From: Ferruginibacter paludis
GTDB taxonomy: Bacteria > Bacteroidota > Bacteroidia > Chitinophagales > Chitinophagaceae
Direction: 5' to 3'
Length of the DNA stretch: 64,000 bases
NCBI RefSeq assembly: GCF_030409685.1
Contig: NZ_JAUFQJ010000014.1
Span: forward strand, 1-64,000
Part shown: piece by piece, positions 1-64,000 of the stretch
Layout of the letters: every line of letters begins with the position of its first letter
Numbering within the stretch: position 1 is the first letter of the stretch
Program-made: the position numbers and the translations under genes
Notes under the pieces: generated by a model
What the model was told of the DNA's origin: nothing
What the model saw: only the letters and a program-made list of their open reading frames with translations
Databases searched by the model: none

Positions 1-24
1 CAATTTACACACCGCTATATAACG

Positions 25-69
25 AAAAAAAAGGCTGCTCAACTTTTGAGACAGCCTTTTTATTTTTTT
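25..69. terminator. Bidirectional hairpin terminator
   Basis: Imperfect inverted repeat (arms about 31-41 and 47-58, one bulged base) flanked by an A run on the left and a T-rich tract on the right, so it could stop transcription from either side. Confidence 0.6.
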
Positions 70-128
70 AATCATTCCCCGTTACCAGGTCCTTACCCGC
101 GCAGCAATAATTTCTTTTTATGTAAAAC

Positions 129-159
129 AAAAAGCGCCGCAAACCTGCGGCGCTTTTTT
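129..159 (-). terminator. Rho-independent terminator of ssb
   Basis: Perfect 13-bp stem (129-141 with 146-158), loop AACC, GC core GCGCCGC, A run on one side and T run on the other. It lies 18 bases beyond the ssb stop codon, so it probably ends the ssb transcript. Confidence 0.85.
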
Positions 160-176
160 ATAAATTTTCTGTAAAA

Positions 177-647
177 TTAAAAGGGAAGATCATCTGCTGC
201 GTCTGAAGCCACACTCGCCGCTGCGGAAGACACAGGATTGTTACTGGCAGGCGTGTAAGAGGAATTGCTTTGATTACCCTGATTATAATTGCTGCTGCCA
301 CCTGATTGCTGGTGAGCAGGAGTATCTACACCACTTCCGCCTAACAATTGAATATTTTGTACCCGCATACGCAATGTTGCGGCAGCCTGGTTGTCCTTGT
401 TCATGTAAGCTTCCGCTTCCGGCGCCCCTTCCGCATATACAGTTTTGCCTTTTGTAAGGTATTGTGCCACGGCAGTTTTATCCGTCCAGTAAGCACATTC
501 TACCCAGGTAGTTCTTTCTTTTTGATTGCCCTGCCTGTCCTTGTAACGCTCTGTATGGGCTACGCTGAAATTGATTACGTTTTGTCCGTTTACCTCTTTT
601 ACGATGCAATCTTTACCCAAATTGCCTACGATTTGTAACTTGATCAT
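177..647 (-). CDS. ssb: Single-stranded DNA-binding protein
   Basis: Binds and protects single-stranded DNA during replication, recombination and repair, and recruits partner proteins through its C-terminal tip. Residues 1 to about 105 form the OB fold, with the typical start IVGNLGKD and the WVECAYW segment. Residues 110-150 are a Q/N/S/G-rich flexible linker, and the protein ends in the acidic tip DDLPF, which is diagnostic of bacterial SSB. At 156 aa the length is normal. It is monocistronic: the terminator at 129-159 follows and the neighbour upstream is separated by about 125 bases. Whether it is the main SSB or a second copy cannot be told here. Confidence 0.95.
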   Translation of the reverse strand: MIKLQIVGNLGKDCIVKEVNGQNVINFSVAHTERYKDRQGNQKERTTWVECAYWTDKTAVAQYLTKGKTVYAEGAPEAEAYMNKDNQAAATLRMRVQNIQLLGGSGVDTPAHQQSGGSSNYNQGNQSNSSYTPASNNPVSSAAASVASDAADDLPF

Positions 648-772
648 AATTGTGTGTTTTAAATGTTTAACCGATGTATCTGAATGTGAAAATTATGAAA
701 ATGTACTTTTAAAAATCTATTTAGTTATCTGCTTTTTACTAACAAAATTTACGGGTTATACTATTGATTTTT

Positions 773-1228
773 TTAGAGTGCTGATTCCGCAACACCTTTT
801 ATTTGTACCAGTATCGGGTTCCAGCCGTCGCCGTTGTTATAAACGTCCTGGTATCGTTTTTCTCCGTCCGCCGCACCTTCAAAACCATCCTGTGTTACCG
901 TTAAATTTACTTCACCATCCGGGCCGGACAATTCATATGTCACGTTCAAATAATTTTCAGGAATATCGGCCATTGTTGCATTTGGATCTATGACGGTATA
1001 CTTCAGCAATTTTTGTGGTACAATATCAACGATGGTACCTTTTACAAAAACTGTTTCCTTTCCTTCATACATGGCGCTCCATAATAATGGACTGCCTACT
1101 TTCCAGTCGGACACTGTTTTGCAACCAAACATATATTTTTTTGTTTGCTCCGGGTTTATTAATGCACCCCAAACCGCCACCGCAGGTGCATTAATGATAA
1201 TATTATTTTTTACAACTAGGTTTTCCAT
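773..1228 (-). CDS. SRPBCC family protein (AHSA1/START-like)
   Basis: Small helix-grip-fold protein of about 151 aa. The N-terminal pattern INAPAVAVWGALINPEQTKK and the later YTVIDPN and DGFEG segments match the AHSA1/polyketide-cyclase-like SRPBCC proteins of Bacteroidota, which bind hydrophobic ligands; the ligand is unknown. I chose the internal Met (MENLVV) because the family alignment begins there; an upstream ATG at 1246 would add six residues. No signal peptide is visible, so it should be cytosolic. It is followed upstream on the same strand by the XRE repressor gene, but that gene ends 54 bases before this one starts, so the two may be cotranscribed. Confidence 0.8.
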   Translation of the reverse strand: MENLVVKNNIIINAPAVAVWGALINPEQTKKYMFGCKTVSDWKVGSPLLWSAMYEGKETVFVKGTIVDIVPQKLLKYTVIDPNATMADIPENYLNVTYELSGPDGEVNLTVTQDGFEGAADGEKRYQDVYNNGDGWNPILVQIKGVAESAL

Positions 1229-1282
1229 TGAACTTTTTATATGCATGACCAGGAAATGAACAAAAAGGTCGAAAAGTATTTT

Positions 1283-2035
1283 TTAGTTCAGCTTTTTCTT
1301 TAGCGTGCTTACCTGGCTCTGCAAATTATTTACCATACTTGCCAAAGAGTTCATGTCCCAGCGCTGTTGCGCACTTACTTTGCTGATGACCATTTGCGCC
1401 TGCCACAGTTCTACCACATCTTCTACATTTACCTGGTAGGGCTGGTATTGCGGATTGTCACTTACCAGTGTGAATTTATTTTTGAGCTTATTATTTTTTA
1501 CCACTCTTTTATATACAATTCCTTCGTGCCGGCTTATAACAATGTAGGCCTGGTCACTTTTCACGTCTTCATTAAAATCTACCTTTTCACCTACAATAAT
1601 ACTGCCACTTGGGGTGGGTAACATACTGTCTCCAATAATTTCAAAGGCTCTGTAGTTACCGCCGGCAAGCATGGGTAATGTAAACGTGTTCAACTCATCA
1701 ATAAATTCACTGTCGGCATATCCGGCCAGGTAACCGGCAGCAGCTTTTACAGGCACAAAATGAATGATGTTTCTTTCGGCTGTCAGCATTTTTTGCTGCC
1801 TTCGTTTGGCAAGGTAAGTACTGGCAGTGTTGCTCAAATCTTTAAGCAATAATTCGTCCAACGTAAGCTTAAAAATATCGCATACAATTTCCAGTACTTC
1901 CAAACGGGGGTCGGCCCGCTCTTCTTCGTAAGCACCGATTAAAGACCGCTTGATACCTAATTTTACTGCAAATTCTTCCTGTGTCCAGCCACGCAATTTG
2001 CGGAGATACTTCAGATTTTGTCCTGCTTGTGACAT
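1283..2035 (-). CDS. XRE-family repressor with S24 (LexA-like) peptidase domain
   Basis: 250 aa. Residues 8-62 are an XRE helix-turn-helix (LRGWTQEEFAVKLGI). Residues 125-215 are an S24 domain with nucleophile S137 in GDSM and general base K176 in VYKRV. An Ala-Gly pair at 100-101 (AAAGY) lies where LexA/CI-type proteins are cut. By family knowledge such proteins act as dimeric repressors inactivated by self-cleavage after DNA damage or another signal; the trigger here is unknown. The last 25 residues form a short coiled coil (NNLQSQVSTLKKKLN). It is not canonical LexA, whose DNA-binding domain is a winged helix. A promoter with a perfect inverted repeat lies directly upstream, so autoregulation is likely. 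Confidence 0.88.
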   Translation of the reverse strand: MSQAGQNLKYLRKLRGWTQEEFAVKLGIKRSLIGAYEEERADPRLEVLEIVCDIFKLTLDELLLKDLSNTASTYLAKRRQQKMLTAERNIIHFVPVKAAAGYLAGYADSEFIDELNTFTLPMLAGGNYRAFEIIGDSMLPTPSGSIIVGEKVDFNEDVKSDQAYIVISRHEGIVYKRVVKNNKLKNKFTLVSDNPQYQPYQVNVEDVVELWQAQMVISKVSAQQRWDMNSLASMVNNLQSQVSTLKKKLN

Positions 2036-2057
2036 AATGCAACTAATTTGATTAGCA

Positions 2058-2087
2058 CAAATATACTAATATATTTAGCTTTACAAA
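2058..2087 (-). promoter_or_regulatory. Promoter and likely operator of the XRE/S24 repressor
   Basis: On the minus strand, TATATTTG (2058-2065) fits the Bacteroidota -7 box TAnnTTTG, and TTTG (2084-2087) fits the -33 box with 18 bases between. The spacer holds a perfect inverted repeat, AAATATA-CTAA-TATATTT (2059-2076), which overlaps the -7 box. That is where a repressor site would be expected. Function is inferred. Confidence 0.55.
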
Positions 2088-2186
2088 ATTTATTTTTAAG
2101 GTGAAGCGGGTATGCAATTATATTAAGCCATCTTTCAGGCAACTTAATCTCTTGGTTATTGTTATCATTGCTAAAGCCATGCGTTT

Positions 2187-2738
2187 ATGAAATCAGCCAT
2201 GCAAAAAATAGCTGTTGTTTTAATTGCGTTCTTCTTTTGTATTCAAAGCAGTGCACAGATTTTTTTGCCTGTTGATGCAGAATCATCCGTAAAATTTTCC
2301 ATTAAAAACTTTGGACTGACTACTGCTGGTCATTTCGCAGGGCTGAAAGGAAAAATACAATTTGATGCGGGTAATACAACATCCGCCAGTTTTGTGGTAA
2401 GTGTTGACGCCGCCTCTGTTAATACAGACAATAATACAAGAGACAAACACCTGCTGAAGGAAGACTATTTTGATGTTGCAAAATATCCTTTGATCAATTT
2501 TACTTCAACGAGTGTAAACAAGGATGCGGCAGGTAAGTTTTTAGTGACTGGTAACCTCTCCATCAAAGGTGTAACAAAACAAATTTCGTTTCCGTTTACT
2601 GCCGAGGTGCAAAACAACGGGTATCGCTTTTCGGGGTCATTTATTATTAACCGGCGTAACTTTGGGGTTGGTGGCAACAGTATGGTGCTGGCAGATAATC
2701 TGCAGGTATCACTCGATGTTTTTGCCAAAAAGGATTGA
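2187..2738 (+). CDS. YceI family periplasmic protein
   Basis: 183 aa with a cleavable signal peptide (residues 1-23, ending SSAQ). The mature part is a YceI lipocalin-like barrel: VDAESSVKFSIKNFG at the start, the hallmark DKHLLKEDYFDVAKYP in the middle, and GNLSIKGVTK later. Family members bind long-chain isoprenoid or lipid ligands in the periplasm, and their physiological role is often stress related. The start at 2187 or the second ATG at 2199 are both possible; both give a good signal peptide. It is transcribed away from the XRE gene with about 150 bases between them. Confidence 0.88.
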   Translation: MKSAMQKIAVVLIAFFFCIQSSAQIFLPVDAESSVKFSIKNFGLTTAGHFAGLKGKIQFDAGNTTSASFVVSVDAASVNTDNNTRDKHLLKEDYFDVAKYPLINFTSTSVNKDAAGKFLVTGNLSIKGVTKQISFPFTAEVQNNGYRFSGSFIINRRNFGVGGNSMVLADNLQVSLDVFAKKD

Positions 2739-2909
2739 CGATTTGTAGATAGCCCCGAATTCATACAACCGGAAATAGAACAGCTGTTCAACCAATAAAA
2801 ATTAGTTGCACCGAAGACGGGAGTTGCTTAAGAAGATATTGTACACGAGGCCGACGCAACGATGATCCACAAAGCTTCCCAGCCCGGACCAATTATTTTG
2901 TACCCGGAT

Positions 2910-3455
2910 TTATTTCTCTATGCTATCTAACTTTTGAAATGCATATAACATGCAGCTTACGTGCAATGCCTGTGCAAATTCATTGCGTTGCAACATGCTT
3001 CTCACCTCTTCCACCGGTACAAGATGGATGTCAATTTGTTCGTGCGCATCCAGACTTTGTACATTGACTTGTTTTCCGCCCCTGGCTAAAAACAAATGGG
3101 TATAGCCGCTTAACACGCCTGGGTTGCCTGCTACTTTTCCTACCTCATCTATCTGGGTAAACTCGTAGCCTGTTTCTTCCAGCAGTTCCCTTGCAATGGC
3201 TGTTGCTGCATCTTCACCTTCATCAGCAAAGCCGCCGGGTATTTCGGTAAGTACTTCGCCAACCGGGTGGCGGTACTGCTTTACGAGAATTACTTCCCCC
3301 TCGTCCGTAATGGCCATCGCACAAACAGTGGGCGGCAGTTCAACCACAAAATAAGATGGCACCATTGTGCCATTGGGCATTTCGCACACATCTTTGCGTG
3401 CCGTAAAATAGGGATGATTTGAAAGGTATTCGGAAGAAAGTATTTTCCAGTGCAT
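2910..3455 (-). CDS. NUDIX hydrolase (ADP-ribose pyrophosphatase-like)
   Basis: 181 aa, no signal peptide. The complete Nudix box runs from G75 to Y97 (G-x5-E81-x7-R89-E90-x2-E93-E94-x-G96), with REL LEETG matching the metal-binding helix. The surroundings (VKQYRHPVGE before the box) and length fit the ADP-ribose/NDP-sugar pyrophosphatase subgroup, which hydrolyses ADP-ribose to AMP and ribose 5-phosphate. The exact substrate is inferred only from this likeness. It follows the DinB-like gene on the same strand, about 90 bases apart. Confidence 0.9.
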   Translation of the reverse strand: MHWKILSSEYLSNHPYFTARKDVCEMPNGTMVPSYFVVELPPTVCAMAITDEGEVILVKQYRHPVGEVLTEIPGGFADEGEDAATAIARELLEETGYEFTQIDEVGKVAGNPGVLSGYTHLFLARGGKQVNVQSLDAHEQIDIHLVPVEEVRSMLQRNEFAQALHVSCMLYAFQKLDSIEK

Positions 3456-3542
3456 ATTGTTGCTTTAAAAATAAATCCGTTTAAAAACAGGCATGGCAGC
3501 AACCCATGGCGTTGCATTTTCGCTGCTTTTAAACGGATACAA

Positions 3543-4067
3543 TTACCAATTCATTCTTTGCCTTAAGGCTGTGATATGTGCTGTATGATGCAGGCTGTGC
3601 CATGCATACATACCCAGCAAGTGCCATAAGGTAATTTCTTTTTTTTGTTCGGGATGAAACACGGTTTTGTTCCACTCGTCTTCTTTAATATTTTCCAGCA
3701 CCGCCACCCATCTTGTGTGCAGCGCAAACAATAATGTGAGCGATACATTAATTGGAATGGCTTTGCTGTCGTTTAACAATGCCCATGCGCCTTCATCGTA
3801 TGGCTTTATTGTGGGGTTATTTTCTGTAAGCCCCAGTTTAAAACGGATGTAGGCATTCATATGACTGTCGGCCACGTGATGTACCAGTTGTTTCACCGTC
3901 CAGCCGTCAGGGCGGTAAGGTGTTTCCAGCTGATGTTCATCCAGGTTGATGACCGCATTTTCCAACTGGTTCGGCAGGTATTTAATATCAATAATCCACT
4001 GCTCCAGCTGCTTTGCAGAAAAGGGTTGTGGCTGATATTTACCAATGGGATATTTTAACTCTTCCAT
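3543..4067 (-). CDS. DinB/YfiT-like putative metal-dependent hydrolase
   Basis: 174 aa four-helix-bundle protein. It starts with the YfiT-type segment YPIGKYQPQPFS and carries the histidines expected for a three-His metal site: VHHVADSH in the middle and HSLHHTAHI near the C-terminus. Relatives include bacillithiol S-transferases and other DinB-superfamily thiol enzymes, so a metal-dependent transferase or hydrolase role is likely; the substrate is unknown. Its start codon lies one base past the stop of... the gene order is DinB first, then the FKBP gene lies upstream at 4069-4866, so the FKBP stop and this start are one base apart and translation is probably coupled. Confidence 0.85.
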   Translation of the reverse strand: MEELKYPIGKYQPQPFSAKQLEQWIIDIKYLPNQLENAVINLDEHQLETPYRPDGWTVKQLVHHVADSHMNAYIRFKLGLTENNPTIKPYDEGAWALLNDSKAIPINVSLTLLFALHTRWVAVLENIKEDEWNKTVFHPEQKKEITLWHLLGMYAWHSLHHTAHITALRQRMNW

Positions 4068-4068
4068 A

Positions 4069-4866
4069 TTAGTTTTGTGGCTTTGTTGTATCGGCTCCTA
4101 TTGGCTTTAGTTCGCCGGTAGTAGCAGGTGCATTTGGTTTAATACCCAGTAATTCCATTTCAAAAATCAAGGCAGCACCGCCGGGAATATCAGCGCCAGC
4201 ACCTCTTTCACCATAACCCAATTCACTTGGAATAAATACTTTGAACTTATCGCCGATGTGCATTAACTGTAAAATTTCTGTCCAGCCCCTGATAACACCG
4301 CCAACAGGTATAGTCAACGGTTCGCCTCTTTTGTAAGAGTTATCAAATTCTTTTCCGTCAATTAATGTACCTGCATAATTTGCCACTACGGTATCAACTG
4401 CTTTAGGAGTTGCTGAAGTGGCATCCCCTTTCTTCAATACTTCATATTGTAATCCACTTGGCAAAGTAATTACACCAGTGCGCTTTTTATTGGCTTCCAG
4501 AAAGGCAGTTGCTTTTGCTTTTTCAGCGCCACTTTTTTTAGCTGCATTGGTCTGCAATTTTTGCTGGATACACATATTGGCCTGCTGATCATTCAGCGCA
4601 GCAGTTCTCTTTTTAAAAACATCTTCCATGGCTTTTTCCATGGCTGCGTATGTAATTTGGTCAATACCCTGTTGTTTTAAATTATTGGCTACGTTCATAC
4701 CCAGTGCGTAGCTGAAAGAATCGGTTGAACTTTTTAATGCACTTACCGCTGGTTTAACCGCACCTGCTGCAGGTTTTGCTGCCGTAGTTGTTTTGGGTTT
4801 TGATTGCGCACTTACCTGCATACCTGTAATTGTAACCACGCAGGCCACTAAAAAAAATTGCTTCAT
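4069..4866 (-). CDS. FKBP-type peptidyl-prolyl cis-trans isomerase, exported
   Basis: 265 aa. Residues 1-20 are a signal peptide ending VSAQ. Next come a low-complexity A/K/P/T segment (22-45), an FKBP N-terminal dimerisation region (about 48-135, SFSYALGMNVANNLKQQG), and the FKBP catalytic domain (about 140-245) with GTLIDGKEFDNSYKRG, GWTEILQLM and IPSELGYGERG. The product resembles periplasmic FkpA/Mip-type foldases, which speed proline isomerisation in exported proteins. The C-terminal tail is P/T-rich. It shares an operon with the downstream DinB-like gene, with a one-base gap. Confidence 0.93.
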   Translation of the reverse strand: MKQFFLVACVVTITGMQVSAQSKPKTTTAAKPAAGAVKPAVSALKSSTDSFSYALGMNVANNLKQQGIDQITYAAMEKAMEDVFKKRTAALNDQQANMCIQQKLQTNAAKKSGAEKAKATAFLEANKKRTGVITLPSGLQYEVLKKGDATSATPKAVDTVVANYAGTLIDGKEFDNSYKRGEPLTIPVGGVIRGWTEILQLMHIGDKFKVFIPSELGYGERGAGADIPGGAALIFEMELLGIKPNAPATTGELKPIGADTTKPQN

Positions 4867-4926
4867 TGTGTTGTTTTAATTGTTGATTGATATTTATTGA
4901 ATATTGATTTTTAAACCGGTACAAAA

Positions 4927-5688
4927 TTATTCTTCCCTTATTTCTTTTCCTGTCAGGTGAATAAATACATCCTCCAGGTTGGCGGATTTTACTTGCCTGG
5001 GTCTTTCAAATCCGGTAGCCACCAGGTCGTCAATCAGCTGATCAGGCGAAGCCAGCGCTATGATTTTACCTTCATCCAGGATGGCGATGCGGTCGCACAA
5101 TTGCTCGGCTTCATCCATATAATGAGTAGTAATAATTACTGTGGTGCCTTTTGAGCGGATGCTTTTAATCAGCTCCCATAAACTTCTTCTTGCCTGCGGA
5201 TCAAGCCCGGTTGTTGGCTCATCTAAAAAAACAATTTTTGGCTGGTTGATCAACGTGGTAGCGATCGAAAAACGTTGCTTTTGCCCACCGCTTAACTCCT
5301 TGTATTTATTCTTTGCCTTATCTTCTAAATTTACCAGGTGCAGTAGTTCCATGGGCTGCACAGGGCGGTTGTATAATCCCGCAAATAACTGTATCAGTTC
5401 CAGTAAAGTCAACCCCGGGTAAAAGCCCGATGTTTGCAACTGTACCCCGATTATTTTTTTGATGTCATCCGCAGCCGTATCCAGGTTCAGCCCGTCTACT
5501 ATCACTTCCCCGCTCGTTTTATCCCGCAGGGTTTCAATAATTTCCAACGTGGTTGATTTACCTGCACCATTAGGGCCCAGCAATCCAAATATCTCTCCTT
5601 CAAAAACGTCAAAAGAAATGCCTTTTACCGCTTCGAAAGTTCCGTAACTCTTTCGCAGGTTTTTAACTGAAATAATGGTGCGTTGCAT
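4927..5688 (-). CDS. ABC transporter ATP-binding protein (DrrA/NatA type)
   Basis: 253 aa cytosolic ATPase. Walker A GPNGAGKST (38-46), signature LSGGQ (132-136), Walker B IVFLDEP (152-158), and an H-loop in TTHYMDEAEQ are all present. The C-terminal SANLEDVFIHLTG is typical of ATPases that pair with ABC-2 permeases in drug, lipid or sodium export. No permease gene lies on either side: the FKBP gene follows and aspartate kinase is divergent. The partner must be encoded elsewhere, or the gene has lost it. The substrate is unknown. Confidence 0.92.
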   Translation of the reverse strand: MQRTIISVKNLRKSYGTFEAVKGISFDVFEGEIFGLLGPNGAGKSTTLEIIETLRDKTSGEVIVDGLNLDTAADDIKKIIGVQLQTSGFYPGLTLLELIQLFAGLYNRPVQPMELLHLVNLEDKAKNKYKELSGGQKQRFSIATTLINQPKIVFLDEPTTGLDPQARRSLWELIKSIRSKGTTVIITTHYMDEAEQLCDRIAILDEGKIIALASPDQLIDDLVATGFERPRQVKSANLEDVFIHLTGKEIREE

Positions 5689-5891
5689 GTAAAACTCCGT
5701 TTGCTGAAAAAAATTATTTGCAAATTAAGCGAATTTGGCCTGTTGTAAACCAATTATTGCCTGATGCTCCTCAGAATTGGCGTTTACTTTAACTTTTAAG
5801 CGCCCGAATAATGGTTTACAAAGCAAGAAGTGCGACTTTTGCAACTCAATTTATTTTAACAATTACTCACTCACCAATACCCGTAGTACAA

Positions 5892-7148
5892 ATGAAGGTT
5901 TTTAAATTTGGCGGCGCCAGCATCAACAGCATCGAAAGGATACAAAACGTAGCACGTATTATTCAATCTTTTTCAGGAGAAAAATTACTGATCATTATCT
6001 CGGCCATGGGCAAAACAACCAATGGACTTGAAAAAGTAGCAGAAGCTTTTTTTGCCGGTGATAAAGAAATGGCTCTGCAGCTGTTTCACCAAATTAAAGA
6101 AGAGCATGTGAAAGTGCTGGCTCAATTAAACCCGGCAGCCACCAATATTTTAAGCGATTTATTTACCGAAGTAGAATGGTTGCTGCACGATAAACCACTG
6201 AGAGAATATGATTATTACTACGATCAGATTGTTTGTTGCGGCGAGTTGCTGAGCACTGCCATTGTAAGCAATTATTTAAACAGTATTGCTGTAACAAATA
6301 GCTGGGTCGATGTGAGGGATATTTTTAGAACCGATGACAACTTCAGGGAAGCCGGCATCGACTGGCAGTTTACTGAGCAAAAAGTACAGCAGGACATTGT
6401 ACCGCTTTTTGAGAATACTGACATCGTCATCACGCAGGGGTTTGTTGGAGCTACCGATGAAAATGAAAGTACTACGCTCGGCAGGGAAGGAAGCGATTAT
6501 ACCGCCGCCATTTTCGCCAACATGCTGAACGCCGAAAGTCAAACAATCTGGAAAGATGTGGAAGGAGTGATGAATGCAGACCCAAAGCTGTTTCCGGATG
6601 CACAATTCATCGCCGCCTTAAGTTATACGGAAGTCATTGAAATGGCTTATTACGGGGCCCAGGTCATTCATCCAAAAACCATCAAGCCGCTACAAAACAA
6701 AAGTATTCCCTTGCATGTACGTTGTTTTTTAAAACCCGCGTTACCCGGCACCATCATCGGCAACGAGCCGGTGCGGAATCTTCCGCCCATAATTGTTTTA
6801 AAAAGCAACCAGGTGCTGATGCAGTTTAACTCAAAAGATTTTTCGTTTGTGGAAGATATGCTGGTAAGCAAGTTGCATGGTTTATTTGTGGAGATAAAGA
6901 TAAGACCCAACCTGTCGCAAAACGGCGCTATCAGCTTATACTGTAGTTTTGATAACTGGCCGGAAAAAATAGAGAAGCTGGCACTTGCAGCAAGTGAATT
7001 ATTTGATGTACAGGTGGAAAAAGATATTGTATTGCTTACTGTACGTCATTACACCGATGCTGTTGTTGCTGAACTTACCGCCAATAAAACAGAATTGCTC
7101 AGCCAGCGGACAAGAGAAACTTTGCAGGTACTTTTGAAAGATAAGTAG
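5892..7148 (+). CDS. Aspartate kinase
   Basis: Phosphorylates L-aspartate, the first step toward lysine, threonine, methionine and diaminopimelate. The start at 5892 gives the family N-terminus MKVFKFGGASINS; the longer reading from 5811 adds 27 residues with no family likeness. The kinase domain fills about 1-280 (GREGSDYTAAIFA, WKDVEGVMNADP, EMAYYGAQVIHPK). Tandem ACT domains (about 300-418) give feedback control by end products. The length of 418 aa is near that of monofunctional enzymes, with no homoserine dehydrogenase part. It is a single gene, convergent with the L,D-transpeptidase. Confidence 0.93.
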   Translation: MKVFKFGGASINSIERIQNVARIIQSFSGEKLLIIISAMGKTTNGLEKVAEAFFAGDKEMALQLFHQIKEEHVKVLAQLNPAATNILSDLFTEVEWLLHDKPLREYDYYYDQIVCCGELLSTAIVSNYLNSIAVTNSWVDVRDIFRTDDNFREAGIDWQFTEQKVQQDIVPLFENTDIVITQGFVGATDENESTTLGREGSDYTAAIFANMLNAESQTIWKDVEGVMNADPKLFPDAQFIAALSYTEVIEMAYYGAQVIHPKTIKPLQNKSIPLHVRCFLKPALPGTIIGNEPVRNLPPIIVLKSNQVLMQFNSKDFSFVEDMLVSKLHGLFVEIKIRPNLSQNGAISLYCSFDNWPEKIEKLALAASELFDVQVEKDIVLLTVRHYTDAVVAELTANKTELLSQRTRETLQVLLKDK

Positions 7149-7254
7149 TATCGCAGAAGTGAATAAGCAATAGTGAATAGGCAATAACTCATCCGCCTTT
7201 TTATTCTTTAAACGATACCATCTGATAATTTGAATACAAAGTGCAGAAGTAAAA

Positions 7255-8019
7255 TCAATCAATGATATAATGCCCGGCCTTATTGACAATGATTACCGGC
7301 AGTTTCTTTTTTTCTTCAAAATAGTCAAATGCTTCTTTTAAACTAATAGCGAATTTTTGAAGTCCCTGGTTTTCTTTGGTGGCCAATGCAAGGTATTCGA
7401 ATGATTTTTTATTACTGTATTTTACCGGAAAAACATGCACGGGAATAAAGTCCTGCCCGTTTTCTTTAGCCAGGCTGGTCATCACATACAATTCTTCTAT
7501 GGGTTCATCACTGATTGCAATACATCCGGTAGACACACAATTGCCATGTATATAAATATTGTTGCCAGGCCTAAGGGAATCACTTAAAATCCGGTCGCTT
7601 GCGTTGGGATAATTCAGTCCAAGTGCCAAATGATAATTGCTGTTGGGATTAAATTCATTGATGTAGTAAAAGCCTTCCGGTACCTGGTAATCTCCTTCAA
7701 AACGTTTGGGGCCCATCGATCCGCTTTGCATGCAAACCTTGTAGGTTTTAAATAGTTTAAAGGTTTCCTTATCAGCGTTTTTTACCCACACTTCCAGTTG
7801 CTTATCGTATTTAAAACTGCGGATATAAACTTCCTCAGGGGGCCATTGCAGTTTTTTTTGTTCAAACTGTTTTTTTAAACTGTCTTCTGTTTTACTGAAA
7901 CCGTCAAATAATCTGCCGGTTGATTTTGATATGCTGATAAAACTGTTTTGAGCCGACAATCTACCTGCTGCTATTAACAGCAAAAACGATAAACTAATTT
8001 TTAACAGCCGGGTTTTCAT
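7255..8019 (-). CDS. L,D-transpeptidase (YafK-like)
   Basis: 254 aa with a signal peptide (1-23, ending LSAQ). The YkuD-type catalytic motif is seen at 158-166 (HGNCVSTGC), with H158 and the nucleophile C166, followed by IAISDEPIEE as in the YafK subgroup. Family members act in the periplasm on peptidoglycan stem peptides: some form 3-3 cross-links, others cut or attach lipoproteins, and DpaA-like YafK members remove Lpp. Which of these applies here is unknown. The GPKRFEGDYQVPEGFYYI segment is also typical of the subgroup. Confidence 0.9.
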   Translation of the reverse strand: MKTRLLKISLSFLLLIAAGRLSAQNSFISISKSTGRLFDGFSKTEDSLKKQFEQKKLQWPPEEVYIRSFKYDKQLEVWVKNADKETFKLFKTYKVCMQSGSMGPKRFEGDYQVPEGFYYINEFNPNSNYHLALGLNYPNASDRILSDSLRPGNNIYIHGNCVSTGCIAISDEPIEELYVMTSLAKENGQDFIPVHVFPVKYSNKKSFEYLALATKENQGLQKFAISLKEAFDYFEEKKKLPVIIVNKAGHYIID

Positions 8020-8227
8020 TATATAATAATTATCAGATATAACAGGTACATAAAAATAAGAATTTTATTGAAAGTTCATCGTTAAACATCCAATAAAACA
8101 TTTGGATTTTGCCGGTAAGACGTTAAGTCGCTTTTATCTCCATTGAAGAATACACTTTAGTTGCGCATTTTAAAACGTTCCTGACAGTCCACCGGCTACA
8201 AAGTCCTTAAAAATAGAATAGTGATTA

Positions 8228-9274
8228 TTACTTTAAACTTGCCATGTCAATTACAAACCGATATTTCACATCATTTTTCAACATTCTTTCATATGCTTCG
8301 TTGATGTATTGCATTGGTATAACTTCTACATCCGCCACAATATTTTTTTCGGCGCAAAAGTCGAGCATTTCCTGTGTCTCGTCTGTACCGCCAATCATAG
8401 AGCCGATGATACAACGACGATTTTTGATTAGTTCAAAAGTGTTTACTTTGGGTTGGTCGCTGGGCAAACCTACTACCAGTAACTTACCATTTAAATCCAG
8501 CAGCTTCAGATAAATTTCATAATCGTGGTTGCCGCTTACTGCATCCAGTACCACATCAAAATGGCTCTCCAGTTTTTTCATTGCTTCTGTATCAGAACTC
8601 AGCACAAAATGATGCGCCCCCAGCTTACGGGCATCCTGTTCTTTAGAAGGTGACGTGCTTAACATGGTTACTTCTGCCCCCATCGCTACTGCAAACTTTA
8701 CCGCCATGTGTCCGAGTCCGCCAAGGCCGGCTACGGCCACTTTATCACCCGGCTGTACATGGGCATATTTTAAAGGAGAATAGGTGGTAATGCCTGCGCA
8801 CAACAAAGGAGCAACTCCAGCCAGATCAAGCGAATCCGAAACATGATACACCCATCTTTCATCACAAACAATTTGTGTACTGTAGCCACCTTGTGCAATG
8901 GTTTTCTTATCTCTTTCATAACCGTTGTAAGTACCTGTCATTCCTTCTGCGCAATATTGTTCCATGTACTTTTTACAGGGTTTACATTCGCGGCAACTAT
9001 CTATCATTACGCCTATCCCCGCTGTTTGACCTGCAGTAAATTTGGTTACACCACTACCCACCCCAATTACTTTGCCCACAATTTCATGTCCCGGAACCAT
9101 TGGATACATGGAGCCGCCCCATTCATTCCTTGCCTGGTGCAGGTCGCTGTGGCAAACGCCTGAAAACAAAATTTCAATCAGCACATCCTGTTCTCTTAAA
9201 TCTCTTCTTTCAAAATCAATCGGCGTTAATGGAGAGGTTGCGCTTTGTGCTGCATATGCTTTTACTGGTATCAC
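8228..9274 (-). CDS. Zinc-dependent NAD(P) alcohol dehydrogenase
   Basis: 348 aa medium-chain dehydrogenase of the YahK/cinnamyl-alcohol group. Catalytic zinc ligands C41 (GVCHSD) and H63-E64 (PGHE) are present. The structural zinc Cys set is C94, C97, C100 and C108. The Rossmann motif GLGGLGHMAVK follows near 190. It reduces aldehydes or oxidises alcohols; the real substrate is unknown. It starts 19 bases after the rpiA stop on the same strand, so the two genes probably form an operon with rpiA first. Confidence 0.93.
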   Translation of the reverse strand: MIPVKAYAAQSATSPLTPIDFERRDLREQDVLIEILFSGVCHSDLHQARNEWGGSMYPMVPGHEIVGKVIGVGSGVTKFTAGQTAGIGVMIDSCRECKPCKKYMEQYCAEGMTGTYNGYERDKKTIAQGGYSTQIVCDERWVYHVSDSLDLAGVAPLLCAGITTYSPLKYAHVQPGDKVAVAGLGGLGHMAVKFAVAMGAEVTMLSTSPSKEQDARKLGAHHFVLSSDTEAMKKLESHFDVVLDAVSGNHDYEIYLKLLDLNGKLLVVGLPSDQPKVNTFELIKNRRCIIGSMIGGTDETQEMLDFCAEKNIVADVEVIPMQYINEAYERMLKNDVKYRFVIDMASLK

Positions 9275-9293
9275 CTTTTTAATTTTTATATTG

Positions 9294-9974
9294 TTATTTT
9301 TCTATAATCTGTATGCCTTCATTCCCTGCAATAATTACTTTAGTAACCAGGTTATAAAACAACGATGTTTCCACAACTCCGGTGATGTTTTTCATGGTCA
9401 AATTCAGTGATTCCAAATCAGGCCATTTGTCAAACCACACATCCATCAGATAATTACCATTGTCTGTAATGGTGGCGCCATCCTTCTTATTTCCCATGCG
9501 CAGATCGGTTTTTGTGCCGGGAAATAATTGCTGAATGCGTGCGGTAACGTAGCGCAGTGCTTCGGGCAACAATTCAATTACCAACGGACATTGGGTCGTA
9601 AACCGGTCTACATATTTTGAATCATCGCCAGCAATAATAAACCGGGTTGCCATTGCCGCCAGTAGTTTTTCCCGGGTGTGGATGCCGCCACCACTTTTCA
9701 GCGCCTGCAAATTATGATCTACCTGGTCGCAACCATCAAAATACAAATCGATTTTTTCAACATCTGCTGCCGGCAATACTGTAAAGCCATTCTGCAGTAA
9801 CAACTGGCGTGTTGTAAAAGAAGAAGTGAGCAATTGTATTTGTAACCCATTTTGAACCTGCTCCGCCAACCAGGTTACCATATATGCAATGGTGGACCCG
9901 GCTCCCAAACCAATTACCTGCCCGGACTGTATCAACCCTGCAGCTTTTACTGCGGCAGCTTTTTTAAAATCCAT
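9294..9974 (-). CDS. rpiA: Ribose-5-phosphate isomerase A
   Basis: 226 aa. Interconverts ribose 5-phosphate and ribulose 5-phosphate in the non-oxidative pentose phosphate pathway. Seen motifs are GLGAGSTIAYMV near the N-terminus (phosphate loop), DLYFDGCDQVD with the catalytic Asp pair, and KSGGGIHTREKLLA (active-site Lys/Glu). Length is normal for RpiA. It heads a two-gene unit with the alcohol dehydrogenase. Confidence 0.95.
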   Translation of the reverse strand: MDFKKAAAVKAAGLIQSGQVIGLGAGSTIAYMVTWLAEQVQNGLQIQLLTSSFTTRQLLLQNGFTVLPAADVEKIDLYFDGCDQVDHNLQALKSGGGIHTREKLLAAMATRFIIAGDDSKYVDRFTTQCPLVIELLPEALRYVTARIQQLFPGTKTDLRMGNKKDGATITDNGNYLMDVWFDKWPDLESLNLTMKNITGVVETSLFYNLVTKVIIAGNEGIQIIEK

Positions 9975-10612
9975 GCTTCTCTTTAATTTATTATTATAAT
10001 TTAATGTTGGCCGTTATACACACGAATGATTCTTAACTCAATATTGCAATGTCAGTACAAATATAAGTGCACCGTTAGTAGTTTCATTCACTGGTATAGA
10101 TTTAACCTTTGCAACGGGATGTAAGTCATTCGCGGGGTAACTAAAATGTTTAAGTCCTTGCAGAAGGAAATTTTTACGGAGACAAAAGCAGCTATAAAAA
10201 AAGCTGCCTGAAATTAATCAGACAGCTTATTCCTCTTAAAAATCCCCGGGCTATTTTTATTTTAATCAGCAGTTTTCTGCTGCGCTTTTACACTACAATG
10301 CTGTTTGAGTACGCCCCATTCGTTCTTAAGCAATTTATCTACGTATTGGAATTAAAAAAGGTTGCCTGAGGGAAAAGATATTTTTTTTCCTCCATCCTCT
10401 CTTTGCAAACATTCATGCATTAACACAGTCACTTCAACACCGGAATGGAATTGCTGGATCTGATTTCCCGGAATTTCTTTGCTTACCTCAATATTAAAAC
10501 CACCGGTAAAATTTTACATTAGGTTATTAAATATGTTTTTTATCCTGAGCAAAAAGTTATTTTTAGTTATGATAATTCCATTTTCTATGAGATTAGTAAT
10601 TTTAAACGCATA
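9975..10612. other. Intergenic region with decayed gene tail
   Basis: 638 bases without a full gene. On the minus strand an open stretch ending with TAA at 10262-10264 reads DKLLKNEWGVLKQHCSVKA... and then stops upstream at about 10350. It is followed by a good minus-strand terminator at 10195-10228. A coding tail with its own terminator but no start suggests the remains of a small lost gene; I do not recognise the family. The rest looks non-coding. Confidence 0.3.
10195..10228 (-). terminator. Rho-independent terminator, minus orientation
   Basis: Hairpin with arms about 10201-10211 and 10217-10228 (one bulge). The uridine tract lies on the minus strand (A run 10196-10202 on plus). It follows the decayed reading frame that ends at 10262, not any intact gene. 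Confidence 0.6.
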
Positions 10613-13225
10613 ATGTTGGAGAAGGTAGAAAAGGAACGGTTATACCGTTCAAACAATAATAAAAACTGGAAAAAGTGGGGGCCATATTTGTCTGACAGGC
10701 AATGGGGTACCGTAAGAGAAGATTATAGTCCGAATGGAAATACGTGGAACTATATCAACCACGACCTGGCCCGAAGTTATGCTTATCGTTGGGGCGAGGA
10801 AGGCATAGCCGGCTTTTGCGACAGTGACCAGATTTTATGCCTGGCGCCGGCATTCTGGAACGGTAAAGATTCTATTTTAAAAGAGCGGCTTTTTGGTTTA
10901 ACCAACGGGGAAGGCAATCATGGTGAAGATGTAAAGGAACTATACTTTCATTTAGACTCCTCGCCTACCCACTCGTACTGCAAATTCCTTTACAAATATC
11001 CCCAGCAGGCATTCCCTTATCTTGACCTGGTAGATAAAAATAAAAAAGACCGGTTAAGCCCTGAATATGAATTGATGGATACGGGCATCTTTAAAGACAA
11101 CCGTTATTTTGATTGTTATATTGAATATGCCAAAGATGAAATAAATGATATTTTGATGAAGGTTACGGTGCACAACCGCGGGCCTGAAGCAGCCACCATC
11201 CATGTATTACCGCACCTGTGGTTCCGCAATTTCTGGAAACACAATCCCCGTTTTACCAGGCCCGAAATTGTTTCACTTTCACCCAATTGCCTGCAAACAA
11301 ACTCGGCCCGCAATGGCAGTTTCTATTTTTATCACGAAGGCGGTGAGCAATTGTTTTGTGATAATGAAACCAATAACCAGCGGATGTACAACAGGCCGAA
11401 TGACATGCCCTTTGTAAAGGATGGCATCAACAACTATGTCATCCACAAAGAGCAAACAGTCAATACAAAAAAACAAGGTACCAAAGCCGCCGTTTGGTTA
11501 AAAGAAACCATTCAGCCCGGCGCATCCGCCACCTTTAAAGTAAGATTAAGCAAATACCAGCTGGAAAATCCCTGGACTAAATTTGATGAAATTTTTGACA
11601 AGCGCCTGGCCGATACGGATCAATATTATGAGGAGCTATCACCAAAAAAATTATCAACCGAACATCAAAGTTTGCTTCGTAGCACCGTGAGCGGTTTGCT
11701 ATGGACCAAACAGTTTTATTACCTCGATGTATTTAAATGGTTGTTTGGCGAACCTGGCGAAACACCACCCCAGCGAAGTCATCAACGCAATTATGACTGG
11801 CAACATCTTACCTGCCGCAACATTATTTCCATGCCGGATAAATGGGAGTATCCCTGGTTTGCTGCCTGGGATCTTGCGTTTCATGCCGCCACTTTTATAC
11901 ATGTAGATCCTGATTTTGCCAAGCAGCAGTTGCTGGTTGTGTTGCGGGAATATTACATGCATCCCAACGGACAAATTCCGGCATACGAGTGGAATTTCAG
12001 TGACGTCAATCCGCCGGTACATGCCTGGAGTGTTTGGTACGTGTATGAAGCGGATAAGAAAAAAACGGGCAAGCCTGACTGGGATTTCCTGGAAAGGGCT
12101 TTTCAGAAATTGCTCATGAATTTTACCTGGTGGGTAAACCAAAAGGATGCCAACGGAACCGATATTTTTGAAGGTGGGTTTCTTGGCCTGGATAATATTG
12201 GTGTGTTTGACAGAAATCATATGCCGCCCGGTATTAAAAAATTACAGCAGGCAGATGCTACGAGCTGGATGGCCATGTACGCTATCAATATGTTGCACAT
12301 GTCGCTGGAACTGGCACAGCATAACCAGGCATATGAAGAATCGGCCGCCAAATTTTTCCGGCATTTTTTAAATATTGGCTGGGCGATGCACCACATGGGG
12401 AAGAAAGATATTTCCTTGTGGGACGAAGATGATGCTTTTTATTATGATGCCATACAATTTGAAAACGGCGCCAGCCAGCGATTAAAAATCCGTTCTTTAG
12501 TGGGCATTATTCCATTATTGGCTGTTGAAATTATCCATGGCAGCGTGTTTAAAAATTTGCCTCAATTTAACACCCGTTTGGAAGTGATCAGGCTTACGCG
12601 GCCTGACCTGACCCGGATCATTTCCGGCATTGATAACAAGAACAAGGATGGCAATTATTTATTTGCCATTATGATTGATGACCGCCTGGAAAGCTTACTG
12701 AAAAGGCTGCTGGACGAAGCGGAGTTTTTATCCGATTATGGCATTCGTTCGCTCTCCCGCTGCCACAAGGATAAGCCCTATGAATTTGGCTACCAGGGCA
12801 ATAATTACAGTATTCAATATGAACCCGGTGAAAGCTCCAGTTCCATGTTTGGTGGTAACTCCAACTGGCGTGGCCCCATCTGGCTGCCACTGAATTACCT
12901 CATCATTAATTCTATTCGTAAATACCATACTTATTATGGCGACAGTTACCACTTTGAATTTCCGGCTGGTTCGGGAAATATGTTAAGCCTGAAACACATT
13001 GCCAATGCCCTGACTAAAAGAATTCTAAAAATATTTGAACGCAATGAAGGCGGACAATTTCAATACCATGCCAGCGATCAGCCTTTATGGAGCAAGGAAA
13101 ATTTTAAAGAGCATCACCTGTTTTATGAATTCTTTCATGGAGATACCGGCCAGGGTTTGGGGGCCTCTCATCAAACCGGATGGACGGCTTTGATTGCTAA
13201 TTTATTGCTGGAGATGGATGAATAA
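10613..13225 (+). CDS. GH63/MGH1-type glucosidase
   Basis: 870 aa, with no signal peptide, so cytosolic. Bacterial relatives of mannosyl-oligosaccharide glucosidase, often annotated simply as glucosidase, share this length and the segments WGPYLSDRQWGTVREDYS near the N-terminus, WEYPWFAAWDLAFHA near residue 410 (catalytic Asp region of the (alpha/alpha)6 barrel), EGGFLGLDNIGVFDR near 525, and GGNSNWRGPIWLP near 745. It probably removes alpha-linked glucose from oligosaccharides or glucosylglycerate-like compounds; the substrate cannot be read from sequence. It is a single gene with a 400-base leader region containing no other ORF. Confidence 0.88.
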   Translation: MLEKVEKERLYRSNNNKNWKKWGPYLSDRQWGTVREDYSPNGNTWNYINHDLARSYAYRWGEEGIAGFCDSDQILCLAPAFWNGKDSILKERLFGLTNGEGNHGEDVKELYFHLDSSPTHSYCKFLYKYPQQAFPYLDLVDKNKKDRLSPEYELMDTGIFKDNRYFDCYIEYAKDEINDILMKVTVHNRGPEAATIHVLPHLWFRNFWKHNPRFTRPEIVSLSPNCLQTNSARNGSFYFYHEGGEQLFCDNETNNQRMYNRPNDMPFVKDGINNYVIHKEQTVNTKKQGTKAAVWLKETIQPGASATFKVRLSKYQLENPWTKFDEIFDKRLADTDQYYEELSPKKLSTEHQSLLRSTVSGLLWTKQFYYLDVFKWLFGEPGETPPQRSHQRNYDWQHLTCRNIISMPDKWEYPWFAAWDLAFHAATFIHVDPDFAKQQLLVVLREYYMHPNGQIPAYEWNFSDVNPPVHAWSVWYVYEADKKKTGKPDWDFLERAFQKLLMNFTWWVNQKDANGTDIFEGGFLGLDNIGVFDRNHMPPGIKKLQQADATSWMAMYAINMLHMSLELAQHNQAYEESAAKFFRHFLNIGWAMHHMGKKDISLWDEDDAFYYDAIQFENGASQRLKIRSLVGIIPLLAVEIIHGSVFKNLPQFNTRLEVIRLTRPDLTRIISGIDNKNKDGNYLFAIMIDDRLESLLKRLLDEAEFLSDYGIRSLSRCHKDKPYEFGYQGNNYSIQYEPGESSSSMFGGNSNWRGPIWLPLNYLIINSIRKYHTYYGDSYHFEFPAGSGNMLSLKHIANALTKRILKIFERNEGGQFQYHASDQPLWSKENFKEHHLFYEFFHGDTGQGLGASHQTGWTALIANLLLEMDE

Positions 13226-13257
13226 TAAACCTGGCAAACGGGGCGTTGCAGATGCTG

Positions 13258-13971
13258 TCAAAATTTGAATGTTACAATTACCGGAACATGATCACTGTAT
13301 TGTTTCCAGAAATCATAGTCCCCAATTTCGACTTGTTCAATTTTGTCCATCATATCTGAAGAAGCAAAACAATAATCAAGGTGATAGGGTTTGTCTTTAT
13401 GCCGGTAAAGATAAAATGTGGGATGTAGCTCCTGCCCCTGTACCTGTTGATGATGCGAATGATAGCAGCTAACAATACCTTTTTGCTCCAGGCGCTTTAC
13501 TACATTTGAATGATTGCCTTCCCTGTATTTTCTGTCCCAGATGGTGTTGCTGTTAAAATCGCCAATGAGGATGGTTTGTTTTGTCTTTATTTTTTTATCG
13601 TAATAATGAAGGGCTTTCCAAACCTGCTCAACGTACTGTCCGTCGGGATCTGCAGGATTGTTTGCCCAAACCGCATATAATGTAAAGTCGCAATGGCCAC
13701 CGGTAACCGCAACCGGTATAATCATTTTCAATTCCGGGTTATGATTTTTAAGCAGTTTTAATTTGAAGCTGCCATACGAAAAAATACCAAGACCCTTATG
13801 TTGATTGGTGCCGTACCAAAGCATGTCAGTTGGCTGCTGTATACCTTCACCAAATGCCAAATTTTCAATGCATTCACATTCGGGAACAATTAAAATATCT
13901 GGCTTATACTTCAGGATGAAAGACGCCTTTTTTCTAAAGGCCATATTGCAGTTCCATGTAATAATTGTCAT
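13258..13971 (-). CDS. Endonuclease/exonuclease/phosphatase family protein
   Basis: 237 aa EEP-fold protein. N-terminal TWNCNMAFRKKA, the metal-binding GDFNSNTIWD near 140, and the C-terminal SDHVPVIV near 228 are the expected catalytic segments. The fold covers nucleases and phosphodiesterases, so the substrate could be nucleic acid, a phosphoinositide-like lipid or a small molecule. No signal peptide is visible. It is convergent with the GH63 gene with only about 30 bases between. Confidence 0.88.
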   Translation of the reverse strand: MTIITWNCNMAFRKKASFILKYKPDILIVPECECIENLAFGEGIQQPTDMLWYGTNQHKGLGIFSYGSFKLKLLKNHNPELKMIIPVAVTGGHCDFTLYAVWANNPADPDGQYVEQVWKALHYYDKKIKTKQTILIGDFNSNTIWDRKYREGNHSNVVKRLEQKGIVSCYHSHHQQVQGQELHPTFYLYRHKDKPYHLDYCFASSDMMDKIEQVEIGDYDFWKQYSDHVPVIVTFKF

Positions 13972-14055
13972 AACCCGGATTACTTTTTAATTATTAAACC
14001 GCAAGAAGCTTTACAAAACCCCCTTTCATATTCGCGTATAAACAATTGCTGCTTT

Positions 14056-14424
14056 TTAGCCGTTGTTAAATTGCCCGAAGTGCCAGAGAATGCCGGAAGG
14101 ATCATGCAAAAAACACTCGCTGCCCCACGGCTCGTTTTTAACAGGCGTTAGTCTCACACCAGCATATTTACCCTCGAGGTTCAAAGCGAGTAATTCTCTC
14201 CAGTAACGGTTAACATCATCCACTTCCAAAAAAATCATCGAATTATCTACCCAATCCTTCACCCAGGCATTCTGCAAGTAAAACCCCAGTACGCCGGTTT
14301 TAAACAAACACATATCAGGTGACAGTACTATTTCTTCAAAACCAAGATCCCGGTAAAAGGCTCTTGAAAGTTCATAGTCTTTGGCGCCAATGAATGGCCG
14401 GATTGAAATGGCATTATGGTTCAT
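14056..14424 (-). CDS. VOC (glyoxalase/bleomycin-resistance) family protein
   Basis: About 122 aa from the ATG at 14424 (MNHNAISIRPF); an upstream ATG at 14451 would add nine residues without family likeness. One VOC module is seen: RAFYRDLGFEE in the first half and the C-terminal LHDPSGILWHFGQ, typical of the fold. The family includes isomerases, dioxygenases and antibiotic-binding proteins; metal ligands cannot be assigned with confidence and no function is claimed. It sits downstream of the divergent Gfo/Idh oxidoreductase. Confidence 0.8.
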   Translation of the reverse strand: MNHNAISIRPFIGAKDYELSRAFYRDLGFEEIVLSPDMCLFKTGVLGFYLQNAWVKDWVDNSMIFLEVDDVNRYWRELLALNLEGKYAGVRLTPVKNEPWGSECFLHDPSGILWHFGQFNNG

Positions 14425-14588
14425 TGTTTTACTTTTTGTGGTGAATATCATTTGGCTCTTTCTTTAGTATTATCTTAAAACTCCATACTGCAATAAGGCC
14501 GTATTTTAAAGCAAGATAATATATTTTGCAGCAGGTGTTCACGGCAAAAGGCTGTTCAGTAAATTTGGTAAACAATAAAATTCATTAC

Positions 14589-15989
14589 ATGTCAAAACAA
14601 ACCCAATCATCCCGCAGGCGTTTTTTGCAGCAGATCGGTGCCACCGGTATGCTAGCTGTAGCTGCCCCGTTAAGTACCCTGGCTGCACGGGAAAAGGCAG
14701 AAGAAAGAACACTGTTTTATGAAAAGAAAATTTCAACAGGCGATACCATCCGCCTTGGCGTAATTGGATATGGTATACAGGGACATTTTGACCTGGACAC
14801 AGCGTTAAAAGTACCCGGTGTAGAGCTGGCAGGTATATGTGATTTGTATACTGGCCGGCTGGTAAATGCAAAAGAAAAGTTTGGCGACAGTCTTTTTACA
14901 ACAAGGAATTATAAAGAGCTGCTTGACAAATCTGATATAGATGCGGTGATTATCGCCACTACGGATTGCTGGCATGCCCGCATTGCAAAAGATGCACTGG
15001 CAAAAGGCAAAGCTGTGTATTGTGAAAAACCAATGGTGTACAAAATAAGTGAAGGTGCTGGTGTAATTGAAGCTCAAAAAAAATCGGGTAAAGTATTGCA
15101 GGTAGGCAGTCAGCGGGTAAGCAGTATTGGCCTTGCAAAAGCAAAAGAATTATTAGCCGCAGGTGAAATAGGAAAACTAAATATGGTGAATGCGGTGTAC
15201 GACCGGCAAAGTTCCATCGGTGCGTGGGAGTATACTATACCAAAAGATGCCAATGCAGAAACCACCGACTGGAATAAGTTTATTGAGGTAACAGCAAAAA
15301 TGGAATATGATGCTAAAAAGTTTTTCTGGTGGCGTGCATTTAAAGAAGTAGGTACGGGCGTAGCGGGAGATTTGTTTATTCATTTGCTGAGCGGCACGCA
15401 TTTTATAACCAATTCAAAAGGCCCGCAATCTATTTACGGTTCGGGCCAGTTCAGTTATTGGAAAGATGGCCGCAATATGCCGGATGTAATGGCCGGCGTG
15501 ATGCAATATGGTGATACACCTGAGCACCCGGCATTTCAGTTAACACTGCAGGTAAATTTTATCAGTGGCACAGGCGGGCAGGAAGTGATACGGTTTACAG
15601 GGTCAGAAGGTGTGATGGAAGTAAAAGGAAATGACATCACCATAAAGCATAGCCTGATGCCCGAAGCGCCCGGCTTTGGCGGCTATGATTCCCTTTTTAC
15701 TTTTTCCAAAAGCATGCAGGAAGAAATGCAGAAAGACTACGATGCAAAGTGGACAGCTGCACAAAAAAAGCGACCTGTAAAAGACGATGTAACATTTAAA
15801 GCACCGAAAGATTATAATGAACATTTAGATCACTTCACTAATTTTTTTGATTCCATACGAAAAGGTAAACCGGTAGTAGAAGATGCCATTTTTGGTTTCC
15901 GGGCAGCGGCACCCGCGTTATCGTGCAACGAAAGTTATTTTCAAAAGAAGATCATTCAGTGGGATCCGGTTAATATGAAACTGGTTTAA
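14589..15989 (+). CDS. Gfo/Idh/MocA family oxidoreductase, Tat-exported
   Basis: 466 aa from the ATG at 14589, chosen because it puts a twin-arginine signal (SSRRRFLQQIGATG) at the very N-terminus. The Rossmann domain begins with RLGVIGYGIQGHF, and the conserved EKPMVYK follows near 155. The C-terminal half is the substrate-binding domain. Such Tat-exported oxidoreductases are frequent in Bacteroidota and Planctomycetota and act on sugars or sugar alcohols in the periplasm with NAD(P) bound before export; the substrate is unknown. A terminator at 16010-16047 ends the transcript. Confidence 0.92.
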   Translation: MSKQTQSSRRRFLQQIGATGMLAVAAPLSTLAAREKAEERTLFYEKKISTGDTIRLGVIGYGIQGHFDLDTALKVPGVELAGICDLYTGRLVNAKEKFGDSLFTTRNYKELLDKSDIDAVIIATTDCWHARIAKDALAKGKAVYCEKPMVYKISEGAGVIEAQKKSGKVLQVGSQRVSSIGLAKAKELLAAGEIGKLNMVNAVYDRQSSIGAWEYTIPKDANAETTDWNKFIEVTAKMEYDAKKFFWWRAFKEVGTGVAGDLFIHLLSGTHFITNSKGPQSIYGSGQFSYWKDGRNMPDVMAGVMQYGDTPEHPAFQLTLQVNFISGTGGQEVIRFTGSEGVMEVKGNDITIKHSLMPEAPGFGGYDSLFTFSKSMQEEMQKDYDAKWTAAQKKRPVKDDVTFKAPKDYNEHLDHFTNFFDSIRKGKPVVEDAIFGFRAAAPALSCNESYFQKKIIQWDPVNMKLV

Positions 15990-16009
15990 CATTCACACAT
16001 TCCAATATT

Positions 16010-16047
16010 ACAGCACAGTACTTTTTTAAAACGCTGTGCTGTTTTTT
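16010..16047 (+). terminator. Rho-independent terminator after Gfo/Idh gene
   Basis: Nine-base perfect stem (16010-16018 with 16034-16042, ACAGCACAG/CTGTGCTGT) followed by a run of T, 20 bases after the stop codon. Confidence 0.8.
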
Positions 16048-16145
16048 ATTTACAGGTGCGAATGTCTTAAACAACAAAATATAATGCCGGTAAATAACTT
16101 TGCAGATAAAAAATTGATTTGTTTACGCTGGTGATATTACCATTG

Positions 16146-16565
16146 CTATTCGCTCTTGCTTACTGCTTGCTTAACTATTGCCTTGTTATACATAAACAAT
16201 AAAACAATATACACCAACCACACAATGGAGAATGCAATGAGACCTTTGAGATTGGATTGCACATCTTCCGGATCAAAACGACCGTGTATTTTTACATGCA
16301 ATAATTTGTTGGAATATTCCTGCGCATACTCAACGCCTATTCCAAATAAAAAAAGGAAAATAAATATCAATACATGAAGGCTTATTTTTCTGCCGGCAAA
16401 TAACACATTCAAAAAGGCAGCCGCTAAAAAATAAAATGCAGCGTGCAGTTCCTTGTCAATATGCCGGAAGCCGGATGGAAGCTTTACCATGAAACCAATA
16501 ACAGATGCTGCAAGAAAAGCAGTCACCAACAATATTTTAGTCCAGTTATTGATTGGTAATTTCAT
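16146..16565 (-). CDS. VanZ-like membrane protein
   Basis: 139 aa with four likely membrane helices (about 10-26, 40-57, 63-79, 107-127). The spacing, the HIDKELHAAFYF segment and the EYAQEY motif after helix 3 match VanZ-like proteins, which in some species add low-level teicoplanin resistance and otherwise have no defined role. In Bacteroidota the family is common in housekeeping settings, so resistance should not be assumed. Stands alone, with more than 100 bases on each side. Confidence 0.8.
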   Translation of the reverse strand: MKLPINNWTKILLVTAFLAASVIGFMVKLPSGFRHIDKELHAAFYFLAAAFLNVLFAGRKISLHVLIFIFLFLFGIGVEYAQEYSNKLLHVKIHGRFDPEDVQSNLKGLIAFSIVWLVYIVLLFMYNKAIVKQAVSKSE

Positions 16566-16721
16566 TGATTGATGACATTGTGTTAAGTGTCAAAAATAGG
16601 ACTTCAGTCTCACTAACAATACTTTCAGCAAACAATGTTTCTGTTAAAAAATAAGCAAGTAAAAATTGCAGGATTGAAAAACAAAGTTATGCAGGAGCAA
16701 GGTCTTCTAGTTACCTGTTGC

Positions 16722-17270
16722 TCATTTCCGGTAAGGATAATTTCTATCGTCGGGAATATTGTTTACAATAATTGCCACGAGTAACAGAACTAAAACGCCA
16801 CTCATTACAGGGGAGAGTACATAATAAAAGCCCAGGCTTTTTATTTTTTGAGAACCGATATTAGCTATCAATGCCGTTGCACCGCCGGGCGGATGCATTG
16901 TTTTAGTTATCTGCATGGCCACAATAGAAAGCGATACTGCAAAGGCAGAACACAACCATATTTGATTGGGCAGTATACATTGTACCGTTACACCAATTAT
17001 CGCACAAACCAAATGCCCGCCTACCAGGTTGCGGGGTTGTGCCAGCGGGCTGTTGGTGGCGCCAAACACCAGCACGGCCGAGGCACCAAATGATCCGATC
17101 AGGAAAACATTATCACTATCACTTAATTTAGTTGTCTGAAGCAATCCAATTAATCCAATCCCTGCAAATGCGCCAATAAATGTCCACAGGTGATCAATGG
17201 GTTCTATAATAGTTTGCCGGTACACAACGTATTTAGCCAAACGGTAACTCCGCTTTATTTTTTGCTTCAC
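16722..17270 (-). CDS. HPP family integral membrane protein
   Basis: 182 aa with about four to five hydrophobic helices after a basic N-terminus. The family hallmark HPPGGAT is present in KTMHPPGGATAL near 125. Plant and cyanobacterial HPP proteins transport nitrite across membranes, which suggests an anion-transport role here by analogy only. It lies 57 bases downstream of the ClC gene on the same strand, and that gene is preceded by a Crp-type regulator, so the three could be one unit for anion movement. Confidence 0.85.
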   Translation of the reverse strand: MKQKIKRSYRLAKYVVYRQTIIEPIDHLWTFIGAFAGIGLIGLLQTTKLSDSDNVFLIGSFGASAVLVFGATNSPLAQPRNLVGGHLVCAIIGVTVQCILPNQIWLCSAFAVSLSIVAMQITKTMHPPGGATALIANIGSQKIKSLGFYYVLSPVMSGVLVLLLVAIIVNNIPDDRNYPYRK

Positions 17271-17327
17271 TGATTATTTATTTTGGATAGAAGGGCCAGG
17301 TTTGGCTTGTAAAAAACAGCGGCGCAT

Positions 17328-19247
17328 TTATATCTCCACGTCCGTTTTATTCAACTGTTTTGATTGCTTGTCTTTACTAATGTTCATGAGTCGCTGGCCA
17401 CGGACCAGCATTTTAAGGCCTTGCTTTTTTAGCGATATGGAAGGTTGTTTTCGTTCATGCTGTTGCGCCTCCCGGCTGTAAGCGCCTATAATATCTGAAT
17501 ACCCAAGTACGCCGACAATTTTATTCTCTTTTGATACAATGGGCAGCACATCTACATTTTCTGCCGCCATTTTTTCAACTGCCGCCTTCAGGCTGCTGTT
17601 AACGGATAGACAAATATTTTTTCGCTTGATGAGCAATCCTACCGGGCTTGCAATATCATGCTGGCTGTTGAATAAACTGGATGAACTGATGATGCCTTTA
17701 AAGTTGCTTTGGCCATCTGTTACGATAAAATAATTCGCCTTGTTTTCATCCTCATTCTCAATCCAGTTTCTAACTTCTCCTACTGTATTGTCATCACTTA
17801 ACAGCACCGCATCACCTTTCATCACATCTGCTACCATCTTTTTATTTAAAATATCAGGCTCAAAATGATCCGGTGTTTGCACCCCTCTTCTTACAATTTT
17901 TTCTGTCATGATGGTAGTTTCCATCAACAGAAAAGAAACAAAATAAGCACCCGTGCAGGCAGCAATCAAAGGCAGCAACGCATTGTACTGGCCCGTAGTT
18001 TCCAGCGCAAAGATGATGGAAGTAATAAAGGCTCTTGAAGCACCAGCAAACATGGCTGACATACCAATTAAAGCCGCCATCGGTATGGAAATGCCCGTCG
18101 AAGGAAACAGGCTGAGCCAGGCGGCACCGAGCAAGGCGCCGGTAGCACCACCGATCGTTAACAGCGGCGCTAATGTTCCGCCCGAAGTACCACTGCCCAA
18201 TGCCACAGACCACGATAAAAATTTAAAAGCACATAACGATAAAATAATGGCGACAGATAAATTGCCTGAAAGGATATCAGTAATGTTTTCGTACCCTACC
18301 CCCAACGTACGGGGATTGATGTACCCTACCGCTCCTACCACTAACCCGCCAATTGCAGGCCACCACATCCAGTGCACCGGTATCTTTTCAAAAATATCTT
18401 CAATGAGATAAACAACTTTTGTTGTGATTACGGCAAGTAAGCCAATGATAATTCCAATCAGGCTGTAACTGAACAGGGCGGTGTTGGATGATGGCAACAT
18501 TGTTTTTGCAACCATAAATACCGGCGCCGCGTCAAATAAAAAATGGTGGCCCGCTGCGCCTGTTATGCAGCCCAGTGCCACCGGGATAATGGAACGGGGC
18601 GAAAACTCAAACAACAACAATTCTATCGCTAAAAAAATTGCAGCGAGAGGGCTGCCAAATATGGCAGACATCCCCGCTGTGGCGCCGGCAGCCAATAATA
18701 TTTTTCTTTCGTGATGGGTAATATGCAGCAACTGGCCAAGGGTTGAACCCATTGCACCACCAGTTGCGATGATAGGCCCCTCCGCACCGAAAGGTCCGCC
18801 GGTACCAATGGCAATGGCCGCAGAGACAGGCTTTAGGTAAGTGATGGCGGGTTTAATTTTACTATTGTTGGTCAGCACCTGTTCCATTGCTTCAGGTATC
18901 CCATGGCCGCGGATGGCTTTAGATCCGTACATGGCCATCAACCCCACAATGATACCCCCGATAGCGGGCACCAGTATAACCCACAAACCAAGGGCATTTC
19001 CCAACGGGCTTGCATGAGCGGTGGAAAAAATTCCGTGAAAAGAAATATTGGTGACAAGATTGATAAGGCCCACCAATGCTTTGGCGATAAAACTGATGCA
19101 AACGGCAATTCCAATAGCCAGCACCGAAATCAACACCACCCGTTTCCTGTTCTGTGTTTCACGGGGATGAATATTTTCCGACTCCAGTGTGGAGATTAAA
19201 GACGTTGATAAAGGAATTGTTTTATTACCAAAAGCGTGTGTACCCAT
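17328..19247 (-). CDS. ClC family chloride/anion channel with CBS domains
   Basis: About 639 aa starting at the ATG at 19247; a longer reading from 19310 lacks family likeness. The ClC core spans about 35-450, with GHGIPE (114-119) at the first ion-binding loop, GPFGAEGP (152-158) carrying the gating Glu E156, and AIELLLFEF (207-215). In exchangers the second Glu of the matching EE pair carries protons; here that position is Leu (L210), as in channel-type members. Two C-terminal CBS domains (about 475-600) may sense adenine nucleotides. It sits between the Crp-type gene (72 bases upstream) and the HPP gene. Confidence 0.92.
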   Translation of the reverse strand: MGTHAFGNKTIPLSTSLISTLESENIHPRETQNRKRVVLISVLAIGIAVCISFIAKALVGLINLVTNISFHGIFSTAHASPLGNALGLWVILVPAIGGIIVGLMAMYGSKAIRGHGIPEAMEQVLTNNSKIKPAITYLKPVSAAIAIGTGGPFGAEGPIIATGGAMGSTLGQLLHITHHERKILLAAGATAGMSAIFGSPLAAIFLAIELLLFEFSPRSIIPVALGCITGAAGHHFLFDAAPVFMVAKTMLPSSNTALFSYSLIGIIIGLLAVITTKVVYLIEDIFEKIPVHWMWWPAIGGLVVGAVGYINPRTLGVGYENITDILSGNLSVAIILSLCAFKFLSWSVALGSGTSGGTLAPLLTIGGATGALLGAAWLSLFPSTGISIPMAALIGMSAMFAGASRAFITSIIFALETTGQYNALLPLIAACTGAYFVSFLLMETTIMTEKIVRRGVQTPDHFEPDILNKKMVADVMKGDAVLLSDDNTVGEVRNWIENEDENKANYFIVTDGQSNFKGIISSSSLFNSQHDIASPVGLLIKRKNICLSVNSSLKAAVEKMAAENVDVLPIVSKENKIVGVLGYSDIIGAYSREAQQHERKQPSISLKKQGLKMLVRGQRLMNISKDKQSKQLNKTDVEI

Positions 19248-19318
19248 TACTAACCTGTAATTTTTGCAAAGGTCTGCTACATCGGCCAGCAATGAATTGC
19301 CATTTGGCAAGTAATGAA

Positions 19319-19912
19319 TTATCGTTTTGAAATTTCTTTCCTGATCCTGCTAAGGGAAGTATTGGTAACGCCCAGGTAAGAGGCAATGTATTTAAGGGGC
19401 GCATTTTGAAAAACATCCGGACTGGAATGTATCAACAGGTTATACCTTTCTTCGGCCGTATCCTGCACCATGGATAGCATGCGTTGTTTTAAATCTGCAT
19501 AAGCGGTCACCAGCATCGACCGGCCAAATTCCCTGAACTCAGGCATGGAATGAAAAGCGATTTGCAGATCGGCAAAGCTGATATACCAGGTACGGCAATC
19601 AGCAAGGGCCTGAAAATTTTCTTTGGTTGGCCGTTGCTTAAAGAACGAAAACATTTCGCACACTACCTGTTTATTGGAATAAAAATTGGTGGTAACGTCA
19701 TCTCCGTTTACATCATGCGTATACGACCATACAAAGCCTTCATCTAAAAAATGAAACTCCTGGCATATTCTACCCTCCTGCAACAAAAATTCATTTTTTG
19801 CAATGGTCTTTTCCCGGAACCTGTCTGCAATTTCCACTGCCTTTCGCTGCGATACCGGAATAGTGGCATGTATATACTGAAGCAAATTTGTTTTATCCCG
19901 GATCATCATCAT
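19319..19912 (-). CDS. Crp/Fnr family transcriptional regulator
   Basis: 197 aa. Residues about 20-130 form a cyclic-nucleotide-binding-like beta roll, and 160-197 a winged helix-turn-helix (LKYIASYLGVTNTSLSRIRKEI). The Arg/Ser set for cAMP binding and the Cys set for a 4Fe-4S cluster are not evident, as in most of these short Bacteroidota Crp-like proteins; the ligand is unknown. It probably heads the ClC-HPP unit and lies back to back with katG, so it could control either side. Confidence 0.87.
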   Translation of the reverse strand: MMMIRDKTNLLQYIHATIPVSQRKAVEIADRFREKTIAKNEFLLQEGRICQEFHFLDEGFVWSYTHDVNGDDVTTNFYSNKQVVCEMFSFFKQRPTKENFQALADCRTWYISFADLQIAFHSMPEFREFGRSMLVTAYADLKQRMLSMVQDTAEERYNLLIHSSPDVFQNAPLKYIASYLGVTNTSLSRIRKEISKR

Positions 19913-20050
19913 TTAAAACGTTTATTAATAAACTTCCTCAAATATAACCACCAACAGTCATTTTTACCATTCGGGTTTATAATAATACCGCAATAGCAAA
20001 TGCATGGGTAAATATTGCTAAAATAGAAGCTATACAGTGGTTATACCCTC

Positions 20051-20116
20051 ATAGACACTATCTATAAGTGTATAGGATATATAAATATCAATTATCAAAA
20101 GAACAGGCTACATTTG
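20051..20116 (+). promoter_or_regulatory. katG promoter with OxyR-like site
   Basis: ATAG-N7-CTAT at 20051-20065 is followed after six bases by another ATAG (20072-20075). This matches the first three quarters of the OxyR consensus (four tetrads, N7 spacing) apart from one spacing base. TACATTTG at 20109-20116 fits the TAnnTTTG -7 box, 26 bases before the ATG, which places the site just upstream of the expected -33. Peroxide control by OxyR is inferred. Confidence 0.5.
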
Positions 20117-20117
20117 A

Positions 20118-22385
<2,268 letters not shown>

Positions 22386-22405
22386 TTTCGAAGCAATATT
22401 ATTAG

Positions 22406-22436
22406 AAAGGTGGTCCGTTATTGGACCACCTTTTTT
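22406..22436 (+). terminator. Rho-independent terminator of katG
   Basis: Perfect 11-base stem AAAGGTGGTCC (22406-22416) pairing with 22423-22433, followed by six T, 20 bases after the katG stop. Confidence 0.88.
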
Positions 22437-22587
22437 AATTGCTGTCTTTAATCTTATTACAAAAAAAATTATTTATTTTTTGTACCCGGCATTTATTATC
22501 AATTAAACATCGTTGCGTCGCACACTTTTGCGGCATACCATTGGGCAACTTTATCGAAGCGGAGATTTAACTTTGCATTTTGTTCAA

Positions 22588-24405
22588 TTATTTAGCAGCC
22601 TGCTTTTTCGCCCATTCATCCATTGATCTTTCAATAATATCCAACGGCATACAACCATCTTTTAAAAACTCATCATGAAAGGCGGCGAGGCTGAATTTAT
22701 CACCGAGTTGCTGGCTGTATTTATTTCTCAGTTCCCTGATTTTTAATGCCCCGGTTTTATAACTCAATGCCTGTGCAGGATATACCATATAACGTTCTAT
22801 CTCCGCCACGGCGCCATCTTCACTAATGGCTTCATTCTGCATCATGTATTGAATGGCTTCTTCTCTTGTCATTTTACCAGTGTGCATGGCAACATCTACC
22901 ACCAGCCTGATGGCACGATGTATCTCATCACCCAAGGCACCCATATGCTGGTAGGGATCGGTGTAAAGGCCCAGCTCTTTTCCCAAACTTTCACAATACA
23001 AGGCATAGCCCTCACCATAGGCCCCATACCAGATGAACCGGCGAAAAGCCAGTAGTGATTGGTTTTCTGATTGAATGCTTGTTTGATAATGGTGCCCGGG
23101 AATGGCTTCATGCAGAAATAAACTTTCCATACCACTGGTAGTATTGAATTTGGTAGCGTCAACAATAGGCACATAAAAAATACCAGGCCTGCTGCCATCC
23201 GGCAAACCCGGGTAATATTCCGCACTGGCACTTGCCGCCCTGAAGGCTTCGGTTTGCCTGATTTCAAATTTTGTTTTGGGCGTTAGCGTAAACATTTTTT
23301 TAAGATTCGGATCTATAGTGGCTTGTATCTTTCTAAATGCATTCAATACTTCATCCGCCGTTTTATAAGGCATGAATTGTTTATCCGTTTTCATAAAAGT
23401 AAAAAATGAATCAAGGCTTCCTTTAAAACCCACTTCATTCTTAATCGTTTCCATTTCCGTCCTGATGCGTTTCACTTCTGAAAGTCCTGTTTGATAAATG
23501 GCATCCGGCGTTTTGCTGGTGGTGGTCCAGTATTTAACCAGGTACCTGTACAAGGTATCACCTCCCGGCAATGCGTTGATGCCGGTACTTGTTCTTGCCT
23601 TGGGCAAATATTCCATTTGTAAAAAATCGCCCAGCTTTTTATACGCCGGTACAATGATGTTGTTGATCATTGCGATGTATGCCGCAGTCAATCTTTTTTT
23701 ATCACCTTCAGGAAACGTAGCAGGTATCAATTGCACGGGCGCATAGAATAAACTTTTGGTGGCATCGGCAGTCACCATGTCTTTCATTTGAGGAATCATT
23801 TTTATCACCACTGCTTTAGGCAGCACATAATTAATTGCCATTCCTTTTTTAAAATACACAATAGCACTATCAGCCCAGGCCGAAAACGCGGCCGCTCTTT
23901 GCAACCAATTGTCATAATCATTTACTGTTTTAAAAGGCTGGTTACCGCTACCCGAACCCATTTGCCCGAAAGAGATGGGAACGCCGTTAAACTGGTCAAA
24001 GGGCATGTAACGGTTATCTGCTATGGCTGAGCTCCCCATAAAATTCAGCGCAAGACCTTCCAGCGCCATATCCATTTCATACTTGAAAATGGCGTAGCTT
24101 TTTTTATCATTGTCATTCAGCGTTGCTGGGTCAAACCTGCTGATCGAATCTTTATATCGGCTAAAAAAATGGTTCAGCTTTGAACGATAGCTGTCTGTAA
24201 AATCTGCAGGCAACAAATTATTAAAGCGCTGGTCTCCGTTTACAGTAGCTTCTACAGGAAACAATTCCATCCTTTCATTAAAGTATGTATTTAACATGCC
24301 GCCCAATGCGGCATTGGCTGCCGCCGGGGTTGCGCTGTTTGTAGAATTTGAATTACAACCAGCTATTACTAGTAGCATGGTCAACAGGTAAATTATTCTT
24401 TTCAT
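22588..24405 (-). CDS. DUF885 family lipoprotein, probable metallopeptidase
   Basis: 605 aa. The start at 24405 gives a clean lipoprotein signal (MKRIIYLLTM... with lipobox VIAGC at about 14-18), while the ORF opens 13 codons earlier. The family hallmark HEAIPGHH sits near residue 445 and resembles a gluzincin-type zinc site; later EGYALYCESLG supplies a conserved Glu. By family it is a presumed envelope-anchored peptidase, but no substrate is established. It is convergent with katG and divergent from the two small secreted genes beginning at 24601. Confidence 0.88.
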   Translation of the reverse strand: MKRIIYLLTMLLVIAGCNSNSTNSATPAAANAALGGMLNTYFNERMELFPVEATVNGDQRFNNLLPADFTDSYRSKLNHFFSRYKDSISRFDPATLNDNDKKSYAIFKYEMDMALEGLALNFMGSSAIADNRYMPFDQFNGVPISFGQMGSGSGNQPFKTVNDYDNWLQRAAAFSAWADSAIVYFKKGMAINYVLPKAVVIKMIPQMKDMVTADATKSLFYAPVQLIPATFPEGDKKRLTAAYIAMINNIIVPAYKKLGDFLQMEYLPKARTSTGINALPGGDTLYRYLVKYWTTTSKTPDAIYQTGLSEVKRIRTEMETIKNEVGFKGSLDSFFTFMKTDKQFMPYKTADEVLNAFRKIQATIDPNLKKMFTLTPKTKFEIRQTEAFRAASASAEYYPGLPDGSRPGIFYVPIVDATKFNTTSGMESLFLHEAIPGHHYQTSIQSENQSLLAFRRFIWYGAYGEGYALYCESLGKELGLYTDPYQHMGALGDEIHRAIRLVVDVAMHTGKMTREEAIQYMMQNEAISEDGAVAEIERYMVYPAQALSYKTGALKIRELRNKYSQQLGDKFSLAAFHDEFLKDGCMPLDIIERSMDEWAKKQAAK

Positions 24406-24600
24406 TTGGTTGTTTTGAAATATGAATATACCACTAAAAAACAACGACGTAAACCGCAGGCATGGTCATCCAAAAATGCCTTTCACCCAATAGTGCGACG
24501 AATACCCCTTATCCTGCGACGTAGAGCACTTGTTACTTTTAAACGAAGCGCTGCATTACACATCTTATATACATTGAATTACTTTTTAAAATTTACAATT

Positions 24601-25014
24601 ATGAAAAAGATTTTTACACTTGTTTTATCAGCCGCCGGTACAATCAGTATTGCAGCAGCACAATCAAGAGATCAAAGAAACAATCCATATAGCAGCAGTA
24701 AATATGAAACAAAAGCTGTGGTTACGGATTACAATCACCAGCGGGGTTTTGATAAAAATAAATCCGATGCTTACAATGTTCCTTCTTTTTACTTTAAAGA
24801 AAAAGAGCAACAGATTGAAAAGATCAACCGCACATTTGACTGGAAAATTGACGCCGTTAAAATGAACAGGCATTTAAGAGGCTTTGAAAAAAACAAACAA
24901 ATCCGTATGCTGCAAAATCAACGGAAAGAAGCCATTGCACAGGTGCAATACCGGTACGAGACAAGCAATCACCACAATGTTGGGTTTGAAAAAAAACATG
25001 ACCATAAATGGTAG
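24601..25014 (+). CDS. Small secreted protein, function unknown
   Basis: 137 aa from the ATG at 24601 (MKKIFTLVLSAAG), which opens a signal peptide ending SIAAAQ; an upstream in-frame ATG at 24406 adds 65 residues unlike a protein. The mature part is charged and helical with repeated GF-x-K-N/K segments (RGFDKNK, RGFEKNK, GFEKKHDHK). I do not recognise a family with confidence. A second secreted gene follows 47 bases later, so they are probably cotranscribed. Confidence 0.7.
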   Translation: MKKIFTLVLSAAGTISIAAAQSRDQRNNPYSSSKYETKAVVTDYNHQRGFDKNKSDAYNVPSFYFKEKEQQIEKINRTFDWKIDAVKMNRHLRGFEKNKQIRMLQNQRKEAIAQVQYRYETSNHHNVGFEKKHDHKW

Positions 25015-25061
25015 GCGATGTTCATCATTTATTTAACTCAGTAACAATTAAAACAAATACA

Positions 25062-25451
25062 ATGAAAAAATTAGTGATAATACTTACAGCAATAGTCGCT
25101 TTCAACGTAGCGACTGCGCAACAGCGTAATAACAGCAACTACAATGATCCGTACGAAATGAACAACCCAAGAAACAACGATCATTACGGCAGCCAGGAAA
25201 ATTCCACTGACTATGCATACAATGAAAATAGCCGTCGCAATGATAACCATGACCGCGATCGCATAACCAGGCAATACGATCGAAGAGACAATGATTATAG
25301 GAACGACCGTTCAACACCAGGTTACGGAAAAAGCAGGCGAATGGGCCGCTGGGAAAGAGACAGACCGCAACAAAGAGGAGCATCTTTTGGAACCGGTGTA
25401 ACAATAGGTGCTGTTGCGGGTGTTTTGCTTGGTGTATTGATTTCGCATTAG
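25062..25451 (+). CDS. Small secreted Asn/Arg/Asp-rich protein with glycine-zipper C-terminus
   Basis: 129 aa from the ATG at 25062 (MKKLVIILTAIVAF), with a signal peptide ending VATAQ. The middle (25-100) is rich in N, R, D and Y with little order expected. The end (FGTGVTIGAVAGVLLGVLI) is a glycine-zipper-like hydrophobic helix that could insert in a membrane. Function unknown. It shares a transcript with the gene before it and ends at the terminator at 25471-25502. Confidence 0.7.
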   Translation: MKKLVIILTAIVAFNVATAQQRNNSNYNDPYEMNNPRNNDHYGSQENSTDYAYNENSRRNDNHDRDRITRQYDRRDNDYRNDRSTPGYGKSRRMGRWERDRPQQRGASFGTGVTIGAVAGVLLGVLISH

Positions 25452-25470
25452 TTTTACAATTTTAAACTTC

Positions 25471-25502
25471 AAAAAAAGGCTGGTAAAATACCCGCCTTTT
25501 TT
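25471..25502. terminator. Bidirectional terminator between convergent genes
   Basis: Stem AAAAAAAGGC with GCCTTTTTT around a TGG/ACC-extended loop. A and T runs on both sides can serve the small secreted gene before it and the T9SS gene on the other strand. Confidence 0.7.
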
Positions 25503-25577
25503 AATTTTAGTCATAAGTACTGCTTTTAATTACCGGATACAGTAAGGCCGGTCTGCACAACGTATTTGTTTATACCA

Positions 25578-26684
25578 TCATTCCATTTTTAAAAATAGTT
25601 TTTCAAACATTGCTTTTCCGTTTAAGGACAACAACTTTACATTGTAAATTCCTTTTGATAAATTACTGATGTCAATTTTTTGTCTGTCAATATAAGGACT
25701 TACAATTTTTACAATAACCCCATCAACTGAAACAATTTGTATTGTATTTACATCTGTTGGACGGTCACAATAAATCTGGACAAAGTCACCTGAAGGATTA
25801 GGGAGAATTGTTAAACCTGTTTTGGTTTTGAATGACAATTTTCTGGTGTCCGAATAGTTGTTTGTGCCATCCTTATATATCATTTTCAAACGATAATAAG
25901 CTGTTCCGTTCACCCCCGGATGCATAAAACGATAGGTGTGGTTAGCCCCTTCGGAAGATACATTCCCCAAATCCCTGAAGTGCGCAGCATCCCCGGCGTA
26001 TTGAACAAGATAGCTGTTCAAATTAATTTCGTCTGCAGATTTCCATTGTAAGACAGCGACATTTCCATCAGTTGTACAAGTGAAATATACCAAATTAACA
26101 GGAACAACTCCCAACGGAGTTACCCGCATATTATCTGCCATAAAAATTACACCATAATCCTGGCAGGTGGGTGGGCGGCTGTCATAATGTACTACTACGC
26201 TATCAAAACCTTGCTGAAAACTACAGCGCAGGGTATCTACCGGCCAGGTTCCGGGATTGCCCGCTGTTTTAGTATTGGTGCCAACAAGACTGCCATTCAT
26301 ATAAGCTGTTACCCGCATGGTAGCTGCATCATCACAGCCAAGTTCCTGGCACGAGTACATGATAGAAAAATCGGTAAGTTTTGTGTCGAATCGCACCAGC
26401 AGGTCTGAAAGAAAAACGCTGTTAGGATAAATAACCCGGCCCGAAAACCCCTGTGGCGTAAAACCGAGGACGTTGGCATCTTGTATAGAATATCCCTGAC
26501 CTGTACCGGCTAACCGGGCCGTGATGCCGTTAGCGGTTTGGCTGATTGGAAAACCTGAATGAAGCGGGGCATTATCAAAATCAAAAAGTACCGACTGGCC
26601 AAACACAATGGTAAAGAACCCGGCATATATGCAATACGCACCCATTGCAATTAAATAGTTGCAAATTCCTGGTTTCATTTTCAA
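25578..26684 (-). CDS. T9SS type A sorting-domain secreted protein
   Basis: 368 aa. N-terminal hydrophobic signal (about 1-30). The C-terminal 80 residues (KTGLTILPNPSGDFVQIYCD..., LSKGIYNVKLLS) match the type A sorting domain that sends cargo through the type IX system to the cell surface. A fibronectin-like segment (about 195-275; VLQWKSADEINLNSYLVQY) precedes it. The N-terminal half (35-185) looks like a jelly-roll carbohydrate- or lectin-type module, but the family is not certain. Single gene. Confidence 0.87.
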   Translation of the reverse strand: MKMKPGICNYLIAMGAYCIYAGFFTIVFGQSVLFDFDNAPLHSGFPISQTANGITARLAGTGQGYSIQDANVLGFTPQGFSGRVIYPNSVFLSDLLVRFDTKLTDFSIMYSCQELGCDDAATMRVTAYMNGSLVGTNTKTAGNPGTWPVDTLRCSFQQGFDSVVVHYDSRPPTCQDYGVIFMADNMRVTPLGVVPVNLVYFTCTTDGNVAVLQWKSADEINLNSYLVQYAGDAAHFRDLGNVSSEGANHTYRFMHPGVNGTAYYRLKMIYKDGTNNYSDTRKLSFKTKTGLTILPNPSGDFVQIYCDRPTDVNTIQIVSVDGVIVKIVSPYIDRQKIDISNLSKGIYNVKLLSLNGKAMFEKLFLKME

Positions 26685-27359
26685 TAATTATGAAGGTTTA
26701 TAATTCTTGTTTGAAAGTAGCAACGATGAGAAATCAAAACAATGACTGTCATCACACAGATTTGTAAATCCCGTCAGTCAAAAACCTCTGCTCTGATACG
26801 CCGGCTGTAATCATGCTACCCTATGCCGGTTTAATAACACTGGCTTCTGTTGTAGTATGGTAATTATTGCAGGTTGTTCAGCTGTATTTTCGCAAGCCCG
26901 TGTACAAAATAATGTTGAAGGACCGTTCCCGTATGCCCAGGTTGAACAAGGTTTTAAAAATCACTGCACGGAGTTATAAGTCAAATATCACCTGCTTCGC
27001 ATCATTTGCAGTTATAAATATTCGGCCCGTGGGTGAACATTCTTATCGCGGTCAATGCCATTCAGCCGGCTGTTAACTGCAACATAGTTTGATAAGTTAT
27101 CCGTACCAACCTTACATACGCTATCACAACCGGTTAAAAAAATGATTACGGTAAGATTTGCTTTATTCTACAACTTTGCCGTAAATACTGTGTATGTTTA
27201 CCCTGCTTTAGAATGGTATCGCAACTGGCCGCATTGTAGCTACCCTGGAAATAATATAGCTCAGGTGTTTTAAAAAATTTGCATGCAGCGAATTGTAAAA
27301 AATGATGTCAAAGTAGGTATTATAATTCACCATTATTATTAAAAAATAAACAAACTCTC
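26685..27359. other. Intergenic region upstream of susC, with possible lipoprotein remnant
   Basis: 675 bases with no convincing gene. On the minus strand a frame ending at TAA 27012-27014 reads VIIFLTGCDSVCKVGTDN... and 31 more residues, which looks like a short lipoprotein (lipobox LTGC), but it has no ATG before an in-frame stop near 27169. It may be a broken gene. The plus-strand ORF at 26867-27076 has no family or signal and looks like chance. The last about 100 bases probably hold the susC promoter, but no clear -7 box is seen. Confidence 0.3.
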
Positions 27360-30300
27360 ATGAGAAAAATTGCAGTGGTCTTTACTGTACTTCTGTGCAG
27401 TATTTCTGCCGTGTTCGCCCAAAACACAGTCAAGGGCAGAGTAACGGATATGAAAGACGGTACTCCTATTGCAGGTGCCACAATTAAAGTGAAAGGAGAA
27501 AAGAAGTCCATTACCTCAGGTGCGGACGGCTCGTTTGAAATTAATGTAAAGCCGGGAAGCGCAATAGAAATCAGCGAAGTAGGGCACAGCCCTCAAACAG
27601 TTCAGTATGATGGCTCCGGCGATCTGGATATAAAGATGACACAGGACACCAAGGCCCTGTCTGAGTTAGTAGTAACCGCCCTCGGTATCAAAAGAGAAAA
27701 AAGAAATTTAACCTACAGTGTGCAGGAAGTAAGAGGAGATGCCATCGTTGCCGCAAAGCAGGATAACGTGGTAAATTCTTTGGCGGGCAAGATTCCAGGA
27801 GTTCAAATCACCAACTCGACCGGTATGCCAGGAAGTGCCTCACGTATTGTAATCCGCGGCGCCACTTCTTTAACTGGCGAAAACCAGGCCTTATTTGTTA
27901 TTGATGGTGTGCCCATGGATAACTCAGAAACAGGTTCACCGGCTGCGGGCTCGCTCACAGCGGGTTCATCTGCCAACAGGGCGATAGACATTGATCCAAA
28001 CATTATTGAATCAGTTACTGTTCTGAAAGGTTCTGCTGCCAGCGCCATTTACGGTTCTTCCGGCGCCAGGGGTGTTGTTTTAATTACCACCAAAAATGGT
28101 GGGCTTAATAAGAAGGCACAGCTGAATTTTTCCAGTTCGTACAGCATTGACAATCCCATTTTACCCGGCTTCCAGGATAAATATGCACAGGGCCTGAACG
28201 GGGTTTATGTAGATGGCAACAATGGTCAGTTTGGTTCTGGTTCATGGGGACCGTTGATTGATACCTTAAAAGTAAACGGTGTACCGGTAAAAAAACATAA
28301 CCAGGCGAAAGAGTTTTTCAGAACCGGCCATAGTTACGACAATACGGTAAGTGTAAGTGGCGCCGCCAACAATTCACGCTACTTCTTTTCTTATTCTTAT
28401 TTAAAAGATGATGGTCTGATCCCCACTACCAGTTTAAACCGGCATGCTATTTTTGGAAAATTTTCCAACCAGTTGGCGGATAAACTCAACCTGTCTTTTC
28501 AAATGAACTACGTAAATACCGATAACCACCGCACAAACGAAGGTAACGGTTTGGGAAATCCATTGTGGACAGTATATGGAGCTCCTATTTCATGGGATCC
28601 TCTTCCCAGCACCAATCCTGATGGAACACAACGCTTGTATCGTGCTGCAAGAAATAACCCTACATGGCTGGTTAATAATACTGGTTTTCAATCCAACGTA
28701 AACAGGTTTATACCAGTAGCCGCACTTACCTATACTCCCTACACCTGGCTTACACTAACCGAACGACTGGGTGCGGATATGTACACCGACCAATCTGACT
28801 ATCATGAAGCAAAAGGCATTGTAGGCGGTTTAAGTCCGGATGGCGGCGTGATTAACCGCAACGAAAACTTCAAGCAGTTTAACAATGATTTCATTGCCGA
28901 TATACATAAGCAACTGACTTCAAAAATATATGGCTCTTTTCTGCTGGGAAGCAACCTGTTCTCCAAAACTGACCGGTTTGACCAGGCCACAGGTTTGGGA
29001 TTAGGCATAGATGGCTTCTATAACATCAGCAATACTTCCAAACAAACATCCAGCAGTAACCTTTACAGGTATCGTAAAGTGGGATTTTATGCGCAGGCCA
29101 ACCTGGAGTACGAGAAGCTGCTAACCCTCGCCTTAACCGGCCGGTATGATGGTACTTCCACACTGGCACAGGATAAAGCTTACTACCCTTACGGTTCAGC
29201 AGCGCTGGGCTTCATTTTCAGTGAATTAATGCATGATAAATCCTTCTTAAGTTTTGGTAAAATAAGGGCTTCTTATTCACTGGTAGGCAGTGATAATATC
29301 GGGCCTTATGCCTTAACAACGCCTTACTCTTCAGCCGTTGTTTCCAATATCACATTCCCCTACAATGGCCAGACAGGGTTTTTATTAAATACAACCCTGG
29401 GAAGCAATAAGCTGAAAAATGAATCATTAAAAGAAATGGAAATTGGCCTTGATTTGAAATTCCTTAAAAACAGGTTGTCTTTTGAGGGATCTTATTTTAA
29501 ACGTACCAGCTCAGACCTGCTGGCGCCTATCCAGATTGACCCTGCCACAGGGTTTACCAATGCCAATTTAAATGTGGCTACCATTGAAAACAAAGGATTC
29601 GAATTGTTACTTAGCGGTATACCCATTAAAACAAAAGATGTAACCTGGGAAATAAACCTCAATTTCAGCCGCATCCGCAATAAGGTGATTGACCTTGGTC
29701 CGGGTTTAAACTCTTACCAGTTTGGTGGCTTTTCAGGAGGCGGCGGTATCTATGCCTTTAAAGACCAGCCGTATGGCGTTATTTTTGGTTCAAGATATAA
29801 GCGGAATGCTGCCGGAAGAATTTTAGTGGATGATGACGGAAGAGCAATACTGGATGACAATAACGGGCCGGTAGGCAACACCAATCCGAACTGGACAGCA
29901 GGTTTTTCCAACACCATTACTTATAAAGGATTTTCTTTCAACTTTGTTTTTGATGTAAAGAAAGGTGGCGATCTCTTCAACTTTGACGAACATTACAACT
30001 GGTTTTACGGCACGCCCAAAGCTACCGAAGACCGCAGTCCAAGACTTATCAATGGTGTTCGTGAAAGTGATGGAAAAGAAAATACAACACAGATCTCAGC
30101 CCAAACTTATTTCAGGGATTTAAGTGCTATCGACGAGGCCGTAATTGAAGATGGAACGTATGTGAAGCTGAGAAATGCGGGTATTTCCTATACGCTCAGC
30201 CGCGCCAAAATGAGCAGGTTTCCTTTCAGTGCTTTAACATTTACCGTAGCCGGCAGAAACCTCTGGATATACAAACCACATTTTTACGGATCTGATCCTG

Positions 30301-30398
30301 AGGCCAACCTGCAGGGCGGTGGTAACGGCCAGGGCCTGGTGAATTATATGGTACCTACAACCCGTTCAATCAGTTTTGGTTTAAAAGCTACATTTTAA
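27360..30398 (+). CDS. SusC/RagA family TonB-linked outer membrane receptor
   Basis: 1012 aa. Signal peptide (1-20, ending FAQ), a carboxypeptidase-regulatory-like domain (about 22-105: VKGRVTDMKDGTPIAGATIKV), the SusC-specific LSELVVTALGIKREKR segment, a plug domain (about 120-235) and a 22-strand barrel. It imports oligosaccharides or other polymers with its SusD partner, driven by TonB. The substrate is unknown, since no carbohydrate-active enzyme is adjacent. It is followed after 12 bases by the SusD-like gene, so the pair is one operon. Confidence 0.96.
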   Translation: MRKIAVVFTVLLCSISAVFAQNTVKGRVTDMKDGTPIAGATIKVKGEKKSITSGADGSFEINVKPGSAIEISEVGHSPQTVQYDGSGDLDIKMTQDTKALSELVVTALGIKREKRNLTYSVQEVRGDAIVAAKQDNVVNSLAGKIPGVQITNSTGMPGSASRIVIRGATSLTGENQALFVIDGVPMDNSETGSPAAGSLTAGSSANRAIDIDPNIIESVTVLKGSAASAIYGSSGARGVVLITTKNGGLNKKAQLNFSSSYSIDNPILPGFQDKYAQGLNGVYVDGNNGQFGSGSWGPLIDTLKVNGVPVKKHNQAKEFFRTGHSYDNTVSVSGAANNSRYFFSYSYLKDDGLIPTTSLNRHAIFGKFSNQLADKLNLSFQMNYVNTDNHRTNEGNGLGNPLWTVYGAPISWDPLPSTNPDGTQRLYRAARNNPTWLVNNTGFQSNVNRFIPVAALTYTPYTWLTLTERLGADMYTDQSDYHEAKGIVGGLSPDGGVINRNENFKQFNNDFIADIHKQLTSKIYGSFLLGSNLFSKTDRFDQATGLGLGIDGFYNISNTSKQTSSSNLYRYRKVGFYAQANLEYEKLLTLALTGRYDGTSTLAQDKAYYPYGSAALGFIFSELMHDKSFLSFGKIRASYSLVGSDNIGPYALTTPYSSAVVSNITFPYNGQTGFLLNTTLGSNKLKNESLKEMEIGLDLKFLKNRLSFEGSYFKRTSSDLLAPIQIDPATGFTNANLNVATIENKGFELLLSGIPIKTKDVTWEINLNFSRIRNKVIDLGPGLNSYQFGGFSGGGGIYAFKDQPYGVIFGSRYKRNAAGRILVDDDGRAILDDNNGPVGNTNPNWTAGFSNTITYKGFSFNFVFDVKKGGDLFNFDEHYNWFYGTPKATEDRSPRLINGVRESDGKENTTQISAQTYFRDLSAIDEAVIEDGTYVKLRNAGISYTLSRAKMSRFPFSALTFTVAGRNLWIYKPHFYGSDPEANLQGGGNGQGLVNYMVPTTRSISFGLKATF

Positions 30399-30410
30399 AA
30401 AACAAGCAAC

Positions 30411-31808
30411 ATGAAAAAAATTAATTTCCTCATACTATTTGTATTTTTTATTTCCGCGAATGGTTGTAAAAAATTCCTGGATGTAAATAAAAACCCGAAC
30501 AACCCCACGGAGGTTCCGGAATCTATTTCACTGCCTGCAGTGGAAACAGTAATTGCTACCGAAATTGTGGGAGGCAATGTAACTTTCGGCGTCTCCACTA
30601 CCACTTCGTACTGGACACAACAGCTGGCATTGAACCAGGAGCAGCCGCAGATTGACGGGTACAAGATTACAACAGACGGAGTGGACTGGTATTTTCTATA
30701 CCCTACTATTAAGAACCTGCAATTGTTAAGTACCAAAGCAGTAACCAATAGCAATTACGCATACGCTGGCATTGCTGAAGTGTTGTCGGCTTATACCATG
30801 GGCATTATTACCGACCTGTGGGGTGATGTGCCTTATTCGCAGGCGTTAGCCTCCGACAATATCCGCCCGACTTATGACAAGCAGGAAGACATCTATAAAG
30901 GCCTGCAGGCACAATTAGATAAGGCAATTGAATACTTTGGTAAACCAGCAGGATTAGCACCAGGTTCAGATGATTATATTTATGCCGGAGATATGGATAA
31001 ATGGAAAAAGTTTGCCTATACCCTTAAAGCAAGATATTACATGCACCTTACAAAGGCACCAGGCTATACCGCTGCTGCGCAGGCAGACCTTGCGCTGGCC
31101 GCTTTGCAAAACGGGTTTGGCAGCAATGCTGATGAAGCATCATTTGCCTACCCGGGAACTTCCGGAAATGAAAGTCCTTGGTTCCAGAACACCTTATCCG
31201 GCGCCGGTGGTGTAGTGCTATCTTCCACCTTGATAGACTCCCTGGTTGCACGCAATGATCCACGATTGCCGGTAATAGCTGCTGAAGCTGCCACAGGTGG
31301 CGGGTATCATGGAAGGATAATCGGTACTGGTGCCAATCCCGACCCTGACGCATATTCACGCATCAATGATTTTTATGCCGGTGCGGCAGCCAGTGTGTAT
31401 ATATTAACTTACACTGAAGCGCTGTTTCTTAAAGCCGAAGCAACTTTAATCAAAACCGGATTCAGCGATGCACAACCTATTTACCAGGCGGGTATTAAGG
31501 CACACATGACCAAGCTGGGACTCAATGCCAGCTCTCCCGCTGTAGCAGCTTACCTGGTTAAAAGAGGTACGTTGACAGCCGGCAATGCATTGCAAAGAAT
31601 AATGGAAGAAAAATCGCTGGCTGACTTTTTATCCGTAGAAAATTACAATGACTGGAGGCGCACTGGCTTCCCTTTGTTAACCCCGGTGCAACACAGTTAT
31701 TACCCTGCCATACCAGTACGTTTTCCGTATCCTTTAACATCCATTACCAGCAATCCTCAACCTCAGCAGTCTGCTACTGTTACCACGCCTGTTTGGTGGG
31801 ATAATTAA
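30411..31808 (+). CDS. SusD/RagB family outer-membrane lipoprotein
   Basis: 465 aa. Lipoprotein signal with lipobox SANGC (residues 15-19). The sequence after it (KKFLDVNKNPNNPTEVP) and the helical TPR-like body are those of the shorter SusD-like group (SusD_2 / SusD-like_2). It binds substrate on the cell surface and caps the SusC channel. The final segment is rich in Pro/Gln. Ends at the terminator 31825-31862. Confidence 0.94.
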   Translation: MKKINFLILFVFFISANGCKKFLDVNKNPNNPTEVPESISLPAVETVIATEIVGGNVTFGVSTTTSYWTQQLALNQEQPQIDGYKITTDGVDWYFLYPTIKNLQLLSTKAVTNSNYAYAGIAEVLSAYTMGIITDLWGDVPYSQALASDNIRPTYDKQEDIYKGLQAQLDKAIEYFGKPAGLAPGSDDYIYAGDMDKWKKFAYTLKARYYMHLTKAPGYTAAAQADLALAALQNGFGSNADEASFAYPGTSGNESPWFQNTLSGAGGVVLSSTLIDSLVARNDPRLPVIAAEAATGGGYHGRIIGTGANPDPDAYSRINDFYAGAAASVYILTYTEALFLKAEATLIKTGFSDAQPIYQAGIKAHMTKLGLNASSPAVAAYLVKRGTLTAGNALQRIMEEKSLADFLSVENYNDWRRTGFPLLTPVQHSYYPAIPVRFPYPLTSITSNPQPQQSATVTTPVWWDN

Positions 31809-31824
31809 TATTTTTTAAAAACTG

Positions 31825-31862
31825 AAAGAGGCTCTTTGCGTAAACAAAGAGCCTCTTTACTT
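31825..31862 (+). terminator. Rho-independent terminator of the susCD operon
   Basis: Perfect 14-base stem AAAGAGGCTCTTTG (31825-31838) with CAAAGAGCCTCTTT (31845-31858), followed by T's after one A and C. It lies 16 bases after the SusD stop. Confidence 0.85.
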
Positions 31863-31971
31863 TTTAAGCAACGCTGCAATAAAAAACTGCTCTTTATTTC
31901 CGTCGCCTTCCTGTCGTTGTACTCGTTTATCTAACGTGCTTATAATTTTAATCTGTGTATGGGCTGGAACG

Positions 31972-32589
31972 TTAGTTTTTATGCCGCTTAAAACTGCAGA
32001 ACAAAAAATTTTGTTTGGTATCAAATGGGGTTACGTGGTCTTCTGTAATACAACGTATTTTATCAAACCCGTTTTGAAGTTCGGCTGTTAATTTTTCGTC
32101 GCTGTATTGCCTGGTTTGTAGCCCGCTGCATTTTTCCGGTCCACTTTCTGAAAATGTGCCGATGGTCAAAAACCCAGCAACTGAATTTTTAGCGATGTCT
32201 ATATATTTTGCAATTTGCTCGCCGGTAGTTAAAAAGTGAAATGTAGCCCTGTCGTGCCAAACGTCAAAAGTAGTATCGGGCTTAAATTCCGTAACATCAC
32301 TTACTACCCAGTTTATTTTTTTTGCCTTATCTCCCAGCCGCTTCTTTGCATTGTCAAGTGCCTGGGCCGAAATGTCGAGCACCGTAATATTTTCAAACCC
32401 TTCATCAAGCAAATAACCGGCAAGCTTACTATCGCCGCCTCCAACGTCTATAATCCTGGCAGTTTTTGGCAGCCCAAAAGAATGGATAAATTCCAGTGAA
32501 GTTAGCGGAACGGCCTGCGTCCAGCTAACCTGGCCAGGCTCCTTTGTTTTATAAACATTATCCCAATGTTGTTGTGTTGTTGTATCCAT
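31972..32589 (-). CDS. Class I SAM-dependent methyltransferase
   Basis: 205 aa. Motif I is IIDVGGGDSKLAGYLLD near residue 45, followed by VLDISAQALDNAK and the acidic DVTEFKPDTTFDVWHDRATFHF. The opening TTQQHWDNVYKTKEPGQVSW resembles the thiopurine/tellurite-type methyltransferase subgroup of Bacteroidota, but the acceptor is not defined. Single gene, cytosolic. Confidence 0.88.
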   Translation of the reverse strand: MDTTTQQHWDNVYKTKEPGQVSWTQAVPLTSLEFIHSFGLPKTARIIDVGGGDSKLAGYLLDEGFENITVLDISAQALDNAKKRLGDKAKKINWVVSDVTEFKPDTTFDVWHDRATFHFLTTGEQIAKYIDIAKNSVAGFLTIGTFSESGPEKCSGLQTRQYSDEKLTAELQNGFDKIRCITEDHVTPFDTKQNFLFCSFKRHKN

Positions 32590-32778
32590 AGTATAAAGTT
32601 CTAAAGAAAAACATTTTTACTGTGTTACAAAAGTTGCATTTGGGTTGACTATTTTTTTAAAGAGACCACAACTGTTAAAATGAATAACAATGATTGGAGT
32701 TATAAAAAGCAGGTGAAGATTTACTACCGCTGGTACAATTTAACGTCAGCGGATTGCTGTTTCAATAGCATTGCTGCT

Positions 32779-32898
32779 TTATGCAAAATAATGGCTTACG
32801 GCTTCCTGAACTGCCTGCAGTGAACTGTACCGTGGCTGATAGTTTAATAATTGCTTTGCCTTTTCAATACTTCCGTTAGGGCTATGGGCTATGTGATC
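32779..32898 (-). pseudogene. Out-of-frame C-terminal part of the epimerase
   Basis: After the in-frame stop of the preceding ORF, another frame reads DHIAHSPNGSIEKAKQLLNY and QPRYSSLQAVQEAVSHYFA to a TAA at 32779-32781. This is the usual C-terminus of the same NAD-epimerase family. One missing base in the G run at about 32898-32900 (TGGATC where TGGGATC is expected) breaks the frame. It could be a real mutation or a base-calling error. Confidence 0.8.
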
Positions 32899-33713
32899 CA
32901 GGTTAATTCGGCGTCCCGTTCACTAACCGTCTTCTTCCATTCTTCCCATGGCTTAAAACTAAGATGGGCATGCAGCCCGTACCATGTTGCCATTGCCATG
33001 GCATAGCCTCTTAATGTAAGTGCCTGTTCAGAAACAATATGAAAAGATTCGCCGATACAACGTTGCCTGTTGCCGATTGCAAGCATAAAGGCCTGCGCAA
33101 CATCACCCGCATGCACATGATGCAGGGTTTCCATCCCCAGGTTAGGCAAAGTAATTGTTTCGCCCTTCGCCAACAACCTGAATATTTCCGGGTCCAAATT
33201 TCCTGCGGGATTAATGGGTAACCACCCTGGTCCGGTGATATGCCCCGGGTGCAATATGGTAACCGGAAAACCCTGTTGTCGTCCAATTGAAAGAAGATAA
33301 GATTCAATGGCAGCTTTGTTGATACCGTATTCTCCAAAAGGCTTTCGCTGCTGGCTTTCGCGGGTTGGTACCTGTTCACTGTGCCCATGCACCCACATCG
33401 TGCCGCAATGTATAAAGTGTTCAACTTCGCCAGTTAACGCTGTTGTTAGCATCGCAGCACTTTGAGGAGTAAAACAAATCAGGTCAATTACAATCTCACC
33501 CTGCAGTGCTTTAATGTCTGTCCCAAAAGTACCATTGGCTTCAGCAGACAACCGGTCGATGGTGACATGCTGTACCGATTTCCACAATGGGTGCAAACTA
33601 TAAGGCTTACTTTTATTACGGCTTACGCAGATAACCTCGTGCCCAGCCATTACCAACCTGGGAATTAAATATGTACCGATATGACCTGTACCGCCGATGA
33701 TTACAACCTTCAT
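32889..33713 (-). CDS. NAD-dependent epimerase/dehydratase (C-terminus frameshifted)
   Basis: 275 aa as it stands, from the ATG at 33713 (MKVVIIGGTGHIGTYLIPR; GxxGxxG NAD site). The longer frame opening at 33881 adds 56 residues unlike any protein. The short-chain/extended SDR body is normal, with the YGINKAAIE active-site Tyr-x3-Lys. The frame is shifted near 32898, so about 38 of the expected 311 residues are replaced by two residues (IT) and a stop. The intact frame continues in the next entry. The Rossmann domain is unaffected, and the lost part is the final helices, so activity may or may not be kept. Substrate unknown. Confidence 0.9.
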   Translation of the reverse strand: MKVVIIGGTGHIGTYLIPRLVMAGHEVICVSRNKSKPYSLHPLWKSVQHVTIDRLSAEANGTFGTDIKALQGEIVIDLICFTPQSAAMLTTALTGEVEHFIHCGTMWVHGHSEQVPTRESQQRKPFGEYGINKAAIESYLLSIGRQQGFPVTILHPGHITGPGWLPINPAGNLDPEIFRLLAKGETITLPNLGMETLHHVHAGDVAQAFMLAIGNRQRCIGESFHIVSEQALTLRGYAMAMATWYGLHAHLSFKPWEEWKKTVSERDAELTWIT

Positions 33714-33909
33714 CTTATTCAAAGTTTTGTTTGATACCAGCACAAAAATCCAAAGCACGTAATCATCAACTTTTAAATTTATCCGGTTGATTATTTGATC
33801 AGTTGACCAATGGATGCAAAAGAACCATACTGTGCAACAAATATCCACTTTAATATTTACATGTAATTGCTTATGAAGCACGACGCATGCAGATGTTTAA
33901 ACAATAGAA

Positions 33910-35295
33910 TTACATTTTCATTAAAGCGGGATAAAATCTTAAATGCACTTCAAATGCCATCGGGTTTTTACCGTACAAACTGTTCAACCTACTATCTGCA
34001 TGATACAATGTAAACTGACTTCCGCCGGCTAATTTTGTTTTACCAAGGTGTAGCAAATCATAATTAAACCCAAGCGTAAAAGCATTCACCGGAAAAACGG
34101 CCCCGGGGCCATAAATTGTTTCATCCAGGTTTAATTCTTCCACTGATTTTTGAACATATTCATACCTGCCATGAATGGCAAGTTTGTTGCGGAGCCATGA
34201 AGCTTCCAGCAATAAAGCATTTTCACCATCGTGGCCTTTTATTTTATTTTGCCCCCAAAGTGCAACGGCATTTAACCAGGCGCTGCCCGGCAAAGGCAAA
34301 CTGTAAATGGCAGAAGCTGTAGTACGGTTGACGTCTTCGCTTGCATGCAACTCTTCCGGACTTTTTATAAAACCATGCGACACCTGCAAAGCCCAGTTTT
34401 TGGAAGGGTTGTACGATAATCTGCCGCTCCAGCTGTCAAAAGTTGGCTTATCAAAATCAAAACGCTTATCATTCGGCTCCCTCCCGGTAAATGAAGAACC
34501 TTCCAGTTTAACATTACCCAAACGAACCCCCAGCGTTGCTACGCCGAACGTAACGTGGGTGGCATCAGCCCAGTGGTGAGAAAGTGGCGCATCGGGATTG
34601 TATAACGCAGACGGGCGGTGCATAAAGGCCACCGGACCCAGCGCAGGTTCGCCAGGATAAGCCAGGTAAATAAACACGTCGGCTTTTTTTGAAAGCGCCT
34701 GTGCATAGCTTAAAGACAGCTCAGAAAATAAGTCGTGCGGATGTTGCCTGTCGACAATCGGCTTGCCTTTATAAGCTTCGCCGCTTTGAAACAACAACGG
34801 ATAACCACCGCCGCCCATCGTGACGGCATCCAGCGAAAGCATAGTATTGAAATGCAACAACCCGTTGTTGCCTGCTTTTCTTTGGCCCATCCACATCAGC
34901 CAGTTCGGGGCATCCACTTTATCGCCACCCCTTACCCCTTTGTTTGAAAAATCCTGGTTGTTGTACCTGAGAAAAAGGTTGTAATGCAGCATGTACATCC
35001 AGTTTTTTTTATGATACATATTGCCATACATCGGTGAGGCATCCGGCAGCCACCCTGTACCGGAGCCATTTCGACTCATGGGGAGGTGTAGCGAAAAAGC
35101 ATGGCTCATGTTGCCCATATCCATGTCATCGTCCATCATCGTATGGTCTTGCTTCATCATTGTATCCATTTCCATTGGCATTGTATCTTTAGCTATATGC
35201 TTCGGAGTATCCTTCATGGGCATCGGATGTTGCTGCGCAGTTGACGCCAGGATCATCAAACAAAATAGTACTGTGAACCCAATTAATTTTTTCAT
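33910..35295 (-). CDS. Met/His-rich outer-membrane barrel protein, metal cassette
   Basis: 461 aa from the ATG at 35295 (MKKLIGFTVLFCLMILAST), a signal peptide ending STAQ. The mature N-terminus (about 22-65) is very rich in Met, His and Asp (MDTMMKQDHTMMDDDMDMGN), as in copper- or silver-binding periplasmic segments. The rest is beta-rich with alternating aromatic residues and ends LRFYPALMKM, consistent with an outer-membrane barrel. Family name not known. It follows the HMA membrane gene by 27 bases and is the third gene of the metal cassette. Confidence 0.78.
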   Translation of the reverse strand: MKKLIGFTVLFCLMILASTAQQHPMPMKDTPKHIAKDTMPMEMDTMMKQDHTMMDDDMDMGNMSHAFSLHLPMSRNGSGTGWLPDASPMYGNMYHKKNWMYMLHYNLFLRYNNQDFSNKGVRGGDKVDAPNWLMWMGQRKAGNNGLLHFNTMLSLDAVTMGGGGYPLLFQSGEAYKGKPIVDRQHPHDLFSELSLSYAQALSKKADVFIYLAYPGEPALGPVAFMHRPSALYNPDAPLSHHWADATHVTFGVATLGVRLGNVKLEGSSFTGREPNDKRFDFDKPTFDSWSGRLSYNPSKNWALQVSHGFIKSPEELHASEDVNRTTASAIYSLPLPGSAWLNAVALWGQNKIKGHDGENALLLEASWLRNKLAIHGRYEYVQKSVEELNLDETIYGPGAVFPVNAFTLGFNYDLLHLGKTKLAGGSQFTLYHADSRLNSLYGKNPMAFEVHLRFYPALMKM

Positions 35296-35322
35296 GTATC
35301 GTAGTTTGTTTTTCATTACAGT

Positions 35323-36036
35323 TTATAAAAGTGAAACAAGCAAGCCGGCACTCATTGCTATCATCAGTGCGTCTTCAATAATGGTAACGCTACTCATTGG
35401 TAAATTGAAAACCGCTCCCAGGCACGCACATTGTATTTTTCTTTTATTGAATACGCTTTGCAATACCCCTATAATACTTACTCCCATAACAATTAGTGTT
35501 CCTGAATTGGTGATGAATGGCTGAAAGTTCAGGGCATATGCGATACCCAGCAACAGCTCAATAAAGGGGTAAATAAAACCCCATAGTCTCATTCTTTTTG
35601 CTACAATATCATACATCGCATAACTATCGGCAAAGCCGTTCAGGTCCAGCATTTTGAAGAATGAAAATGTGAGAAAGAAGCCTGCCATAAAAACATTCAT
35701 TCCCTGCATTTGATTAAACCCGCCCTGTGCAGTAGCGACAATTAATGCTACGGTTGTGATATAGCCAAAAATTAGCAAGAGAGGTTTGTATGCAGCCAGC
35801 CAGCTTTTTGTCTGTTCCGCAGTTTCGTTGTGTTCCGTTGCAGCTATTGCATATTTTTTGTCAAGTGCCTGTTGAAGAACAGCAAGTGGAATATGCTGGT
35901 CCATACTGATAACTGCTGTTTGCTTTTCTTTTGAAACTTCAACGGCCGTAATATTGGGCAGCTTCAGCAGACTGCTTTTTACATTGGCTTCGCAATGACC
36001 GCAGGTCATGCCTGTAACTTCATATGTATGTGTCAT
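35323..36036 (-). CDS. HMA domain fused to MauE/DoxX-like membrane protein
   Basis: 237 aa. Residues 1-70 are a heavy-metal-associated domain with GMTCGHC (C12 and C15). After a linker come four membrane helices (about 87-105, 113-130, 152-170, 180-197), then a Cys pair in KIQCACLGAVFNLP and a last helix, as in MauE/DoxX-like proteins. The fusion probably binds a soft metal ion, and the membrane part may act in redox or transport. Gap to the AraC gene is 77 bases and to the barrel gene 27, so the three make one operon on the minus strand. Confidence 0.85.
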   Translation of the reverse strand: MTHTYEVTGMTCGHCEANVKSSLLKLPNITAVEVSKEKQTAVISMDQHIPLAVLQQALDKKYAIAATEHNETAEQTKSWLAAYKPLLLIFGYITTVALIVATAQGGFNQMQGMNVFMAGFFLTFSFFKMLDLNGFADSYAMYDIVAKRMRLWGFIYPFIELLLGIAYALNFQPFITNSGTLIVMGVSIIGVLQSVFNKRKIQCACLGAVFNLPMSSVTIIEDALMIAMSAGLLVSLL

Positions 36037-36113
36037 AATTGATTATTTTGACACAAAGTTAGTCTGCGCTGCAGGGCTGCCTGTTACGGAATTTTGTATT
36101 TGATTTGTAACAT

Positions 36114-36674
36114 TTACAGGTCTTCTATATTCCGCCTTTTATTTTCTTTAAGCGACTTAAAATAGCTGGGTGTAAAGCCGGTTATTTTTTTAAACTGGTT
36201 AGATAAATACGCAACGCTGCTGTAGCCCAATTGATCAGCGATTTCAGAAATTGTCATTTCATCATACACCAGTAATTCCTTAGCCTTTTCAATGCGTTGA
36301 TGAATGAAATACTTTTCAATGGTAGTGCCTTCAACTTCTGAAAACAAGTTGCTTAAATAATGATAATCCTGGTGAATTTTAGAGGTGATAAATGCCGACA
36401 GGTTGGTGTGCAGGTCGTTGCCTGAATGATGTACCAGTTCAACGATGGCATTTTTAATTTTTTCGATAGTCTTACTTTTTTTGTTGTCTATCAGTTTAAA
36501 CCCAACCGCTTTTAAAGCCGTATCAAGCTGGAGTAACTGATCTTTTGATAATTCGTTTTCAATTTCAACTTCGCCCAAATCAACTGATAGTGGACGATGT
36601 CCCATACTTTCCAATTGCGCCTTCACCATCATTTTGCAACGGCTGCAAACCATGTTTTTTATGTAGAGTTTCAT
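36114..36674 (-). CDS. AraC family regulator with N-terminal metal-binding CxxC domain
   Basis: 186 aa. Residues 1-65 resemble an HMA-like fold and carry NMVCSRC (C10, C13). A linker follows with histidines at 82, 83 and 89 (VHHSGNDLH). Residues 88-175 form the double helix-turn-helix of AraC (ISEIADQLGYSSVAYLSNQF). This combination suggests that metal binding at the Cys pair directly controls DNA binding. It is the first gene of the cassette, so it probably regulates its own operon. The metal is not known (copper, silver or mercury are candidates). Confidence 0.85.
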   Translation of the reverse strand: MKLYIKNMVCSRCKMMVKAQLESMGHRPLSVDLGEVEIENELSKDQLLQLDTALKAVGFKLIDNKKSKTIEKIKNAIVELVHHSGNDLHTNLSAFITSKIHQDYHYLSNLFSEVEGTTIEKYFIHQRIEKAKELLVYDEMTISEIADQLGYSSVAYLSNQFKKITGFTPSYFKSLKENKRRNIEDL

Positions 36675-36752
36675 ATTTTATTCATCTTGTTGTACCCGCG
36701 AAAGTTAACAGGGCAATACTTTATATCTAAGTGATATAGCTGCATTATTTCA

Positions 36753-37355
36753 TCAGATATTGTCCGGATATTTTGCGTACAGTTCAGGAAACATAAGCTT
36801 CAAATCATCACTCTCTTCTGTCCATTCTTTTCCGGTTGTGCCCTGGTGTTCTTCAAATGCAGAGGGTATATCCTGCCCCGTCATCTCCTGGAAAACAGTG
36901 GAGGCAACATAGCCCAAACCTTCCCAGTCAACCTCCTCTATTTTATCTGTGTTAACTTCTACAAGGCTTTCCGGATCTTGAATCGTTTTATAATAAAAGG
37001 CTTTGCCTTGTCCTATTACCCATTCCCTGAAATCGTTAAAACTGTCGTCACTACATCCGCCATGGATAATATAAATGGCACCCCAAAGCTCCCAGGTATT
37101 TGCCCGGCCCCTTAGATAACGAAACCGGTTGTCAAACAATATGATGTCTCCGGCGGTTAGCTTACCCAATTCATCTGCCAGCGCTTTCTGTTGTTGTTCA
37201 TAGTCGCCACCTGACTTATCTTTTGTTGTTTGGATAATTTTCCAGAATGGATCTTCATCCATTAAATGATCTGAGGAAATCAAGCTGGTGTCTTCGGGCA
37301 GCTCAACGTTTGAGCCTTTCTTTGTTCCGCCAAAAAGTTTGTCAAATAGTCCCAT
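36753..37355 (-). CDS. DUF4240 domain protein
   Basis: 200 aa soluble protein. The DUF4240 part spans about 34-160 with FWKIIQTTKDKSGGDYEQQQ, then RANTWELWGAIYIIHGGCSDD and FREWVIGQGKAFYY. No function is established for the family, which is frequent near toxin-immunity or polymorphic loci but here is in a plain setting. The N-terminus (MGLFDKLFGGTKKGS) resembles a short leader without being a signal. Confidence 0.8.
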   Translation of the reverse strand: MGLFDKLFGGTKKGSNVELPEDTSLISSDHLMDEDPFWKIIQTTKDKSGGDYEQQQKALADELGKLTAGDIILFDNRFRYLRGRANTWELWGAIYIIHGGCSDDSFNDFREWVIGQGKAFYYKTIQDPESLVEVNTDKIEEVDWEGLGYVASTVFQEMTGQDIPSAFEEHQGTTGKEWTEESDDLKLMFPELYAKYPDNI

Positions 37356-37428
37356 AACTAATTTTATTTATTGTAATGTACCACTTGTTTAGGATGAAGG
37401 GTTCCACATTCCGCCACGTCATCTTCTT

Positions 37429-38049
37429 TCATACATATTTTCCCAGCTGCTGATAATTAGTAATTACATTTTCGCCTGGCAGGCTTTCATTTTCCCCAAG
37501 ATAGTCATACAAAACGGTAGCAATACCCAATTCTTTTGCTGCTTTTATTTCTGAATGCAGGTCATCACCAATAACCAAAACCTCATTGGGGGTAAGATTA
37601 TACCTCAACATAATATCCTTAAAAAAATTCTTTTTTGTCAGGGAAGAAGCAATCGGATCAACAATGATTATTTCTTCAAAATGATCTTTAATATTCAGCT
37701 GATCAATTTTACTCAGCTGCAACTTTTTAAATCCGGTTGTTACTAAAAATTTCAAACAGGTTAATTTTGTAGTCAACGCATAATCATCAAAAGGAGCTAT
37801 TGTGTCATCATAAGTAAGTTCGGTTAGCAATTTCAAACAGGTAGTTGTCAGTGCATCGCTGAAGGCATACATCTTTGCTACTACCTGGAATGGCTTTCGC
37901 ATAATCTCCGCTTTTATTTCGCCCATTGTGCCTTGATAATTCCCATCTTTCTCAATGGTTCTAAAAAGTGATTTGAATAGTTGATCACCTATAGCCGCAA
38001 CCGGGTAGATGGTATTGTCAAGATCAAATATGATTGCTTTTTTTGTCAT
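37429..38049 (-). CDS. HAD family hydrolase
   Basis: 206 aa. HAD motif I is IIFDLDNTIYP (nucleophile D9 and acid D11). Motif II is LVTTGFKK near 106-112, and motif III/IV is VIGDDLHSEIKAAKELG near 158. The cap is the small helical type 1, typical of phosphoglycolate- or sugar-phosphate phosphatases. The real substrate is unknown. Stands alone. Confidence 0.9.
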   Translation of the reverse strand: MTKKAIIFDLDNTIYPVAAIGDQLFKSLFRTIEKDGNYQGTMGEIKAEIMRKPFQVVAKMYAFSDALTTTCLKLLTELTYDDTIAPFDDYALTTKLTCLKFLVTTGFKKLQLSKIDQLNIKDHFEEIIIVDPIASSLTKKNFFKDIMLRYNLTPNEVLVIGDDLHSEIKAAKELGIATVLYDYLGENESLPGENVITNYQQLGKYV

Positions 38050-38188
38050 GGCTAAATTATTTACCTGCTGTCATTAACCGATAATGAACAATATGGACAG
38101 GTGGCATAAACATGAAGCAGTGTGCTATCAGGCATGGATTCCAGGAAGAGCAATGATCGTGTATATAAATGCCTGAGAAGAAATTTGG

Positions 38189-38539
38189 TTACCTCCTCAA
38201 TATCTTTTCCATTGCTTTTCCTTTGGCTAATTCATCGATGAGCTTGTCAAGATATCGTATCTTTTGAATTACTTTGTCCCCGATGTCTTCTACCCGGTAT
38301 CCGCAAATAACACCAGTGATTTTTGAAACATTTTCGTTCATCTCAGGAGCCCCGGCAAAAAATGTTTCGAAATCACTTTTACTGTCAATTTGTTTTTGTA
38401 ATGTTTCTTCGTTGTAACCTGTTAACCAAAAAATAACCGCATCAACCTCATCCTTCGTACGCCCTTTTGCCTCCGCTTTTTTTATGTATAAAGGATAGAC
38501 ACTGGCAAAAACAAGTTTATATATTCTATTCTTGTCCAT
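38189..38539 (-). CDS. DUF2200 family protein
   Basis: 116 aa, fully covered by the DUF2200 family ([50 protein letters not shown]). The fold is unknown and no function is established. It is small, acidic to neutral, with no signal peptide. Single gene. Confidence 0.85.
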
Positions 38540-38764
38540 TGTAGCATTGTTTAAAAATCAAACTGGGTTAATGTTCAGGTCTTAACACAGCCGGGATATT
38601 ACTTTCGGCCGCACAAAACCCTGCGCTGAATTTATAACTAAAAGTTCAATATTCTAATTGCAATTCAAAGGTATCCGTTAATCCGGAACTAAATACTGGC
38701 TTGCTTTGGTTAAAGCTAATAAGATCAAGGCCTCAATTCCATAATACCAAATGATGGTAGCAGG

Positions 38765-39550
38765 CTATTCTTCAAATTGTTTTATTTTTTCAAAATACGC
38801 CATTACTTTTTTTTCAGTTTTAACCTGTAAAATAGTGTGTACTTTAAAAAGTTCAGTTCTAAGTTGCCTGTAAACTGAAACTGCATTTTCTAAACTATTC
38901 AAAAGTGATGCTCTCGTATAGCCGGGTATTGTCGCTTTTAAATCTTCCAGGTCTTCATTTGAAATTTGAGTTTCTATTTTCCTGACACCTCTTGGTAAAT
39001 TGTTGTTTTTAATGTGTAGCAAAGGGCCTAATACCACCATCCTTAAAAAACCCAAAAAGTCAAATGCTTCTAATAGTTCACCACGTCCGATTTTCAAAAG
39101 TGCGTAGTGTATCCAAATCCAAAAACGGTCTTCAATCCATTGGTCGTCCGGGTAAGGAAATTGAAATTCTGTCTGTTCAATAATTTGTTGTAATTGATTG
39201 TTTGTATCCAGCAAAATTACTGGTTGCTCAATTCTATGTTTAAATTCTTCAAGTGTCAAAAACTTGATATCAACGTGCAACAATGGGTTATCGTATAAGC
39301 AAATCAAAACCCTTGGCTCGCCAACATGTTCCCCTGTGAATCCGGTTAAAAGATCTCCAAACTGGCTGGCATATCCAAGCATTTTATTCTTGTCGGCTGA
39401 AATTTTTTCCTTGGCTACCACTATGAGGTCAAGGTCTGAAAACTCATCAAGTTCATCGGTAAGCCACGAACCTGCAACGGCTAAACCAATAACTGAATTG
39501 TCTGTTTTTAAGATTTTTTTTACCCTGTTTGCAAAATCTACTTGTAGCAT
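38765..39550 (-). CDS. Nucleotidyltransferase-domain protein (aminoglycoside-adenylyltransferase-like)
   Basis: 261 aa. The Pol beta-type nucleotidyltransferase core is seen in VAGSWLTDELDEFSDLDLIVV near residue 26, including the GS...D-x-D active-site pattern (D36 to D40). The C-terminal half is helical and similar to the ANT-like group, whose members may modify aminoglycosides or other small molecules. No resistance is claimed, since the substrate cannot be read from sequence. Confidence 0.82.
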   Translation of the reverse strand: MLQVDFANRVKKILKTDNSVIGLAVAGSWLTDELDEFSDLDLIVVAKEKISADKNKMLGYASQFGDLLTGFTGEHVGEPRVLICLYDNPLLHVDIKFLTLEEFKHRIEQPVILLDTNNQLQQIIEQTEFQFPYPDDQWIEDRFWIWIHYALLKIGRGELLEAFDFLGFLRMVVLGPLLHIKNNNLPRGVRKIETQISNEDLEDLKATIPGYTRASLLNSLENAVSVYRQLRTELFKVHTILQVKTEKKVMAYFEKIKQFEE

Positions 39551-40053
39551 CTTCGTCCTGCTTTGAATTTAAGGCTATGTCACTTTATGTTGGCGCTAAC
39601 ACCTCAATGGATGGTATTGCACGCAAGTAAAATAAAAAAAACTGAAATTGAAAAGCATTTCTTTACCATTGGCAATCCTGTTTGTTAACCGGACAATGCA
39701 CCACCATCATGCTGTATTTTCTTCATTGCAGCAATCGTATAATTGCTGTATACAGTAGCCGGTTGTTGTTACTGATATGCAAATAATGCCAGGTCGTTCT
39801 GCTGTCAAAAAAATAGCAAGCTATTCGCACAAGGCTGTCGTCTCCCGGGGTATATGCCGGAAGGATGGCTACTTTGATAAGCCGTCAATTTATTTAACAA
39901 ATAAAAATTTGCAGCAGCGTTTACGTCTGCACCAGCATCCAGTCTGCATTGGACGAATGATGCAGCTACCACATCATTAAAAGCACCGCACCCACACACA
40001 GCGTTTGCCGCAGTTGGCATTGGTTTTGATTTTAGCAGCATACAACCAACCTC
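39551..40053. other. Intergenic region, no gene seen
   Basis: 503 bases between the nucleotidyltransferase gene and a secreted-protein gene. Short ORFs (for example 39777-39980) have no signal, family or suitable composition. The last 100 bases should hold the promoter of the gene at 40054. Confidence 0.6.
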
Positions 40054-40560
40054 ATGACTAAAAAACTACTATTGGTACTGGCGCTGATTACAGGCAGTAT
40101 CGCATTTAAAGCTGCAGCCCAGGTTCATATTAATGTAAATATTGGCGTTCGTCCGGCATGGTGCCCCGTTGGGTATGTGCAGGCAGCATACTATTATATG
40201 CCAGATATTGACGCTTACTATGATGCACCGCAAAGACAGTTCATTTACCTTCAGGGTGGTGACTGGATTTTCGGCGCCTCCTTACCTGATCGTTACAGCA
40301 ATTATGATTTGTACCGCTGTAACAAAATAATGATCAACCAGCCAAGGCCTTACCTGCGGAACGATTATTACCGCCGGAGGTATGGCGGCTATTGTGGCTA
40401 CGAAAATGAACGTTTTGTAAGTTATGGCCGCAACGAAAGATACCGTGAGGAGCGGGAGCGTCCATACGAACGCAGGTGGGTTAACAACGATGGCTACAAC
40501 CGTGGCTACGGCCGGGATTGGCACGAGCGCGGGCGGCACAATGGTCATCGCAGGGATTAA
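40054..40560 (+). CDS. Secreted Arg/Tyr/Gly-rich protein
   Basis: 168 aa with a signal peptide (1-22, ending KAAAQ). The mature N-terminus has a conserved-looking PAWCPVGYVQAAYYYMPDIDAYYD segment, one of a broad group of small exported Bacteroidota proteins. The C-terminal 60 residues are a low-complexity R/G/Y/N tail, strongly basic. No function known; surface or peptidoglycan binding is a guess. Ends at the terminator 40586-40625. Confidence 0.75.
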   Translation: MTKKLLLVLALITGSIAFKAAAQVHINVNIGVRPAWCPVGYVQAAYYYMPDIDAYYDAPQRQFIYLQGGDWIFGASLPDRYSNYDLYRCNKIMINQPRPYLRNDYYRRRYGGYCGYENERFVSYGRNERYREERERPYERRWVNNDGYNRGYGRDWHERGRHNGHRRD

Positions 40561-40585
40561 CAACATGGATTACCTTTCATTATAT

Positions 40586-40625
40586 AAAGGTCAATTTTTC
40601 CACTTGCGAAAAATTGACCTTTTTT
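40586..40625. terminator. Terminator between convergent genes
   Basis: Perfect 14-base stem AAAGGTCAATTTTT with AAAAATTGACCTTT (40586-40599 with 40609-40622), then T's. Serves the gene at 40054 and possibly the cytochrome operon on the other strand. Confidence 0.85.
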
Positions 40626-40707
40626 ATTGGCTGCAATCGAGGGATTGAAATAAATAAGCTGCAATATGCAGAGAGTTTGTTGGCCCTGTAAGACTAAAAC
40701 GCTTTTC

Positions 40708-40980
40708 TCAGTTGTTGGCACTTTTTAGAAAATCAGTAATTTTTTCAACATCAGTTTTGGTAAGGTTAGCCCTTATTTGCATGTGTGTACCAACGATATC
40801 CCAGTTATCGTTATTTAATTCACCCGGGGCCGGTGCATTGTGGCAACGGTTACAGTTTTCTCCCCACAACTGTGCGCCCGATTTGTTGGCTACTTTAGCT
40901 GATACATAACAACCGGTTAATAAACTGGTTGCTAAAATAACAATGCTGAATACAGCGAATATTATCAATATTTTTTTCAT
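40708..40980 (-). CDS. Monohaem c-type cytochrome lipoprotein
   Basis: 90 aa. The lipoprotein signal has lipobox LLTGC (residues 20-24). CNRCH (42-46) binds one haem, with M67 (THMQ) a possible axial ligand. It would be tethered to a membrane on the periplasmic or outer face and act as a small electron carrier. Third gene of the cytochrome-barrel-cytochrome unit; spacing to the barrel gene is 17 bases. Confidence 0.88.
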   Translation of the reverse strand: MKKILIIFAVFSIVILATSLLTGCYVSAKVANKSGAQLWGENCNRCHNAPAPGELNNDNWDIVGTHMQIRANLTKTDVEKITDFLKSANN

Positions 40981-40997
40981 ACAATTTTTTTTAGGAA

Positions 40998-42122
40998 TTA
41001 AAAACCAAATACAACAGAAGCATAGAATGTTTTAGGCTCATCGCTTTTAGACTGATATGCCAGCTTTATAAGACTGTTCCAGTGCAGCCAGTAATCAACC
41101 GCAAACTCATTGGAAGTTACGGCGGCTCCGCCCCATGGGGCGTTTACAGGTCGTTTATAATTGGAGTACCTGTAGGCAAATTCCAGGTTTCTGAAAAAAG
41201 TATTGTCAACCAGCGCAGGCCTTAAACTCCCTGATAAATACCAGGCCCTGGGTGAATTGGCAAACAAGTATTTTGTTACGCCATCGGCGGCCAGGTAAGC
41301 TGCGTTGTCGCCTGTTTTCTGGTGCCTTAATTCACCCGTAATACGCAGCGTACTTTGCAGGGCACTGATATTTTGGTACCAGTTAAGATCCACCGCCTGC
41401 ATATCCAGGCTTACGTTCTCATTTTCAGTACCCGCGTCGCCGGTTTTTGCTTTATGCTGAAAAGAAAACCCCAACTCAAGATTAGATGCTGCCAATGGAA
41501 CAATAGCAATCCTTCCGCCCACCGCCAGGCTGTTATTATTGGCTGTATAAGCTTCGTAATCAAACTGCCCGGCATTTAATGTATCCGTTAATAAATGAGG
41601 CCCGTTCACAACATAGCAATCGTACAAAATTTTAATGTCGCCAAAAGGCAAAGCACCCAGGGCACCAACACCGGTTTCAACAGAGGCACCAATACCGCCA
41701 TCACCAAAGCCTGTGGGATTAGATGAAAAGCGGTTTATAAAACCTTCGGCAAGCCTCCCGCGGTAAGCGCCGAATTTTGGTAAAAATCTTCCTGCATGCA
41801 GAGTGAGGTAAGGGTTCACGGTATAGCACATATTGGCGTATTCAAGGCCAAGGTCTGCACTGCCGCCGCCGGTTTCAATTTCCATTTCCGCTTCTATAAA
41901 AAGCTTGGGCGAAATACGCCATAAAAAAATGGGTTTAAAGTTGATTTCACCAAAACCTTTAGCAACGCTGTTGGAAATATAGCTTGCTTCCGCATTGCCA
42001 TAAACAGCAAATTTGTTTGAACCGGGAGATGCCTTTGCAACGGCAACATTGACGGAATCCTGAGCCTGCACCGATACGCACGATAACAGCAGGAGCACAA
42101 TAGCCGGAATTATCTGTCTCAT
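40998..42122 (-). CDS. Outer-membrane porin-like barrel protein
   Basis: 374 aa. Signal peptide (1-20, ending SVQAQ). The rest is predicted beta barrel, with many strands alternating hydrophobic and polar residues and a final aromatic strand, FYASVVFGF, whose terminal Phe is the outer-membrane insertion signal. No recognised Pfam name; similar proteins are generally annotated as porins. It lies between two c-type cytochrome genes at spacings of 17 and 18 bases, which suggests a shared role. Confidence 0.75.
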   Translation of the reverse strand: MRQIIPAIVLLLLSCVSVQAQDSVNVAVAKASPGSNKFAVYGNAEASYISNSVAKGFGEINFKPIFLWRISPKLFIEAEMEIETGGGSADLGLEYANMCYTVNPYLTLHAGRFLPKFGAYRGRLAEGFINRFSSNPTGFGDGGIGASVETGVGALGALPFGDIKILYDCYVVNGPHLLTDTLNAGQFDYEAYTANNNSLAVGGRIAIVPLAASNLELGFSFQHKAKTGDAGTENENVSLDMQAVDLNWYQNISALQSTLRITGELRHQKTGDNAAYLAADGVTKYLFANSPRAWYLSGSLRPALVDNTFFRNLEFAYRYSNYKRPVNAPWGGAAVTSNEFAVDYWLHWNSLIKLAYQSKSDEPKTFYASVVFGF

Positions 42123-42140
42123 ATATTTTGTTTTAGTTGT

Positions 42141-42578
42141 TTATTTTTTTGCAAACGTTCTGATGTAGCTGATCAATTCCCAGCGCTGTTTTTCGGTTAG
42201 CGTAGTTTTGTAGGATGGCATCGGATTATGCCCCTCACTCATTTCCCAAAAAAGTGCACCATCCGTTTGGTTTTGTATAAAGGTAGAAGTATGATCTGCA
42301 GGCTTTATCGCTAAACCTGCAGCGGCAACACCATCGCCTTTGCCCTTGCTTCCATGGCAGGGCATACAATACGTAGTGTATATTGTTTTAGCCTCCTTTA
42401 AAGTTGCCGCATCTGGCACAACCGGATTTTTTACCGCATCTGCAGATTTTGGAGCGATCCATTTGCCACCCTTTACCTGGGCCTTTGAAATAACGGCAAA
42501 TAATAAAAATAAAATACTGATGGTTAACCGGAGCTGTAATAAAGCAAAACGGCTTTTGTTAAATTTGTAAGGCAGCAT
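42141..42578 (-). CDS. c-type cytochrome, exported
   Basis: 145 aa. An N-terminal hydrophobic signal (about 14-33, ending SKAQ) precedes a class I cytochrome c domain with CMPCHGSKGKGDG at about 70-82 and axial Met in HNPMPSYK near 116. Soluble periplasmic electron carrier. It is the first gene of the minus-strand cytochrome unit, followed after 18 bases by the barrel gene. Confidence 0.9.
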   Translation of the reverse strand: MLPYKFNKSRFALLQLRLTISILFLLFAVISKAQVKGGKWIAPKSADAVKNPVVPDAATLKEAKTIYTTYCMPCHGSKGKGDGVAAAGLAIKPADHTSTFIQNQTDGALFWEMSEGHNPMPSYKTTLTEKQRWELISYIRTFAKK

Positions 42579-43269
42579 AAGTTTATTTTTTTATAAATCT
42601 ACTCCCAATACCGGCCTTTGCCTATGACTTTTTTACAGCATACAAATGATTGGTATCATGTTTAAGATGCCTTCAGCGGGATCAATTGATGCAATAACAA
42701 TTGGTTAACACAACACCCTTGACATTTAAGGAAAAAAATCAACCATCAAAGTGTAAATAATTTTCGCAGTGCCATAGCGTTGTAAGGCAGTAGGGTAAAT
42801 TTATCAGTTGGAAATTTGTAAAAACCTTCTGCTAAAATGGAAGCTGCCCAACGGGCTGATGGTTCCATTATGCCATTCAGGCATAATGGAATTTGCATTG
42901 TTGACACGCACTAGGATTTGAAAGAATCAGCTAAAGCTAAAACCAAGCCGCCAAAAAAAATATACCATACCAATACGAATACGTTCCGGCCATCTGTGTC
43001 CTGGAAACAGAAAGTGCGCAGAAGGCGTCCGTATTTTAGACAACTTTCCCTTTTACGGAACTGTTCACTTTAAAGAAAAGCTGCCAATAAATGGTCGTCA
43101 TGCGGCGGAACTTTACTACCCCACCAGCAGTATTTACAGGCGTTTTTACTTAGTTATTCTACAGTAAAGCAGGTTGCCGAATTCTAATTTGCAACTGCGT
43201 TCGTTCCGTTACATCAGCCGTTGCAATTGTACCTCGCAGCATTTAATCCGACACATAAAACTACCATTT
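42579..43269. other. Intergenic region
   Basis: 691 bases without a convincing gene; a plus-strand stretch around 42915-43060 is open but lacks a start and family. It contains a strong inverted repeat (next entry) and should hold the promoters of the cytochrome unit and of the T9SS gene. Confidence 0.5.
42864..42892. repeat. 12-base perfect inverted repeat
   Basis: TTCCATTATGCC (42864-42875), five-base loop ATTCA, then GGCATAATGGAA. Not followed by a T tract, so not a standard terminator. Might be an operator or an attenuator. Confidence 0.6.
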
Positions 43270-44763
43270 ATGAAACAGCATCATTACATACCATTTTGTT
43301 TCGTCCTGCTTTTACAAAGCTTCTCTATACAAAGAACTACAGCCCAAATTTGCCAGAAGGAAAGTAGTCAAACCGATTTTTTAGCAGGCACTGCTTACAA
43401 TGTTGATCTGTTGAGCAGCCCCGGAGATATTACTTTACCAGCATTGGTTATAGACCAGCAAAACGCCTTACTAAGCAATACCGGTACAGCGCTTACGCCC
43501 ACCAGTTATGGCGGACAAACATTTACACCTGCTGTAAGCGGCAGCCTTGCCAAAATTGCAGTTAGCCTTTTCTGTAGCAGTTGCACGGGCACTACCCCCG
43601 ATCTTATTGTTGAAATAAAAGCTACTGCGGCGGCAAAGCCAACTGGCACAGCCCTGGCAACCGGAACCATTGCAGGCTTTAATTCAGGGACCGCTATAGA
43701 TGCGGTTGCTAATTTTACAAGTGCGGCTACCTTAACTGCGGGCACTATGTATGCCATTGTAGTTCATCCGTTGGCAAAACCATCTGCAGGCAGTTATGCC
43801 ATTCAACGCAGCACCGGTGATGTATATGCAGGGGGAACAAATATCTGTGGATCCTCTTCCGGCACGGTGTGGTCAATACCCCTCACGCCCGGCTCTACTG
43901 ATGTACGTTTTAAAACTTACATGATAAACCCCAACCCCATTTCCGGCAATTTTACATCACAGTTGCAGGATGCCGGAACGTTATTAACATTCAGCGGCCT
44001 GGGATTTACCGCTGCCAAACCTGCCGGAACAGATATTAAATTCCAGGTAGCGGCCAGCAACCACAGTGCAGGACCTTTTACATTTGTTGGTCCGGATGGC
44101 ACCCCCTCCAGCTATTTTACCAACAGCAACGCCTCACTTTTACAGTTTACCAATGTGCAGTATATTCAATACAAAGCGTACTTAACTGCCCCTAACGGCT
44201 ATGCTTTACCCATAGTAAACGATGTAAACATTTGTCATTTAACCACCATGACTGTTAAATGGCTGCAGGTGTCTGGCGATATAAACGATCAGCACCAGGC
44301 CGCATTAAATTGGACCATACAGGAAACCAATACCGACCACTACATTATACAAAAAAGCGCCGACGGTAAACAGTTTATCAATGTTGGTACTGTTGCCAGC
44401 AAAGGGGATGGTACAAAAAGATATGCCTTTACAGAGGCTGTGGAAGGCAACGGCGGCCTTTTGTTCAGGATACAGCAGGTAAATAAAAATGGAAGTTCTT
44501 CCAACTCACCCGTTAGCAAAATACTTCCACGTGTGTTAAATAGTGTGGCGGTTTTCCCTAACCCTACAGATGGCGTCGTAAGACTGAGCACAGGTGCGAG
44601 CCTGTTAAACACAAAAGCCATACTTACCAACTGCGATGGTAAAATAATGCTTGGCTTTGCTATTCAATCTGCTTCGTATGTATTGAATTTAAGCAGTTTT
44701 CCTGCCGGCATTTATATCTTAAAACTGGCCAATGGCACTTCTCAAAAAATAATTAAAAGATAA
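43270..44763 (+). CDS. T9SS type A sorting-domain secreted protein
   Basis: 497 aa from the ATG at 43270 (MKQHHYIPFCFVLLLQ); the frame opens 32 codons earlier without a signal-like start. Signal peptide ends TTAQ at about 26. Two beta-sandwich domains follow (about 70-230 with YGGQTFTPAVSGSLAKIAVS; about 240-335), then a fibronectin-like part (NWTIQETNTDHYIIQKSADG) and the C-terminal sorting domain (AVFPNPTDGVVRLST... FPAGIYILKL). Surface-attached or released cargo of the type IX system, ligand unknown. The terminator at 44886 follows after about 120 bases. Confidence 0.87.
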   Translation: MKQHHYIPFCFVLLLQSFSIQRTTAQICQKESSQTDFLAGTAYNVDLLSSPGDITLPALVIDQQNALLSNTGTALTPTSYGGQTFTPAVSGSLAKIAVSLFCSSCTGTTPDLIVEIKATAAAKPTGTALATGTIAGFNSGTAIDAVANFTSAATLTAGTMYAIVVHPLAKPSAGSYAIQRSTGDVYAGGTNICGSSSGTVWSIPLTPGSTDVRFKTYMINPNPISGNFTSQLQDAGTLLTFSGLGFTAAKPAGTDIKFQVAASNHSAGPFTFVGPDGTPSSYFTNSNASLLQFTNVQYIQYKAYLTAPNGYALPIVNDVNICHLTTMTVKWLQVSGDINDQHQAALNWTIQETNTDHYIIQKSADGKQFINVGTVASKGDGTKRYAFTEAVEGNGGLLFRIQQVNKNGSSSNSPVSKILPRVLNSVAVFPNPTDGVVRLSTGASLLNTKAILTNCDGKIMLGFAIQSASYVLNLSSFPAGIYILKLANGTSQKIIKR

Positions 44764-45105
44764 CGGAACCGGGCTTTCTTGTCCTGACAATCCAATGCTC
44801 CTCACCCCGGCAACAAATGGTTGAGCGTTTGGAAACTAAATGCCTTGTTTAAAAATTTATTGAACAATTTTTTGTGGGTTTACAGAGCCGCTTTGTTGGG
44901 ATGCAAGGCGGCTTTTTTTGACCTGTTGTTTGCATTGTACAATAACAGGCAGGCAATTTGCTGCCCCATACTCCATGCATTGTTTGAATTATACAATCAT
45001 TGGTTTGAAAACAGCAATCGCTGCCTGCAATGCCTGTCGTAGTTTTGCAGCACAATCATTTGCCCACCGGGGCAGCAACATTCATCATTTAAAAATTAAC
45101 GCAAC
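44764..45105. other. Intergenic region with terminator and promoter
   Basis: 342 bases, no gene. Holds the terminator 44886-44919 and a TAGTTTTG box at 45040-45047 that probably belongs to the aldo/keto reductase gene. Confidence 0.5.
44886..44919 (+). terminator. Rho-independent terminator after the T9SS gene
   Basis: Stem AGCCGCTTTG (44886-44895) with CAAGGCGGCT (44904-44913), one G-U pair, then seven T. Spacing to the T9SS stop is 122 bases. Confidence 0.7.
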
Positions 45106-46122
45106 ATGAAGTATAACCTGCTTGGCACTACCGGGCTGAAAGTATCTGAGCTTTGCCTGGGCACCATGACCTTTGGTGGTAAAGGCATGTGGACCGCTAT
45201 TGGCACGCTGCCTCAAACCGAAGTTGACACCATTGTAAAAAAATCGGTAGATGCTGGCATTAATTTTATAGATACAGCCAACGTGTACAGCGAAGGCCTC
45301 AGCGAACAACTCACCGGCCAGGCCATCCGCAACCTTGGGCTGCACCGCGACGAGCTGGTAATCGCCACCAAAGTAAGGGGTAAAATGGGCGAAGGGCCTA
45401 ACCAATCAGGCCTTACCCGTAAACATATTTTGCAACAGGCAGATGAAAGCCTGAAAAGATTACAACTGGATTACATTGACCTGTACCAGATACATGGCTC
45501 TGATGCGATTACGCCATTTGAAGAAACCCTGCATGCGCTGGATACACTCGTGAATAGTGGAAAAGTACGATACATCGGCTGCAGCAACCTGGCCGCCTGG
45601 CAACTGATGAAGTCGCTGGGTATAAGCGAGCGGAAGGGATATGCTAAATTTGTGTCATTGCAGGCGTACTACACCATTGCCGGCCGCGATTTGGAAAGAG
45701 AACTTGCACCACTGTTAAAAGATCAGCAGCTGGGCCTGATGGTGTGGAGCCCGCTGGCGGGTGGATTTTTAAGTGGTAAATACACCCGGCAACAGGGCGC
45801 TGAAGACGGCCGCCGCACTGCCTTTGACTTTCCCCCGATCAACAAGGAAAAGGCCTATGATATCATTGATGTGATGCAGGCAATTGCCACCATTAAAAAT
45901 GTATCAGTAGCGCAGATTGCACTGGCGTGGTTACTGCACCAGCCGGTGGTAAGTTCTATCATCATTGGTGCTAAAAGGCTTGAGCAGCTGGATGAAAATA
46001 TCAAAGCAACAACGGTATCCCTTGACGCAGATGAGCTGATAAAACTGGATGCTGCAAGTAAATTAAACCCGGAATATCCCGGCTGGATGCTGGAAAGACA
46101 GGGTGCCGACCGAAAAGCATAA
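45106..46122 (+). CDS. Aldo/keto reductase
   Basis: 338 aa. Catalytic tetrad positions are seen in DTANVYSEG (Asp, Tyr), VIATKVRG (Lys) and LYQIHGSD (His). The NADPH loop is the C-terminal IIGAKRLEQLDEN. The TIM-barrel length is normal. Members reduce aldehydes and ketones; the substrate is not known. A likely -7 box TAGTTTTG is 59 bases upstream. It is followed after 15 bases by an AraC-type gene, so the two are an operon. Confidence 0.94.
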   Translation: MKYNLLGTTGLKVSELCLGTMTFGGKGMWTAIGTLPQTEVDTIVKKSVDAGINFIDTANVYSEGLSEQLTGQAIRNLGLHRDELVIATKVRGKMGEGPNQSGLTRKHILQQADESLKRLQLDYIDLYQIHGSDAITPFEETLHALDTLVNSGKVRYIGCSNLAAWQLMKSLGISERKGYAKFVSLQAYYTIAGRDLERELAPLLKDQQLGLMVWSPLAGGFLSGKYTRQQGAEDGRRTAFDFPPINKEKAYDIIDVMQAIATIKNVSVAQIALAWLLHQPVVSSIIIGAKRLEQLDENIKATTVSLDADELIKLDAASKLNPEYPGWMLERQGADRKA

Positions 46123-46137
46123 ATCTAAAAAATAAAG

Positions 46138-47037
46138 ATGCCAACAACAGAAACACTGGAAGATTTTTACAGGAAAAAATTCAATCAGCTGCCGCCGGGG
46201 CTGCAGCAGGACCCCGGGCATTTCAATGTGTTCCGCATAGAAGACAGTGTGGGCAATGGCAAGCCGCCCATGCAGTACAGCCGCCGGGAGTTTTATAAAA
46301 TCTCCCTGGTAAGAGGTCATCAGCGTTATCATTATGCTGATAAAAGCGTTGAGGCGGAAGGTACCACGCTGCTGTTTTTTAATCCTACTGTACCGTATAA
46401 AATGGAGCAGGTAGGTGCCGCACCAACAGGGCGCTTTTGTATTTTTAAAGATGCTTTTTTTACCGAGCATATACGTGGCAGCCTAAAAGACCTGCCCATG
46501 TTTGCCCCCGGTGGAAAACCTGCGTACATGCTGGACAGCCACCAGGACCAATACATCAATGCGGTGTTTGACAAGATGCTGGATGAGATCAACAGCGGTT
46601 ACCGTTTTAAGTACGACCTGATACGCAACTACATCATGGAGATTGTGCATTATGCATTGAAGATGGAACCGGCGGAAAATTTATATGAGCATACTGATGC
46701 CAATGCGAGAATCACAGCAGTGTTTACTGAGTTGCTGGAAAGACAGTTCCCCATTGAATCACCGGCGCAGCAGTTTAGTTTGCGCAGTGCGAAAGATTTT
46801 GCACGGCAGCTGAATGTACATGTAAACCATTTAAACCGGGCCATCCGCAACACCACCGGTAAAACAACCACCGCACATATTTTTGAGCGGCTTATCAGCG
46901 AGGCCAAGGCTTTGCTGAAACATACCGACTGGAACGTATCTGAAATCAGCTATTGTTTGGGCTTTGAAGAACCGGCGCATTTTAATCATTTCTTTAAAAA
47001 GCAAACCAGTACTACGCCTACGGCGTTCAGGAGTTAG
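46138..47037 (+). CDS. AraC family transcriptional regulator
   Basis: 299 aa. N-terminal cupin-like part about 20-170; C-terminal AraC double HTH about 215-299 (SEISYCLGFEEPAHFNHFFK). Probably controls the aldo/keto reductase gene before it and itself. The cupin ligand is unknown. It ends 377 bases before the convergent Nif3 gene. Confidence 0.9.
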   Translation: MPTTETLEDFYRKKFNQLPPGLQQDPGHFNVFRIEDSVGNGKPPMQYSRREFYKISLVRGHQRYHYADKSVEAEGTTLLFFNPTVPYKMEQVGAAPTGRFCIFKDAFFTEHIRGSLKDLPMFAPGGKPAYMLDSHQDQYINAVFDKMLDEINSGYRFKYDLIRNYIMEIVHYALKMEPAENLYEHTDANARITAVFTELLERQFPIESPAQQFSLRSAKDFARQLNVHVNHLNRAIRNTTGKTTTAHIFERLISEAKALLKHTDWNVSEISYCLGFEEPAHFNHFFKKQTSTTPTAFRS

Positions 47038-47414
47038 ATGAATTTTATGATATCGTGAGATGGCGCCTTATTGTAGCAGTGTACATTTTTATAACGATAA
47101 GCAAAAGCAGCATCCTTGCAGTAACACAGGCCACCAGTTATGGTGGCTAATCGGCATGTAAAAATTCTTTCGGAATTGCCACAGAATCGGCAACATTAAT
47201 TGTTTTGGCAAAGCTTACTTTCCTTTTATCCTGCTATAAAAAGAAACAAAAGAATCAATACGCCGTGGCGGATAATTACATAACGGCTTATCTTTAAAAT
47301 CCCTACACTTTAATCTGGCAGCAACCCGTAACGTTGTATCCCGTAAGCGTGAATTTTTTCACTGAAAAAATAATTTAGTGAAACTGTTTGAAATTAAAAT
47401 AACAGGAGCAGCGC
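47038..47414. other. Intergenic region, no gene seen
   Basis: 377 bases between convergent genes. A six-base-stem hairpin GCCACC/GGTGGC at about 47130-47147 lacks a T tract and is a weak terminator candidate for the AraC gene. Confidence 0.4.
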
Positions 47415-48344
47415 TTACATCCACGTAAAAGGATCGCCGGATGCAATGTGCGTAATGGGTATCCCAGGTAACATGGGTTGCAACCATTGCGCTACCCACT
47501 CCATGCCTGGCTCCTCGCTTACGCTGTGGCCCAGTACAACAAGTGCAGTCTTTGACCCCAGCAGTCTGCCATCGCGGATAAATTCAACTGTTTCCCATTC
47601 AGATGCTTCGCCGATAATCAGTACATCAGGCTTGTCTTGCAATACCGCTGCCATTTGCCTGTCGCCACCCCAGGCCCCCGGCAGCAAGGCGATGCGCTGG
47701 CAGTTTTGCTGCGGATCGCCTATTACCCGTACATGCGCAATGCCCAATGATTTTTTGAGGTGCTGAATGAGTGCGGCAAATTTTATTGCCGGAAGCTCCA
47801 GCAGCTTTTCACCTTGTTTATAATAGGGCAGCCATCCCGAATTTTTTGCCACGCCATAACTGATGGCATCCGGTTGTAATGCATGGCAATAATCGTGAAA
47901 GCGCCAAACCGTAATATTATGCTTTGTCAGCAGGGTCGCCTTTTGCTCCACTATCGTATTGTCTTTTACCTGCGTTTTATTATCGGTGTGATTATAAAAA
48001 GTGGGCTCGTGGGCGATGATAAAATTGGCATTTCTTTTCACTGCCGCATGGATCACATCAATGGTGGCAAACATGGTGGTAATAATGCCGGCTACTTTTT
48101 GATCACCACTACCGCTTTTAAGTGTGTCCACGGTTTCCTTAAAAGGTGCACCCGGTACTTCTTTTAAAATCAGGTCCATTATTTCCTGCACAGTATATTC
48201 TTTCAGCGAAGCACCAGCTGTTGCTGCCATCGCAAAGTTGTTGACTGACAACAATGAGATACCGCCGGCAAGTTTAACTGTATCGGATAAAAAAGATTTT
48301 CTGCTGTAATTAGTTTTTTTGTACTGGTCGGAAAGCTGTTTCAT
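47415..48344 (-). CDS. Nif3-like dinuclear metal-centre protein, possibly Tat-exported
   Basis: 309 aa. The Nif3 fold (about 55-309) has metal ligands in AHEPTFYNH near 115, and H-x-E in LGHSVSEEPGMEW near the C-terminus. Nif3/GTP-cyclohydrolase-like proteins form hexameric toroids with a dinuclear metal site. Unusually the N-terminus (residues 12-45) has SRKSFLSDTVKLAGGISLL and a hydrophobic core ending AMAAT, like a Tat signal with RK in place of RR. Function unknown. Confidence 0.85.
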   Translation of the reverse strand: MKQLSDQYKKTNYSRKSFLSDTVKLAGGISLLSVNNFAMAATAGASLKEYTVQEIMDLILKEVPGAPFKETVDTLKSGSGDQKVAGIITTMFATIDVIHAAVKRNANFIIAHEPTFYNHTDNKTQVKDNTIVEQKATLLTKHNITVWRFHDYCHALQPDAISYGVAKNSGWLPYYKQGEKLLELPAIKFAALIQHLKKSLGIAHVRVIGDPQQNCQRIALLPGAWGGDRQMAAVLQDKPDVLIIGEASEWETVEFIRDGRLLGSKTALVVLGHSVSEEPGMEWVAQWLQPMLPGIPITHIASGDPFTWM

Positions 48345-48551
48345 ATTTGCGCTATTGTTTACAAAATGGAAATTGATTTAATAAATACCTGGCATTAAAG
48401 GCATATGATTTGTTTAAAAGAATGACGTAAACCTACTAAAAAGTTATAAACCTGGAGGTGGTATTTCATCCAGCTTAGTAACGATATAATTTACCTGTGC
48501 TGTTAAAATACACCAGGTGACGAGTCGAAGGAGAAGAAAAATAGAACAGCC

Positions 48552-49334
48552 ATGGTAAAAAAGGTAATCACTTTAAAGGTTAAAACAAAGCGTCCCGGCA
48601 TTTTTCGTGTGGGAACAAGCAATGTTGTTTTGCCCGGCAACAAGCAATCTTTTCCAACCGGCTTTCAGCACAGTAGCAGGCTGCAATATTACGGTTCCCT
48701 ATTTAACACCGTAGAACTAAACAGTACTTTTTATAAACTTCCACGTTTGAGTACGTTTGAAAAATGGGCACAGGAAGTAAATGGCAATTTTAGTTTTACC
48801 ATTAAACTTTCCAAAGAAATAACACATGGAAAGGAGCTGCGGTTTGACCCTGAAAAGATTACTGAATTTATGACCGCCGCGGCAGGCATGGGCAACAAAG
48901 CCGGTTGCCTGCTGATTCAATTTCCTGGTAAGATTACGCTGGATTATTTTGCCAAAGTAGAAAATATTTTTGAACAGCTTGCAGCAGCAGATCAACTAAA
49001 TCAATGGCGCAAAGCGGTTGAATTCAGGAGCGCCGGCTGGTATATTGCAGAAACTTATGAACTGCTGAATGAATATGGAATGGCACTCGTATTGCACGAC
49101 ATATCAAAAGGAAAAAACAGCAACCCAGTGGCCTCACCCGGTTATATTTACTGCCGGTTTCATGGACCAACAGGCGATTACCGGGGAAGTTACAGCGATG
49201 CGTTTTTACTCGAACAATCCATCAAAATAAAGGGCTGGCTTAAAGAAGGAAAGGATGTGTTTGCCTACTTTAATAATACCATGGGCAACGCCTTTACAAA
49301 TGCCCTTACCTTACATCGCATGGTTGAAGCATAG
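48552..49334 (+). CDS. DUF72 domain protein
   Basis: 260 aa TIM-barrel protein of the YecE/DUF72 family: GTSNVVLPG near the start, NTVELNSTFYKLP, FSFTIKLSKEITH, and FNNTMGNAFTNALTL at the end. A Glu in EFRS (residue about 157) is usually conserved. The family is widespread with no proven reaction. Convergent with the alpha-amylase gene, 13 bases apart. Confidence 0.88.
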   Translation: MVKKVITLKVKTKRPGIFRVGTSNVVLPGNKQSFPTGFQHSSRLQYYGSLFNTVELNSTFYKLPRLSTFEKWAQEVNGNFSFTIKLSKEITHGKELRFDPEKITEFMTAAAGMGNKAGCLLIQFPGKITLDYFAKVENIFEQLAAADQLNQWRKAVEFRSAGWYIAETYELLNEYGMALVLHDISKGKNSNPVASPGYIYCRFHGPTGDYRGSYSDAFLLEQSIKIKGWLKEGKDVFAYFNNTMGNAFTNALTLHRMVEA

Positions 49335-49347
49335 TTAAACCATGCCG

Positions 49348-50832
49348 CTACTTATCACCTGTTAAGGTCCAAACTGATACAGATCCCGCCGGGCAATAAA
49401 ACTCGGCCCAGCCTGTTTCATTGATTGTTATTTCCGCCGCATGTTTTCCCAAAATATCTTTAAATATTTTACCTGCATAGCGCTGGCCTATTTCCATCAT
49501 TTTAGTTCCTTCTTCGCCATTGCTGCATACCACGGCGCAACCATGGTGTTCATCGTCACCCTCTCTCGTCCAGCCGATACAATTAGCATGATCAAAATAA
49601 TCACGCTGCATACCATAGGCATTGTTTACCCTTGCCTGCATCAGTAACTCGATTCCCTCTACCTTATCCAGAAATATTTCATAGTCCTGTCCATCTTTTC
49701 CTTTATCGGTGTAACTGCATCCAACCAGGTCGGGATAAAATATACAGGGATACCCATCCACCCTTAATAAAATAAGTGCATATGCGATCGGTTTAAACCA
49801 GGGTTCTACCGGGGCTTCCAGTGCCTGCAGCGGTTGTGTATCATGATTATCCACCACTGTTACGGCCAGCAACGGGTTGGCCTTTACCAGGCTGTCATCA
49901 AAAATAGTCCGCATATCAAAGTCGCTGCCACTGTTGGATGCATTGTGTAAGTTATGGTGCAGGGCTGCATCAAACAAACTCATATTGCCTTCTGTCATTT
50001 CAATATACTTCAGCAACAGAGGCAATTTGCCTGGTGCCCAGTATTCGCCTACGGCGAATATTTCCTTGCCTGTTTCTTTCCTTAGCCTTACCAGCCATTC
50101 GTTAAAAAATTTGGGCGAAATGTGTTTTACAGCATCCAGCCTTACACCGTCAAATGCCACCATATCATGGTACCATTTTCCCCAACTTGCCAGTTCCTCC
50201 CTTACCGCAGCATTCCTGAATTCAATGTCGCAATACATCAGGTAATCATAATTTCCTTTTTCATCATCCACCATGGCTTCCCAATCACTGCCATGTTCAT
50301 TCAGCAACGAGTAAATAGCGGTTTCGCCCGTCGCATGATTGTAATCTACCCCGGTAAAACAGCGGTAGTCCCATTTAAAAGAAGAATATTGTTCTTTGCG
50401 GCCGGGAAATAAAAATTTGGTATAAGCTTCAATTTCTTCCGGCTCTGCAAGCGGCTGATTCCGGTCTTCTTCATTCACTTTTACCGCCATCACTTTTTCA
50501 GTTTCATCACCACCTGCCTTATGATTGAGCACAACGTCTGCTATCACTTGTATGCCGGCACTTTGTAACGCATTCACTGCAGCCAGGTATTCTTCCTTGT
50601 TCCCGTATTTGGTACGCACAGTACTCTTTTGATCAAACTCCCCGAGGTCGTATAAATCATACACATCATAACCTGTACTGTAACCTCCACCAGCGGCTTT
50701 ATAAGCGGGTGGCAGCCATGCACTGGTTATGCCAAGCTTTGCCATTTCCGGGGCTTTTTCTTTTATCTCTTTCCATAAACTATTATCGGAAGTATACCAG
50801 TGAAAATACTGGATCATGGTGCTGTTTTGCAT
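49348..50832 (-). CDS. Cytoplasmic alpha-amylase (GH13)
   Basis: 494 aa from the ATG at 50832 (MQNSTMIQYFHWY), the normal N-terminus of the intracellular GH13_5 enzymes; the ORF opens 20 codons earlier. The nucleophile D233 (DGVRLDAVKH), acid E263 (AVGEYW) and transition-state D331 (VDNHDTQ) are present. No signal peptide, so it acts on intracellular maltodextrins or glycogen. Ends with a beta-sandwich domain. Single gene convergent with DUF72. Confidence 0.93.
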   Translation of the reverse strand: MQNSTMIQYFHWYTSDNSLWKEIKEKAPEMAKLGITSAWLPPAYKAAGGGYSTGYDVYDLYDLGEFDQKSTVRTKYGNKEEYLAAVNALQSAGIQVIADVVLNHKAGGDETEKVMAVKVNEEDRNQPLAEPEEIEAYTKFLFPGRKEQYSSFKWDYRCFTGVDYNHATGETAIYSLLNEHGSDWEAMVDDEKGNYDYLMYCDIEFRNAAVREELASWGKWYHDMVAFDGVRLDAVKHISPKFFNEWLVRLRKETGKEIFAVGEYWAPGKLPLLLKYIEMTEGNMSLFDAALHHNLHNASNSGSDFDMRTIFDDSLVKANPLLAVTVVDNHDTQPLQALEAPVEPWFKPIAYALILLRVDGYPCIFYPDLVGCSYTDKGKDGQDYEIFLDKVEGIELLMQARVNNAYGMQRDYFDHANCIGWTREGDDEHHGCAVVCSNGEEGTKMMEIGQRYAGKIFKDILGKHAAEITINETGWAEFYCPAGSVSVWTLTGDK

Positions 50833-50987
50833 TGTTGCCGGGGTTTTGCTATGCCTTAAAGCAAAGAATAAGCCATGCGGTAAAACAGTCAATTTGTTTC
50901 AGGTGTAAGCCTTTCATCAATAGTAATACCTGAACAAGCAAGCAATAACCGTAGCATTTTTTCCACAATATTTGCTGAATTAAAGTT

Positions 50988-52079
50988 TTACATCAGCAAC
51001 AGGCTATGCTGACTTGCGGTATGCAGGTTGCGCCATACACGGTTAATTTCTGTTGCAGGGTTGGCAGCCTGCAGACCACAATAAGGATATATTTTATCTA
51101 CTGATTGCCGGGCAATGGCAGCGAGGTTCCTGCTTGCATTGGCTACAGCATTTAATAGTTGTTCCTGGTCCCGCTGTTTCAACAAATGCGCCCGCCATGA
51201 TTGATCAATGGCTGTATAAAAATCATTTCTTGCTGTTTGTAGTACTGTGTGGCCCGTCATCCATCTGTCCAAAGAAAGTGTTATTGCATTTGTTCCATGG
51301 TTAGCCGGCTGGCATAGATCAAAAAAACGCATGGCCATACCCGAACTGTTAACTGCCAGCGTTGCTTCTGCCAGTTGCTGAAACGGATACATGTAAACGG
51401 GCAGCTGCAATGTGGCCGATGCACCTGCAATAATAAAGCTCCGGTTTTTCGGAACCCGCAGTCGCTGTACCCCAAAACTATTGCTGGCCGTAGCAATCAT
51501 ACCTATCGTCTTCCAGGTGGGATGCAGACTTACCTCCTTTCTTAAAAACACAAAGCTTTTTATCACCGGGCTACCATCATTATTTTGCAACAGCTGGTCA
51601 TCTTTTTCTATCACGCAGTTAGCGGTAAAGGCAGTGGCCATAAAAGCGCCCGTGGCGTAGTTCCAATGACCGGTTACTTCATAGGCATCTCCCAAATCTG
51701 TTGCCTTGCCCGTAGCTCTTCCACTACCGGCTAGGCAAACTTGCGGATTTGAAAAAAGTTCTTTCGCCAGCGTGGGATCAAGGAATCCTACAAACCAATT
51801 GGCACCGCTGCAGAGTGTAACTGTCCAGGCTGTGCTGCCGTCTGCCCATGCCAGACCTTCTTCTTTTTGCAGTGCTTCAGGCAATGATAACTGCAGGCCA
51901 CCAAATGTTACCGGTACAAAAAGCTTCAGCCATTTTTGTTGGTGAATAACGGATACCTGCTCCGGATGCAGGTATTGTAATTGTTCCGCCGCCGCAGCAT
52001 ATTCAATGATAGTGCCTGCAACGGCAGCATCAATAAAAGATGCAGGATGAGGTATGGGCAGTGTTTGTATCATCGTCAT
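50988..52079 (-). CDS. Acyl-CoA-dehydrogenase-like flavoprotein in thiamine operon
   Basis: 363 aa from the ATG at 52079, chosen because it overlaps the pnuT stop in ATGA (translational coupling). The fold is the acyl-CoA dehydrogenase type: middle domain with EVTGHWNYATGAFMATAF and flavin-contacting GAFMATA, and a helical C-terminal part. It is closer to flavin-dependent monooxygenases of that superfamily (DszC, HpaB-like) than to true acyl-CoA dehydrogenases, as no clear catalytic Glu base is seen. Lying second in a TPP-riboswitch operon, it may act on thiamine, a thiamine precursor or its breakdown product; this is inference. Confidence 0.8.
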   Translation of the reverse strand: MTMIQTLPIPHPASFIDAAVAGTIIEYAAAAEQLQYLHPEQVSVIHQQKWLKLFVPVTFGGLQLSLPEALQKEEGLAWADGSTAWTVTLCSGANWFVGFLDPTLAKELFSNPQVCLAGSGRATGKATDLGDAYEVTGHWNYATGAFMATAFTANCVIEKDDQLLQNNDGSPVIKSFVFLRKEVSLHPTWKTIGMIATASNSFGVQRLRVPKNRSFIIAGASATLQLPVYMYPFQQLAEATLAVNSSGMAMRFFDLCQPANHGTNAITLSLDRWMTGHTVLQTARNDFYTAIDQSWRAHLLKQRDQEQLLNAVANASRNLAAIARQSVDKIYPYCGLQAANPATEINRVWRNLHTASQHSLLLM

Positions 52080-52708
52080 ACTGTAACGGTACTTGTAAAC
52101 TGATTTTCTTTTCTGGCAATTTTTCTCCATTCAATAAATCCCTGTATGGCAACTATAAAAAGAAAAATGGTGAGACCGCTGTACAACAGTAAATGTTTAT
52201 ACAGCAATAATGGAATGGCGAACAGATTGGAGATGTTGAGCAATATCCAGTTTTCAATTTTACGTTTGGCCAGCAGCCACATGCCTGCCCAGGCGGTGGC
52301 ACTTACCCAGGCATCCCACGCCGGCACAGCTGACGGGGTGAAGTTTTTTAAGCTGGAATATAGAGTTGTAAATGCCGCTACCACAATCAACACAACTGTT
52401 CTCCATTCGCTACGGCTGCACCGGCTCACTTCTACGGCCGGCGCATCTTTCTTTTTTATCCAGTACCACCAGCCGTAGATGCTCATCGCCAGGTAATACC
52501 CGTTTAACAATCCTTCAGCATATAATCCTGCCGCAACCAATACATAAATTGAAATAACAGTACTGGCAATACCTGTGGGATACAACCATATTTTATTGGC
52601 TTTGGCATACAAAACTTCTGCTACGCCAAAGGCTACTGCCAGCCATTCCATCAAGGTTGTTTCTTTCATTTGAAGCAGCAGCAATTGCCACCAGTGTTGT
52701 AAATCCAT
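52076..52708 (-). CDS. pnuT: PnuC-family transporter, predicted thiamine transporter PnuT
   Basis: 210 aa with about seven membrane helices and the PnuC-family segment SIYGWWYWIKKK near 90. PnuC proteins carry nicotinamide riboside; those under a TPP riboswitch are PnuT thiamine transporters, which work by facilitated diffusion with phosphorylation trapping. The riboswitch 70 bases upstream supports PnuT. No thiamine kinase is next to it. Its stop codon overlaps the start of the flavoprotein gene. Confidence 0.88.
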   Translation of the reverse strand: MDLQHWWQLLLLQMKETTLMEWLAVAFGVAEVLYAKANKIWLYPTGIASTVISIYVLVAAGLYAEGLLNGYYLAMSIYGWWYWIKKKDAPAVEVSRCSRSEWRTVVLIVVAAFTTLYSSLKNFTPSAVPAWDAWVSATAWAGMWLLAKRKIENWILLNISNLFAIPLLLYKHLLLYSGLTIFLFIVAIQGFIEWRKIARKENQFTSTVTV

Positions 52709-52775
52709 CAGTAATTAATTAAAAACACTTTGCAGGGTGAAACAAAAACAACGGCAATAAATACAAAGTATTAAC

Positions 52776-52925
52776 CTCTTTCCTACGCCGGCATTATCCG
52801 GATCAGGTGCATGAAAAGAAACTGGTTTGTTTAAAAACAGTTTCTTTCAATGGGTATAATCTCAGCCTTTATTTCATCAATTATTATACTGCTGTCAACA
52901 ATTGTAAGGCACCCCTTGAGTGTGG
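52776..52925 (-). promoter_or_regulatory. TPP riboswitch (thi-box)
   Basis: On the minus strand the segments GGGGTGCC, CTGAGATTATACCC, then ACCTGATCCGGATAATGCC and GCGTAGGAA appear in the fixed order and spacing of the thiamine pyrophosphate aptamer, with an enlarged P3 arm. The aptamer ends about 68 bases before the pnuT start. No clear terminator lies in between, so control is more likely at translation initiation. Confidence 0.96.
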
Positions 52926-53070
52926 ATGCAAAGATAGGCTGAAAAGTAATAGCCCTGGTTTGTTCCTTTGCGGAGTTCCCGCTTTTTAAAACGGTTTCAT
53001 TTTTGATTGCTGATATAATTTTTACTACCTTAATCAATGAGTAAACATACTTTCATCCGAAGAATAAATT

Positions 53071-53838
53071 ATGAAAATAGCAACCTATAATGTAAATGGT
53101 GTTAACGGCCGGCTACCCGTTTTACTACGCTGGCTGAAGGAGACTTCTCCGGACGTAGCCTGCCTGCAGGAACTGAAAGCTCCGGATGAAAAATTTCCGC
53201 TGCAGGCTATTAATGATGCCGGCTATGAAGCCATCTGGCATGGGCAAAAAAGCTGGAACGGCGTAGCCATACTCTCCCGCATGGGGAAAATTAAAGAAAT
53301 TCGCCGGGGACTGCCCGGCGATCCGGATGACACCCATAGCCGTTACCTTGAAGCGATTGTAAATGATGTGATCATTGGCTGTCTATACCTGCCCAATGGC
53401 AACCCGGCTCCGGGTCCTAAGTTTGATTATAAATTACGTTGGTTTGAACGATTCACCAAACATGCAGCTGAACTACTGGCTTCGGATAAGCCGGTAGTAC
53501 TCACCGGCGATTACAATGTGATGCCAACCGAACAGGATGTATACAAGCCGGAACGATGGGTGGATGATGCCCTGTTCAGACCAGAAACACGTGCTGCTTT
53601 TAAAAAGCTGGTAGCACAGGGCTGGACAGACGCCATCCGAAAATTATATCCGGACGAAACCATCTATACTTTCTGGGATTATTTCCGCAATGCCTACGGC
53701 CGCAATGCAGGGCTGCGCATAGATCATTTTTTGCTGAGTCCGAAAATTGCCAAACGCCTTACCGCTGCTGGTGTGGACCGCGACGTACGTGGCTGGGAAA
53801 AATCAAGTGACCATGCACCGGTGTGGATTGAATTATAA
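53071..53838 (+). CDS. xth: Exodeoxyribonuclease III
   Basis: 255 aa EEP-fold AP endonuclease and 3' exonuclease in base excision repair. Seen are MKIATYNVNGVNGR, CLQELKAPDEKFP (metal Glu), TGDYNVMPTEQDVY (Asp/Asn pair), RIDHFLLSP and the C-terminal SSDHAPVWIEL (catalytic Asp-His). Length is close to E. coli ExoIII. The gene stands alone, with the DinB gene about 90 bases on. Confidence 0.95.
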   Translation: MKIATYNVNGVNGRLPVLLRWLKETSPDVACLQELKAPDEKFPLQAINDAGYEAIWHGQKSWNGVAILSRMGKIKEIRRGLPGDPDDTHSRYLEAIVNDVIIGCLYLPNGNPAPGPKFDYKLRWFERFTKHAAELLASDKPVVLTGDYNVMPTEQDVYKPERWVDDALFRPETRAAFKKLVAQGWTDAIRKLYPDETIYTFWDYFRNAYGRNAGLRIDHFLLSPKIAKRLTAAGVDRDVRGWEKSSDHAPVWIEL

Positions 53839-53925
53839 AAGCTGTTTAGCAGAACTTCCTGTTGTTTCGGCAATGCTGAGTGCTAAGAAATTTCTTCTAT
53901 CATAAAATAGTAAATAAACATCCTG

Positions 53926-54411
53926 ATGTCCGATCAACAAGTACTTATCATCCAAATGATACTCGACAGCTGGAACCAGCAAATCAGCAAAACCGCCAAC
54001 CTAATAAATAGTCTTACAGATGAGCAGCTGATGCAGGGAGTTGCCCCTGGCCGCAACCGTGGTATTTACCTCTTCGGGCATTTGATAGCTGTGCACGACC
54101 GGATGCTGCCATTGCTAAATTTATCAGAACAATTGTACCCGGAATTAAATGGCCCCTTTCTCGACAAACCAGACAGGGCAGTGGCCACGATTCCGACCGT
54201 TGCAACATTACGGGCTCAATGGAAAACAGTGCATGCAGCACTCGCCATACATTTTGAAAGTATGCGGCCTGAAGGCTGGCTGTTAAAACACAATGCCGTT
54301 TCTGAAGAAGCGTTTGCAAAAGAGCCGCACAGGAACCGGCTGAATGTGATTCTGAACAGAACAAATCATTTGTCGTACCATTACGGGCAACTCGCTTTTC
54401 TAAAAAAATAA
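53926..54411 (+). CDS. DinB family protein
   Basis: 161 aa four-helix bundle. Histidines at the metal-site places: FGHLIAVHDRM near 53, and HLSYHYGQLAFL at the C-terminus. The family holds damage-inducible proteins of unknown role and thiol transferases; substrate not known. It ends 11 bases before the stop of the convergent small gene. Confidence 0.87.
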   Translation: MSDQQVLIIQMILDSWNQQISKTANLINSLTDEQLMQGVAPGRNRGIYLFGHLIAVHDRMLPLLNLSEQLYPELNGPFLDKPDRAVATIPTVATLRAQWKTVHAALAIHFESMRPEGWLLKHNAVSEEAFAKEPHRNRLNVILNRTNHLSYHYGQLAFLKK

Positions 54412-54422
54412 CAGGGTGCGTT

Positions 54423-54620
54423 TTAAATGCCTGCCTCTGCAAATCTTCTAACGGCAATTCTTTTCTTTCTTCGCTGAATGCTCCACAAGTCCACTGTAGT
54501 AAAGGTTCTTCCCTTTGCTCCACTATCAGTGTTTGCAATGGCTTCATGCACTTCTTCCGTAAGTACATTCATGTCTTTTTTGTTTACCGGCACAAATAAA
54601 CCGGGTAGTAGCTTTTTCAT
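54423..54620 (-). CDS. Small conserved-type hypothetical protein
   Basis: 65 aa, strongly basic. It has a plausible composition (FVPVNKKDMNVLTEEVHEAI, then AELWxI-like VDLWSIQRRKKRIAVRRF), a pattern I have seen in short Bacteroidota proteins that lack a name. No signal peptide or domain. A purine-rich ATG context is present; gene likely but not certain. Confidence 0.5.
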   Translation of the reverse strand: MKKLLPGLFVPVNKKDMNVLTEEVHEAIANTDSGAKGRTFTTVDLWSIQRRKKRIAVRRFAEAGI

Positions 54621-55201
54621 AATGATTATTATTTTGCGTTAATTTTTAATTTGCAGCACAAATTTTCTATTGTTTTTTTTGGGTTCAAATAACAAGTGAA
54701 ATGAATTGCTGAAAGCACCTGATGAATTGAGTATAAAAGTGATAGGAAGCGTTCTGCGAAGGGTCTTTCGAAATAAAGATGACCGGTACTTATCTAGATT
54801 TCAGGCTGCAACTGTTCTGTACAAATATGAATTTTAGCAAAACTTTATTCCCTGTAAATTAAGACGATTATAAAGTCATTTTCTTGAATTAATGATGTAA
54901 TGTGTGTAATTTTTGCCACAAAATCACTGTACTTAAACACTGATGTGTTATCGTTATTACATCGCAAGCAACAATAAATAATTGGCATTTATTTTGAAAA
55001 AATCCTATCGCAGTTTACTACTTCATTATTTTTTTACATGAGATTCTTCTGCCTTAATTAAAGGTTTATGTAATCACGTAATGTTTCCGGACAGCACTTA
55101 AACAAATTTCTTGCTGCGTTAATACTGCTGCATTTAACCTGGTGGAGGTATTGAATGAACGGGCAGGTTTTTTGAATACGGCACTTTAAATTATTTTGAT
55201 T
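54621..55201. other. Long AT-rich leader region before the Kai operon
   Basis: 581 bases with no convincing gene. TTTG at 55171-55174 and TATTTTG at 55192-55198, 17 bases apart, lie directly at the kaiC start and would give an almost leaderless mRNA; other promoters further up are possible. The region probably holds the operon control sites. Confidence 0.4.
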
Positions 55202-56929
55202 ATGGCTACAGCATTGTCAACCAAAAAAGATACAAACATTCGCCTGCAAAAAAGCCCCACGGGCATTGCAGGTTTGGATGAAATAACTGAAGGAGGTTTA
55301 CCCAAAGGCAGACCTACATTAATTTGTGGGGAAGCAGGCGCAGGAAAGACGCTTTTTGGTATTGAATTTATAGTGAAAGGCGCCACGCAGTTTAATGAAC
55401 CTGGTGTTTTTGTTGCCTTTGAAGAAAAGTCGGATGAACTTGCGGCCAACGTAGCCTCGCTGGGCTTTGACTTAAAAAAACTGGTGCAGGAAAAAAAGGT
55501 GCGGCTGGATTATGTACACATAGAAAGAAGTGAAATTGAAGAAACGGGCGAGTACGATCTGGATGGACTTTTTATTCGCCTTGGTTATGCGATCGATGCG
55601 ATAAAAGCAAAGAGGGTTGTACTGGACACACTGGAAAATTTATTCAGCAGCCTGAGCAATGAAGCTATTTTAAGAGCTGAATTACGCAGACTGTTTGAGT
55701 GGCTGAAAACAAAAGGTGTTACTGCTATTGTTACAGGTGAAAAAGGCAACAACCAATTGACAAGACAGGGGCTGGAAGAATATGTTTCCGACTGTGTAAT
55801 CCTGCTGGATCACAGGGTACAAAATCAAATTTCTACCCGCCGGTTAAGGGTTATAAAATACCGGGGCAGTATGCATGGTACCAATGAATATCCGTTTTTA
55901 ATCGATAGCAATGGTATTTCAGTTTTACCCGTAACATCACTTACCCTGGAAAATAAAGTGTCCTCCCAACGTGTTTCTACAGGCATCCCGTCACTGGATA
56001 ACATGCTGGGCGGACAAGGATTCTTTAAAGGCAGCAGCATACTGGTATCAGGAACAGCAGGTACGGGTAAAACTAGTATCGCTGCACATTTTGCCAACGC
56101 TGCATGTATGCGCAGTGAGCGCTGCATTTATTTTGCATTTGAAGAATCCCCGGAACAGATCATCCGGAATATGAAATCTATTAATGTAAATCTGGAAAAA
56201 CATGTAAAATCAGGCTTGCTGAAATTTCATGCCAGCAGGCCCACCTTGTATGGTCTTGAAATGCACCTGCTGGTGATTTACAAAACGATACAGGAGTTTA
56301 AGCCAACCACAGTGATACTTGACCCCATTACGAACCTGGTTACTGTTGGTACGGTAAGCGAAATAAAGAGTATGCTGATGAGGCTGATAGATTATTTACA
56401 AAAAGAGCAAATCACCGTTTTGTTTACGGCGCTTACTTTAAATACCATTATCAATGAAAATACGGATGAAGGTGTATCGTCGCTGGTAGATGCCTGGTTA
56501 TTGGTAAGGGATATAGAATTTAACGGGGAAAGAAACCGAGGGATGTATATCATGAAAAGTCGTGGAATGAAACACAGCAACCAGGTACGTGAATTTGTGA
56601 TCAATGACCATGGACTGGAACTGGTAGATGTGTTTCTTGGTCCGGAAGGCGTACTTACAGGCAGTGCAAGAGTAGCGCATCAACTGATGGAAAAAACAGA
56701 AGATGCGTTGAAAGCATTTTCGCTGAACAGGAAGGACCGGGAGATTGAAAGAAAAAGCAGTATGCTGGAAGCAAAAATAAGTGGCCTGCGCAACGAATTT
56801 GAATCGGTAAAAGACGAGCTGAACCGTATATACCAGGAGGAGGAACTGAAGCAGGAAGTGTTGAATCAAAACAGGGAAGCCATGATCAACCTGCGAAAAG
56901 AAAAAGTGCAGCAAAGCACAAAAAAATAG
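55202..56929 (+). CDS. kaiC: KaiC-like double-domain ATPase
   Basis: 575 aa from the ATG at 55202 (a TTG six bases earlier is also in frame). Two RecA-type domains. CI has Walker A GEAGAGKT (43-50) and catalytic E74-E75 (FVAFEEK). CII has GTAGTGKT (284-291) and E314-E315 (YFAFEES). Phospho-acceptor positions match T426, S431 and T432 of cyanobacterial KaiC: here T421, S426 and S427 ([10 protein letters not shown]). The last about 80 residues form a coiled coil ([14 protein letters not shown]) instead of the KaiA-binding tail. Cyanobacterial KaiC is an autokinase/ATPase clock core; timing here is not shown. First gene of a four-gene operon. Confidence 0.94.
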
Positions 56930-56952
56930 TTTTATCACTAATAGAAAATACC

Positions 56953-57240
56953 ATGGAAGAGACCTGGCAATTAAAATTATATGTAGCAGGCAAAACAATA
57001 AAATCAGCTGCAGCTTTAAGCAATCTTAAAAAGTACTGTGAAGAATATTTAAAGGGCAAATACAAAATTGAAGTAATAGACCTTTTGGTAAAACCACAAC
57101 TGGCTGAAGGTGATCAGATATTTGCGGTGCCTACACTGGTAAAAAAAGTACCTGAACCAATCAGGAAGATCATTGGCGATCTTTCAAACAAGGAAAAAGT
57201 TTTAGTGGGACTAAACATTATTCCTGTAAACAAATCATAA
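56953..57240 (+). CDS. kaiB: KaiB-like protein, first copy
   Basis: 95 aa thioredoxin-like protein. The KaiB hallmark [18 protein letters not shown] and [17 protein letters not shown] are close to the cyanobacterial protein, including the prolines of the fold-switch region. In cyanobacteria KaiB binds phosphorylated KaiC after changing its fold. It starts 23 bases after kaiC, and its stop overlaps the next kaiB by one base (TAATG). Confidence 0.93.
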
Positions 57241-57566
57241 TGAAAAAGCAGGAATCAGTTGCAGCGGATGAGTATGAGTTAAGACTATTTGTTACCGGTG
57301 CATCACCCAATTCCGTTAGGGCTATTGCTAACATCAAACGCATTTGCGAGCTATACCTGGCTGGTAATTACAATTTGGAAATTATAGATGTATACCAGCA
57401 ACCATTACTGGCAGAGGAGCAACAATTAATTGCGTTACCGATGCTGTTAAAATCGTCTCCGCTGCCACAAATGCGTTTAATCGGAGACATGAGCGACACA
57501 CAAAAAGTGCTGAAAGGCCTTGGCAAGAACAATGAAACAACAGATGGAATTGAAGAAAACTTATAA
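57240..57566 (+). CDS. kaiB: KaiB-like protein, second copy
   Basis: 108 aa. Same fold as the first copy (LFVTGASPNSVRAIANIKR, QQPLLAEEQQLIALPMLL, MRLIGDMSDTQKVLKGL), but more divergent, with PTL changed to PML and RKIIGD to MRLIGD, plus a short extra tail. It may have a different partner than the first KaiB. Its stop overlaps the histidine kinase start by 35 bases in another frame, so translation is coupled. Confidence 0.92.
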   Translation: MKKQESVAADEYELRLFVTGASPNSVRAIANIKRICELYLAGNYNLEIIDVYQQPLLAEEQQLIALPMLLKSSPLPQMRLIGDMSDTQKVLKGLGKNNETTDGIEENL

Positions 57567-59217
57567 AGAACTTGAAGAGGAACTAGCGAAAATTTCTTTA
57601 CAACTTGAGGAAGCTACGGACAGCATTGAAGCCATCCGCAGCGGGCAAATAGATGCGCTGATAGTGAAGGGAGAAAATGGGAGCCAGATTTACACCGTAA
57701 AAAGTGCAGATCAAACCTATCGCATGTTTATTGAAAAAATGAATGAAGGTGCGCTTACACTCAACATTGATGGTTTAATTTTATATGCCAACTCCCGCTT
57801 TGCTGAAATGGTGGCATTACCTTTATCTAAAGTAATCGGTCATCCCTTCCTACAATTTGTACCGCTGGAATATAAAAAGGTGTTCACCGAGTCAATACAC
57901 AACGGGTGGCAGGCGCATAATAAAGGTGAAATAATCATCACAAGAAGTGATGGTCATTGCATACCTCTTTTGTTTTCGCTCAGCACACTTGAACTGGATG
58001 AAGGCATGGCATTGAATATGATATTGACAGATCTTTCCCTGCAAAAAGAAGGCGAACAGCGGCTAAAAGAAACCAACGAGCAGCTTTTGAAGGCGAACAG
58101 TTATGTAGAAAGAATGAACGACGAACTGGAACTGAAGGTTAAGGAAAGAACAAAAGATTTACTCATCAGCAGGGAGAATTTTAAATTCTTAGCTGACAAT
58201 ATACCGGTGATTGCATGGACTGCTTTGCCGGACGGAACAATCAATTATTTTAACCAGCGGTTCTATGAATATGCCGGCGTAGATGCCAGCGAATTTTTTA
58301 TGAACGACTGGATGCAGGTAATCCATCCTGAAGATAGAGGAAAGACAATTGCGCAATGGCAACATGCCATCAAAACTGGCCAGCCACTGGATATTGAATA
58401 CCGCTTTAAATACGCTCCTGACGACAGTTATCATTGGCATTATGGAAAAGGCCTGCCTTACAAAAATGAAGAAGGACATATCATTGCATGGTTTGGCACT
58501 TCTACGGATATTGAATTGCAGAAAAAAGAGCTGGAACAAAAAGATGAATTTATCAGCATGGTAAGTCATGAATTAAAAACGCCCTTAACCAGCCTCAAAG
58601 GATTTACCCAGCTGTTGATGTTTACTACAAAACAGGATAATAATAACCAGGTAGATGGATACCTGGAAACGATGAATAACCAAATCAATAAACTTACCCG
58701 TTTGATTGCTGACCTGCTCGACATTACTAAGTCGAAGGCCGGAGAATTGCAGTTTGACAATGAACTGTTTGATTTTAATGAACTGGTAAAAGAGGTTGCG
58801 GGGGAAATGCAGTTGACAACCATCAAACATACTATTGCCATTAAGCTCACCACTACCGTTGAGATCAACGGCGACAGAGACCGCATAGGCCAGGTTATTA
58901 CCAACCTTATTTCCAACGCCATTAAATACTCACCGGCGGCGGATAAGATTATTATCAGCACCAGAATTGAAAACAATAAGATCATTTTGTGTGTCCAGGA
59001 TTTCGGGATTGGCATAAGCCGCTTGCAGCAACCCAACTTATACTCCCGTTTTTATCGGGTACTTGACACTTCCGAAGCGCATACCTTTCCAGGGATGGGA
59101 CTGGGATTATACATATCAAAAAATATAATTGAAAAACACATGGGTAAAATGTGGCTTGAAAGTGAACCAGGCAAAGGCGCTAAATTTTATTTTGCCCTGA
59201 TGATTGCCGATAACTAA
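57532..59217 (+). CDS. PAS-domain sensor histidine kinase of the Kai operon
   Basis: 561 aa, no membrane helix or signal, so cytosolic. An N-terminal coiled coil (5-40, with SIEAIRSGQIDALIV), PAS1 (about 60-170), coiled linker (175-213), PAS2 with PAC (about 215-330), HisKA with H346 (SMVSHELKTPL) and HATPase with N box NLISNAIKYS and G boxes DFGIGIS and GMGLGLYI. The start at 57532 is ATG; a TTG 12 bases earlier is in frame. It lacks the KaiB-like domain of cyanobacterial SasA, but is coupled to a separate KaiB. A response regulator is not encoded nearby. Confidence 0.93.
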   Translation: MKQQMELKKTYKELEEELAKISLQLEEATDSIEAIRSGQIDALIVKGENGSQIYTVKSADQTYRMFIEKMNEGALTLNIDGLILYANSRFAEMVALPLSKVIGHPFLQFVPLEYKKVFTESIHNGWQAHNKGEIIITRSDGHCIPLLFSLSTLELDEGMALNMILTDLSLQKEGEQRLKETNEQLLKANSYVERMNDELELKVKERTKDLLISRENFKFLADNIPVIAWTALPDGTINYFNQRFYEYAGVDASEFFMNDWMQVIHPEDRGKTIAQWQHAIKTGQPLDIEYRFKYAPDDSYHWHYGKGLPYKNEEGHIIAWFGTSTDIELQKKELEQKDEFISMVSHELKTPLTSLKGFTQLLMFTTKQDNNNQVDGYLETMNNQINKLTRLIADLLDITKSKAGELQFDNELFDFNELVKEVAGEMQLTTIKHTIAIKLTTTVEINGDRDRIGQVITNLISNAIKYSPAADKIIISTRIENNKIILCVQDFGIGISRLQQPNLYSRFYRVLDTSEAHTFPGMGLGLYISKNIIEKHMGKMWLESEPGKGAKFYFALMIADN

Positions 59218-59324
59218 CAAGCAATAGCGTGAGTTGTAATTACACCTTCAGGTTATATGCTTTGCACCGGTTGGTATTTAACAGCGGTGCTTATTTTCGC
59301 TAAGGCAACGTTTACAAGTTTCAA

Positions 59325-59582
59325 TTATTTACGAATGGCAAGTTTAACTCCCTCTATAAAACTTTCAGCTGTAATTGCAGGGATGCCATGCATTTTATAA
59401 AGCTGACGTAGGCAGCGTTGGCCGGCCACCTCATTATAATTTTTTTGGGCCGCACAGGCGCTTTTACGGATCAGTTTGGCAAACACTGGATAACAGGGTG
59501 CAAGAAGCGACAAGCCGCAATAGTTAATTGAACCAAATACCGCATTGTACAGCAGGGGCTTACTTTGCCTGATACAATTCAT
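59325..59582 (-). other. Open frame overlapping the LacI 3' end, possible gene fragment
   Basis: 85 codons overlapping the last 23 bases of the LacI gene. The composition (VFAKLIRKSACAAQKNYNEV, then GIPAITAESFIEGVKL) looks protein-like and faintly resembles the C-terminus of DHDPS/NanA-type aldolases. I cannot confirm a family. It could be the trimmed remains of a gene once downstream of LacI, or chance. Confidence 0.25.
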
Positions 59583-60597
59583 CAGGCCGCGAGGTAGATT
59601 GCTGTATAACCAGTGAAGCTTTCAGCTGACTGGTACTGATTGTCCCATTATACAGCAAATTACTGAGCAGGTAGCTAACCGCCAATTCTCCAATTTCTTC
59701 AAGGGGTTGCTTAATATAGGTAACAGGTGAATAGAAAAGGTCAAGCATTTCGGTATGGTCAAAACAAATTACTGCCAGGTCGCACGGTACCCGCAACGAA
59801 AGCGAATTAATCAATTTTAAACTACTTGTTGCGATTTTATTTGATCCGAACAAAACGGCATCAACCGCCGGGGTAGCTGAAAGCAGGGCGCGGACAGCAT
59901 CTTCAATTTGCTGTTGGTTATTTTCAATACCAACCAGCTGCAGCCATTCTTTTTCCACCCGCACACCATTGTTTTCTAATGCCCTGATATAACCGTTTTT
60001 TCTTTCCAGTAAATGTTGTAACTCGCTGTCGTAGGTAATCATGCCAATTCTTGTTCGTCCCGTAGATAGTAAATGATGAACAGCTTCCATTGATGCAGCA
60101 AAATTATCAATGATTACATAGCTGGTTTTGATGCCGGGAAAATACCGGTCCAGCAAAACAATCGGAATATCCTTTTGCTGCAGGCTTTCAATCACAGCTT
60201 CTGATTTTGCTGGCGGAGAAAGGATGAGGCCATCTACTTTCCTGTTCAGCATGGTGTGTACCAATTTGTCAAATTTGCCGGGATCTTCATCGGAGCTACC
60301 GAAGATGGTTGTGTACTGGCATTTTTCCGCTTCATCCTCAATAATGCGGGCAAGGTTGGCAGAAAACGGGTTAGAAATATCTGCCACTATAAGCCCAATG
60401 GTATTGGTTTTATTTGTTTTAAGGCTTTTCGCCAGCTGGTTGGTACTGTAATTTAACTGTCCTGCAATATCCCTTATTTTTTGGGCTGTAGCTACGCTAA
60501 TCCTGCCCGAAAGGCGGTTATTTAGCACATATGAAACGAGTGCAGCAGACACACCTGCTTTTGCCGCAATATCCTTTAATGAAACCCTCTTTTGCAT
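59560..60597 (-). CDS. LacI family transcriptional regulator
   Basis: 345 aa. N-terminal LacI HTH (1-50: VSLKDIAAKAGVSAALVSYVLNN, with the hinge KIRDIAGQLNY), then a periplasmic-binding-type effector domain (60-330; GLIVADISNPFSANLAR). Typically controls sugar-use genes and responds to a sugar or its phosphate. It faces the short Gfo/Idh protein across 198 bases that contain two palindromes. No sugar enzymes lie next to it, so its target may be elsewhere. Confidence 0.93.
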   Translation of the reverse strand: MQKRVSLKDIAAKAGVSAALVSYVLNNRLSGRISVATAQKIRDIAGQLNYSTNQLAKSLKTNKTNTIGLIVADISNPFSANLARIIEDEAEKCQYTTIFGSSDEDPGKFDKLVHTMLNRKVDGLILSPPAKSEAVIESLQQKDIPIVLLDRYFPGIKTSYVIIDNFAASMEAVHHLLSTGRTRIGMITYDSELQHLLERKNGYIRALENNGVRVEKEWLQLVGIENNQQQIEDAVRALLSATPAVDAVLFGSNKIATSSLKLINSLSLRVPCDLAVICFDHTEMLDLFYSPVTYIKQPLEEIGELAVSYLLSNLLYNGTISTSQLKASLVIQQSTSRPDELYQAK

Positions 60598-60740
60598 GGT
60601 AATTTGTAAAAGTTATGCAAAGTCAACAACCAGCCGGCTGTTAATTCTACGTTAACCAATGGGCTTTTTTTGAATAAATTAAACTGATAACGAATGGATT
60701 ATGCAAGCAGATGGCAACGGAGCAAGCTGCGTGTTTAATC

Positions 60741-60779
60741 GTTTAAACAAAAGTACGTATCTTTGTGTAATTATTACAC
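60741..60779 (+). promoter_or_regulatory. Promoter with two palindromes, LacI-type operator candidates
   Basis: GTTTAAAC (60741-60748) is followed by the -7 box TATCTTTG (60758-60765). Directly after it lies a perfect 15-base palindrome, GTGTAATTATTACAC (60765-60779), at the likely start of transcription. Both sit where a repressor would block the gene at 60796. Confidence 0.5.
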
Positions 60780-60795
60780 GTTAAACAAATAAATT

Positions 60796-61080
60796 ATGGC
60801 AAACGTAATGAATGTGGGATTGATAGAATGCAGGGATGCAGCCAGGCCTTTTCAATTGGACAGTAAAAACGAATCGAACAATTTCCACATAAAAAAAGTA
60901 TTGGCAAATACCAGCCATTCATTCGCCGCATATTACCCTGATGCAGAATTTGTACAGGACAAAAACGCGATTCTGCAGGATGGGTCAATTGACCTTGTAA
61001 TTATTTCTTCACCTGGTCAGGAAGGAATGCACCTTGTTACTGAAGCCCTTGAAGCCGGTAAAAGTGTAAGGATACTGTAA
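60796..61080 (+). CDS. Half-length Gfo/Idh/MocA-like protein
   Basis: 94 aa. NYH-type start MANVMNVGLIECR, then YPDAEFVQDKNAILQDGSID and LVIISSPGQEGMHLVTEAL, the second half of the Rossmann domain of Gfo/Idh/MocA oxidoreductases; it ends cleanly at GKSVRIL with no catalytic Lys or C-terminal domain. The GxGxxG motif is also absent, so it is unlikely to bind NAD in the usual way. Either a small adaptor-like protein or a truncated gene. It is transcribed away from LacI. Confidence 0.65.
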   Translation: MANVMNVGLIECRDAARPFQLDSKNESNNFHIKKVLANTSHSFAAYYPDAEFVQDKNAILQDGSIDLVIISSPGQEGMHLVTEALEAGKSVRIL

Positions 61081-61295
61081 CACAGTTACACCTTTCCATA
61101 CGATTATTGCTACCAGGTACACTGCTTAGCCGAACGGCCAGGCAGTGTACCCCGATTGTACGCTTGTACACCCTGCATGTGCAGCAGGCTATGTATTGCG
61201 TGTTAAACAATTGAACGATTGTCTGCCTGCAGGCAGTTGCTTAAAGCAGCAGCCGTAAAACAGGGCATTAACATTCATCTTTAAAAACTAAACAA

Positions 61296-61487
61296 ATGAA
61301 AACATTCACCTTAAAACAATTCGTAAGAATAAAAGCAGTATTTACTACCCCGGCTGAACCGGCAGAAAGTAACCCTGCAACCTCCAAAACAGTAAACAAT
61401 CGCAAAACCGCTGCGTTGCATCGAAAAGCCCATATGGGTAACTTCTTTGCAGGTCCGCACTGTGTATTTGACCCAAGGTTGTTTTAA
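61296..61487 (+). CDS. Small basic hypothetical protein
   Basis: 63 aa with no signal or domain, rich in Lys, Thr and Ala (MKTFTLKQFVRIKAVF, ending AGPHCVFDPRLF). A hairpin terminator follows at 61531-61564, and the start is in a purine-rich context, so the ORF may be a real small gene. Confidence 0.4.
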   Translation: MKTFTLKQFVRIKAVFTTPAEPAESNPATSKTVNNRKTAALHRKAHMGNFFAGPHCVFDPRLF

Positions 61488-61530
61488 TACTATCAGAAAG
61501 GAACTTTGTTGAATGATAGCCTATAGACAA

Positions 61531-61564
61531 GCAGGTGCCCCGCCAGTGCAGGGGCCTGTTTGTT
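61531..61564 (+). terminator. Probable terminator
   Basis: Imperfect stem CAGGTGCCCC with GGGGCCTG and a short T-rich tail (GTTTGTTT), 44 bases after the small ORF at 61296. Confidence 0.45.
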
Positions 61565-61945
61565 TACATCTCTGTTTTCTTTGCAGGAAATCCATAACAC
61601 TTATATTCGTCATTAAAACCGCGTCCGTCCTGATGGACAGAAGATGCAGGAATAATAACAAGAGGTTTATCCTGAAGCAAAATCATTTAATCAAATAGCC
61701 GAAGCTGTTTTAAAAAAGAGCTGTGGCGGTTTCGAAATTTCATCGTTGCAGGCGTACAGGTTAAATCCTGCAAACGCACTACAACCTGTAAATATCAGGG
61801 CACTGCGACAAAAATTCTTTTCAAACCTTTCCTGATTTATGCATACGTATACAAACAAGGTGAAGGGTTAATGAAGTAAACATATAGTTATTGTAAAAAA
61901 GAGACACGGAAAATCCTGTATATTATTTAGTAAAACTAAACAGCC
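61565..61945. other. Intergenic region, no gene seen
   Basis: 381 bases between convergent genes; ORFs here have no start, signal or likely composition. Confidence 0.5.
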
Positions 61946-62938
61946 TTATTTATTATTTTTAGCCTTTAGTTTTTTTTCAACCACATCCGCCGGGTACTTC
62001 AACGCCAGCTGTCGTATCTCATAGCTGAATTCTGTGAATGTTTCCTCCCATAATTTCGCTTCTTCCGGCGTATAGTTATAAAAGCCGTGCGCATTGGCAA
62101 CTCCTTTGCCGCCTTCCCGTACAATTTTATCAATGAGTTCCGGCACTTCGGTACCGTTGTGTAAGGTTGGAAAAAGATCTTTCATTACGGTATGATATGC
62201 CGGCACGCCTGTGAGGTCCATCCAGCGAAACACGCCTACCAGCGTCATCCAGTAACCGGTATTATTGCGGCAGGCCCGGTCCACATCTTCCACTGTAGCA
62301 TAGCCATTTTCCACCAGGTTCATAGCTTCCCGGTACATGGCATACATCAGGCGGTTGGTAATAAAACCCCTGATATCTTTTCTTACCAGGGTAGGCTCCT
62401 TACCCCATTGATGCGACAGGTTGTATAAAAATTCAGCCTTTACCGGATCACTTAATTCACCGCAAATAATTTCAAGAAAACGGGTTGTATGAGATGGTTC
62501 TGCCCAATGCAATCCAAAAAAACGCTCCGGATGCAGGGTCAGCTTTTGCAAAATACTGATAGGTATTGCGGATGTATTGCTCGTTAAAATGGCATCGCTG
62601 CCAATAACTGCCTCAATCTTATTGTACACTGATTGTTTGATGATTTCGCTTTCCAGCGTGCATTCAATTACTACCCCGCAATCCTTCAGCAAGCTGTAGT
62701 CTTCCGTGATAATTAATTGCTGCAGGTAATACCCGGGCTGCTGTTTAACTAAGCCATGTTCTACCGAGCGAGTCAAGTGATCCTGAATTCTTTTAGCCGC
62801 ATGTTCAAGATCAGCCGGCAACGGCGCCACCGCAACTACGGGATGCCCGGCCATCAGCAGGCAGGTGGTAATGCTGCAACCCATCAAACCAAGTCCGACT
62901 ACGCCAACGGGAATTTTGGTTGTATCAATTGTTTCCAT
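61946..62938 (-). CDS. 3-hydroxyacyl-CoA dehydrogenase family protein
   Basis: 330 aa. N-terminal Rossmann (VGVVGLGLMGCSITTCLLMAG), then catalytic His in LHWAEPSH with the usual NTSA and ERFFG patterns, and the C-terminal domain with KDIRGFITNRLMYAMYREA. It resembles 3-hydroxybutyryl-CoA dehydrogenase and lambda-crystallin-type members, but the H-W-A-E active site and WMTLVGVFRWMDLTGVPAYH end differ from the classic HFFNP. Substrate is probably a short hydroxyacid or its CoA ester. Single gene. Confidence 0.88.
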   Translation of the reverse strand: METIDTTKIPVGVVGLGLMGCSITTCLLMAGHPVVAVAPLPADLEHAAKRIQDHLTRSVEHGLVKQQPGYYLQQLIITEDYSLLKDCGVVIECTLESEIIKQSVYNKIEAVIGSDAILTSNTSAIPISILQKLTLHPERFFGLHWAEPSHTTRFLEIICGELSDPVKAEFLYNLSHQWGKEPTLVRKDIRGFITNRLMYAMYREAMNLVENGYATVEDVDRACRNNTGYWMTLVGVFRWMDLTGVPAYHTVMKDLFPTLHNGTEVPELIDKIVREGGKGVANAHGFYNYTPEEAKLWEETFTEFSYEIRQLALKYPADVVEKKLKAKNNK

Positions 62939-63005
62939 TTTATTAATTTATCAATGTAAGATGAAAATATTTTGAATTGAATTTTAGCTGGCGTCGCTTC
63001 ATCAC

Positions 63006-63755
63006 TTATCTTCCAAACTCATCGCTATATTCTGCTGCGTACTTTTCGAATCTTTTTATCAGCGTGATGTTTTTTCTTTCTACATCCGTAAGCATGTTTT
63101 TTACCTCAGTTGTAATGGGGATGTACCACTCTTTATTTTCAAATAACTGGCGCAGGTATTTCTTTTTAAAACAATATCCATGTCTTGCAAAAATTTCGTT
63201 GCGCATCTGCTCCAGTTCTTCCGTATTGAAATTGTTTACATCCTCCTCTTTCAGCAGCCGTTGGGAGCCCTGCGGATAGCTACCAACTTCAGTCCTGTAG
63301 ACAAAAGTCCGGCGTTGCAGTGTATATTCTTTCGATCCTGATTCATTTGTCGGCTGGTATGGATCCCAGGTTCCCTTTAACACGCCGGGTGCTTTGTTAT
63401 CGAACGAAAATTTAAATATTCCATCATGCACTTCTTCGCCGGGTTCTTTGGCAATAACAGTAATAACACCATCCTCAGCTGCCATCACGCCTTTAAAAGG
63501 CCGGTCATTACCACCCACAACCGACCTGCCTTCCAGGCTATCGCCGGTAACTTTTGTAATAAGCAATGTAATCATGTTGTCGCCAAAATTTCCGGCATAA
63601 GAACCTATAACGTTTGTGCTTGCCGCAAGCATGGAAGCTTCTGCGCCATCCGGTTCTGCAGCTGATTTCGCATTGATGTTTTTGGACTTACAGGCAAACA
63701 GTAATGCTGCTGTGATAAATAAAAAAATGCTGCAGATTCTTTTCAATCGTATCAT
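63006..63755 (-). CDS. YARHG domain lipoprotein
   Basis: 249 aa from the ATG at 63755 (MIRLKRICSIFLFITAALL), giving a lipoprotein signal with lipobox LLFAC. The YARHG domain fills about 165-240 (EQMRNEIFARHGYCFKKKY, then LRQLFENKEWY). The middle is beta-rich. The domain occurs in extracellular and peptidoglycan-associated proteins of unknown role. Cell-surface or periplasmic anchoring is likely. Confidence 0.88.
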   Translation of the reverse strand: MIRLKRICSIFLFITAALLFACKSKNINAKSAAEPDGAEASMLAASTNVIGSYAGNFGDNMITLLITKVTGDSLEGRSVVGGNDRPFKGVMAAEDGVITVIAKEPGEEVHDGIFKFSFDNKAPGVLKGTWDPYQPTNESGSKEYTLQRRTFVYRTEVGSYPQGSQRLLKEEDVNNFNTEELEQMRNEIFARHGYCFKKKYLRQLFENKEWYIPITTEVKNMLTDVERKNITLIKRFEKYAAEYSDEFGR

Positions 63756-63810
63756 GGCTTTATAGATTTGGGAGCGAATACAAGTGACAGGTATATCCAT
63801 TCCTTACATC

Positions 63811-63845
63811 AATATCCTATTTTTGCGTGTACAAAATAGGATATT
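63811..63845 (+). promoter_or_regulatory. Promoter inside a 13-base inverted repeat
   Basis: AATATCCTATTTT (63811-63823) and AAAATAGGATATT (63833-63845) are perfect inverted arms with a nine-base loop. TATTTTTG (63818-63825) fits the -7 box, so a regulator bound here would block the following gene. Confidence 0.5.
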
Positions 63846-64000
63846 GAAACCAACCTGCAAAAACATACCCGCAAAAATAGCCTTGTTCATGCTGGCGATA
63901 TTTAGCTGGCTGATGCTGAAAATTGTTTTACAATATACATCGCTGGATATAAATGCCGCTTTCTTACAATTGAAACAGGCGTATATTTTAATTGATGTGT
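63844..64000 (+). CDS. N-terminal part of a membrane protein, cut by window end
   Basis: Frame open from a TTG at 63844 (first in-frame ATG at 63889) to the window end: KPTCKNIPAKIALFMLAIFS, then WLMLKIVLQYTSLDINAAFL. A basic start followed by a membrane helix and the -LQYTSLDINAAFLQLKQAY pattern resembles DUF2306-type membrane proteins, but too little is present for certainty. The TTG start is a guess that gives the longer basic N-terminus. Confidence 0.4.
   Translation, partial: MKPTCKNIPAKIALFMLAIFSWLMLKIVLQYTSLDINAAFLQLKQAYILIDV

Follow-up and report, generated by a model that had tools for sequence, protein, structure and literature searches.

A conserved Kai-linked module at the start of the histidine kinase in a KaiA-less kaiC-kaiB-kaiB-kinase cluster of Ferruginibacter paludis

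Outside cyanobacteria, operons of the order kaiC-kaiB-PAS/histidine kinase (HK) are in print for the purple bacteria Rhodopseudomonas palustris and Rhodobacter sphaeroides (available part of PMC4794148). The KaiBC system of R. sphaeroides is described, in the available part of PMC10076222, as a solved hourglass timer that works without KaiA. For Bacteroidetes, a group having only KaiB2 and KaiC2 has been reported, and possible Kai clocks outside cyanobacteria are held to require an output pathway other than that of S. elongatus, the accessible part of this source naming none (PMC5520375).

Here, a kai gene cluster was analysed in a stretch of 64,000 nucleotides from Ferruginibacter paludis (contig NZ_JAUFQJ010000014.1, positions 1 to 64,000), referred to as the window. 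According to the ORF calls, kaiC, kaiB-a, kaiB-b and the gene of a PAS histidine kinase follow one another on the + strand at 55202-59217:

55202..56929, + strand: kaiC (predicted KaiC2 / R. sphaeroides type) with CI, CII and C-terminal extension, 575 aa; ORF with ATG at 55202 and stop at 56929; Pfam, NCBIfam, 8dba alignment
56953..57240, + strand: kaiB-a, 95 aa; PF07689, tree; closest solved relative R. sphaeroides KaiB (8fwj)
57240..57566, + strand: kaiB-b, 108 aa, a distinct paralogue whose start shares one base with the kaiB-a stop; PF07689, tree
57532..59217, + strand: histidine kinase PAS-PAS-HisKA-HATPase, 561 aa, sharing 35 bases with kaiB-b, H-box SHELKTP at aa 345; ORF with ATG at 57532 and stop at 59217; Pfam

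The first-pass annotation had described four close-set genes forming a Kai unit outside cyanobacteria, and had rightly mentioned that other bacteria have loci with KaiB and KaiC only. Its spacings of 23 (kaiC/kaiB-a), -1 (kaiB-a/kaiB-b) and -35 bases (kaiB-b/HK) are exact to the base, and gene content and Pfam domains bear out the Kai unit. Its interpretation as a KaiA-less unit with a kinase free of a KaiB domain also holds, but it missed that the arrangement is of a recognised type, that KaiC carries a C-terminal extension and that the N-terminus of the kinase is itself Kai-linked. The kaiC-kaiB-kaiB-kinase arrangement was found in all 80 nearest loci kept, which are the best 80 of at least 515 confirmed candidates and hence close relatives. 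The order is therefore not a matter of chance, and the notion of a rarity or oddity among its relatives was rejected on the same count. Scans for regulatory sites gave no excess of sigma-70 promoter-like (13 vs 13.5 expected) or terminator-like sites (6 vs 4.9 expected), and the single match to a Bacteroidota-type promoter pattern (a consensus from general knowledge; 3.64 expected) lies at 2058-2087, away from the Kai genes.

On sequence grounds, the unit is a variant of the recognised KaiC2-type KaiBC arrangement. With R. sphaeroides (Cereibacter; 8dba, 8fwi, 8fwj) it shares the KaiC C-terminal extension, the serine pair, the order kaiC-kaiB-PAS/HK, the lack of KaiA and a kinase opening with a recognisable module, whereas R. 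sphaeroides has one KaiB instead of two and an HWE instead of a HisKA kinase. Rhodopseudomonas palustris likewise has this gene order and a PAS kinase, but one KaiB in the order printed (available part of PMC4794148). Two KaiB and a kinase opening with the module also occur in the kaiC-kaiB-kaiB-hybrid kinase locus on the rhizobial plasmid p3 of Pararhizobium qamdonense; there, however, the kinase ends in a receiver and the second KaiB falls outside the Bacteroidota KaiB-b group in the tree. The cyanobacterial KaiABC-SasA-RpaA system has the KaiC and KaiB families and a kinase partner in common with the window, which in contrast lacks KaiA and a kinase with a KaiB-like domain and has a KaiC under the TIGR02655 cut-off.

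In KaiC, Pfam detects two copies of the KaiC ATPase domain (PF06745, E 5.5e-110). Among the NCBIfam models, the protein exceeds the cut-off of NF006799 (750.6 vs 408 bits) and stays below that of TIGR02655, the KaiC model (357.7 vs 546.25). Its best PDB match is R. sphaeroides KaiC 8dba with 643 bits over aa 15-548, C-terminal coil included, compared to 331-386 bits for the remaining full-length KaiC structures (R. sphaeroides variants excepted). As its sequence indicates, the window KaiC is of the R. sphaeroides kind (KaiC2). Conservation was counted over 81 KaiC sequences, i.e. the window and the 80 loci, for the following features:

55328..55351, + strand: CI Walker A GEAGAGKT, aa 43-50; Gly43, Gly46, Gly48, Lys49 and Thr50 each 81/81
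55421..55426, + strand: CI catalytic Glu pair E74-E75; 81/81
56051..56074, + strand: CII Walker A GTAGTGKT, aa 284-291; Lys290 81/81
56141..56146, + strand: CII Glu pair E314-E315; 81/81
56477..56482, + strand: predicted phospho-site pair S426-S427 in the columns of R. sphaeroides S413/S414 (alignment); S426 79/81, S427 81/81
56669..56926, + strand: C-terminal extension, predicted coil region, aa 490-575; 8dba alignment to aa 548, conserved pattern in the 81 KaiC

Both Walker A motifs and both Glu pairs had been noticed at first pass; the two Walker A lysines and the Glu-Glu pairs are invariant. The R. sphaeroides S413E/S414E chain 8fwi has EE at the columns of S426-S427, and the extension of about 50 aa appears homologous to the R. 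sphaeroides coil. On balance, we favour reading the cluster as a KaiC2 phospho-timer that works without KaiA and is coupled to a kinase of its own, the N-terminal module of which would read it. A stress or energy-state switch without timing, in which KaiC and KaiB sense energy charge and tune a stress kinase, overlaps partly with the timer reading and differs in use. It is a possible alternative of lesser probability: a stress role has been reported for kai genes of Legionella and Pseudomonas, as cited in the available parts of PMC11372060 and PMC11832031, and KaiC is patchily distributed, reaching E <= 1e-50 in 23/396 genomes of the class (best 5 or 3 candidates scored per genome, weaker KaiC uncounted), yet the window KaiC retains both the phospho-sites and the C-terminal extension seen in the R. 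sphaeroides timer.

The KaiB domain PF07689 was detected in both small proteins (E 7.7e-27 and 3.6e-25), which score 104.3 and 79.5 under the NCBIfam KaiB cut-off of 110. That they are two distinct KaiB, as claimed initially, is borne out by a 44-row tree in which a supported branch (98/97) separates kaiB-a from kaiB-b. Two enduring paralogues in one operon suggest split roles, which can be tested separately. Loci with a single KaiB exist, and the second KaiB is therefore dispensable in some loci.

KaiA was absent from the whole genome (0 matches to PF07688), in line with the KaiA-less unit proposed at first pass; S. elongatus alone was positive among the 14 control genomes of this search. Genome-wide, the KaiB domain was matched only by the two kaiB (E <= 0.001), and no KaiB-domain kinase was found. 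A kinase of the SasA type, bearing a KaiB domain, was hence rejected, the Pfam scan of the HK revealing no such domain either, and the earlier description of the kinase as lacking the KaiB-like SasA domain stands.

The kinase comprises the following parts:

57571..57765, + strand: N-terminal module stretch, HK aa 14-78, with long helix, beta hairpin and first residues of PAS1; profile, conservation, AlphaFold2 model
57715..58038, + strand: PAS1, HK aa 62-169; Pfam, AlphaFold2 model, PDB fold matches
58246..58500, + strand: PAS2 (PAS_3), HK aa 239-323; Pfam
58537..58743, + strand: HisKA, HK aa 336-404; Pfam
58870..59199, + strand: HATPase_c, HK aa 447-556; Pfam

With these Pfam domains, the earlier label of a soluble PAS kinase is reasonable, as no stretch of 19 residues exceeds a mean Kyte-Doolittle value of 1.22. 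The NCRFLQ-type motif, described as a LOV PAS motif in the available part of PMC10359499, was not seen in the HK translation when read by eye; LOV structures are nonetheless among its PDB fold matches. H-boxes among the kinases of the window and its relatives were SHELKTP (40/77), SHDLQEP (33/77) and SHELRTP (4/77), kinase statistics being based on 77/81 sequences after removal of L028 and L064 (cut by contig ends), L080 (two frames) and L040 (running up to a contig end).

This is no generic kinase, since it opens with a module almost confined to Kai loci in the sampled genomes. This conserved, Kai-linked module at the kinase start is new here; no description of it was found in the literature searched, in which subscription journals are thinly covered. 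It lies mostly outside the Pfam domains of the HK and is the best-conserved part of the 77 kinases, with a mean pairwise difference of 0.33 vs 0.53 for PAS1 and 0.62 for the kinase core (60-aa stretch, window HK aa 14-73, first PAS1 residues included). Inside the two large H-box classes, module and core differ by 0.33 vs 0.49 and 0.27 vs 0.49. The motif pattern was found in 80/81 loci (L028 being too short) and the profile in 81/81. A PDB profile search with the module gave a chance-like best E of 0.065. LysR_substrate, matched by Pfam in 8/23 module rows (best E 4.6e-4; 13 vs cut-off 28 bits in the row shown), was not believed as an identity. Pairwise distances of the module correlate with those of KaiB-b (0.58), PAS1 (0.56), KaiC (0.46), KaiB-a (0.35) and the kinase core (0.34), values that are confounded by adjacency and point to no partner.

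Linkage to kai genes was assessed in overlapping samples of 247 phylum and 396 class genomes, which have nine module genomes in common and yield 34 module copies in 32 distinct genomes; KaiC was counted at E <= 1e-50 in both samples. In 33 of the 34 copies the module adjoins kaiC, the remaining copy being located beside kaiB and a kaiC stub. All 18 copies of the phylum sample lie 427-777 bp past the KaiC match end on the same strand; in the class sample, 24/25 lie 427-800 bp past it. Scores are separated by a gap, copies having E <= 2.7e-18 and seven partial matches following at 9.7e-4 to 6.1e-3 with none between. Hypergeometric probabilities for the phylum sample are 4.8e-21 by genome and 2.7e-8 by genus, independence being overstated since the genomes are akin. 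Beyond Bacteroidota, specificity was assessed on plasmids: the 13 records with a module match over >=80% of the query are 13 of the 16 kaiC records, their KaiC being 51-57% identical to that of the window. One locus (L115) keeps the module kinase with kaiB after loss of kaiC, and in another (L114) a kinase has a partial module (27 aa, helix only) with no Kai-like frame within the 12 kb examined. Association and conservation of a module do not amount to binding; linkage would also follow if operons were inherited whole, and a role in dimerisation of the kinase is conceivable for the module.

Rather unlikely, in our judgement, is a module that is a mere PAS1 N-cap or dimerisation helix, linked to kaiC by block inheritance of the operon. 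The AlphaFold2 model, a single long helix with a lower-confidence hairpin (pLDDT 76 in block 41-50 and 61 in block 51-60) followed by a typical PAS, would suit such a cap, as would PDB fold matches dominated by PAS and LOV domains. Against it, the neighbouring PAS1 and kinase core diverge more than the module, no further full-length module match occurs in the 247 phylum genomes at E up to 0.01, and the same module precedes several kinase classes in two phyla, alphaproteobacteria included (two HWE kinases and one HisKA kinase with receiver among the three scanned).

For the timer reading, what is known of R. sphaeroides is transferred by homology: KaiC hexamers, joined by their C-terminal coils, would autophosphorylate two serines without KaiA, the return step would be under the control of KaiB, and the state would depend on the ATP/ADP ratio. 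KaiB-a, nearest to the R. sphaeroides KaiB, may drive the cycle, and KaiB-b, a diverged second KaiB, may tune KaiC or present it to the kinase. The helix-hairpin module of the HK would dock on KaiC or a KaiB and read the Kai state. Docking on the KaiC coil alone was rejected as unlikely because loci with coil-less KaiC (L111, L117, L118, L120, L121) still have module kinases beside it. The HK would then merge the Kai state with PAS signals and hand phosphate on to a response regulator whose gene lies elsewhere. Energy charge, rather than light as such, would be the daily or stress cue in a heterotroph. The module is thus read, by analogy, as a Kai-coupling element with a putative role like that of the KaiB-like domain of SasA. 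It is more tentatively proposed, at somewhat short of even chances, to be a general Kai-docking element of non-cyanobacterial KaiC2 timers, a separately arisen counterpart of the SasA domain placed before several kinase classes.

The genome search for a response regulator suggested at first pass gave 113 receiver-domain matches, none of them in the window: a regulator gene there was rejected, as positions 50000-64000 hold no receiver and the two matches on the same contig (151136 and 267986) lie beyond it. An input kinase, whose PAS domains sense oxygen, redox or a ligand and which acts on the Kai proteins so that information flows into the timer, is improbable: such a role has been suggested for the R. 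sphaeroides kinase in the available parts of PMC5520375 and PMC10931921 and would suit the PAS domains and the receiver-free window, but the single-domain receiver gene starting 2-16 bases past the kinase in 11/80 relatives and the kinase-borne receiver of Pararhizobium suggest that the kinase donates phosphate in the ordinary way.

With the timer reading, the module becomes a good candidate for the link that connects Kai timers to other cell functions, and its sequence offers a marker by which Kai-coupled kinases can be sought. As a segment that in the genomes sampled hardly occurs outside Kai operons, that varies less than the kinase following it and that is present in the R. sphaeroides operon, it turns the output-pathway question, as raised in the available part of PMC5520375, into one of a pull-down and a kinase assay. 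If it is a general Kai-docking element, the module would be the missing link from KaiC2 timers to the cell, one already present in R. sphaeroides, the species with a known timer structure.

The first-pass annotation had described a KaiC-KaiB-KaiB-histidine kinase operon, and all four genes were recovered at the positions and with the spacings it had claimed:

55202-56929, + strand, kaiC
56953-57240, + strand, kaiB-a
57240-57566, + strand, kaiB-b
57532-59217, + strand, histidine kinase (HK)

Pfam and NCBIfam returned the same identities (KaiC, KaiB, KaiB and a PAS-PAS-HisKA-HATPase kinase), and the two Walker A motifs and two Glu pairs read in KaiC held up, the Walker lysines and Glu pairs being invariant in 81 sequences. 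The genome search yielded 0 KaiA matches and, beyond the two kaiB, no third KaiB-domain match and no visible KaiB-domain SasA, in line with the claims that KaiA is absent and that the kinase lacks a KaiB-like SasA domain. Hence, a KaiABC clock and a SasA system were ruled out, KaiA and a KaiB-domain kinase having been tested for and not found. No second KaiC at high score occurs in the genome (one further weak match, E 5.7e-4), and the closest named relative of the window KaiC among the matches listed is 98% identical, from a Ferruginibacter MAG (L014).

The top solved relatives of this KaiC are the R. sphaeroides KaiC structures (PDB 8dba, 643 bits, aa 15-548), the remaining full-length KaiC structures scoring 331-386 bits. 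In the sequence alignment, the 8dba match takes in the C-terminal extension, which in R. sphaeroides KaiC is reported to build a 12-helix bundle (PMC10076222). Additionally, S426/S427 align with R. sphaeroides S413/S414 (the S413E/S414E chain has EE in those columns), and S427 is kept in 81 and S426 in 79 of 81 KaiC sequences. Serine pair and C-terminal extension are common to R. sphaeroides KaiC and the window KaiC. At the level of sequence, the operon shows every tested feature of the timer kind built on KaiC2, the R. sphaeroides-kind KaiC.

Of the two KaiB, KaiB-a is nearest to R. sphaeroides KaiB (PDB, 99 bits), and KaiB-b scores 79.7 against KaiB 4kso, near-equal to its 76.3 against R. 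sphaeroides KaiB. KaiB-b, but not KaiB-a, also picks up the KaiB-like domain of SasA in the PDB (6x61, E 7.3e-5), the NCBIfam SasA model being weak on both (24.0 and 34.7 bits). A 44-row tree has a branch (98/97) that parts the 27 KaiB-b rows from the 12 KaiB-a rows; the alphaproteobacterial KaiB fall on the a side, where the second KaiB of Pararhizobium is outermost; the root was drawn at midpoint and the bootstrap is unsettled, so that within-group depth is rough. KaiB-b is the more diverged (mean difference 0.45 vs 0.22 for KaiB-a). As R. sphaeroides and the sampled genomes G105, G612 and G329 have single-KaiB loci, neither two copies nor a fixed KaiB type is essential everywhere.

The order kaiC, kaiB, kaiB, kinase was found in 80/80 kept loci of the genome collection, a count describing close relatives since these are the best 80 of at least 515; in L028, L040 and L064 the kinase extends to the end of its contig. 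KaiC (E <= 1e-50) occurs in 27/247 genomes of the phylum sample (Bacteroidota), in 23/396 of the class sample and in 10/59 near relatives, own genome counted. Among the other nine of the latter, one KaiC is 98% identical and eight are 47-61% identical; therefore, the distribution is patchy even inside the genus. Complete operons also lie on large plasmids (L094, Pararhizobium plasmid p3; L095, L097, L098), the plasmids of L094 and L095 being typed conjugative, which fits this patchiness. Operons of kaiC-B-PAS/HK type have been described (PMC4794148) in R. palustris and R. sphaeroides (for the latter also PMC6627678, PMC10931921), a group of Bacteroidetes is reported with KaiB2/KaiC2 only (PMC5520375), and a Dyadobacter paper calls KaiB plus KaiC rare among Bacteroidota (PMC11573002).

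The most conserved part of the kinase is its N-terminal helix-hairpin module (modelled aa 14-78), which runs into the first residues of PAS1 (aa 62-169). In 77 aligned operon kinases, three 20-residue blocks at aa 17-76 reach a mean commonest-residue share of 0.74-0.87, followed by the H-box (0.69). Pfam gave aa 1-61 no name, the conserved block continuing into the PAS1 start, and no convincing model for 23 module rows. Between pairs of kinases, the module differs by 0.33 on average, PAS1 by 0.53 and the kinase core by 0.62 (module vs core within H-box classes: SHELKTP, 0.33 v 0.49; SHDLQEP, 0.27 v 0.49). AlphaFold2 predicts a helix (2-37) and a hairpin (42-47 and 50-55) before the PAS fold at a mean pLDDT of 88, with 61-76 in four blocks spanning 31 to 70; the top PDB fold matches, PAS and LOV domains, leave the hairpin unexplained.

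In genomes, the module goes with kaiC. All 18 phylum-sample copies (18/247 genomes) lie 427-777 bp past the KaiC match end on the same strand. A broader profile (E up to 0.01) recovered the same 18 at E <= 2.7e-18 and added seven partial matches (E 9.7e-4 to 6.1e-3) in genomes without KaiC match. The class sample gave 25 matches in 23/396 genomes, 24 adjoining kaiC at 427-800 bp. Combined, the overlapping samples (nine module genomes in common) hold 34 copies in 32 genomes, 33 beside kaiC. The exception, G536 (contig 2, L115:1552-3221), has the module kinase directly behind a kaiB frame that opens with a stub of the KaiC N-terminus; kaiC itself has thus apparently been lost there, and this is either a natural kaiC-less operon state or an assembly flaw. 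Conversely, nine KaiC genomes of the phylum sample and G470 of the class sample have no module match. In eight of these ten, KaiC is at least 47% identical to the window's, and the 3-4 kb examined to either side showed no module kinase; G470 has a different kinase upstream of kaiC on the opposite strand. G144 and G118 have distant KaiC (37%, 29%) adjoined by kinase-like frames without module. Near KaiC2-type kaiC lacking the module kinase, response-regulator frames of ~217-270 aa were seen (L101, L106, L126, L129, L130; genomes G135, G112, G173), perhaps another output arrangement.

Three module queries against 72,556 plasmid records gave 13 records matching at least 80% of a query, namely the 13 of 16 kaiC records nearest the window KaiC; in 5/5 regions opened, the module gene lies inside the kai operon. 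No module was matched in the three remoter kaiC records (35-37% identical). A fourteenth record (Novosphingobium plasmid pSA1, L114:5932-6687) has a 27-aa partial match, its kinase frame opening with the helix half only and no Kai-like frame lying within the fetched 12 kb.

The kinases behind the module vary. H-boxes are SHELKTP in 40, SHDLQEP in 33 and SHELRTP in four of 77; a scan of three alphaproteobacterial module kinases identified two HWE kinases (Rhizobium BG4, R. sphaeroides) and, in Pararhizobium, a HisKA kinase with a receiver domain. The R. sphaeroides kai kinase shares the module with the window HK (the two copies only 29% identical, but with invariant columns kept and intermediate matches linking them). 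In 11/80 loci, all SHDLQEP class, the kinase is followed after 2-16 bases by a gene for a single-domain receiver (L025, L032, L036, L039, L047, L062, L069, L083, L086, L088, L093). Elsewhere, kaiC is preceded on its own strand, at a distance of 27-143 bases, by a receiver gene of 129-145 aa (L046, L060, L067, L068, L071, L072, L091), and the kinase is split over two frames in L080:8349-10082 and L096:6973-8455, through a broken gene or sequencing error. One module before varied kinase classes suggests a fixed adaptor ahead of exchangeable signalling parts.

Somewhat favoured overall is a KaiC2 timer in which, by homology to R. sphaeroides, KaiC would phosphorylate without KaiA and take its cue from ATP/ADP, as published there (PMC10076222). 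KaiB-a would be its cycle partner, with a presumptive role for KaiB-b; the kinase would be coupled to the Kai proteins via the module, docking partner and direction being putative, and may pass phosphate to a regulator whose gene lies elsewhere. Sequence underlies the KaiC type and its sites, the paralogy of the two KaiB, and the linkage and conservation of the module. Against this mechanism, the module is retained with coil-less KaiC and at a kaiC-less locus, and block inheritance could explain part of its linkage to kaiC. The KaiC2 timer operon kind itself is already known from print; the module and its Kai linkage, not found in the parts of the literature covered by our search, are the new part.
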